32,716 nt of DNA from a virus (IMGVR_UViG_3300046804_004348:1-32716), one strand, 5' to 3'; positions 1 through 32,716 are shown, numbered from the stretch's first letter. The notes: a model not told the origin generated them from the letters alone. Made by a program: numbers and translations.

Positions 1-3000
1 TAGAGACAGGGACTGTTGACCATACCACTGTATTTGCATTGATTACTGGAAGTGTTACAAATGTACCATTACCTGTCAATATATTAGATACATTACCGTC
101 TAAGTTTGTGGCACTAATGTTTCCTATATTCATTGCTGAAACATTTCCGTTTAAACTTATATCACCAGGCGCTGTTAACACGCCGGTATTTTCAAATGTC
201 CAATAATATGTTGTTGTATTACCTACATCAGTTGTACCAATTGTAACTTCATGACTAAAATCATCAATTCGTGTAAATGCTTGTTCGCCACCCAAATATA
301 ATAAAACATTTGATGCATCTTGTACGCCACCTGCACGAAGGTGTAAGTGTGCCGGGCCAGTTGGATCAATAATCAAGTAACGATCATCTGCTGTAGAACT
401 ATCAGGATATAAGTTAAGTGTGCTTAATCCACTACCATCACCTGCATTATTTGCAGCACTTTGTATTACACTATTTCCACTAAATTTTAAATTACCATCA
501 TTTGTCAAATCAAGCCAATACATACTGCCGCCATTGTTACCAGCAGCAAGTCTAACCATGCGTGAATCTGGTAGTGGGTTACAATAAATTGCGGCAATAT
601 TTGATGACATTAAATTAGCACCATCTTCAACCCAAACTGAAGCTATTGAACTGTTACCGCCTGTTGCAAGTATACCTAAAGGTAATTGGTCAGTTGTCTG
701 AATTACTGATGTATTACTTCCAAATACATTACTAAATCCAGCAATGGTAAGACTATTTGCTATAGTTAAGTTTCCATCATTTTTGAAATCCCAAGTTGTA
801 GGACCACTTGCTATTGTAACATTACCTGAGGCTGATGCTCCTGCACCGGAAATTCCACCCATTATGGATATAGTGCCTCCATTACCACCTCCACCATAGC
901 CACCTTGTATCTGAATGTTTCCACCGATAGTGTTCCCACCTTCACCACCTAACAGTAAAATGGATCCTGCGACACCTGTGCTAAAACTATCTCCACCTTC
1001 TATGCGTACATACCCACCATCACCTGTATTAGGTCCATAACCACCTCGTATCTTTATATCACCACCAGAGCCACCTGTGTCACCACCACGACCCGCCCAT
1101 AGATATATGTCACCACCTTCGCCACTAGTACCGTCTGCGCCCTTACCTGGATTAATAACTATTCTTTGCGAGTTGTTATAACTAGCATCACCATCTGACG
1201 ATGTTACAATTATATCATCTTCTCTACCTTTAAATTTTAATGTTTGGCCAGTTAATGTTCCACCACTTGTATCGCCCCTCGCGGTGGTAAGTATAGGAAA
1301 TTTCCAACTTGCGTCAGGTAAAAATGCTGTTGCACCAATAGCTTGAATTAAATTAATATTACCTCTTACACCTGTACCTGCGCCGTTGCCAGGTTCAATA
1401 TCAATATATCCCCCGTTACTATTACCTGTTGCTTGGCCTGCTTGAAGTCTAATATAACCACCATCATTACCTAAGCTAGAATTACCGTCATCAGTTCCTG
1501 CGTTGCCAGCTCTTATTTCTACCTGACCACCGTCACCTGCAGTACTGTTATTTGAATTTACACCTGGTCCTCCTTGACCGGCATAAATGCGAACATCACC
1601 GCCGTGATTTCCAGGCAAATTGTTTTTATTACCACCATATAATCTTAAATCATCTGCTGGTTGAATTGTTACATCATCTGGTGCTGTTAATTCAAGGTCA
1701 CCACTGTCTACAGAAATTGTTCTTGGTGCAATAAAAGTTACACCATGTGTATTAATACCGCCTATATCAAATGTAATTGTAGAAGCAGAATCTATTGTAT
1801 AAGAAGGAGTAGAATTTAGTAAGCCGCCTAATGCAAAATTGTATTTTAGAGCTGGATTAAGGTAACCTGTTTCTCTATAACCACTTCCATCACTACCTGT
1901 TTCTCCATATGTGCCAAAATTAGATATTGGGTTGCCTGTATTATCCCCAAAGAATATAAACTGTCCGTAAGCGTAACCTACAAACCATTCATTTCCACCA
2001 AATGCACCTGAGTTTTGTAGAACTCCATTGCTGTAGGGTACAGGAGCTTGGTTATTAGTTTGTAAAAAGTTACCTACATCATATTGATCATCTCCACCGT
2101 CATCAATATTGTTTATAGGCCATTCTGCCGCATTCAAACCACTAATTGTGAATCCAGTAACAACTCCACTACTTACTGTAGTAACTGTCAATACGCAATC
2201 ATTGGTTACAGTTACACCATTAAGTTGTGTACCATCAAAGGTAATTGTATCTCCTGGAGCGAAACCAGTACCACCTGCATAACTCAACACACGATAGCTT
2301 GTATCACCTGCAATAACTATATTTGCATTAAAATCTATTCCTGAACCAGAAGTACCACTAGGAACTAAACTAGTATAAATTGATGATGTACCATTAGTAT
2401 AAAAATCTAAATTATATGGATCTTCACCCCAACTGCTTATTAATGCTGATGTGTTTGCAATTTCATCATAAAAGTTTGTTTGTATTGCACCAATGTTACC
2501 ACTTGCTGGTACTAAAATATTATCTACAAAATACTCAAAATATTCTTGTAAATTAGTTTTTGTTGGAACGAAAGAAGAATTGTCTGTGTATACAATTGCT
2601 AAACCTAATAAATCACTATTTCCTGATGTTATATTTACTTCGAACTGATCATTATCTGTGTTACTACTTGTTGTTACAGTAGCATTAGCTGTTTGCTTAT
2701 AAAAACCAATTTTACAAAATGCAGGATCATCATCCCACACTTTTGAATAAACTGCTTTATATCCATTATAACTTTCGGTCACAGTTACAATACTATCAAC
2801 ACTAAATGAAGCAAATTCGTTTTGATCGTTGCTAACCGTGGTAGTTACCTTGTTATTTGCTATGTAAGATATTAAATTGTCTAAACTTACATTAGAATTA
2901 TCAGTTGAATTTATTGAAATAGTAGAAGTATTATTTGGGTTTGCGTTGCTTACAGAAAATTCACCAGAAAGTTCTGCATTACCGTAATCATATGTGAAAC

Positions 3001-4057
3001 CTAATATCTGTGCATTTCCGCCGCCACCTAATGGTACCTGTGTGCCATTTGCGTACTTAACTGCAAAAGTATTACCTGGTAATGTTAAATTACCTTGTTT
3101 ATCAAAGGTCCAAGTCTTAGGACCTGCTTGCCAATTGGTTCCAATATAGGCTGAATCGTTGTCAACCCACATATAAGTATTGCTATTAAAACTGGCTAGG
3201 CTGGCATAGCTGCCGTTACCATTACCAGCTGTTAGTTCAACGCTAGCTGGGTCAAAAGTAAACAGTTTACTACCATAAGGTAATGTTAAATTGCCAGTAT
3301 TATCAAATTCCCATTGTCTAGCTGCACTATTTCCTGTGTCCATCACTTCTAAGTATATAGGCTTATTATTCTGTGAACTTAAACCTAAAATTTCTGAATT
3401 TATTGCACCAAAGTATCCATCGTTAGGAATAGTAACTCTTCCGGTATTATCAAACTTCCATTGGTTTGAATTTCCAGTATTGATTACAACATTACCTTGA
3501 AAGTTGCTCACGCTTAATGGTTGAGTTGGTGCATTTGCATCGCTAGGTAAATTTATGTCAGTTACTCCCTCTATACCGGGATTTATACGAATACCTTCTG
3601 ATGCATATTCTTCGGTTTCCGAATTATATTCACCAATAGTCCAACCACCATCATTCCAAACAACAAGATTACCCATACCATACTGTACTACATTAGAAGG
3701 GCCGCTTGGTGTACTTGTCATTGTAATACTACTGAAACTATTACTAATAGTATCAACAGGACCAAATGATCCGTCGCCTCGTAATGCATTTGCTACATTA
3801 CCATCAAGTGCTACTGTTGCAATATTGCCTATGCCAGATACATTAGCAACATCTACATTATATGCAGTTTCAGCAATCAATGCATATGCAGCATTACCAA
3901 CAGCTTGATATTCTAAATTAGCCCAGTCAGTTACACCATCGCCAAATTTCATTGCAAGTGTATCTGTTTCTAGTCCAGGTTCTCCCGCTGCTAGTATTGG
4001 ATTAGCACTTGTCCAGTTTGCTGCTGTGTCTCGTCTTAGTTTGATTATTGTTGTCAT
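1..4057 (-). CDS. Giant phage tail-fibre/adhesin protein, C-terminus beyond window
   Basis: The frame opens at ATG 4057 and stays open to the left edge, giving at least 1,352 residues. It begins MTTIIKLRRDTAANWTSANP, followed by an LAAGEPGLETDTLAMKFGDG stretch. This looks like the Mtd_N-type domain found at the start of many phage fibre proteins. The rest is low-complexity beta-rich sequence. It has at least five copies of a W-x-F-[DEK]-x-x-G-x-[LV]-T module (for example RQWEFDNTGNLTLP and KTWTFDKQGNLTLP) and a glycine-rich region with about ten GG-[YDQNT]-[IV]-x-[ILV] repeats. It is the last of five consecutive fibre-type genes, 12 bases after a 70-aa gene. The likely role is receptor binding or a long tail fibre on the virion; the receptor-binding tip would lie off the edge. 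Partial gene. Confidence 0.82.
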   Translation of the reverse strand, partial: MTTIIKLRRDTAANWTSANPILAAGEPGLETDTLAMKFGDGVTDWANLEYQAVGNAAYALIAETAYNVDVANVSGIGNIATVALDGNVANALRGDGSFGPVDTISNSFSSITMTSTPSGPSNVVQYGMGNLVVWNDGGWTIGEYNSETEEYASEGIRINPGIEGVTDINLPSDANAPTQPLSVSNFQGNVVINTGNSNQWKFDNTGRVTIPNDGYFGAINSEILGLSSQNNKPIYLEVMDTGNSAARQWEFDNTGNLTLPYGSKLFTFDPASVELTAGNGNGSYASLASFNSNTYMWVDNDSAYIGTNWQAGPKTWTFDKQGNLTLPGNTFAVKYANGTQVPLGGGGNAQILGFTYDYGNAELSGEFSVSNANPNNTSTISINSTDNSNVSLDNLISYIANNKVTTTVSNDQNEFASFSVDSIVTVTESYNGYKAVYSKVWDDDPAFCKIGFYKQTANATVTTSSNTDNDQFEVNITSGNSDLLGLAIVYTDNSSFVPTKTNLQEYFEYFVDNILVPASGNIGAIQTNFYDEIANTSALISSWGEDPYNLDFYTNGTSSIYTSLVPSGTSGSGIDFNANIVIAGDTSYRVLSYAGGTGFAPGDTITFDGTQLNGVTVTNDCVLTVTTVSSGVVTGFTISGLNAAEWPINNIDDGGDDQYDVGNFLQTNNQAPVPYSNGVLQNSGAFGGNEWFVGYAYGQFIFFGDNTGNPISNFGTYGETGSDGSGYRETGYLNPALKYNFALGGLLNSTPSYTIDSASTITFDIGGINTHGVTFIAPRTISVDSGDLELTAPDDVTIQPADDLRLYGGNKNNLPGNHGGDVRIYAGQGGPGVNSNNSTAGDGGQVEIRAGNAGTDDGNSSLGNDGGYIRLQAGQATGNSNGGYIDIEPGNGAGTGVRGNINLIQAIGATAFLPDASWKFPILTTARGDTSGGTLTGQTLKFKGREDDIIVTSSDGDASYNNSQRIVINPGKGADGTSGEGGDIYLWAGRGGDTGGSGGDIKIRGGYGPNTGDGGYVRIEGGDSFSTGVAGSILLLGGEGGNTIGGNIQIQGGYGGGGNGGTISIMGGISGAGASASGNVTIASGPTTWDFKNDGNLTIANSLTIAGFSNVFGSNTSVIQTTDQLPLGILATGGNSSIASVWVEDGANLMSSNIAAIYCNPLPDSRMVRLAAGNNGGSMYWLDLTNDGNLKFSGNSVIQSAANNAGDGSGLSTLNLYPDSSTADDRYLIIDPTGPAHLHLRAGGVQDASNVLLYLGGEQAFTRIDDFSHEVTIGTTDVGNTTTYYWTFENTGVLTAPGDISLNGNVSAMNIGNISATNLDGNVSNILTGNGTFVTLPVINANTVVWSTVPVS
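855..1610 (-). repeat. About ten GG-beta repeats inside the giant fibre gene
   Basis: On the minus-strand reading frame this segment encodes about ten copies of a short unit GG-[YDQNT]-[IV]-x-[ILV]-x-x-G-x-[GA]. Examples are GGDVRIYAGQGG, GGQVEIRAGNAG, GGDIKIRGGYGP and GGNIQIQGGYGG. The units fall in two runs separated by about 80 non-repeat residues. Alternating hydrophobic positions between glycine pairs suggest a regular beta-helix or polyglycine-like stack. The structure is inferred; the repeats are directly visible. Confidence 0.75.
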
Positions 4058-4069
4058 TTTATTTTCCTA

Positions 4070-4282
4070 TTAACCACCGTTGGCGTCACCGCCGTCTATT
4101 ATTAAGTCTAATAATGGATTGTATACTGTGTATGCATTTCCACCTTCATATGCGAATTCGTAGGCACCTATGTACACTGCTAATGCGGAACTCCATCGAT
4201 CACCCGTATAAACATAGGTGACTGTGTTATCACCTGTAAATATTTGACCAGCTGTTGGATCTTGTGGAAATTGTAGTGCCAT
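4070..4282 (-). CDS. Small fibre-associated protein, 70 aa
   Basis: A short protein beginning MALQFPQDPTAGQIFTGDN, followed by a VTYVYTGDRWSSA segment. The pattern 'FP..PT.GQ...... Y.Y.GDRW' is common at the start or end of phage structural and tail-fibre proteins, where a small beta unit closes on a tryptophan. Here it is a stand-alone gene between two long fibre genes, 50 bases after the upstream gene and 12 before the next. An AATAAATA late-promoter-like word lies 17 bases upstream of the ATG. It may be a fibre cap, connector or detached domain. The exact role is unknown. Confidence 0.6.
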   Translation of the reverse strand: MALQFPQDPTAGQIFTGDNTVTYVYTGDRWSSALAVYIGAYEFAYEGGNAYTVYNPLLDLIIDGGDANGG

Positions 4283-4299
4283 TTTTATACCTTATTTTA

Positions 4300-4307
4300 T
4301 ATTTATT
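4300..4307 (-). promoter_or_regulatory. Possible late promoter AATAAATA
   Basis: The minus strand reads AATAAATA in the 50-base gap between two fibre genes, 17 bases before the ATG at 4282. It matches seven of eight bases of the GATAAATA word found before other late-type genes here. The surroundings are very AT-rich, so chance is a real alternative. Confidence 0.35.
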
Positions 4308-4332
4308 TCTATATTTTAAACTTTATGTAACC

Positions 4333-7215
4333 TTAAACTATTTTCTCTATAGTTACACTACCGTATGTTGTAGCTGTAGGTGATCCAATCCATGTTACAC
4401 GATATATTCTTCCCGAACTTGTATCATTAAATGTTCCGGTCAATGTATCACTACCATAAGCAAATGTATATCCCAATGTTTGTCCTGAAGTAGTTATGGT
4501 TATACCTTGTCCGCCACCTGTTGTTATAGGAAAACTACTTACTCCATTAAACTGTATTAATTGCGTAGTCCAATAACATGTAAATGAGCCACTACCTGAT
4601 TTTATGTATGGCTGACTTGATCCATTTATTCCAGCTTTAAAATTTTCTATAGTTACTTCAGGTGTATTGTTATTGTATCCTGATGTAACTCTGTTATTAA
4701 GTAGTGTACCAGCAGAGGTAGCTCCTAATGACACATCAATATAGGCACCGCGGGATGTGCCTCCACTTTCAAAAAATCTAACTTTATCTATATATTGATC
4801 AAAAACTACATAATCACCGCTTAATGTTGAGTTCGGAGCTTGTATTAACTTTATTTCTCCGCCCTCATCTCCAGAATTTGATGTATCAAATACTTTTATT
4901 CCACTACTATCCTTAATACTTGCATTAGCAGGTAAATTTAAATCACCACTTGTGTCAAACAACCAATTCTTACTACCGTTTGATCTAATTGTATATCCTG
5001 TAACATTTGTGTAGAATCCTGCTCCACTGGTAGCTCGTAAATCTAAATCAGACACCACAGTATTATCAGTAGCAAACACATTTGCGTCTACAAAGTTTAA
5101 TTTAGAACCATTTGGAAATGTTAAATTACCGGCAGAATCAAACACGAATGTTTTACTTGTTCCTGAACTATTACTGACTAAAGATAAACTACCTGTTGAT
5201 TTAATATTAGCTGTTAATAGATTACCTGCAGTTACATTGCCACCTACACTAATTTTACCTGAAGGTATTTCTAATGTTTGTGTACTATGGTTAATTCTAC
5301 CGTATATGTTGCTGGTAAGGAATCCGCCGGTTGCAAATATAATATCGTTTGTTGTTCCTTGATCACCTGTAGCTAAAACTAGATTGCCACCATAACTTCC
5401 TGCTTGCGCTTGTACAAATAAGTATCCATCATTCGGTCCTGTAACAGTGTAATTCGCATCATTAAATGCAGAACTTGTGAAACCTAAATCAGCCCAACCC
5501 CCACTGTCTGTACCATTGTCAGCTTGTGCTACCCAGTCACTTGAACCAGTGTCACTAGAGTTGATAATCATCGCTTGAATAAAATCTGATCCAACTTCTT
5601 TAGCTACTATTACTGGATTATTGAATGCTGTTAAACTCGCTCCAGGTCCTACATACAGATGAGTGTTACTAATAATATTACCCTGTGCTCCTATGCCACC
5701 TGCAGTATGTATTGATCCTGATGATGGACTTATTGATTCAGTATTGCTTGTGACTATTAAATTACCAGTTCTTATATTACCAGTTACGCTTAAGCTACTT
5801 AAATTACCAACACTTGTAATATTTGGCTGTGCATTTGCAGTAACAGTGGTTGCAGATGCACTTGTAATCCCTGTTAGTTGACTTCCATTACCTATAAAGA
5901 AATTAGCTGATACATTACCTGTTACACTTAAACTTGTGAGTGTACCAACACTGGTTATATTAGGTTGTGCATTAGTTGTTACTGTTGCTGCTCTTGCTGA
6001 ATTACCTACGACGCCAGTTACATTTGCACCTGCTATAAATCCTGTAAATGCTGTTCTTTGTTTAGTATTATCTGGAAACGTGATATTTCCTGTTTTGTCA
6101 AAATTCCACGTTTGTATGTTTGCCCCACCTGCTGCATTTGCTCTTATAAAAACATTACCTTGAGAACCTGCTTTTAAATCTATATTAGTCGTTTCTAAAT
6201 AATTGTCAAACGGTAATGTTAGGGTTCCATTGTTTAAATAACTCCAATTTTTAGAGCCACCTGTTTGTATCACTAATTCACCACCTGGATTACTGCCATT
6301 TATCTGTGCAATAAATCCTAATGCTGTACTAACACTTGAAAAAGTAACACTGTCTGTAGTATTCAAACTTTGATTAAAAGGATTATTTCCTCCGCCTCCT
6401 CCTGCAGTTGTTTGTATGCTTCCGTCAGGAAAGGTAATTGTATTTGCAAATATATCAGGATTAGGCATTACTGCTGGACTCAAATCTACCCAAGTATTAC
6501 CATCATAATTTATGTAAGCACGACCTTCATCACTATCAAACCACAAATGTCCTTGTGGAAGATTAGGAGCATTGTTCCCAATGTAAATAGGTACGTCATC
6601 CGCCCAATATAAGTTACCATTACCATCTGTCGTTAGATAATTTGTTGCATTTCCACCAGATATTTTTAATTTTGATACGTTACCTAAATTTACTTGAGTG
6701 CTACTAATGGTTACAACATTTGCTACGCCATTGCTACTAAATGTAATATTTCCATTAGAATGAACAATTACATTACTGTTTCCGTTATATAATGATCCAG
6801 AAACATTTGGATCAGGGCTTATCCAGTTAACATTTCCTGTGCCATCTGTCGTTAATACATAGCCGTTAGCACCACCAGTCAAGTGAAAATTATTTAAATT
6901 GGTTTGAATATTTGCAAATAAATTACCGGTAACATATAAATTACCACGTAATTGTAAACGTGATGTTGATTCTGTATAAGTTAGATTACTGCTACCACCA
7001 AATCCACGACTATTATTGAACTGAATTTGTCCATTAGCACCTCCGGCGCTGTTTAATATTTGTAGTTGCGGATTGTTGTCTAAGTTGTTCTGAGTATACG
7101 TTGCAATAAGCGTGTTTGTATTATTTGCATTTTGTTGTACACTTATTACGTTGGCAGTATTGCCTAATCCATCTGTGTCGTTTATAAATGTATACGGACT
7201 TGGTTTTGTTGCCAT
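4333..7215 (-). CDS. Tail-fibre / virion structural protein, 960 aa
   Basis: A long repetitive beta-rich protein. Residues about 58-95 hold the module 'GANGQIQFNN...SSNLTY...LQLRGNL', which recurs in other fibre genes here. Residues about 410-490 contain two copies of a unit with the core NAQPNITSVG followed by LSVTGN. Between them lies FFIGNGSQLTGI, a phrase frequent in marine T4-like fibres. Several W/F-x-FD-x-x-G-[ND]-[LI]-T-[FL]-P modules (TWNFDKTGNITFP, SKNWLFDTSGDLNLP) are shared with the giant fibre gene downstream. The stretch ANGYVLTTDGTGNVNW, at about residues 116-131, is another fibre hallmark. It follows the 455-aa fibre gene by 13 bases, so the two are probably co-transcribed. 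Likely a trimeric fibre component; the adsorption role is inferred. Confidence 0.78.
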   Translation of the reverse strand: MATKPSPYTFINDTDGLGNTANVISVQQNANNTNTLIATYTQNNLDNNPQLQILNSAGGANGQIQFNNSRGFGGSSNLTYTESTSRLQLRGNLYVTGNLFANIQTNLNNFHLTGGANGYVLTTDGTGNVNWISPDPNVSGSLYNGNSNVIVHSNGNITFSSNGVANVVTISSTQVNLGNVSKLKISGGNATNYLTTDGNGNLYWADDVPIYIGNNAPNLPQGHLWFDSDEGRAYINYDGNTWVDLSPAVMPNPDIFANTITFPDGSIQTTAGGGGGNNPFNQSLNTTDSVTFSSVSTALGFIAQINGSNPGGELVIQTGGSKNWSYLNNGTLTLPFDNYLETTNIDLKAGSQGNVFIRANAAGGANIQTWNFDKTGNITFPDNTKQRTAFTGFIAGANVTGVVGNSARAATVTTNAQPNITSVGTLTSLSVTGNVSANFFIGNGSQLTGITSASATTVTANAQPNITSVGNLSSLSVTGNIRTGNLIVTSNTESISPSSGSIHTAGGIGAQGNIISNTHLYVGPGASLTAFNNPVIVAKEVGSDFIQAMIINSSDTGSSDWVAQADNGTDSGGWADLGFTSSAFNDANYTVTGPNDGYLFVQAQAGSYGGNLVLATGDQGTTNDIIFATGGFLTSNIYGRINHSTQTLEIPSGKISVGGNVTAGNLLTANIKSTGSLSLVSNSSGTSKTFVFDSAGNLTFPNGSKLNFVDANVFATDNTVVSDLDLRATSGAGFYTNVTGYTIRSNGSKNWLFDTSGDLNLPANASIKDSSGIKVFDTSNSGDEGGEIKLIQAPNSTLSGDYVVFDQYIDKVRFFESGGTSRGAYIDVSLGATSAGTLLNNRVTSGYNNNTPEVTIENFKAGINGSSQPYIKSGSGSFTCYWTTQLIQFNGVSSFPITTGGGQGITITTSGQTLGYTFAYGSDTLTGTFNDTSSGRIYRVTWIGSPTATTYGSVTIEKIV

Positions 7216-7228
7216 TTTATTTTTCCTA

Positions 7229-8596
7229 TTATGCTACTTTCCAAAATTGTATGATACCGGTTTGAAATCCATCATATCCATTTACAGCTACTCCTTGTGG
7301 ATCATTTGCTATTGCCTGTAAGCCTATTCTAGTAGTGCCTGATAAAACTATTTGACCTGTACCATTAATTGTTGTGGTTGACACACTTACTTCAACAGCA
7401 GATATATTTTGCAAAGTAAAATTTGTATCCATATTCTGAAATCTTGTAAATACAGTAATAGGAATAATCACCTCTGGATCCACACCAGTTACTGGCAATG
7501 ATAAATTGTAAACATAGGTACCTGCTGGTAAATTAAAAGTATACCCTAATGGTCCTGAAAAATTAATTGTTGCACCTATGGTATTCCTTTCAAAAGTGTC
7601 AAATATAATCAGCTGCCATGCGTTAGATCCTATCCCTAAACCTCCACTACGCCTTGACATTATTACACTCGGAGCACTTGATGATCTTACAAACCCAACT
7701 GTTGCTACTTGTCCAGAAAATGTTCCATTTGGAGTTGGTGCTAGTGGTATACCAGTAAATATAGGACTAATTTTTTGATTTTGAACAAATTGTGTCGTAG
7801 CAAGTAGATTACTTCTGTCACTTGATACTTGAGTTGTGGCTGTAACATTGCCTACTAAACTTACGTTAGTAAACGTAACGTTTGAAGTATTTGCTTTTGT
7901 ATTCATAACCGACTGCACAAATGCAGTTGTTGCTATTGAATTATCAGATGTTGCAACATTAGTAATTGTTGGGGCTGTTGGTGTACCTGTAAAGTTAGGA
8001 CTATTTATATTTGCCTTTGTTGGCAAAATGTCGTTTAACAATCCTAATGGCACAGGTGCATTTATTGAAGCATCAAGTGTTATAAGAGGAACGGAAACAT
8101 TACCTGTAAGTGTAGGATTATTAGGAGATAATAATCCTGTTAACTGACTTCCGTTACCATAAAATGCATTAGCATAAACAACATTTGCTTCTACACGATT
8201 AGCAACTTGTATGTTTGCCAATGATTCAACTCTAGCTGCAATAAGACTTTCCGCTGTAACAGTACCTGACGCTGAAATACTTTTTGCTAATACCTCACTT
8301 GAATTTAATAAATTTAGTACATTTAAGTTGCCATTAATTTGTAGGTTAGATGAATTAGTATCAAATACAAAATTTCTGCTGCTAGATAGCTGATTTATGT
8401 TACTTGAAAATTGCACTGCACCAGGCACACCTGCAGCCGATGGATTTATAACAGTGATGTTTGTTACATTGGATCCTCTTCTTGCTGCAATGTCTGCCTG
8501 TGAGGCTGCAGTTTGAGCAGTTTGTGCTGCCTGTAACGCTGTATTAGCTGCAGTAATTGCTATTGTTGCTGCGGTATTTTCATTTATTGTTGCCAT
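7229..8596 (-). CDS. Tail-fibre protein with C-terminal jelly-roll-like domain, 455 aa
   Basis: Residues about 5-40 are alanine/glutamine-rich and look like a trimeric coiled-coil lead. They are followed by AGVPGAVQFSSN, the shared fibre module. The middle carries NAFYGNGSQLTGL and two 'FTGTPTAPT...IATTAFV' units, a well-known phage fibre repeat. The last 140 residues are different: non-repetitive, with NAWQLIIFDTFERN, then LPAGTYVYNLSLPV, and ending GIIQFWKVA. Their spacing resembles C1q/TNF-like jelly-roll heads on phage fibres, which is an inference from pattern only. The gene lies 9 bases after the 405-aa fibre gene and 13 before the 960-aa one. A receptor-binding head is a reasonable role. 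Confidence 0.76.
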   Translation of the reverse strand: MATINENTAATIAITAANTALQAAQTAQTAASQADIAARRGSNVTNITVINPSAAGVPGAVQFSSNINQLSSSRNFVFDTNSSNLQINGNLNVLNLLNSSEVLAKSISASGTVTAESLIAARVESLANIQVANRVEANVVYANAFYGNGSQLTGLLSPNNPTLTGNVSVPLITLDASINAPVPLGLLNDILPTKANINSPNFTGTPTAPTITNVATSDNSIATTAFVQSVMNTKANTSNVTFTNVSLVGNVTATTQVSSDRSNLLATTQFVQNQKISPIFTGIPLAPTPNGTFSGQVATVGFVRSSSAPSVIMSRRSGGLGIGSNAWQLIIFDTFERNTIGATINFSGPLGYTFNLPAGTYVYNLSLPVTGVDPEVIIPITVFTRFQNMDTNFTLQNISAVEVSVSTTTINGTGQIVLSGTTRIGLQAIANDPQGVAVNGYDGFQTGIIQFWKVA

Positions 8597-8605
8597 AATT
8601 TTAAA

Positions 8606-9823
8606 TTAGAATGATGATAGTGCTACACGTTTCCAGGTATTTGCTGCTGTACAGACATAAATGTAATTTGTATCCCAAACAATCATCCCTGGCAAGCCTG
8701 AAGAATTTCCTAACTTTGTAAATTGATTTTGTCTGAACGAACTTAAGACACTAAGGTTTATTAAATTAGCATTTGGTGCCGTAACAACTGATCCAACAAT
8801 TAAATTACCAGATACACCTATATTACCAGCCGTTGTGTTACCACAGAATATATTACCAATAATTAAATTACCAGGTAAACTGTTGATATTTCCAGTATTT
8901 GTAATCCCGTTAACTGTGAGATTGCCATTACTTTGTATTGTACCACCTATACTTAAATTACCAACTGCAGTTATATTACCTGCTGCTGAAATAACACCCG
9001 GTGTTCTTAAATTACCACCGGTTATATTACCTGTTGCAGTCATGCCTACCTGTGCAACAATGTTTTGAGCAGATAAAATATTACCAGTGACACTAAAATT
9101 GTTACCTGCTACTCCAGTAAAATTAGCAATACTGTCAGCTACAAATTTTGTAGTTGCTATTTGAGATCCATAGGCTCCAAAACTAGGTTGTGGTGCAACT
9201 GGTGTACCTGTGAACACCGGGCTATTAATTGGCGCTACTCCAAATAACGATGCTCCATTTCCAACAAAAGTACCAAATATATTACCTACTACAGATAGGT
9301 TTCCATTGATTATAGCATTACTAAACACCCCTAAATTAGCTATAGATGCGAATGTAATTGTTGCATTGCTTGCAGTAATATTGGAAGTGATTATATTTGC
9401 TATATTAGCTTGTTGTGAATTTACATTTCCTGCAATATTCAAGTTACCACTGGTAAACATTAGTGACGAACTTCCGGTAAAGCCATTGCCGGTGCCTGAA
9501 CTTAACTGAACTACTCCTGGTAAACCTGCTGGTACATTGGTAACACTTGTAAGAGTAATTGTGTTAGCAGTTCTTGCTTGTGTAGCATAAGTTAAGGCTA
9601 AAGTTGCTGAATTGGCTGAATTAAAAGAAAACTGCAATGAGTTAGCTGCTGCCTGACTCGCTCTATTTGCTGAAATCGCTGCATTAGATGCGAAGCCATT
9701 TGCACGATTTGCTTCTTGTTGTGAAATAACTGCTGCTATTCTTGCGCTTGCTGCAGAATTATTAGCTGCGGTAGCAAAGTTTGCTGCATCATTTACGAAT
9801 TGATATGGATCGGTTGTTGCCAT
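8606..9823 (-). CDS. Tail-fibre protein, 405 aa
   Basis: The N-terminus (about 90 residues) is rich in Ala, Asn and Ser with heptad-like spacing. It is followed by AGLPGVVQLSSG, the same junction module as in the neighbouring 455-aa protein. The central part has many GN[IL] repeats (ITAVGNLSIGGTIQSNGN) and one unit with FTGTPVAPQP and IATTKFV. The C-terminus reads IYVCTAANTWKRVALSSF. It closely resembles the end of the 341-aa fibre protein encoded at 27482-26457, pointing to a common terminal domain. The gene begins 21 bases after the nucleotidyltransferase gene and heads a run of fibre genes. Likely a virion fibre; partner and receptor are unknown. Confidence 0.77.
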   Translation of the reverse strand: MATTDPYQFVNDAANFATAANNSAASARIAAVISQQEANRANGFASNAAISANRASQAAANSLQFSFNSANSATLALTYATQARTANTITLTSVTNVPAGLPGVVQLSSGTGNGFTGSSSLMFTSGNLNIAGNVNSQQANIANIITSNITASNATITFASIANLGVFSNAIINGNLSVVGNIFGTFVGNGASLFGVAPINSPVFTGTPVAPQPSFGAYGSQIATTKFVADSIANFTGVAGNNFSVTGNILSAQNIVAQVGMTATGNITGGNLRTPGVISAAGNITAVGNLSIGGTIQSNGNLTVNGITNTGNINSLPGNLIIGNIFCGNTTAGNIGVSGNLIVGSVVTAPNANLINLSVLSSFRQNQFTKLGNSSGLPGMIVWDTNYIYVCTAANTWKRVALSSF

Positions 9824-9844
9824 GATTTTTCCTTATAATTTTTA

Positions 9845-11032
9845 TTATCTTAGTAAAGGAGGAATACCTGCTCTACTTACTTTACTCCCTAATTTTCTAG
9901 CATTATCTTTAATACTGTTAGGAGTAACATCAACAGTTAATGCTGTTTTAAATCTAGGATCATTTTTTTCTTTTTTACTGGGTATATACCCACTTACTTC
10001 GTTAACGTTGTATGTGGGATCAACCTTTTGACGCTTCATACCTTTAGGTTGATTAGGATCTAATGGGTCAATATCGGTTGTTGTTAACCCTGTTTTTTCT
10101 AAATTTTTAATATACTTGTGTTCCTCATCTTCACTACCAAATGAAAAAATAGTGCTGGGAGGACCTTTACCAAAATCATGTTTACCTAATCCGTCTAAAT
10201 TACTAATATGTTGACCTAACTTATACCAATCATAGACATCACTTACATCCACACGAACCGTGCCTTTAGGCATAGTAGGTTTAAATTCAGGTCCTGGCGG
10301 AGGTCCATTAGGATCATAATCTTCTGGTAAACTAAATTTTTCACTGTGCAATTGATTTAATTTACCATATAACTTAGCTATTATGCCTTTTGATCTTAAT
10401 GCTTTAAACGCTAAATTTTCTGGACCGAATTCACCATGAATATCTAATCCTGCTTGTCTATATTTTTTAATTGTTTTTATTAAAGTTTTAAGTCTTTTTT
10501 CATCATCGTGCTTTAAAGCTAGTTCAGCTAAATGTGCTAATTTATTAAATTTTAATTTGGTTGCAGCCTGATCTAAATTTGAACGATGCTTCTTTGGTAA
10601 TCTTAACCAATTATCATTTATTACTGAATATTCTCCTAAACTAATAACTGGTTGATTTGAATCTTGTACATATAATTCAACGTCATACCCGCCTATTTTT
10701 ATATCGTGTGTATCGTTGTAAATTGTTTTCTTTGCATCAAATAATTCACGGTACATTATGTCATCGTTCATTTTTTTCATATCAACTAAAATATGTAAAT
10801 CAATGTCGCTGTGTTTAGTATATGTGTATGCAGCATTAGAACCTGATAATGTAACATCTTCTATTTCTAAATGTGGGATACCCAAATGATCAATAAAATC
10901 TTCAGCAATCAAAATTAATTGATTCCTTACCTCAGGACGCATCTTATCTCCCAAAAAAATCACTGGATTTAGTTGGTCATGAAAAAATACTGCGTCATGC
11001 AGCTTAAAATTAGCTAATTCCTTAAGGTTCAT
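9845..11032 (-). CDS. Pol-beta-type nucleotidyltransferase, 395 aa
   Basis: The N-terminal domain has the nucleotidyltransferase signature: GSN at residues 64-66, then SDIDLHILVD with metal-ligand aspartates D76 and D78. A third acidic element is YDVELYV (D117/E119). A helical basic segment follows (about 140-210), then a proline-rich linker. The tail resembles a phage C-terminal motif: DPRFKTALTVDV, then SRAGIPPLLR. The substrate is unknown; RNA-end, protein or small-molecule nucleotidylation are all possible. The ATG at 11032 was chosen because the longer frame begins with TTG inside the promoter word just upstream. That choice leaves only four bases between CATAAATA and the ATG. The gene follows a strong terminator and precedes the fibre block, suggesting late expression. 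Confidence 0.75.
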   Translation of the reverse strand: MNLKELANFKLHDAVFFHDQLNPVIFLGDKMRPEVRNQLILIAEDFIDHLGIPHLEIEDVTLSGSNAAYTYTKHSDIDLHILVDMKKMNDDIMYRELFDAKKTIYNDTHDIKIGGYDVELYVQDSNQPVISLGEYSVINDNWLRLPKKHRSNLDQAATKLKFNKLAHLAELALKHDDEKRLKTLIKTIKKYRQAGLDIHGEFGPENLAFKALRSKGIIAKLYGKLNQLHSEKFSLPEDYDPNGPPPGPEFKPTMPKGTVRVDVSDVYDWYKLGQHISNLDGLGKHDFGKGPPSTIFSFGSEDEEHKYIKNLEKTGLTTTDIDPLDPNQPKGMKRQKVDPTYNVNEVSGYIPSKKEKNDPRFKTALTVDVTPNSIKDNARKLGSKVSRAGIPPLLR

Positions 11033-11036
11033 ACAG

Positions 11037-11044
11037 TATTTATG
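11037..11044 (-). promoter_or_regulatory. Late-promoter word CATAAATA
   Basis: CATAAATA on the minus strand lies directly after the intrinsic terminator and four bases before the nucleotidyltransferase ATG. If transcription begins about six bases after the last A, as in T4 late promoters, the mRNA would be leaderless or nearly so. A new promoter straight after a terminator is sensible. Confidence 0.55.
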
Positions 11045-11045
11045 C

Positions 11046-11078
11046 AAAAAGGGCTATAACAGTTTCCTGCTATAGCCC
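11046..11078 (-). terminator. Intrinsic terminator with GAAA tetraloop
   Basis: On the minus strand a 12-bp stem (GGGCTATAGCAG pairing with CTGTTATAGCCC, one G-U pair) closes a GAAA loop and is followed by five T residues. It lies 21 bases after the stop of the glycosyltransferase gene and ends that transcription unit. Confidence 0.9.
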
Positions 11079-11098
11079 TAAGTTTTAATTATTTAAAA

Positions 11099-12028
11099 TT
11101 ACGCTGTTTTTTTGGTTTTCTTGGTGGTTTTTGCTGAACCAACATCTACAGGAGCTGCTTGTTGCTGTGCTTGTTGTGCTGCTAAAGCCTGTTGTTCCTG
11201 AATATACATTGGTCCAATAGTATTCAATAGATGTTGTTGATTTTCCATACAGAATACATATGCACCACTGTGACGTAGTAAAACACGTTTATCGACGTAT
11301 ACTTTTCCACCTAAGTCACGCCAATTTTCACAGAAAGTCCAATCTTCGCTGTAATAGCGATTTTGGCGAACCGCGGTATCAAAATATGTTTTTAGATATT
11401 GATCGTACTTTGGATCAAGTCCAATGTCGTTTTTATACTGCTTAACTGCAGGATGAACATTTAACTTTTCAAATACATGTTTCTTCATAAGTAAGAAACC
11501 TGTACCTGCTTTACTCACTTCTTGTAATCCGTCTGGTCCCTCTTCTGCACCTTCGAATCCATTAACGACCCACTTGATCGGCATAGTCTTCATGGGATAT
11601 AGTCCACCAATAACGTCTTTGTCACGGTTAAGTAGTACTAGTAAATGCCATGGCTCCCAGCCAATGTCAGCATCAACAAAGAATAGATGAGTTGATTCCG
11701 GTTGATCTAAAAATTTTGCAGTAAGTGTATTACGTGCGCGGCTGATTAATGACTCATTAACCATTGTTTCAAGAGTCCAATCAATGCCTAACTGCCTTGC
11801 AGTGTTTGCCCATTTAATAAAACTCATGAAGGTAGATTCTGTTAGCATACCACCATAGCATGGCATAGCAATGTGTACGCGGGTAGTTTTTAAGAAGTCT
11901 ACATTAACTTGTACTTGATTTTGAGCAGGCGCTGCTGGAGCGTCTTGTTCTTGTATTTCTTGAATTGCTTCCTGAACCTGCTCTACAGGAACAGTAGCTT
12001 CTTCTTGTGCTTGTTTTTTCTTAGCCAT
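11099..12028 (-). CDS. GT-A-type glycosyltransferase, 309 aa
   Basis: After a 45-residue Glu/Gln/Ala-rich lead, the core starts VHIAMPCYGGMLTESTF. It contains NESLISRARNTLTAKFL, as in family-2-like glycosyltransferases, and then HLFFVDADIGW with a DxD metal/nucleotide-sugar motif (D119, D121). Further core segments are GGLYPMK, GTGFLLMKK and a later SEDWTFCENWRDLGG, where an acidic residue may serve catalysis. The C-terminus is a Gln/Ala-rich stretch ending in a lysine-rich tail (KTTKKTKKTA). The family transfers a sugar from a nucleotide sugar. The acceptor here could be DNA, a virion protein or a host glycan and cannot be read from sequence. It is the last gene before the GAAA-loop terminator, 51 bases after the adenylyltransferase gene. 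Confidence 0.75.
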   Translation of the reverse strand: MAKKKQAQEEATVPVEQVQEAIQEIQEQDAPAAPAQNQVQVNVDFLKTTRVHIAMPCYGGMLTESTFMSFIKWANTARQLGIDWTLETMVNESLISRARNTLTAKFLDQPESTHLFFVDADIGWEPWHLLVLLNRDKDVIGGLYPMKTMPIKWVVNGFEGAEEGPDGLQEVSKAGTGFLLMKKHVFEKLNVHPAVKQYKNDIGLDPKYDQYLKTYFDTAVRQNRYYSEDWTFCENWRDLGGKVYVDKRVLLRHSGAYVFCMENQQHLLNTIGPMYIQEQQALAAQQAQQQAAPVDVGSAKTTKKTKKTA

Positions 12029-12052
12029 TTTATCCTCATGAAAATGTAATAT

Positions 12053-12060
12053 TATTTACA
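12053..12060 (-). promoter_or_regulatory. Weak possible late promoter TGTAAATA
   Basis: TGTAAATA on the minus strand lies 24 bases before the glycosyltransferase ATG, the same spacing as clearer sites elsewhere. It differs from GATAAATA at two positions, so it is only a candidate. Confidence 0.25.
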
Positions 12061-12079
12061 CGTTTATAGAACGGTTAAA

Positions 12080-13357
12080 TTATTTTTCGTCTATATAATC
12101 TGTATTATTTGCTTGTTCAGGGAAAACTTGTTTATAAAGATCGGTTAATTCCTCGTCACTAGCTAAGCTTAAATCGCTTACATCATAATCAGTCGCTTTT
12201 GCTAAACGATGGATCATTGTCTTACGCATACCGTAATCCATTGAATGACGCTTAGAGAGATTAAATGGTTCTTCTGCTTCCGACACACCTTCATTTTTCT
12301 TTCTTCCCGCACAGTGAGCCTTTTGGCTAAAACCTTTTGGATGACTACAATCAATGCTACGCTTGTATTTTTTACTCCACTTTTCATCTAACTGTTCTTC
12401 ATCTTCATTATCTTCGTAACTTTCAAGTTGATCCATAGCACCCTTAAAACCGTCAATTTCAAAGAATGATCTCATTGTTCTATTGTCAATTATACAAGTA
12501 GGTATATCATCTTCCATAGCCCATTCAATTGCTTCTTTTTCTGCCTCGTCTAAATCACCGGTTGTTAATATTGCCCGTCTTGTTTCTAAATTAAAAACTG
12601 TATAACGATCTTCCTTTCGTCCATATTCTGTTAATGACTCTTTTAATAATTTTAATACTTTTAATTTTTGTTGTGCATTTGCTTCTTTAAGCATTGGGCG
12701 AACACGCTGAATGAATTCTTTTATTTTTGCTTTTTTAGTTGCTGGTTTAAACTGACCCATACGTTGACTTGCTTTCTGCATTAATGCTAACACTTCTTTA
12801 TCGCTAAGTGCGTCTGGCATAGCATCTCGCCACACTGCAAACTTTTGTTCATCACTTGCGTTCGGATCTTTAAGAATTTCACGCATTGGAGTTGCCCTTG
12901 GCCCCTCCTCACTTTGTGCTGCATCATCAACGTCTTGGCGTTTTATAACACTAAGATTTTCTAATCCTAATGTTTTATAAACTATATTACCTGCTTTATC
13001 TTGCCCAACCAAATATTGAAACGCTTTAACTTGATCAGCTCCAACTACTAACACTGCATTCTTGTAACCTAATTCAGCAAGTGTTCTCATTAGTCTATTG
13101 ATATCGGGTATATCGTCTGTTGCACTTTGAAATATGTTTGCATGTTTAGGAAAAACTTTCTTATAGATATATAATTTTTCTTCTGGATATAATGGATCGT
13201 CTGCACCAACTGTTCTACTAACAAAGAAATATGGATCAGCTCCCATATTCTGTGCTTGAATAATTACTGCTCTAGCCAATAGCATGTGACCTTTGTGACC
13301 CATACCACGACCCCATCCTACTACCGCTGTATCACTTTTTCCTGTACGTTGTATCAT
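12080..13357 (-). CDS. HxGH nucleotidylyltransferase (NMN/FMN adenylyltransferase-like) with C-terminal tag, 425 aa
   Basis: The first 150 residues follow the cytidylyltransferase-like Rossmann pattern. Strand one runs into GRGMGHKGHMLLAR with the HxGH motif at 21-24. Then come DPYFFVSRTVGADDPLYPEEK, FPKHANIF and VLVVGADQVKAF, and a GPRATPMREIL segment where the family's ISxxxxR motif is expected. Such enzymes condense ATP or CTP with a phosphorylated partner; NMN and pantetheine phosphate are typical. The substrate here is unproven. A charged helical middle leads to a C-terminal CSHPKGFSQKAHCAGRKK motif with closely spaced Cys and His, which I associate with several marine phage proteins. 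ATG 13357 was chosen over an in-frame TTG at 13375 because it overlaps the previous stop as ATGA. Confidence 0.7.
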   Translation of the reverse strand: MIQRTGKSDTAVVGWGRGMGHKGHMLLARAVIIQAQNMGADPYFFVSRTVGADDPLYPEEKLYIYKKVFPKHANIFQSATDDIPDINRLMRTLAELGYKNAVLVVGADQVKAFQYLVGQDKAGNIVYKTLGLENLSVIKRQDVDDAAQSEEGPRATPMREILKDPNASDEQKFAVWRDAMPDALSDKEVLALMQKASQRMGQFKPATKKAKIKEFIQRVRPMLKEANAQQKLKVLKLLKESLTEYGRKEDRYTVFNLETRRAILTTGDLDEAEKEAIEWAMEDDIPTCIIDNRTMRSFFEIDGFKGAMDQLESYEDNEDEEQLDEKWSKKYKRSIDCSHPKGFSQKAHCAGRKKNEGVSEAEEPFNLSKRHSMDYGMRKTMIHRLAKATDYDVSDLSLASDEELTDLYKQVFPEQANNTDYIDEK

Positions 13358-14502
13358 AATTTTCTCGGTTGCCAATTAAGTTGATCTATTAATTTTAGAA
13401 ACTGTCCGGGTAATGCATACTTAAAATTAATTTCAGGATGTGCTTGTGCGTATCCTTCTGGTTTGGTTTGCATAATACCACCATGTAGTCCTAAACTTAA
13501 TGATTTAATCACTTTCATTTTTTCATTAGTTATGGCTTCTACTGCGCCTAGCGTTGCTTTAAGTCCTTCAGGATCAGATAATAATGTTTGTGCTTTTTTT
13601 GCACTTAAATTTTGTTGTGCCCAAGCAGGAAAATCTTTTAATAATCCTGATGTACGCAAATGTTGATTTAAATAGTTATACAATTCCCCACCTGGATTAT
13701 TCATACCAGGCTTTGGACTTAAGAAATTATCTATTTTTTGTGAATTAGCTTGAATAAATCTACTTAAGTTTTCTAGTCCTAATTTATCTACACCAGGTAA
13801 TTCTTCTGCATATGTAGTACCTTGTACAATAGTATCTTTAGTTGATAATTGTTCTGCATTGGGTAATCTGCTTTCTTCATTACTTCCTATCTTATCATAA
13901 TAACCAGTTGCAGCAATCATTACTTTTGCAGTTGAAATTCTTTGCCCCAATTGACTGTCGATAGGAACATGAAACGTAGTTATATTAGGTTTAAAATCAT
14001 ATGTGTTTGTCCGTTTATTTACTACTGGCATCGCACTTTGACCGTCTGGTTTTGTGCCAGGATAAAATAGTAAACCACCTTCTAAGAAGCCACGTTTAGG
14101 ACTTGCTTGTTCTAAATAAGGCCATAAACTTGCGAATTGTTTTGCAAATTGCATACGACTAGCATCAGCTTCGCCGCCTGTACCTAATATAAATTTCATA
14201 ACATCATCAGGACTTTTTGTTAGAGTAGAAGCTCCTGCTTTTGTTTGCATAGTACCTGATTTCAAGTATTGCCATGCATTTTTTGGTATCATATAAAAAG
14301 TACCACTCTCATCTCTACCCCAATACACAACAGGCATGCCATCCCACTTTAATTCAATGGAGCCATAGTTATCAACCATGTCGTCCAATCGTTCTATGGC
14401 GTGCATAGCGCCATGACTACCGTTAGCTATTACTAGGTCCTCAATATGTTGATATTTACGACCTACTTGGCCTGCTGCCTCTAGTAATGCAGTTATTCTC
14501 AT
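13354..14502 (-). CDS. DUF6267-like protein with ligase-type KWDG motif, 382 aa
   Basis: I recognise the pattern of a conserved T4-like phage family (DUF6267 by memory). Its landmarks are HIEDLVIANGSHGAMHAIE near the start, then IELKWDGMPVVYWG (K52-W-D-G), RGFLEGGLLFYPG (E141) and FKPNITTFHVP (170-180). KxDG followed by an EGG element and a later FKPN..T segment is the layout expected of ATP-dependent nucleotidyltransferases: K as adenylation site, then motif III/IV. No ligase activity is established, so this is an inference. The ATG at 14502 overlaps the previous stop as ATGA; the longer frame to 14532 lacks such support. It lies between two other nucleotidyltransferase-type genes, with an ATGA overlap at both ends. 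Confidence 0.62.
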   Translation of the reverse strand: MRITALLEAAGQVGRKYQHIEDLVIANGSHGAMHAIERLDDMVDNYGSIELKWDGMPVVYWGRDESGTFYMIPKNAWQYLKSGTMQTKAGASTLTKSPDDVMKFILGTGGEADASRMQFAKQFASLWPYLEQASPKRGFLEGGLLFYPGTKPDGQSAMPVVNKRTNTYDFKPNITTFHVPIDSQLGQRISTAKVMIAATGYYDKIGSNEESRLPNAEQLSTKDTIVQGTTYAEELPGVDKLGLENLSRFIQANSQKIDNFLSPKPGMNNPGGELYNYLNQHLRTSGLLKDFPAWAQQNLSAKKAQTLLSDPEGLKATLGAVEAITNEKMKVIKSLSLGLHGGIMQTKPEGYAQAHPEINFKYALPGQFLKLIDQLNWQPRKL

Positions 14503-15236
14503 TTTAATAAATCCATTGTACGACGGAACCAACTACGTACATCTTCATTTAATTCTATGTTTGGTGCCCATTTATCTTTAATAGCATTAAATTTTTCTGG
14601 ATTACTTCTTAATGCCATTAAAATTGAATGCACACTTCCCATATCTTCTGCAGTTGCTTGAGGTCCAATAATTATTTTTGCAATTTGATCTTTGTTACTT
14701 GTAATCAATTCCTTAGTTTCGCGGTCTACTAATCCTTTATATGGACTCATCATCAAACTAGGATGATCAGGTAATGAACTCATGTTAGTTAAATCAGCCC
14801 ATATACCATGTAGTGTTCCGCCCTTCATAGTTGGATCTTTACTATAATCGTGACTGTGTAATGGAACAACATCTCTTGCATTTTCTACAGCCATAATATC
14901 AACTTGTGTTACATTACCATCTTCACCAGTGGGTATACCTACATGTACACTAACTCCAGTACGGGCAGCAAAATATCCGTTTTCTTTAAAGTAATTTTCT
15001 AACCCTTGTCTAGCAGTTTTTAAATCTTTTACTGGAAATACTTTCATCAACTCTGCTGCATCAATCAGTACATCCATATCACTGCTGACATCTTTTTTAC
15101 CTGCACTGCCTATAGGATATGCAGTAATACCTTTAGGCATTATTCCTTGCAGATTTTTAACTACAGTCTGCACATTTTTACGTGTTATTGGTTTAGCGTC
15201 AGGGACAACGTTGCCACCTTCTGAAATTATTGACAT
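14499..15236 (-). CDS. Pol-beta-type nucleotidyltransferase, 245 aa
   Basis: The fold signature is clear: PIGSAGKKDVSSDMDVLID carries GS (43-44) and DxD (D53, D55). The third carboxylate is in VTQVDIMAVE (D113). Residues 115-245 are less typical, with HSHDYSKDPTMKGGTLHGIW and a helical end. The family transfers NMP to a hydroxyl group on RNA, protein or a small molecule. The substrate is not readable here. It is the second enzyme of this fold in the window, but sequence similarity to the 395-aa one seems confined to the motif. It starts in a one-base TAATG overlap with the 112-aa gene and ends in an ATGA overlap with the KWDG ligase-like gene, so the three are very likely co-translated. Confidence 0.74.
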   Translation of the reverse strand: MSIISEGGNVVPDAKPITRKNVQTVVKNLQGIMPKGITAYPIGSAGKKDVSSDMDVLIDAAELMKVFPVKDLKTARQGLENYFKENGYFAARTGVSVHVGIPTGEDGNVTQVDIMAVENARDVVPLHSHDYSKDPTMKGGTLHGIWADLTNMSSLPDHPSLMMSPYKGLVDRETKELITSNKDQIAKIIIGPQATAEDMGSVHSILMALRSNPEKFNAIKDKWAPNIELNEDVRSWFRRTMDLLK

Positions 15237-15574
15237 TAGTAACTTACCTTTACTGATTGGATAACTCCGTTAGTGAAATTGGTAATGTTTACCCTAAGCC
15301 AAACAAAGTTACCTGATAAATTATAAAAACCTAATTCTGTAGTTGAACTAGGACTGAGTGTGTAAACATTAAACCAATCATTATTGTTTGGATTCTCTGA
15401 TAAGCTTGCTTGTATAACTATGGTTGCAGATACATTTGTCAAATTCCATGTCAGAGTTTGTAGGTCGCTTTTGCCTAAATAATAGCTGGCTGCGGGCTGT
15501 TTTTCCCCTATAATATTTGGTCCTAATCCAAAAGGAGTTTGAGACAATAAGATGAGTGTGGTGGCCTGTGACAT
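15236..15574 (-). CDS. Small beta-rich probable virion protein, 112 aa
   Basis: Not recognised as a named family. The sequence is beta-rich with alternating hydrophobic residues, such as SATIVIQASLSENP, DWFNVYTLSP and NFVWLRVNITNF, and it has no charge clusters or membrane segments. This looks like a small jelly-roll or carbohydrate-binding-like module of a structural protein. It sits between the 55-aa gene and the nucleotidyltransferase, with TAATG overlaps on both sides, downstream of a GATAAATA promoter. A virion role is inferred from the late-type promoter and composition only. Confidence 0.55.
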   Translation of the reverse strand: MSQATTLILLSQTPFGLGPNIIGEKQPAASYYLGKSDLQTLTWNLTNVSATIVIQASLSENPNNNDWFNVYTLSPSSTTELGFYNLSGNFVWLRVNITNFTNGVIQSVKVSY

Positions 15575-15741
15575 TATGCTTGCATCACTTCCACAACAAC
15601 AGAGTTGCCGACTAATTCTTGAACTACTTGCTCTAACGCTGCTTGTACCTCAGAGCTAGCGATTCCGGATTCTACCGTATCACTGTCCTTGACAATCTTG
15701 CTTAATTTAATAACTAGTACATCTTCTACGATTTTTGCCAT
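15574..15741 (-). CDS. Conserved-looking 55-aa phage protein
   Basis: The frame runs from ATG 15741 to TAA 15574 and encodes a 55-residue protein beginning MAKIVEDVLVIKLSKIVKDS and ending VVVEVMQA. Evidence for a real gene: the stop overlaps the next ATG as TAATG, the start lies 22 bases after a GATAAATA word, and the sequence has an amphipathic helix (SSEVQAALEQVVQELVG) between two strands. I recall very similar small proteins in marine T4-like phages but no function. It probably leads the late enzyme cassette. Confidence 0.7.
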   Translation of the reverse strand: MAKIVEDVLVIKLSKIVKDSDTVESGIASSEVQAALEQVVQELVGNSVVVEVMQA

Positions 15742-15743
15742 GG

Positions 15744-15769
15744 TAAATACTCCATTAATAGAGTATTTA
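15744..15769. repeat. 9-bp inverted repeat overlapping the promoter of the 55-aa gene
   Basis: TAAATACTC at 15744-15752 is repeated exactly inverted (GAGTATTTA) at 15761-15769, with an 8-base spacer. The distal arm overlaps the GATAAATA word and the proximal arm abuts the ATG. It could be an operator, or a hairpin that hides the ribosome site in the leader. Confidence 0.7.
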
Positions 15770-15771
15770 TC
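15764..15771 (-). promoter_or_regulatory. Late promoter GATAAATA
   Basis: GATAAATA on the minus strand, 22 bases before the ATG of the 55-aa gene and between two transcription units. It has the same word and nearly the same spacing as the site before the 697-aa fibre gene. Confidence 0.68.
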
Positions 15772-15778
15772 AAAAAAG

Positions 15779-16435
15779 CTATCGCTGTTCTACTTTATAG
15801 GTTTTCCCTAAATAATTGCCAAAATTAAGAGAAAGTATGGATAAAAAGGATTCATCGTCATAATCTATGAAAAAACAAGCTTCCAAATAACGCTGTCTCC
15901 AAGTATAACTGTTTTTAAGTTCAAGCCATTTTTGTAAACTGGGTGTTGGGAAGGCTGAATTTTTATATTGCTTAAGGAATTGTTCTACCTCCCTATTAAA
16001 TCCCTCTGGCACTGTCTTACTACGAAAGTATGTTCTATATTTGTGTTTTGGATTATATCGTAATAATACCCCAACCGTACCTTCTACTTCAACCTCAGTA
16101 TAATCTACTTGAGTTTGAGATAGTTCTTCAATTGATTGTACTACCTTTAAATCATTACTGTAAACACTTACGCAATTATAGTCAACTCTTACTGTCGATT
16201 GTGATTCATTAACAGTATTACGCCAGTTCATAAGTTTTAATAAAAAATCCTTATTGATACCTGATCCATAAAAACTTGATCTACCATAGCTTTCACGTAG
16301 AGCAATAGCCTTGTCTAAATCTTTTTCAGTTTTTGCGTACCTAATTAGGTTGCAATCTGGATATGATAATGACGATTTATATTTGTATTTGTCGTAGTAT
16401 AACCTTGATTTTGTTACTTTTTTAAATTTATTCAA
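15779..16435 (-). CDS. Conserved T4-like phage protein of unknown function, 218 aa
   Basis: Function not recognised. The protein is rich in Tyr, Lys and Arg, and its middle reads MNWRNTVNESQSTVRVDYN, then VSVYSNDLKVVQSIEEL and KHKYRTYFRSKTVP. It ends FFIDYDDESFLSILSL and YLGKTYKVEQR. I associate this pattern with a family common in marine T4-like phages. There is no membrane segment. The start is TTG at 16435, overlapping the end of the clpA-like gene by 8 bases, with GGAG nine bases upstream. No ATG is available nearby. As the third gene of the dnaJ-clpA operon it may be an adaptor or substrate of the chaperone machine; that is only context. Confidence 0.65.
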   Translation of the reverse strand: MNKFKKVTKSRLYYDKYKYKSSLSYPDCNLIRYAKTEKDLDKAIALRESYGRSSFYGSGINKDFLLKLMNWRNTVNESQSTVRVDYNCVSVYSNDLKVVQSIEELSQTQVDYTEVEVEGTVGVLLRYNPKHKYRTYFRSKTVPEGFNREVEQFLKQYKNSAFPTPSLQKWLELKNSYTWRQRYLEACFFIDYDDESFLSILSLNFGNYLGKTYKVEQR

Positions 16436-18701
16436 CTGTAATTACTCCATCGTATCCTACAAAAGCAGTTACTTTTGGTGTAACTACAAAATCAATTTGT
16501 TCATCTTTCATAACAGCGAATATATTACTATTTTTTACGTTATCAAAAACTATTTTCTTTGATAAAGGTACACGAATAAGTTCATCAATCTTACGTGCCA
16601 AAGGTCTAGCACCCATTTTGCTATCGTAACCAACTTCTGCTAGATAATCAACAACCGGCTCACTCAAATTAAGTGTTATATCATGCGCAGTTTTAATTGA
16701 TTTTTTAAGTTCATCAACAAATTTAACTACAATCTTTTTAATTGCCAATTTATCAAGTTTATTAAATTTGCAAATTAAGTCAATTCTGTTTCTAAATTCT
16801 GGTTTAAAAAATTCTTTCATTGCACGTTCATCTTCACCAGTTTTTTCTTGACTACCAAATCCAATAGTATTACGTTCGCTATCACTTGCACCTAAATTAC
16901 TGGTCATGATAATTATACAGTTCTTTGCATTTACTTCTTTACTATTACTTCCTGTGACACGACCTTCATCAAGTAATTGTAAAAAAATATCAAATACTTC
17001 TGGATGTGCCTTTTCAACTTCATCAAACAATAATATTGAATATGGATTCTTACTTAGGTCATTTATGAGTTTACCTCCCCCTAAGCTTCCTTCACCATAA
17101 CCAACATAACCAGGAGGCGCGCCAATTAATTTAGCAACGCTATGCTTTTCACCGTACTCACTCATATCATATTTGAGAAGTGGCATGTCAAGATTTTTAC
17201 TAAGCAACTTAGCAAGTTCAGTTTTACCTGTACCAGTTGGACCTAAGAATAAGAAACTACCAACTGGTTTAGTTTCATTATTAATACCAGCAAAGCTTAC
17301 ATAAACTCGTTCAAGGACTTTATTTACAGCATCATCTTGTCCATACAGCTTATCTTTTACATTTTGTTCAAGATTTTTTACACGATCACTAAAATCATTA
17401 CTTAACTTATCTGCAGGAACGCCTGTAAATCGTTCAACTTGTTCGTAGATAAGTTCTTTAGTAATTTCAGCTTCTTTGTTTTCTAACACTCGCTGTTTTG
17501 CACAAGCTGCATCTAATAAATCAATTGATTTGTCAGGATTTTTTCTGTCATGAATATAACGTGCAGAACAATCTACACTTGCTTCTATAGCCTCTTCAGT
17601 TATTTTTACATTGTGAAAATCATTAAGGCGTTGACTTAAACCGCGTAAAATACGAATAGTGCTATCGTGGCTAGGTTCATCAATGCCAACACGATAGAAT
17701 CTTCTCATTAATGCACGATCTTTTTCAAAACTCTCGTAATACTCTTCCCATGTTGTACTTGCGATAATCTTTAAAGTACCTTTAGTAATAGCAGGTTTTA
17801 TCATGCTTGCAAAATCAATGCTACCGTTATTAGTATTGCCACTACCCTTCATTGTATGTGCTTCATCAATGAATAGAATTGCTTTTTTCTTTGTGTTGAG
17901 TGCATCAATGATATTTTTAATCTTTTCTTCAAAGTCACCTCGATACTTACTCCCTGCGAGTAACATACCAACTTCAAGACTGTACAATTCATGATCTTTC
18001 AGAAATTCAGGTACTGTACCGTCTACAATCATAGTTGCAAGACCTTCTGCAATAGCGGTTTTACCTACACCAGGATCACCTACCATCAATACATTACTCT
18101 TAAATCGTTTAGCAAGTACATTAATAATATCATTAAGTTCAGTGCTACGACCAATTAACGGTTCTAGTTTGCCGTCTATTGCCATTTTTGTTAAATTTAT
18201 TGTAAATTCATCAAGTATTTCATTTGCTTGACTGTCAGTTAAGTTACCTGAATATTCAGCACCTTTATATGTTTTTTGCCAGTGAGGAACAAATTCATTT
18301 TTTGTCATACCGTATTTTAACAAGAAATAATGTGCGTGACTATTATTTTCGCTCATTATGCTTAAGTATAGGTCTACTGTGGTAACGTTTTTTCTTCCAG
18401 TGAATAACACTTGAGTTACACTACGATTAATAACACGCTCTAAACTATTAGTTTTTTTAGGATGAACTTCTTGTCCTTGGTCAATACTCAATACTATTGA
18501 TTTAAGGCTATCCAAATATGCTGTTAGTTCTTTTGATAAATTATCTACATCAATACCAAATTGCTCAGAGCATTTTTTGAATGGTGTGTGTTTCATCAAT
18601 GCGAGTAATAGATGTTCTACTGTGCAATATTCATGGCATTTGTCTTTTGCAATGATTATAGCCTGTTCAATGATTGATTCAATTTCTACAGAACTGTTCA
18701 A
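16428..18701 (-). CDS. clpA: ClpA-like AAA+ protein unfoldase, 757 aa
   Basis: Full-length two-ring Clp/Hsp100 ATPase. Residues 1-145 form the Clp N-domain (HEYCTVEHLLLALMKHTP). AAA-1 has Walker A GDPGVGKT (208-215) and Walker B ILFIDEAH (276-283), with RALMRRF near the arginine finger. AAA-2 has GPTGTGKT (487-494), ILLFDEVE (556-563) and FFKPEFRNRID. There is no long middle coiled coil, so it resembles ClpA (E. coli 758 aa) rather than ClpB. An IGF tripeptide (613-615) sits where ClpA carries its ClpP-docking IGL loop. The start is TTG at 18701, one base after the dnaJ stop, with AAGGA at good spacing; the N-terminal alignment to ClpA supports it. It unfolds proteins with ATP in the cytoplasm, perhaps feeding host ClpP. 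Confidence 0.93.
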   Translation of the reverse strand: MNSSVEIESIIEQAIIIAKDKCHEYCTVEHLLLALMKHTPFKKCSEQFGIDVDNLSKELTAYLDSLKSIVLSIDQGQEVHPKKTNSLERVINRSVTQVLFTGRKNVTTVDLYLSIMSENNSHAHYFLLKYGMTKNEFVPHWQKTYKGAEYSGNLTDSQANEILDEFTINLTKMAIDGKLEPLIGRSTELNDIINVLAKRFKSNVLMVGDPGVGKTAIAEGLATMIVDGTVPEFLKDHELYSLEVGMLLAGSKYRGDFEEKIKNIIDALNTKKKAILFIDEAHTMKGSGNTNNGSIDFASMIKPAITKGTLKIIASTTWEEYYESFEKDRALMRRFYRVGIDEPSHDSTIRILRGLSQRLNDFHNVKITEEAIEASVDCSARYIHDRKNPDKSIDLLDAACAKQRVLENKEAEITKELIYEQVERFTGVPADKLSNDFSDRVKNLEQNVKDKLYGQDDAVNKVLERVYVSFAGINNETKPVGSFLFLGPTGTGKTELAKLLSKNLDMPLLKYDMSEYGEKHSVAKLIGAPPGYVGYGEGSLGGGKLINDLSKNPYSILLFDEVEKAHPEVFDIFLQLLDEGRVTGSNSKEVNAKNCIIIMTSNLGASDSERNTIGFGSQEKTGEDERAMKEFFKPEFRNRIDLICKFNKLDKLAIKKIVVKFVDELKKSIKTAHDITLNLSEPVVDYLAEVGYDSKMGARPLARKIDELIRVPLSKKIVFDNVKNSNIFAVMKDEQIDFVVTPKVTAFVGYDGVITVE

Positions 18702-18702
18702 T

Positions 18703-19500
18703 TTAGTTTCCTTTATTTTTTGATTTCAAAATACTAATAATAACGTCATTGTCTATATTATCAGATACGAATGGTTTAATCAATAACAATTGGTCTCCAT
18801 TATACTGACCGTTTGTAAGACCTTGCCCTGTAATACGTAATGTGGTATTTGGTTGTGTTTTAGGTTTAATAGATACGTTAAATGTTTTACCTGAGATAGT
18901 TTGAAAATCAATAGTCGTTCCAATTATCAAATCTAATACATCGACTTCAATTTCACTTGTCAAGTTTAATCCATTTCTTTGAAATTTAGGATGATCATAT
19001 ATTCTAAATTCTACAATAAGCACTCCGTTTGGAATTAAATTATCATAACGTAACTGTTGTCCGTTTTCTATTCCCTTAGGTATGTCTATTCTAACACTAT
19101 GAGGTCCTGTATTCGTATTAAAATTTAATGTTTGTTGATCACCATTGTAAACTTGTTCAAGTGTTAATGTTACAATAGTTTTATATGTAGGCGCATGATG
19201 ACGATGTCCAAACATTTGACCAAATATATCATCTATATTCATATGTCCTGTTTGGAAACTAAACCCTCCTGGAAAACCACTAAATGAAAATCCTCCACCA
19301 GGGAAACCTCCCCTAGGCATATCGTATTCATTCTTTTTCTGAGGATCGCTTAGTGTTTCGTAAGCAGATTGTATTTCCTGAAACCTAGCAGTATCACCAC
19401 CCTTGTCTGGGTGATGAATACTTGCTAGTCTTTTATAGGCTTGACGAATTTCGTCAGGTGATGCATTTTGATCAATGCCGAGTGTTTTGTAATGGTCCAT
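18703..19500 (-). CDS. dnaJ: DnaJ/CbpA-type Hsp40 co-chaperone, 265 aa
   Basis: The J domain spans about residues 3-60, with the essential HPD motif at 30-32 (HHPDKGGD). A Gly/Phe-rich linker follows (GGFPGGGFSFSGF). The C-terminal substrate-binding region starts YKTIVTLTLEQVYNG and includes a FNVSIKPKTQPN stretch and RITGQGL. The cysteine-rich zinc-finger domain of classical DnaJ is missing, so this is a type-II (CbpA-like) Hsp40, and shorter than the 306-residue CbpA. J proteins stimulate DnaK ATPase and deliver clients; the host DnaK is the expected partner. It is first in a three-gene operon with clpA and the 218-aa gene, behind a sigma70-like promoter. Confidence 0.92.
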   Translation of the reverse strand: MDHYKTLGIDQNASPDEIRQAYKRLASIHHPDKGGDTARFQEIQSAYETLSDPQKKNEYDMPRGGFPGGGFSFSGFPGGFSFQTGHMNIDDIFGQMFGHRHHAPTYKTIVTLTLEQVYNGDQQTLNFNTNTGPHSVRIDIPKGIENGQQLRYDNLIPNGVLIVEFRIYDHPKFQRNGLNLTSEIEVDVLDLIIGTTIDFQTISGKTFNVSIKPKTQPNTTLRITGQGLTNGQYNGDQLLLIKPFVSDNIDNDVIISILKSKNKGN

Positions 19501-19505
19501 GATTG

Positions 19506-19533
19506 ATTATAACACGCTTTCGTTATTAATCAA
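19506..19533 (-). promoter_or_regulatory. Sigma70-like promoter of the dnaJ-clpA operon
   Basis: On the minus strand TTGATT (19533-19528) and a perfect TATAAT (19511-19506) are 16 bases apart, ending five bases before the dnaJ ATG. A second word, CATAAATA, lies immediately upstream (19542-19535) and could provide late expression. The -10 so close to the ATG implies a very short leader or a later start. Confidence 0.6.
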
Positions 19534-19534
19534 A

Positions 19535-19542
19535 TATTTATG
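19535..19542 (-). promoter_or_regulatory. Possible late promoter CATAAATA before dnaJ
   Basis: CATAAATA on the minus strand, 34 bases before the dnaJ ATG and overlapping the region just after the holin stop. It matches seven of eight bases of the GATAAATA word. Together with the TATAAT/TTGATT pair it suggests dual control. Confidence 0.45.
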
Positions 19543-19543
19543 G

Positions 19544-20071
19544 TTACGCTGCTCCAGCTACTTTTTCTTTTGTGCGACCGTATGCTGCGATACCTAGAAC
19601 TGCACCCATTGCAATATGATATAAACCTGCACCTTGTAATGTCAATGGTTGCCACTGACTTGTCACTTGACCATTACTCAATGCTTGTAATAATGACCAA
19701 AGTATTGGAAATACTACAAAGTCTGCAGTACAAGTCATCATATACACCCAACCCATAACTGGACGCCATTTTTTGTTAATCCAATCTGTAGCATCTTTAT
19801 CTAGTGCTACTGTTGATTCACCACCTTCACTCATTGCGCCGCCGCCACTCTTTAGTGACTCTCCTTGATTTTGTACAATTTGTACATTATTATTTGGCAT
19901 ACTTGCTCCTGTATTCATAAATGCAGGCGATGCTTGTGCTGGTGCACCAAAACTACTACCTGCGGGTATTTGGCTAATTGTTGGATCATTCGCCATTGCT
20001 GTATGATGTTCATCATTTGAACCAAATGGATTTTCTCCATTTGCTTTTCTTGCTAATAATGTTGTTCCCAT
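19544..20071 (-). CDS. Probable holin (three-TM type), 175 aa
   Basis: The N-terminal 85 residues are polar, rich in Asn, Ser, Gly and Ala, and probably disordered. Residues about 90-175 contain NKKWRPVMGWVYMMTCTADF, then VVFPILWSLLQAL and LYHIAMGAVLGIAAYGRTKEK. The W-R-P motif before the first hydrophobic helix, the acidic ADF in it, and a last helix ending in RTKEK match the '3TM holin' type known from gene-transfer agents and marine phages. A holin opens the inner membrane so the endolysin (here at 30295-29678) can reach the wall. A GGAG sequence precedes the ATG. It is last in a unit with the 209-aa and 180-aa genes. Confidence 0.68.
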   Translation of the reverse strand: MGTTLLARKANGENPFGSNDEHHTAMANDPTISQIPAGSSFGAPAQASPAFMNTGASMPNNNVQIVQNQGESLKSGGGAMSEGGESTVALDKDATDWINKKWRPVMGWVYMMTCTADFVVFPILWSLLQALSNGQVTSQWQPLTLQGAGLYHIAMGAVLGIAAYGRTKEKVAGAA

Positions 20072-20080
20072 GTTTGCTCC

Positions 20081-20623
20081 TTATAATCCTGCCATTGCTT
20101 TGAAAGCTTTAACTGCTGAATCTTGTTCTGTGTAAATTTTATGAGGTTCTATTCCTGATAATTCACGCATCTCGTTTAAATCAGTTTCATTTTCTTTACT
20201 TTGTCTATAAAGATGAGGCGAAATTATTATGTTTGTTTTTAATTCATTTATGTCTGCCCCTATTTCTGTTTCATTTATTTTTATAGTCCAATCAGCTAAT
20301 TCTAAATTTGTAAGTGTTTCTAAATCTTCAAGTATTTCGATCACTCTTTCGGGAACTTTACTTCTTCTTTCCATTTCAACAAAAACTATATGTTTTCCTC
20401 TACTGACTTCCCCTTTACTTACCTGAGCATCAAGTACAAAATCATACCCCTTTTCAAACCAACTTGCTAAATCTTCGCTTGCTTCTTTCCCCTTTACTGT
20501 AAATGCAAGGGTAACAGTTTCGTCATCACTTCCAGTTTTCGCTTCATATTCATCAATTGAAAGCACAGGAAATATTTGACGTACAAAGTCTTTATAATCT
20601 ATTCCCTCAGTTAACTTGTTCAT
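20081..20623 (-). CDS. Conserved phage protein of unknown function, 180 aa
   Basis: Not recognised as a named family. It is soluble and acidic. Residues 10-80 carry IFPVLSIDEYEAKTGSDDE, LAFTVKGKEA and KGYDFVLDAQVSKGEVS, then KHIVFVEMERRSKVPERVIE. The end (MRELSGIEPHKIYTEQ) is helical. The compact alpha/beta pattern suggests a structural or accessory protein. It starts in an ATGA overlap with the 209-aa gene, and I recall the two as a recurring pair in marine T4-like genomes. Late promoters upstream suggest a virion or assembly role. Confidence 0.6.
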   Translation of the reverse strand: MNKLTEGIDYKDFVRQIFPVLSIDEYEAKTGSDDETVTLAFTVKGKEASEDLASWFEKGYDFVLDAQVSKGEVSRGKHIVFVEMERRSKVPERVIEILEDLETLTNLELADWTIKINETEIGADINELKTNIIISPHLYRQSKENETDLNEMRELSGIEPHKIYTEQDSAVKAFKAMAGL

Positions 20624-21249
20624 ACTGGTGCTCCTGGCATAGGTGCAGCCATTGGACCTGGCATTGGACCAGCTGCTGGCATAGGACCTCCCATGCCTCC
20701 TAAATCTTGATTAAGTTGATCGTCCTGCTTTGTTTCTTTATCGTAATCCTGTTCGTATGCCTCATCGAGTTCGTCCAAATCAATAGTTTGATCTGCTAAA
20801 TCAATCGATCCTTCACGTATTTCATTCATTAACTGTTTTGGCATTTCAATACGAACTAACCAAACTTTTCTTTTAATCATTTTAGGATAATGTGTTCCCG
20901 GTTTGTAATCGTCCGGCGTTTCGATTCTAATAGGTACTTCAATTTCAGTTTTTTTAAAATGCACTGAACATCCTATTCCAATGAGTCGTTTTCCCCCTCT
21001 AGGATCTGGCATTAATCTAAGTGGGTACATAAAAACACAAGCTACACTATATTTTTTAATGTCGGGACCATCAACTAACTCCCCTAAATCCCAGTTTTTA
21101 AATGCATATAAGTCAGCTTCATCCAAAACACGCTCAAAATCTAACAAGGTTGACATTGATCCGTCGCTAGTATAGATACCCTTAATTGTATCTATTATGC
21201 TTACATAATCAAGGTCTTTAAAAAATTCGGTTGCTGGTAATTTTTTCAT
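20620..21249 (-). CDS. Conserved phage protein with Pro/Met-rich tail, 209 aa
   Basis: Function not recognised. The body is alpha/beta and contains LRLMPDPRGGKRLIGIGCSV, then FKKTEIEVPIRIETPDDY and KVWLVRIEMPKQL. Acidic residues cluster at about 150-175. The last 30 residues are a Gly/Pro/Met/Ala tail (GPMPAAGPMPGPMAAPMPG) that is probably disordered. A GATAAATA word lies only seven bases before the ATG and a second one 62 bases before, so this gene leads a late unit that continues into the 180-aa protein and the holin. The partner could be a capsid or baseplate component; there is no direct evidence. Confidence 0.6.
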   Translation of the reverse strand: MKKLPATEFFKDLDYVSIIDTIKGIYTSDGSMSTLLDFERVLDEADLYAFKNWDLGELVDGPDIKKYSVACVFMYPLRLMPDPRGGKRLIGIGCSVHFKKTEIEVPIRIETPDDYKPGTHYPKMIKRKVWLVRIEMPKQLMNEIREGSIDLADQTIDLDELDEAYEQDYDKETKQDDQLNQDLGGMGGPMPAAGPMPGPMAAPMPGAPV

Positions 21250-21256
21250 AGTATTG

Positions 21257-21264
21257 TATTTATC
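21257..21264 (-). promoter_or_regulatory. Late promoter GATAAATA, proximal copy
   Basis: GATAAATA on the minus strand, seven bases before the ATG of the 209-aa gene, in the 128-base divergent gap with phoH. Taken with T4 spacing, the RNA would start about two bases before the ATG. Confidence 0.6.
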
Positions 21265-21311
21265 AAGGAAGGGAGTTACTTCTGGAATGTAAAATCTGCT
21301 GGACAGCTTAA

Positions 21312-21319
21312 TATTTATC
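21312..21319 (-). promoter_or_regulatory. Late promoter GATAAATA, distal copy
   Basis: A second GATAAATA on the minus strand in the same gap, 48 bases behind the first. It would give a normal leader of about 56 bases for the 209-aa gene, so it may be the main promoter. Confidence 0.55.
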
Positions 21320-21377
21320 TACATACGCTGCACAATAAGTGTATTAATTAATAACTTAATCTAGTCTTTAAATAAAG

Positions 21378-22187
21378 ATGAGTCAAGTACTCATTTCACA
21401 TAGGAGAAGCAACTTGAGCAAAAGAAAGACTGGAGCTTTAAGAAAAGCAGATGCAAGAATGACTAACACTAAAAAACACACAGACCAAACTTTCTACATG
21501 AATGAATCGAAAACAATACAATTCGACACACTCAGACCCAAAAAAACCTCCGTATTACAATTAGTACCCAAATCCGTCAATCAAGAAAAGTATATTTTAG
21601 AATTGTTAAACCCTCAAACCTATATAGTAATAGGGACAGGGCCAGCTGGGACGGGAAAAACTTATCTAGCAATGCTTGCAGCAATTAAGGCTCTTAAATT
21701 ACAGCAGGTTGACAAGATTTTACTTACAAGACCAGCTGTTGGGGTAGATGATGAAAAGCATGGATTTTTACCAGGTGATATTAATGCTAAAATGGAACCT
21801 TGGACTAGACCACTTTTTGACGTATTACGTGAATTTTATACAGCTAAGGAAATAGCCCACATGCTAGATGAACAAATCATAGAGATTGCACCTCTAGCCT
21901 TTTGTCGAGGACGAAATTTCAAAAACAGCTATGTGATATTAGACGAATCTCAAAACTGTACTCCAAACCAACTTAAAATGATAATGACTAGAATTGGAAT
22001 AGGAACAAAGATAGTTATTACAGGAGATATTGAACAAACAGATAGAAAAAAACCAGATAATGGATTGCTTGATCTGCAAAAAAGATTAGAAGTTAGACCA
22101 GTTACTGGCATTGAAGTTTGTTATTTTGATTACAAAGATGTTCAAAGACATCATATAATTGAACATGTACTAGATATGTACAAGTAA
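21378..22187 (+). CDS. phoH: PhoH-like ATPase, 269 aa
   Basis: The only plus-strand gene. Walker A is GPAGTGKT (88-95), followed by KILLTRPAVGVDDEKHGFLP. This is the PhoH-specific 'TRP...E..GFLPGD' signature. Walker B is YVILDESQN (184-192), then TRIGIGTKIVITGDIEQTD. The length fits the PhoH core. The first 45 residues are a basic lead. PhoH is a P-loop NTPase related to the superfamily-1 helicase core. It is widespread in marine phages, where its RNA- or phosphate-related role is unsettled. The gene stands alone, diverges from the 209-aa late gene, and ends in a terminator shared with the converging replication block. I see no convincing sigma70 promoter upstream. Confidence 0.93.
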   Translation: MSQVLISHRRSNLSKRKTGALRKADARMTNTKKHTDQTFYMNESKTIQFDTLRPKKTSVLQLVPKSVNQEKYILELLNPQTYIVIGTGPAGTGKTYLAMLAAIKALKLQQVDKILLTRPAVGVDDEKHGFLPGDINAKMEPWTRPLFDVLREFYTAKEIAHMLDEQIIEIAPLAFCRGRNFKNSYVILDESQNCTPNQLKMIMTRIGIGTKIVITGDIEQTDRKKPDNGLLDLQKRLEVRPVTGIEVCYFDYKDVQRHHIIEHVLDMYK

Positions 22188-22212
22188 AAAAGGGAGATTA
22201 TTCTCCCTTTTT
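22186..22212. terminator. Bidirectional intrinsic terminator between phoH and the replication block
   Basis: An 11-bp stem (A-run plus GGGAGA, loop TTAT, TCTCCC plus T-run) with A/T runs on both flanks lies between converging genes. It overlaps the end of phoH and the last codons of the 85-aa gene. It should work in both directions. Confidence 0.85.
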
Positions 22213-22455
22213 ATTTAAATCCTCAAGATTTTGAATAATTGTTGGATACACTTTTTTATAGTATTCAATGATTGTCTCCCAATCTGTATCCATTTTTTTG
22301 CCTTCAATTAAGCAACGATCTACACTACGTTCTTTAAAATCTAAAATAATGTTGCAGGTTTGAATATCAGATGTACGTAAATTTTTTACTACAGAAGCTT
22401 CCTCATCTATTTGCCCACCTGCTTTTCTTTTAAAAGTAATTAAAAAATATCTCAA
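22198..22455 (-). CDS. Conserved small phage protein after gp44, 85 aa
   Basis: A small soluble protein: RYFLITFKRKAGGQIDEE, then NIILDFKERSVDRCLIEGK and IIEYYKKVYPTIIQNLEDL. I recall close relatives in marine T4-like phages but no function. It sits where gp62, the small clamp-loader subunit, follows gene 44 in T4, but it is less than half the length of gp62 and I see no shared pattern. The start is TTG at 22455, overlapping the gp44 stop as TTGA; no ATG is available upstream. The last codons lie in the bidirectional terminator. Confidence 0.6.
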   Translation of the reverse strand: MRYFLITFKRKAGGQIDEEASVVKNLRTSDIQTCNIILDFKERSVDRCLIEGKKMDTDWETIIEYYKKVYPTIIQNLEDLNKKGE

Positions 22456-23375
22456 TTTGTCAACTCCGCTAGTGTGGCTGCTAAGTTGATTTCTGGAATG
22501 CCAACCATAGATAAATTTACCAAACCATTTCTAATTTTTATAATTGCAGCGTCACGTGTTTCATGAGTTTCGCCCCATAAATCTAAATTATTGTACATCC
22601 AACGATATATATCCTCTAATCTAGTTGGATACATATCTAGGTATTGCATGAGCTCCTGACGACCTTCTAATATCTTTCCTTGTTTAAAAAGTGTTGTAGC
22701 CTTAATTAGTAAATCGTTTTCAGTATTACCTACTTCTTGTATGGTAGCAAGTTTACCGGTACCACTATTTACTTGTAATTGATTTAAACACTTTCTTAAA
22801 TCAGGGTAAGTTGCACGAACATATGTATCCAGCACATCAATATCAAAATCAATTGATTCATTAAGCAAAACTGTAGCCGCACGTGCGGTAAATTCTGCTA
22901 AATCTGTTTTACTTATATGAACTTGATGGCATCGACTTTTAAGTGCTGGAATAATACGATATTCATAATTGCAAGTAAGCACGAATCTACATGTTTGATG
23001 ATACGTTTCCATATCACTACGCAATGCAGCTTGACCCTGTGGTGTCAAATAATCAGCCTCGTCAAGTAAAACAATTTTAAATTGTCCAAAGGGCATTGTT
23101 TGTGCGAATCCTAATATTTTATTTCGCACAACATCTACACTGTTTTCTCGACTGGCATTAATTTCAAGTACATCGTATTCACTTACATCAAGTTCATTTA
23201 TCAAAACTTTTGCTAGTGTTGTTTTACCTGTACCTGGGTCACCACTGAATAATAGATGAGGGATAGATTCATCTTTAATCCAACCTACCACTTGCTCTTT
23301 TTGTTTACTGTCAACAAAAACATATTCATCAACAGATTTAGGACGATACTTTTCTACCCAAAGTGTATTCTTCAT
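22452..23375 (-). CDS. 44: Sliding-clamp loader large subunit, gp44-like, 307 aa
   Basis: AAA+ clamp-loader ATPase. It opens NTLWVEKYRPKSVDEYVF, the standard RFC/gp44 start. Walker A is GDPGTGKT (45-52), Walker B LLDEAD (103-108), and the SRC arginine-finger motif is at 147-149 (KSRCHQVHI). The remaining 150 residues form the collar. Length is close to T4 gp44 (319 aa). It works as a multi-subunit ring with gp62 to load the gp45 clamp at the primer-template; neither gp62 nor gp45 is visible beside it. The start overlaps the previous gene by ATGA, and its own stop overlaps the 85-aa TTG start. Confidence 0.94.
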   Translation of the reverse strand: MKNTLWVEKYRPKSVDEYVFVDSKQKEQVVGWIKDESIPHLLFSGDPGTGKTTLAKVLINELDVSEYDVLEINASRENSVDVVRNKILGFAQTMPFGQFKIVLLDEADYLTPQGQAALRSDMETYHQTCRFVLTCNYEYRIIPALKSRCHQVHISKTDLAEFTARAATVLLNESIDFDIDVLDTYVRATYPDLRKCLNQLQVNSGTGKLATIQEVGNTENDLLIKATTLFKQGKILEGRQELMQYLDMYPTRLEDIYRWMYNNLDLWGETHETRDAAIIKIRNGLVNLSMVGIPEINLAATLAELTN

Positions 23376-24049
23376 TCTTTACGATCACCAAAAAGTTGTA
23401 ATAAACTAAGAAATATATTAATAAAATCTAGATACAATGTCAATGCTCCTAATATCTCACATTTACCATCGTTCTCTACACTTATCATTTCACGAATTTT
23501 TTGCGTATCATATGCAGTCAATCCAGTAAAGATTAACACTGCAATTGCACTAATAACCATTTGTACAACCGTACTACCAACAAATATATTTACGATGCTG
23601 GCGATAATAATCGCAATCAATCCTATAAATAAGAATTGACCAAAGCTCTCTAAACTTCGTTTGGTGAAATATCCATACACACTCATGCAAACGAATAAGA
23701 TAGATGCACCAAAGAATGCACTGACTATTGACCCGATTGTATAAATTACGAATATTGTCGCAAAACTTAATCCCATTAATGCTGCAAATCCATGCAGTGC
23801 AAAAGTAGCTTGCGTTTTGTCCATCTTATCTTGTAGAAATGTGATAGCTAAAATTGCTGCTAATGGAGCAAATATAACAAGCCATTTAAGAGGTGTTGCA
23901 AAAAGTAATTGCATTAGTGGCGGTGACGTAGAAACTAAAAAACTAACTCCCATAGAGTTAATCACTGCCAATGACATTTGATTGTACACACGACCCATAG
24001 CAGAATTAATTTGCTCTGCTGTTCTATACATTGTATCTGCGTAAAACAT
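23372..24049 (-). CDS. Bax-inhibitor-1 / YccA-like membrane protein, 225 aa
   Basis: An integral membrane protein with about seven hydrophobic helices. The BI-1 family pattern is visible: an INSAMGRVYNQMSLAV start, CMSVYGYFTKRSLESFGQFL in the middle, and FTGLTAYDTQKIREM near the end. The last part ends in a short charged tail. Bacterial relatives include YccA, which binds and inhibits the FtsH protease, and calcium-leak channels such as YetJ. A phage copy could protect phage membrane proteins or modulate FtsH; this is inferred. GGAG lies 10 bases before the ATG. The stop overlaps gene 44 (ATGA), putting a host-physiology gene inside the replication block. Confidence 0.85.
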   Translation of the reverse strand: MFYADTMYRTAEQINSAMGRVYNQMSLAVINSMGVSFLVSTSPPLMQLLFATPLKWLVIFAPLAAILAITFLQDKMDKTQATFALHGFAALMGLSFATIFVIYTIGSIVSAFFGASILFVCMSVYGYFTKRSLESFGQFLFIGLIAIIIASIVNIFVGSTVVQMVISAIAVLIFTGLTAYDTQKIREMISVENDGKCEILGALTLYLDFINIFLSLLQLFGDRKE

Positions 24050-24061
24050 AAAAAAATCTCC

Positions 24062-24394
24062 TTAGTTTTTTAACATTTCTAATGTAATAATTTTACCTAG
24101 CGAGTTTCCTAAATCTTCTCCGCTTGGTATAATATGCAAAACTTTTCTAGGATAATTAGTTTGTAATTGATTAGGGTTGTACTCGTTTATAGTCATTTCT
24201 AGAACGTGTCCACCTATAGCAGGATAAATTGTAAAATTCATTGACGATGAATCAATGCTTTTTTTGATGCTAGCTCCAACAATAGCATGTCCAATATGCG
24301 CATCATACTCAGGGGTATGGGTGACTTTACCATGTTCATTATACCAAGCTTCTTTGCACCAGTCACTAAATTTTTTCTTTAACCATTTCTTCAT
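24062..24394 (-). CDS. Conserved phage protein of unknown function, 110 aa
   Basis: A small basic protein starting MKKWLKKKFSDWCKEAWYNE, then MNFTIYPAIGGHVLEMTINEY and LHIIPSGEDLGNSLGKIITL. The amphipathic, lysine/tryptophan-rich N-terminus could touch a membrane or nucleic acid. I recall a similar family in marine T4-like phages but no function. ATG 24394 is used because it forms a TGATG overlap with the GroES-like stop. The extra TTG codon just upstream is not needed. Confidence 0.58.
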   Translation of the reverse strand: MKKWLKKKFSDWCKEAWYNEHGKVTHTPEYDAHIGHAIVGASIKKSIDSSSMNFTIYPAIGGHVLEMTINEYNPNQLQTNYPRKVLHIIPSGEDLGNSLGKIITLEMLKN

Positions 24395-24753
24395 CAAATC
24401 ACCTTATCACTAAGTGTATCATCTTGAACGGGTTCATCACTTACCATAAGTACATCATTAGGATCTACTTTACGTATAGTTTTTTCACCCTCAACATCTT
24501 CAATTTTAACACCTCTAGTCCAACGACCGTGAGCGATTAGGATATATTGCCCAACTTGTACTGACTTTTGTTCAGGTCCAACCGCATACACACGTGCCCA
24601 TCTAGGTCTAATACCTGATAATTTAGTATCATCCATTGGTATAATAATTCCTCCTGATGTTATTCTTGAATCAAAAGACATATCACTTACAATTATGGTA
24701 TCATGTAGTGCTGTTAAAGAATTAACTTTTGTAGCTTGGTACTGAAATTTCAT
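24394..24753 (-). CDS. GroES / gp31-like co-chaperonin, 119 aa
   Basis: Residues 14-115 follow the GroES beta-barrel layout: TALHDTIIVSDM, then SGGIIIPMDD where the mobile loop is expected. These are followed by RPRWARVYAVGPE, VGQYILIAHGRWTRGVK and DPNDVLMVSDEPV. The mobile loop is short with GGIIIP, like the GGIVLT element that contacts GroEL. T4 gp31 (111 aa) replaces host GroES for folding the major capsid protein. The same role is likely, with host GroEL as partner. It lies in the replication block between the 90-aa and 110-aa genes. Confidence 0.82.
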   Translation of the reverse strand: MKFQYQATKVNSLTALHDTIIVSDMSFDSRITSGGIIIPMDDTKLSGIRPRWARVYAVGPEQKSVQVGQYILIAHGRWTRGVKIEDVEGEKTIRKVDPNDVLMVSDEPVQDDTLSDKVI

Positions 24754-24762
24754 ATCTTTCCT

Positions 24763-25035
24763 TTATTCATCATCAAAATCATTTAATTCAGATAAATTAA
24801 TTTGGTCACGTATAATTGGAGGACTTTTTACAACTGGTTTAGGAGCATCTACAACCGTTTTATTATAAGCTTCTGCAACACGACTTGACGCATCTTGTAT
24901 AATCCTATTTTGGGCATCAAGTAAATCTCCCCTAGCGTTAGATTTCATATTTCCAACTGCACGTACCTTTTCATTACGTGTAGCCATTGCTCCCATATCT
25001 ACTGTTCTTCCCATTGCTGTTCTATATTTTGACAT
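24763..25035 (-). CDS. Conserved phage protein of unknown function, 90 aa
   Basis: A small protein: MSKYRTAMGRTVDMGAMATR, then RAVGNMKSNARGDLLDAQNR, with an acidic C-terminus ending SELNDFDDE. Probably largely disordered or helical. I associate its first 50 residues with a conserved marine T4-like protein but know no role. GGAGG before the ATG is a strong ribosome site, suggesting high expression. It lies ten bases upstream of the GroES-like gene and nine downstream of the DnaE-like fragment. Confidence 0.62.
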   Translation of the reverse strand: MSKYRTAMGRTVDMGAMATRNEKVRAVGNMKSNARGDLLDAQNRIIQDASSRVAEAYNKTVVDAPKPVVKSPPIIRDQINLSELNDFDDE

Positions 25036-25044
25036 AATTACCTC

Positions 25045-25551
25045 CTATTTTAAGAATTCGTCAATTGACAAATCATAATACAAGCTATTTATTCTGTGTA
25101 CACCTAATAAAAATAGAACGTAACTTGCAACACTTGATCCTCTACCTACACCCCAAACAATGTTATTTGCCCTCATTGTATCGACAAGATACTTTAGATA
25201 TTGTAATAGAGGGAACAGACCTCGTTCTTGATATAAGAATAATTCTTCACCTGCTCGTTGCAATTCAGCCTCAAGTGTACATTTATTTAAAACATAGAGT
25301 GCAATATCCATATTATAATATTCTTCTGGCATGAACCATTTTTGTTGTTGAATTATATCAAAATCTTGTTTGGATATATTTTGTTCAATATAATTTATTA
25401 AGTGTGGGAATTGAGTGAATTCTATTGATGACGGGTAATTTATTATCTCATCGGTTAAACAAGATTTTATTATTTTATCTGGATTTGACATATAAAAATT
25501 ACATATGTCATCTTCCGATAAAATCTGTTGACCAAAATTATCATCTTTCAT
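25045..25551 (-). CDS. DnaE (Pol III alpha)-derived fragment without catalytic Asp, 168 aa
   Basis: Residues 70-168 follow the bacterial DNA polymerase III alpha subunit. KWFMPEEYYNMDIALYVLNK matches the region before the palm. RGLFPLLQYLKYLVDTMRANN is followed by GVGRGSSVASYVLFLLG (134-150), the C-family 'GxGRGSxxxS' palm motif, and by YYDLSIDEFLK, the equivalent of DnaE 'FDLLFERFL'. In DnaE the catalytic aspartates (PDxDxD) come right after this point, and here the protein ends. So it keeps a nucleotide/DNA-binding part but should not polymerise. The gene heads the replication block behind a sigma70-like promoter. A binding, regulatory or decoy role is possible. The family match is confident; function is unknown. 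Confidence 0.8.
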   Translation of the reverse strand: MKDDNFGQQILSEDDICNFYMSNPDKIIKSCLTDEIINYPSSIEFTQFPHLINYIEQNISKQDFDIIQQQKWFMPEEYYNMDIALYVLNKCTLEAELQRAGEELFLYQERGLFPLLQYLKYLVDTMRANNIVWGVGRGSSVASYVLFLLGVHRINSLYYDLSIDEFLK

Positions 25552-25557
25552 CTAACT

Positions 25558-25586
25558 ATGATAACACAGAAATTTATAAATTACAA
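25558..25586 (-). promoter_or_regulatory. Sigma70-like promoter of the replication block
   Basis: On the minus strand TTGTAA (25586-25581) and TATCAT (25563-25558) are 17 bases apart, ending six bases before the ATG at 25551. A TATAAATT word lies in the spacer. It is in the only gap of more than a few bases ahead of this seven-gene run. Confidence 0.5.
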
Positions 25587-25593
25587 ATGTATT

Positions 25594-26211
25594 TTAACCT
25601 TTTTTCTTGTCAAAATTAACAAAAACAATTTCTGAATTTTTTGGTTCTTCAAATGGATCTTTTATGTCAAAACTCAAACTTAATTCATCCCATGACATTG
25701 TTTGTCTTACTAATTTTACAAGTTTTTTTGATTTTATTGAGTTTATAGAATTAATGTTATTATATTTTGGAGAACTGTCACTCCACCATCCAGATTCTGC
25801 GAAGGGTCCAAAGTTTTCTTCTATTGAATGAAGGTGATGTATATCATCGCTATATAAACTAGTGACTGAAATATCGGTGATTAGCATTCTGCCCTCTAGT
25901 ATTGTATTGAGTTTTTTAACCAACATTATTGCAACAATTTGATCAAAAGGATCTGTTGGTAAAGTACATACCTTTAGAGAAGCTTCGACATATTTTTCAA
26001 TAATGTTTGAATTTGTTTCGTTTACTAATATAGAATTTTCTAAACATTGGGAGAAAAAATATTTAATTCTTTCCATAGAAACAAACTGTTCCATTGCTGA
26101 TGTTGTTTCAATGTCAAAATAAATTACAATTGTGTACATGTTAAGGTAAAAATTATCCTTAAAATATACACCAGCCTGAAATGAAAAATTTCTTTTTATC
26201 CTTGCTGTCAT
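25594..26211 (-). CDS. Conserved phage protein of unknown function, 205 aa
   Basis: Not recognised as a named family. It begins MTARIKRNFSFQAGVYFKDN and contains MYTIVIYFDIETTSAMEQFV. FDIET resembles an exonuclease I motif (DxE), but no further exonuclease motifs follow. Then ERIKYFFSQCLENSILVNE, LPTDPFDQIVAIMLVKKLN, and SGWWSDSSPKYN before a lysine-rich end. I recall a similar family in marine T4-like phages without function. The ATG overlaps the stop of the 78-aa gene as ATGA. Confidence 0.58.
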   Translation of the reverse strand: MTARIKRNFSFQAGVYFKDNFYLNMYTIVIYFDIETTSAMEQFVSMERIKYFFSQCLENSILVNETNSNIIEKYVEASLKVCTLPTDPFDQIVAIMLVKKLNTILEGRMLITDISVTSLYSDDIHHLHSIEENFGPFAESGWWSDSSPKYNNINSINSIKSKKLVKLVRQTMSWDELSLSFDIKDPFEEPKNSEIVFVNFDKKKG

Positions 26212-26444
26212 TTTCTATCACTTGATATATTAATTTGTTTTTCGATATTAGTCTTTTTATACATTTCGTCCATTCTTTTTTTATACTCACCATTATAACT
26301 TTCTATAGCCATTTTTAATTGATTGATGAGCGCACCATTTTGCATACGGTATGCAAAATTTAGCTTTGTATTTAGGTCTGATAGGGTTTTGGATAAGTCT
26401 TCTAATGACTTATTTGAAAGGTCTGTAATGAATGGGTGTTGCAT
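26208..26444 (-). CDS. Small helical phage protein, 78 aa
   Basis: An all-alpha protein of unknown function: MQHPFITDLSNKSLEDLSKT, then a helix with FAYRMQNGALINQLKMAIES and a charged C-terminus ending SSDRK. Heptad-like leucines suggest a coiled-coil dimer. I associate this pattern with a short conserved marine T4-like family. It starts 12 bases after the fibre stop at 26457 and overlaps the 205-aa gene (ATGA). Confidence 0.62.
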   Translation of the reverse strand: MQHPFITDLSNKSLEDLSKTLSDLNTKLNFAYRMQNGALINQLKMAIESYNGEYKKRMDEMYKKTNIEKQINISSDRK

Positions 26445-26456
26445 TCATTTATTTAT

Positions 26457-27482
26457 TTAGTAAGAACTTGGTGTAACTCTTTTCCAAATCGCTGTAGTTC
26501 CATCATAATTTGCTGTACAAAGATAGATATATGTACCATCCGTTTCAATTGTACCAACAACATCTCCTGGACTACCAATTGGTAGTTGTCTGCGATATGC
26601 AGCGCCTGTAACTGCAACGTTTGCATTTGCGGTTAAAGTTAGCGCAGTGTTACTTGCTATAGCATTTACTGTTCCTATAACTACATTAGAAGAATTAAGA
26701 ATAACCCTTCCGGCAGTTAGTTCAGTTAAGAATAATGTTCCGGCACCAGTCACAGAAGTACTATTAGTAGCAGCAGTTAAAGTTCCAGTAGCTGCAGCGT
26801 TTGTTACAGGTGGAGTTCCATTTATAATTGCTGTTGATTTTTTAGGCCTGTTGACAGGGTATATATCTATCAATGTACCACAATTTGTAGTTGATACTAA
26901 GTAATTTAGTTGCGTCACTCCTGCAGGTACAGAAACTTGATTAGTGTAAGTATTGCCTGGACTAGGTGTTGTATTACTTGAATAATTTTCTAGTTGAAAA
27001 ACTGTCGTTGAAACCCCTACACTAGGAATATTACTTCCATCATTAGTTGTTGTTGGGAAAATTATAAATGCACTTGCATTTGCAATGGTAAAATTTAATT
27101 CAACATTACTTTGTGTGCCAACAGGAGCCCAGCCACCAAAATTTAATGTGGTATTCGCAGTAATTGTGCCATACTGTACATCACCTTGACTTACGTTTAT
27201 TGTTGTGGAACCTTGAACGTTATTTCCTAAGTTATAAGTACTTGCTCTGAATGAACGGGTAGTGGCGTTACTAATTAAAGTATTTGCCATGTCGTTGTTT
27301 AGAGTTTGTCCATCTAACGCAGCTTTTAAAACAACTTTATTCTGTAAATCAGTAATTTCAGTACCAGCTGTATTAAGATTAGTTTTAATTGATGTAAAAT
27401 TATCTCTAAACCCTTGAGTACTGTTGTTAACTCCGGGTACAGGGTAATTTACATTTAAATTGTTTGTGTTAATTGAACTCAT
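26457..27482 (-). CDS. Tail-fibre / virion structural protein, 341 aa
   Basis: The N-terminus SSINTNNLNVNYPVPGVNNS is followed by STQGFRDNFTSIKTNL. This 'R.nF..i..N' element is comparable to the first 40 residues of the 697-aa fibre protein. The middle is beta-rich, Thr/Asn/Ser-rich and not strongly repetitive. The end is TYIYLCTANYDG followed by WKRVTPSSY, matching the end of the 405-aa fibre protein. A GGAAGAA sequence precedes the ATG and an AATAAATA word lies 21 bases upstream. It probably forms a short fibre or baseplate-attached adhesin. Confidence 0.75.
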   Translation of the reverse strand: MSSINTNNLNVNYPVPGVNNSTQGFRDNFTSIKTNLNTAGTEITDLQNKVVLKAALDGQTLNNDMANTLISNATTRSFRASTYNLGNNVQGSTTINVSQGDVQYGTITANTTLNFGGWAPVGTQSNVELNFTIANASAFIIFPTTTNDGSNIPSVGVSTTVFQLENYSSNTTPSPGNTYTNQVSVPAGVTQLNYLVSTTNCGTLIDIYPVNRPKKSTAIINGTPPVTNAAATGTLTAATNSTSVTGAGTLFLTELTAGRVILNSSNVVIGTVNAIASNTALTLTANANVAVTGAAYRRQLPIGSPGDVVGTIETDGTYIYLCTANYDGTTAIWKRVTPSSY

Positions 27483-27503
27483 AAACTCATTTCTTCCGTC
27501 TGT

Positions 27504-27511
27504 TATTTATT
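27504..27511 (-). promoter_or_regulatory. Probable late promoter AATAAATA
   Basis: AATAAATA on the minus strand, 21 bases before the ATG of the 341-aa fibre gene, in the 34-base gap after the Ig-repeat gene. The spacing equals that of the clearer GATAAATA sites. Confidence 0.5.
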
Positions 27512-27516
27512 GTAAT

Positions 27517-29676
27517 TTAAGGTGTAATTGTTTTTTGCGGAAACGAAATAACAAAATCCTTAGAATTAATTGGGTCTGGTGTTGGGGTTGCGCTAGGTAA
27601 ATCAGTCCAACTAGGTATGTTTAAATAGTCATTCCAATTATAAGTATTACTTTTATCTATGTAATATCTATCTACAGTAAAATCAATATTGTTTAGTTTA
27701 TAGGGCCAATTTTGTTTTATGTTATTTAAAATTGTTGAAGATTTACCTGGTAAAGTGTAACAAATTACCCATGCTCTTGTGTAACCTAAAACATTTCCAT
27801 CTGCTTGCTGGGTCGTCATCCATTTTGGCAAAAGACTACTGGAAGGATTATTTCCTAACACCTCAACCAATTGTTTTTCCATGTTGTCTAAGCTTGCAGG
27901 ATAAAATATATTGGTTGACCCTGGAGTTAAACTTGAATAATACAAATTTCCCTGCACATTTGCAAAACTGGAATAAAGAAAATCTTCGCTTGTCAAATAT
28001 GGACCTAATTCTAAACTTACATAAGTTGGCCATTTTATTTTAGAAGAAATACTTTTATTATTTTCATTTACTAAATTATCAATTATCTGACTATATACAA
28101 CTTCATAAATAATGTTGCCATTTTCATCTCTTGCTATTGCATTTTGTAAATCACCTAATACCAAATTTCTCCAATAATGATTTTTCTTCATTGCTTCAAT
28201 ATAATTTTCTGCGCTACTTGCATCTATACCATATGCATGAACAAAGGTAATATCTTTAGCTTTTCCAAAGTTATAATCATCTTGACGATATAAAAAATCA
28301 TTTGGAATTAATGTTGTGTTATTCAATAATTCGTTAATAATCGCTCTTTGTGGTAAAGGTGGTGATGCCTTTAAATATACGTTTTCAGTAACTTTATCAT
28401 AAAACTGGTAAACAGTTAGTGTAAACGTTTTATAACTTTTTACCAAAGGATAAATCAAAGAAATTGCTTCAATTGTAAATGTAAAAATTGTTTCATCATT
28501 TTGTTTTTGTAATTTATTCGTTGGTTGATATGCAATTTGTCCAATTAATTGACCCTTGGTGTCTAAAGTTAATTGTGCTGGTAACTTACCACTTACTAAT
28601 CTATAAGTTAAATTTTGGTCTGATTGTGCTTCGACCTTTAAGGTACTAAGTGAATTATTATAAACTACGCCTAAATCAGCATTTGTAACCCATACAATAT
28701 CATTTGTGACTTGATTTGAAACAACAAGAGTAAATTGATACGTGTTACTGAATAATCCATTAGGTTTAATTACATAGACATTAAAAATATATTCGCTTAA
28801 TCCTTTAGCGATATTAATAGTTCCTGTTATCCAACCACTGTTAGGATCCCCGTTTAAACCAGGTGGTAAATTTGCAAATTCATATATTAATTTTTCACCA
28901 TCAAAATCATATCCTATTACCTTAAAAGAAAAAAAATCTCCGCTGTTGACAATTGGCTTTTTAGCATCTAGCAAATAGTATTCGTAATAAGGATCCGTAT
29001 CATCTAAAGGAATTCTTCTTGGAAAATAATTTAATATTACTGGATTTCTAGGGCTAACAGTCGGATTAACAAGTTGAACATTTTTTACTGTTATACTATA
29101 GGCGGCCGACACACTTCCTAGTAAACTAGTTAGTGTAATAGTAAAATCACTTTTTTTAGAAGATGGATTACCATTGAATGTAGTAGGTGGCACCGGATAT
29201 CCTGATATTATTCCTACATCTTCATCTAAAAACAATCCAGGTGGTAGCTCACCAGATGACACAAAGAATTTTATCTTATCATTAGGAATAGGAGTCGAGT
29301 ATTCAATTTTATAACTTATAAATTCACTATCAAATAGTGTCAATAGATTGCCAGATTCAACTAATAACTTTGGAAAACCTGCAGTTAATAATTCAATCGA
29401 AAAAGTTCTATCCGCAAAATTCCCAACCTCATCGTTTACCCTTATAGTAAAAGTATATGTAGTATTTTTGTTTTCCCCTTTTGGTATCCCACTTATTATA
29501 CAAATGTTATTTACAGTGTTGATTTTTAATCCGTCGGGTAACTTACCATTCAAAACTTTATATGATAAAAATAAAGCAGGATATACAGGAGTCGCTCTTA
29601 CTGAAACACTAAAAGGTAATGTAGATGAATAATTGCCTAACAATCCTGCAGGGGTTTCCCAAATTGGTTGCGTCAT
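27517..29676 (-). CDS. Virion protein with four Ig-like (He_PIG) repeats, 719 aa
   Basis: Four 'putative Ig' repeats can be read at about residues 35-97, 125-198, 245-320 and 345-422. Each carries [LS].G.LP.gL...... .I.G.P and then a TFTI/FTITL strand (NGKLPDGLKI, SGELPPGLFL, FANLPPGLNG, SGKLPAQLTL). The C-terminal 290 residues are different: aromatic and non-repetitive, with ENYIEAMKKNHYWRN, LPKWMTTQQADGNVLGYTRA and WVICYTLPGK. I recall that part from marine T4-like structural proteins. Ig domains on phage virions often bind surface sugars or decorate the tail. The gene follows the endolysin by one base. Confidence 0.76.
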   Translation of the reverse strand: MTQPIWETPAGLLGNYSSTLPFSVSVRATPVYPALFLSYKVLNGKLPDGLKINTVNNICIISGIPKGENKNTTYTFTIRVNDEVGNFADRTFSIELLTAGFPKLLVESGNLLTLFDSEFISYKIEYSTPIPNDKIKFFVSSGELPPGLFLDEDVGIISGYPVPPTTFNGNPSSKKSDFTITLTSLLGSVSAAYSITVKNVQLVNPTVSPRNPVILNYFPRRIPLDDTDPYYEYYLLDAKKPIVNSGDFFSFKVIGYDFDGEKLIYEFANLPPGLNGDPNSGWITGTINIAKGLSEYIFNVYVIKPNGLFSNTYQFTLVVSNQVTNDIVWVTNADLGVVYNNSLSTLKVEAQSDQNLTYRLVSGKLPAQLTLDTKGQLIGQIAYQPTNKLQKQNDETIFTFTIEAISLIYPLVKSYKTFTLTVYQFYDKVTENVYLKASPPLPQRAIINELLNNTTLIPNDFLYRQDDYNFGKAKDITFVHAYGIDASSAENYIEAMKKNHYWRNLVLGDLQNAIARDENGNIIYEVVYSQIIDNLVNENNKSISSKIKWPTYVSLELGPYLTSEDFLYSSFANVQGNLYYSSLTPGSTNIFYPASLDNMEKQLVEVLGNNPSSSLLPKWMTTQQADGNVLGYTRAWVICYTLPGKSSTILNNIKQNWPYKLNNIDFTVDRYYIDKSNTYNWNDYLNIPSWTDLPSATPTPDPINSKDFVISFPQKTITP

Positions 29677-29677
29677 A

Positions 29678-30295
29678 TTATCCTAAAGCTTTGAGTGCTA
29701 TTTCGTAATGGTGCTTTCTATCTTCAAGACCAATAGTACCACCATTGATACGTTTTGTCAATGTGACAAAATCATCTTTATCACACCACTGATTTAAATT
29801 GTTATTATCCCAAAACCATCCTGCGCTACTAACAGCGCCCTCAGGCGTTTCAAGGTAAGCTACAGTTTCATCCAAACTAATTCCTAAATCTTGAGCAAAC
29901 TTTGTATAGTTAGCACGACCCGTTAATTGAATTAATCCTCTACCGCAAAATTTATATCCATCACCACTTGCTTCATCTCCGTTACTCATTCTATTTGCAT
30001 AAACACGATTTGCAATTTTTTCTGGTTGACGCTCGTATTGTTTTGCGATTGCTTCGTTTGGAAAATATTTTTTAAATGTTGTCATCAATCCCTTAGCACT
30101 GTAATTTAAATTTTCTTTTACGAAATTGAATCCACCACTTTCGTGAGCAACTTGTGCTAAAAATGCAGCAGCACGTTTTTTGTTAACATACATATCATAA
30201 TATTCCGCTGTCTCATGTAAAGATAATGCATATTTTTGTAAAACATTTTCTTTTGTTTTTGGACAAATCTTTTTTAGTAATTCTACTGTAATCAT
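29678..30295 (-). CDS. GH19 chitinase-type endolysin, 205 aa
   Basis: Class I chitinase/lysozyme-like glycoside hydrolase 19 fold. FLAQVAHESGGFNFV carries the catalytic Glu (E52). It is followed by GYKFCGRGLIQLTGRANYTKF, the family signature, and later GWFWDNNNLNQWCD and LTKRINGG. The length is that of a single catalytic domain with no wall-binding module. The expected job is cleaving the beta-1,4 bond in peptidoglycan, either to free virions after the holin acts or as a virion-borne enzyme. The latter is possible because it lies between two structural genes rather than beside the holin. It has no signal peptide. It ends one base before the Ig-repeat gene. Confidence 0.9.
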   Translation of the reverse strand: MITVELLKKICPKTKENVLQKYALSLHETAEYYDMYVNKKRAAAFLAQVAHESGGFNFVKENLNYSAKGLMTTFKKYFPNEAIAKQYERQPEKIANRVYANRMSNGDEASGDGYKFCGRGLIQLTGRANYTKFAQDLGISLDETVAYLETPEGAVSSAGWFWDNNNLNQWCDKDDFVTLTKRINGGTIGLEDRKHHYEIALKALG

Positions 30296-30296
30296 T

Positions 30297-32390
30297 TTAT
30301 AATCTTCCTATCGCAATTTCTATAATACCTTCTACCCCATTAAAATCTTGTAGGGCTTTTCCTAAAACACTTCCTATAGTCGGAGAATTACAGGCTGTTG
30401 CTAAACCATTGCCTGCACTGACCATCATATCACCTTTTTGTATAATGCCTGTAACCTTTGTAGGTACACGACCTTGTAATGCTACTGCAACAGGAAAGGC
30501 GCAATCAATTAAACTATTCATAACATACGCAGGTTCACTTGTAACTATTCCTGCAACCTTTTGGCTCATTGGTAAATCACATGTTTTGATTTCAAACATA
30601 CCGCCAAATTCCACAACAGTTCCTGAATCAATCATACTATCAGCGGAATAATATTCAGCCAAATCAGCATAAGTTGACTGTAATAGTGAGCCAGCTGTGA
30701 GGATCCAATTACCTGTAATATTTCCACTTGTAGTGTTTGCTCCAGTTGTTAATGTTCTACCTGTAAGTGTTCCACTTGATACATTAAGATTTCCTGCGAC
30801 TATATTTCCTGCTATGTTTAATGCATTAGCACTCAATACTTTTGTATTTGAGTTATAAGAAAGAAAACTATCTGCAATTAAATTAGCGTTGCCACTCGTT
30901 GTGTTTACAAACGGAATAAAATTTACTACATTAGCATTTGCAGTTGCAGTAATATTTGCAAAATATGCTAGGTTTGATATAGAGACCGCCCCTGTTATAT
31001 TACTACCATTTAAGTTTGAGAGATTAGCGCCGCTGCCTATAAAAAAATTAGCTGTTACACTATTGCCTAATAAAGCTGTGTTTGCTGTAAGATTGCCAAT
31101 TGCACTTATTAAACCTGTTGTGAGTAAATTAGCTCCTTGCATATTTCCAGCAGCGTTTACAATTGAAGTATTTAAATTACCTGCTATAATGTTGCCTGTT
31201 ACACTTAAACCACCGTTCGTTGCTATATTAGATGTAGCAAAAATCATTCCTGTTGCACTTAAATTGCCTGTGTTAATTAAAGAAGCGTTTATATTACCAA
31301 CTGCACTTATAGCGCCAGATGTTAAAATGTTTTGACCAACGACATTACCTGTTGCACTAATGATGCCTAAACTTAGAATACTTGAACCAGTGATATTGCC
31401 TGTAGCACTTAATAAACCAGATGTATTAAAATTTCCACCTGTAACATTACCAGTAGCTGATACAGTATTTCCAGTCGATAAACTACCTACATTTACAACT
31501 CCTGTTATATTAGCGTAACCATTAATGTTTGCACCTGATCCTGTTAATGTCATTACATTGGCATTACCAGACGAACTTAGATTTATATTTCCATTCGCTG
31601 TTGCTATGCTTATATTTGATGTACCGCTTGATAATCTCCCAACAAAGTTAGTTGCAATTACATTTCCTGCAGCACTTATATTTGAGTTTGATGTTATGTT
31701 TGCATTACTTGAAATAATACCATTTGCTGCTATAGTGCCAGTATTAATAAAATTTAGACCTGTCACATTGCCAGTCGCAGATATTGCACCTGTAACTATT
31801 AGGGTATTCCCATTAAAAGTTAAGTTTGATGTTGCATCAATATTACCTAAATTATTAAATAATACTTGATTGTTACTACCAGGTGCTGCCATGTATGTTG
31901 CATTAAAATTTAAGGTATTAAAACTATTTGCTACTAAACTGTTTGATCTTATTGTTCCTACCACCGACAAATTACCTAAGTTACCAATTGAAGTTATATT
32001 AGGTTGAGAGCTTGAGTTTGCTCCAAAAACTCCCTGAAGATTGCCTGTTGCAGTTATGTTTCCTGTGCTTATGGAATTAGATAAATTTAAAACAAACGGA
32101 GTCGTTCCTGAATTTATTGTTGCAGTATTTGAACTAGCTGTTGTCACACCTATCAATAAATTAGCGTCAGTTTGAATAGTAATATTTGCTATTCTGTTTG
32201 TAACTGTAACGTTTCCGGTGTTAGTATTTAAAGAAATGCCCGCACCCTCTAGGACTTGTGATACCCCAGTTTGGTATTGAACTGAGAATAGTTCAGTAAA
32301 GTTATTTTGAACTTTTTGAAATGCTACTCGTATAGCATCACTGTCAGGATCGTTTGGATATGCACCGAAGTCAATTATTTCTTGAGCCAT
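30297..32390 (-). CDS. Repeat tail-fibre protein with distinct C-terminal domain, 697 aa
   Basis: The N-terminus has IRVAFQKVQNNFTELF, a phage fibre attachment motif. Residues about 105-440 are dominated by G-N-[IV]-T-A-T-G-N-like repeats, at a period near 17 residues in 310-440. The unit SSSQPNITSIGNLGNLSV is shared with the 960-aa protein. Residues 572-697 are a non-repetitive end starting YADLAEYYSADSMIDSGTVV. It also contains VAGIVTSEPAYVMNSLI, then VAVALQGRVPTKV and ending EIAIGRL. I recall this C-terminus from many marine phage fibres; it resembles the self-processing Peptidase_G2/IMC-like end domains, without proof of cleavage. A GATAAATA word lies 23 bases upstream. It leads a late unit with the endolysin and Ig-repeat protein. 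Confidence 0.8.
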   Translation of the reverse strand: MAQEIIDFGAYPNDPDSDAIRVAFQKVQNNFTELFSVQYQTGVSQVLEGAGISLNTNTGNVTVTNRIANITIQTDANLLIGVTTASSNTATINSGTTPFVLNLSNSISTGNITATGNLQGVFGANSSSQPNITSIGNLGNLSVVGTIRSNSLVANSFNTLNFNATYMAAPGSNNQVLFNNLGNIDATSNLTFNGNTLIVTGAISATGNVTGLNFINTGTIAANGIISSNANITSNSNISAAGNVIATNFVGRLSSGTSNISIATANGNINLSSSGNANVMTLTGSGANINGYANITGVVNVGSLSTGNTVSATGNVTGGNFNTSGLLSATGNITGSSILSLGIISATGNVVGQNILTSGAISAVGNINASLINTGNLSATGMIFATSNIATNGGLSVTGNIIAGNLNTSIVNAAGNMQGANLLTTGLISAIGNLTANTALLGNSVTANFFIGSGANLSNLNGSNITGAVSISNLAYFANITATANANVVNFIPFVNTTSGNANLIADSFLSYNSNTKVLSANALNIAGNIVAGNLNVSSGTLTGRTLTTGANTTSGNITGNWILTAGSLLQSTYADLAEYYSADSMIDSGTVVEFGGMFEIKTCDLPMSQKVAGIVTSEPAYVMNSLIDCAFPVAVALQGRVPTKVTGIIQKGDMMVSAGNGLATACNSPTIGSVLGKALQDFNGVEGIIEIAIGRL
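31071..31463 (-). repeat. 17-residue fibre repeats (about 51 bases each)
   Basis: Residues about 310-440 of the 697-aa protein show about eight consecutive units of 16-18 residues, with consensus [LI]-S-A-T-G-N-[IV]-x-x-x-[NS]-[IL]-x-[TS]-[GL]. Examples are LSATGNITGSSILSLGI and ISATGNVVGQNILTSGA. They probably form a beta-rich triple-stranded shaft. Confidence 0.75.
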
Positions 32391-32413
32391 TTTAAATTTC
32401 TACCTTTATAGTG

Positions 32414-32421
32414 TATTTATC
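32414..32421 (-). promoter_or_regulatory. Late promoter GATAAATA
   Basis: GATAAATA on the minus strand, 24 bases after the terminator hairpin and 23 before the ATG at 32390. It is a clear example of the late word, at an inter-operon position. Confidence 0.7.
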
Positions 32422-32444
32422 GCAAATTAGCAAAGGATATGCCC

Positions 32445-32476
32445 AAAAAAATAGCTCGGCTATTAACCGAGCTATT
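32445..32476 (-). terminator. Intrinsic terminator after the partial gene
   Basis: On the minus strand AATAGCTCGG and CCGAGCTATT pair perfectly as a 10-bp stem around a 7-base loop, followed by seven T residues. It ends the unit whose last gene stops at 32493. Confidence 0.9.
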
Positions 32477-32492
32477 ATAAAGCGTGGTTTTA

Positions 32493-32716
32493 TTACTTTA
32501 TACCACTTAATTTTTTCCACTGATTTAACATTTCCTCACTTTCAGTCATTCTAACCGCAGTGTAGGGTAATGTAGTTTGATCACGTTTTTCCTTGTTTAA
32601 CCCACCTGCAAGTGTTTTAATCAAGTACTTTATATCTTGCATTGAAGTATCATCTGCACCATTTGCTAATTCTTCTTCAATAGGACGTGCGCTCTCAAGA
32701 TTTTCATTTTTTTGAT
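32493..32716 (-). CDS. C-terminal part of an unidentified phage protein
   Basis: Partial: the last 73 residues are visible and the 5' end is beyond the right edge. The readable end has acidic ARPIEEELANGADDTSMQDI, then KYLIKTLAGGLNKEKRDQTT, and finishes SEEMLNQWKKLSGIK before TAA at 32493. I recall similar 'W-K-K-L-S-G-I' tails on marine T4-like phage proteins, but the function cannot be read from this part. It lies directly before the terminator, so it closes an upstream transcription unit. Confidence 0.7.
   Translation of the reverse strand, partial: QKNENLESARPIEEELANGADDTSMQDIKYLIKTLAGGLNKEKRDQTTLPYTAVRMTESEEMLNQWKKLSGIK

Follow-up and report, generated by a model that had tools for sequence, protein, structure and literature searches.

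A conserved late three-gene unit of aquatic T4-like phages links a Pol X-fold nucleotidyltransferase, a ligase-like protein and an HxGH nucleotidylyltransferase that may be packaged in the capsid

In bacteriophage T4, the internal proteins and Alt enter the head by way of a short leader, which gp21 cleaves off after L/I-X-E; for IPIII, residues 4 and 7 are important in targeting, and residues 8 and 10 in processing (PMC9026906). The locus described here resembles the T4 IPI-IPIII/Alt system in its short N-terminal leaders, with hydrophobic residues near positions 4, 7 and 8 and an (L/I)xE cut, in its late expression, and in the gp21-type protease encoded in the genomes of its relatives. It differs in its cargo: whereas T4 packs an ADP-ribosyltransferase or nuclease inhibitors, the candidate cargo here is a fused or operonic set of polymerase-like, ligase-like and adenylyltransferase proteins. 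A second precedent is the virion-associated NMNAT/cytidylyltransferase of cyanophages S-CREM2, S-SZBM1, S-SCSM1 and S-CBWM1, which belongs to the family that we call HIGH and is present in purified virions (family identity was checked here for the first three). In those phages the enzyme was reported alone and a regulation of NAD levels was suggested, whereas here it forms part of a three-enzyme unit with leaders.

The window, that is, the whole stretch of DNA analyzed, represents 32.7 kb of a T4-like phage genome, and the initial annotation had recognized in it, by their motifs, genes for two Pol beta-type nucleotidyltransferases, a KWDG ligase-like protein, an HxGH adenylyltransferase-like protein and a GT-A glycosyltransferase. 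All five open reading frames and their motifs are indeed present, on the minus strand at 9845-15236, with tail-fibre genes on one side and a tandem AAA+ gene on the other; from upstream to downstream they are named PB1, KWDG, HIGH, GT and PB2. The listed starts of KWDG, HIGH and PB2 had been placed too far upstream; in-frame ATGs lie at 14502, 13357 and 11032, respectively, and with the former two the ATGA overlaps described among the first three enzymes hold. The start of PB1 shares 1 bp with the preceding gene, which opens the unit and encodes a 112-aa protein of cluster c4 (15236-15574, minus strand). In other relatives its place is taken by cluster c5, with the leader MRIQELLE/N (here and below a slash marks the putative cleavage site).

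Relatives were gathered from viral contigs, profiles were built and gene order was mapped, giving 81 loci after removal of duplicates, 72 of which were evaluable, with no contig end interrupting them on the side that matters. PB1, KWDG and HIGH occur together in 70 of these 72 distinct loci, a figure that describes this group and not all phages, since the genes themselves served as queries when the loci were gathered. The three are contiguous separate genes in 38 cases and are interrupted by an inserted gene in 5; a further 23 loci carry PB1-KWDG fusions and 4 carry KWDG-HIGH fusions. The two exceptions, L109 and L111, have no recognizable PB1 upstream of KWDG by gene order. That KWDG is naturally fused to a partner on either side argues strongly for one function, and we have little doubt that PB1, KWDG and HIGH, which also share an operon, act together. 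A bacterial origin of the genes was considered and was not supported, as a search of genome contigs returned two short MAG contigs only, and PADLOC matched the cassette enzymes only weakly.

The opening gene of the unit is preceded by GATAAATA, a late-promoter element at 15764-15771 (minus strand), 536 bp upstream of PB1, recognized by pattern search and by its conserved position in relatives. Among the 73 relatives with enough upstream sequence, 67 carry NATAAATA within 1.3 kb upstream of PB1, and nearly all of these matches read GATAAATA and lie at -370 to -590, just before the small opening gene. Given this near-constant distance and an overall same-strand density of 0.23 per kb, the element is not there by chance, so the late promoter proposed initially is conserved and late expression is supported. 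The location among fibre and lysis genes, which had been considered unexpected for early RNA-repair or NAD-salvage genes, is likewise correct for the window's clade (fibres at 7229-9823, holin at 19544-20071), but it is not a fixed property of the family, since many cyanophages have a replication-cluster location. The DUF6267-HIGH pair (DUF6267 being the Pfam family of KWDG) is common in cyanophages, often in the replication cluster beside gp41, mazG or nrdA, and PB1 was not detected in the cyanophages that have this pair. The tandem AAA+ protein (16428-18701, minus strand; PHROG 4871, 'ATP-dependent protease') is the upstream neighbor in 73 of the 81 loci and is tied to the unit by association only. 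Before its gene sits that of a cluster c1 protein whose N-terminus resembles DnaJ (window 18703-19500), and this AAA+/DnaJ-like chaperone pair may serve the same process as the cassette. Many relatives, above all those in which PB1 and KWDG are fused, have a peptide deformylase gene directly upstream of the AAA+ gene (for example L057:2998-3525).

PB1 (14499-15236, minus strand) is, judging from its modeled fold, a Pol X/Pol beta-fold nucleotidyltransferase with predicted polymerase-type activity. It carries GSAGKKDVSSDMDV with D53 and D55, and D113 is the third invariant Asp of the alignment. The PB1 part of a model of the natural PB1-KWDG fusion L069 (54 sequences, mean pLDDT 88) matches DNA polymerases lambda and beta (Foldseek E 1.3e-6), and in a PDB fold search it aligned with Pol lambda at Z 12.3 over 173 residues and with ASFV Pol X at Z 11.9 over 163/178 residues, thus spanning almost the whole of the latter fold. 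All the hallmarks of family X, namely the fold, the GS motif and the three catalytic Asp residues, are therefore found in PB1. Unlike ASFV Pol X, to which it has no significant sequence similarity, the phage enzyme has KWDG as a fused or coupled partner, and its polymerase role is a predicted one; a search of PDB chains by sequence with the PB1 profile returned nothing meaningful.

KWDG (13354-14502, minus strand) matches Pfam DUF6267 (E 3e-13), a family present in no fewer than 322 phage genome records, the majority from marine cyanophages. Its motifs KWDG (ORF residues 62-65), EGGLLF, PEGYA and FLKLID follow one another as do motifs I, III, IV and V of the ligase/capping superfamily and of T4 RNA ligase 1, and the alignment invariants, H29, D32, KWDG 62-65, a GG/GD motif III, EG 359-360 and K380, keep the same order. 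T4 Rnl1 also has EG(F/Y)V..G..(F/L)K(L/I) across motifs IV-V in common with KWDG, a local similarity that is not significant. Comparisons by hhalign with T4 Rnl1, Rnl2 and DNA ligase were not significant (E about 0.02 for Rnl1), and the Rnl1-Rnl2 positive control was equally weak; since the motif order is present and the profile similarity is not significant, we call the protein ligase-like rather than a ligase, an identity that rests on motif order. The KWDG profile found nothing meaningful among PDB chains by sequence, and the PDB matches listed for the PB1-KWDG fusion model all fell to its PB1 part. In BFVD, an 'RNA ligase' of Atu_ph07 matches the fusion model (E 2e-3), and a 'cytidyltransferase-like' protein of S-PM2 aligns to it over ~415 columns, which suggests a further KWDG-HIGH fusion, this time in a cyanophage. 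KWDG departs from T4 RNA ligase 1 in that DUF6267 is its only Pfam family and in being late and probably packaged, and no paired 5' kinase/3' phosphatase, as in T4 Pnkp-Rnl1 repair, was found among the proteins scanned in the 32.7-kb fragment. Motif III, which is QGD in cyanophages, reads EGG in the window's branch, with another residue in place of the acidic one, as might be expected if these were structural core proteins of enzyme descent that had lost catalysis. We regard that as extremely unlikely, however, for the three Asp residues of PB1, the K/EG/K of KWDG and the GxGH/R of HIGH vary little or not at all in the alignments.

HIGH (12080-13357, minus strand; PHROG 3041, 'cytidyltransferase') has the motifs GMGHKGH and RATPMR and a fold like that of PPAT, NadD and NMNAT, and so combines the GxxPxxGH/HxGH and (S/T)xxxR motifs with the alpha/beta fold of the HxGH family. 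Cyanophage and Melnitz members score above the cut-off for Pfam CTP_transf_like. Searching PDB chains by sequence with the HIGH profile gave nothing meaningful and plain Foldseek gave no match under E 0.001; VIA-align recovered PPAT, NadD and NMNAT at Z 9.1 over 153-162 residues, with tied scores, so the fold does not choose among their substrates. The HIGH of the window (ORF 12080-13375) also contains a Cys module, CSHPKGFSQKAHCAGRKK, at ORF residues 338-360, which recalls the CWxGYxxKGTKxxxGKxVPNC modules of cyanophage hypothetical proteins, some of them detected in virions.

The remaining two genes are accessories of the window's clade, restricted to a subgroup. GT (11099-12028, minus strand; PHROG 1574) is a GT-A-like protein with a DAD motif whose only Pfam match, to Anp1, is sub-threshold (E 0.004). 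PB2 (9845-11032, minus strand; PHROG 36119) is an MNT-type Pol beta nucleotidyltransferase with GS..DID, sub-threshold Polbeta/NTP_transf_2 Pfam matches and MntA-type adenylyltransferases as its nearest, weakly matching, relatives; neither PHROG has an annotated function. The initial annotation had considered that all five genes might form one pathway and had asked whether their order is conserved in relatives. This applies to the operonic and naturally fused PB1-KWDG-HIGH unit, but a single five-gene pathway is not borne out, as 22 of the 81 loci have GT and PB2 is restricted to a subgroup, and in S-CREM2 PB2 adjoins HIGH, with neither PB1 nor KWDG next to them. The same count bears on a sugar or lipid nucleotide pathway, in which HIGH would be a cytidylyltransferase of the CDP-alditol type feeding GT for the decoration of fibres, capsid or DNA. 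Although HIGH is annotated as a cytidyltransferase and GT comes after it in the window's clade, GT is missing from most loci and the fused partners PB1 and KWDG would be left unexplained, which makes this pathway very unlikely. The C-terminal 50 residues of PB2 (window 9845-11047) read SGYIPS..NDPRFKTALTVDVxP and are common to a deaminase-like protein and a DNA primase; the tail also occurs at L112:13248-13877 and L007:15070-16062 and looks like a mobile C-terminal module. PB2 matches in L112, L117, L118 and L128 were rejected as consisting only of this tail, and its candidacy as a virion-sorting signal was dropped given its presence on the primase and the deaminase-like protein.

Measured against the leaders of T4-type internal proteins (~7-19 residues ending in (L/I)xE), KWDG and many HIGH proteins carry such a leader and PB1 carries a short form; the counts that follow are drawn from related, non-independent sequences. 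KWDG starts with MRITALLE/AAG in the window and with, for example, MKIKEFITE/AAAP or MRASEFLTE/AVS in relatives, and all 35 distinct KWDG leaders have L or I at P3, E at P1 and A or S at P1', with P2 and the rest varying. A gp21-type site is kept inside the linker of 16/16 PB1-KWDG fusions. The PB1 leader (MSIISE/GGN in the window) is shorter than those of T4; PB1 starts end in hydrophobic-x-E/GGN in 41 of 41 cases, with L, I, V or F at P3, and the EGGN could be structural. Both sites of the L069 fusion model fall within low-confidence stretches (8-16 and 242-254) that are probably disordered. A positional regular expression modeled on IPIII matches T4 IPII, IPIII and Alt and 1 of 21 other T4 genes; it also matches 27 of 45 cyanophage-type HIGH proteins versus 26 of 449 other ORFs there (Fisher 2.5e-18, ignoring relatedness), and none of 39 PB1 leaders, which are short. 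In the window's group an N-terminal leader is found on 36 HIGH proteins and an internal KIKEFIQRVRPMLKE/A on 13, the window's included, with none having both. The window's own HIGH thus has no N-terminal leader, and its internal element (12680-12727, minus strand; ORF residues 217-232, after the catalytic domain) is a putative targeting signal. Leaders are also borne by the neighboring families c5, c11, c12 and c23 and by none of the fibre and holin families. Of four large relatives, three encode Peptidase_S77 and Gp23; in the window, a fragment, a gp21-type protease was not seen.

Virion mass spectrometry by others covers homologues of HIGH (at least three cyanophages) and PB2 (one), and not PB1 or KWDG. 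In S-CREM2 virions gp154 and gp156 were found (PMC10665884), which we identify as HIGH (E 3e-35) and PB2 (E 6e-67) family members, respectively; S-SZBM1_140 (PMC9146016) and S-SCSM1 ORF91 (PMC9602691), found in purified virions in the same manner, are both of the HIGH family according to our check. All three virion-detected HIGH proteins start with leaders (MKNFSSFLTE/A, MRFRQFIIE/A and MKSFLQFLKE/A). DUF6267 is absent from the S-CREM2 (PMC10665884) and S-SZBM1 (PMC9146016) virion lists, and the S-SZBM1 copy starts with MAKNTHLEH and has no leader. Across S-CREM2, the pre-set leader pattern was not significantly associated with virion detection (5/41 versus 5/74, p 0.25); a looser pattern gave p 0.04. 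Leaders, gp21-type sites and published detection of the HIGH and PB2 families support the virion-borne character initially suggested, and the leader-bearing versions are probably packaged. In S-CREM2 (L182) the virion-detected SAM hydrolase and APH-like kinase start with MKDFDSFLEE and MKRFDAFLTE, and the virion Cas9-like protein has FASFMAEA near residue 20 (L182: 3837-5081, 10579-12846 and 7704-10313); the same leader may mark other injected enzymes. Five consecutive S-SCSM1 genes around the HIGH homologue, ORF89-ORF93 (L140:36358-41836), carry annotations as virion proteins based on mass spectrometry, which suggests a larger locus of internal proteins.

These data also bear on whether the trio might instead be late, soluble and unpackaged, serving tRNA/RNA repair or NAD maintenance, with an N-terminal helix that merely resembles a capsid-targeting leader. 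Carry-over after CsCl was considered possible by the authors of two of the proteomes (one that of S-SCSM1, PMC9602691), the P-HM1 copies of both proteins of the DUF6267-HIGH pair have no leaders, and a conserved late promoter would also suit soluble enzymes. On the other hand, a cleavage-type site persists in every fusion linker, where a leader is unneeded, no HIGH protein of the window's group has both the N-terminal and the internal element, and leader-bearing HIGH has been detected in virions repeatedly, so that we find a soluble set rather improbable.

We therefore favor, with modest confidence, the view that PB1, KWDG and HIGH constitute a late, capsid-packaged and ejected enzyme kit, most likely for damaged nucleic-acid ends. 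Late transcription from GATAAATA would yield the trio during head assembly, and the N-terminal leader, or the internal element in the window's HIGH, would bind the prohead core. The gp21-type protease would then cut after (L/I)xE and release the enzymes, in the fusions parting PB1 from KWDG, and the trio would be ejected with the DNA and work at once, ahead of phage gene expression. There, PB1 could fill or add nucleotides at ends, KWDG could activate and seal them via a lysine-nucleotide intermediate, and HIGH could make or recycle a nucleotide cofactor, NAD-type or adenylylated. When a Pol X fold is fused to a ligase-like protein, the simplest interpretation would be that ends are filled and sealed; taken by itself, the assignment of nucleic-acid ends as the trio's substrate is tentative, at somewhat below even chance.

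The same packaging evidence would serve an effector, injected like T4 Alt, that modifies, through nucleotidylation or otherwise, RNA ends or host proteins, for example the transcription machinery, and so aids takeover. Alt itself is a precedent for a modifying enzyme with a capsid-targeting sequence, MNT-type enzymes are known to AMPylate proteins, and PB2 is nearest to MntA-type adenylyltransferases, albeit by a weak match. Yet the best fold matches of PB1 are template-using Pol X polymerases and not protein-modifying enzymes, and the motifs of KWDG are ligase-like; an effector role is thus unlikely.

A more specific and distinctly doubtful form of the packaged enzyme kit would be a ligation machine with its own cofactor recycling, in which KWDG would seal in an NAD-dependent manner, HIGH would convert the released NMN and ATP back to NAD, and PB1 would fill or extend the ends; the invariant H29..D32 of KWDG, which shortly precedes motif I, might accommodate the NMN half. 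Were it true, such a machine would serve to repair the incoming genome or host RNAs cleaved by defence systems, and would resist defences that drain NAD.

Taken together, the fusion of DUF6267, a family with no assigned function, to a Pol X-fold enzyme and to an 'NMNAT' detected in virions suggests a testable role for it. Many aquatic T4-like phages carry this late three-gene set, and if its leaders work as they do in T4, they would provide a sequence rule that predicts which enzymes these abundant phages inject at the very start of infection.
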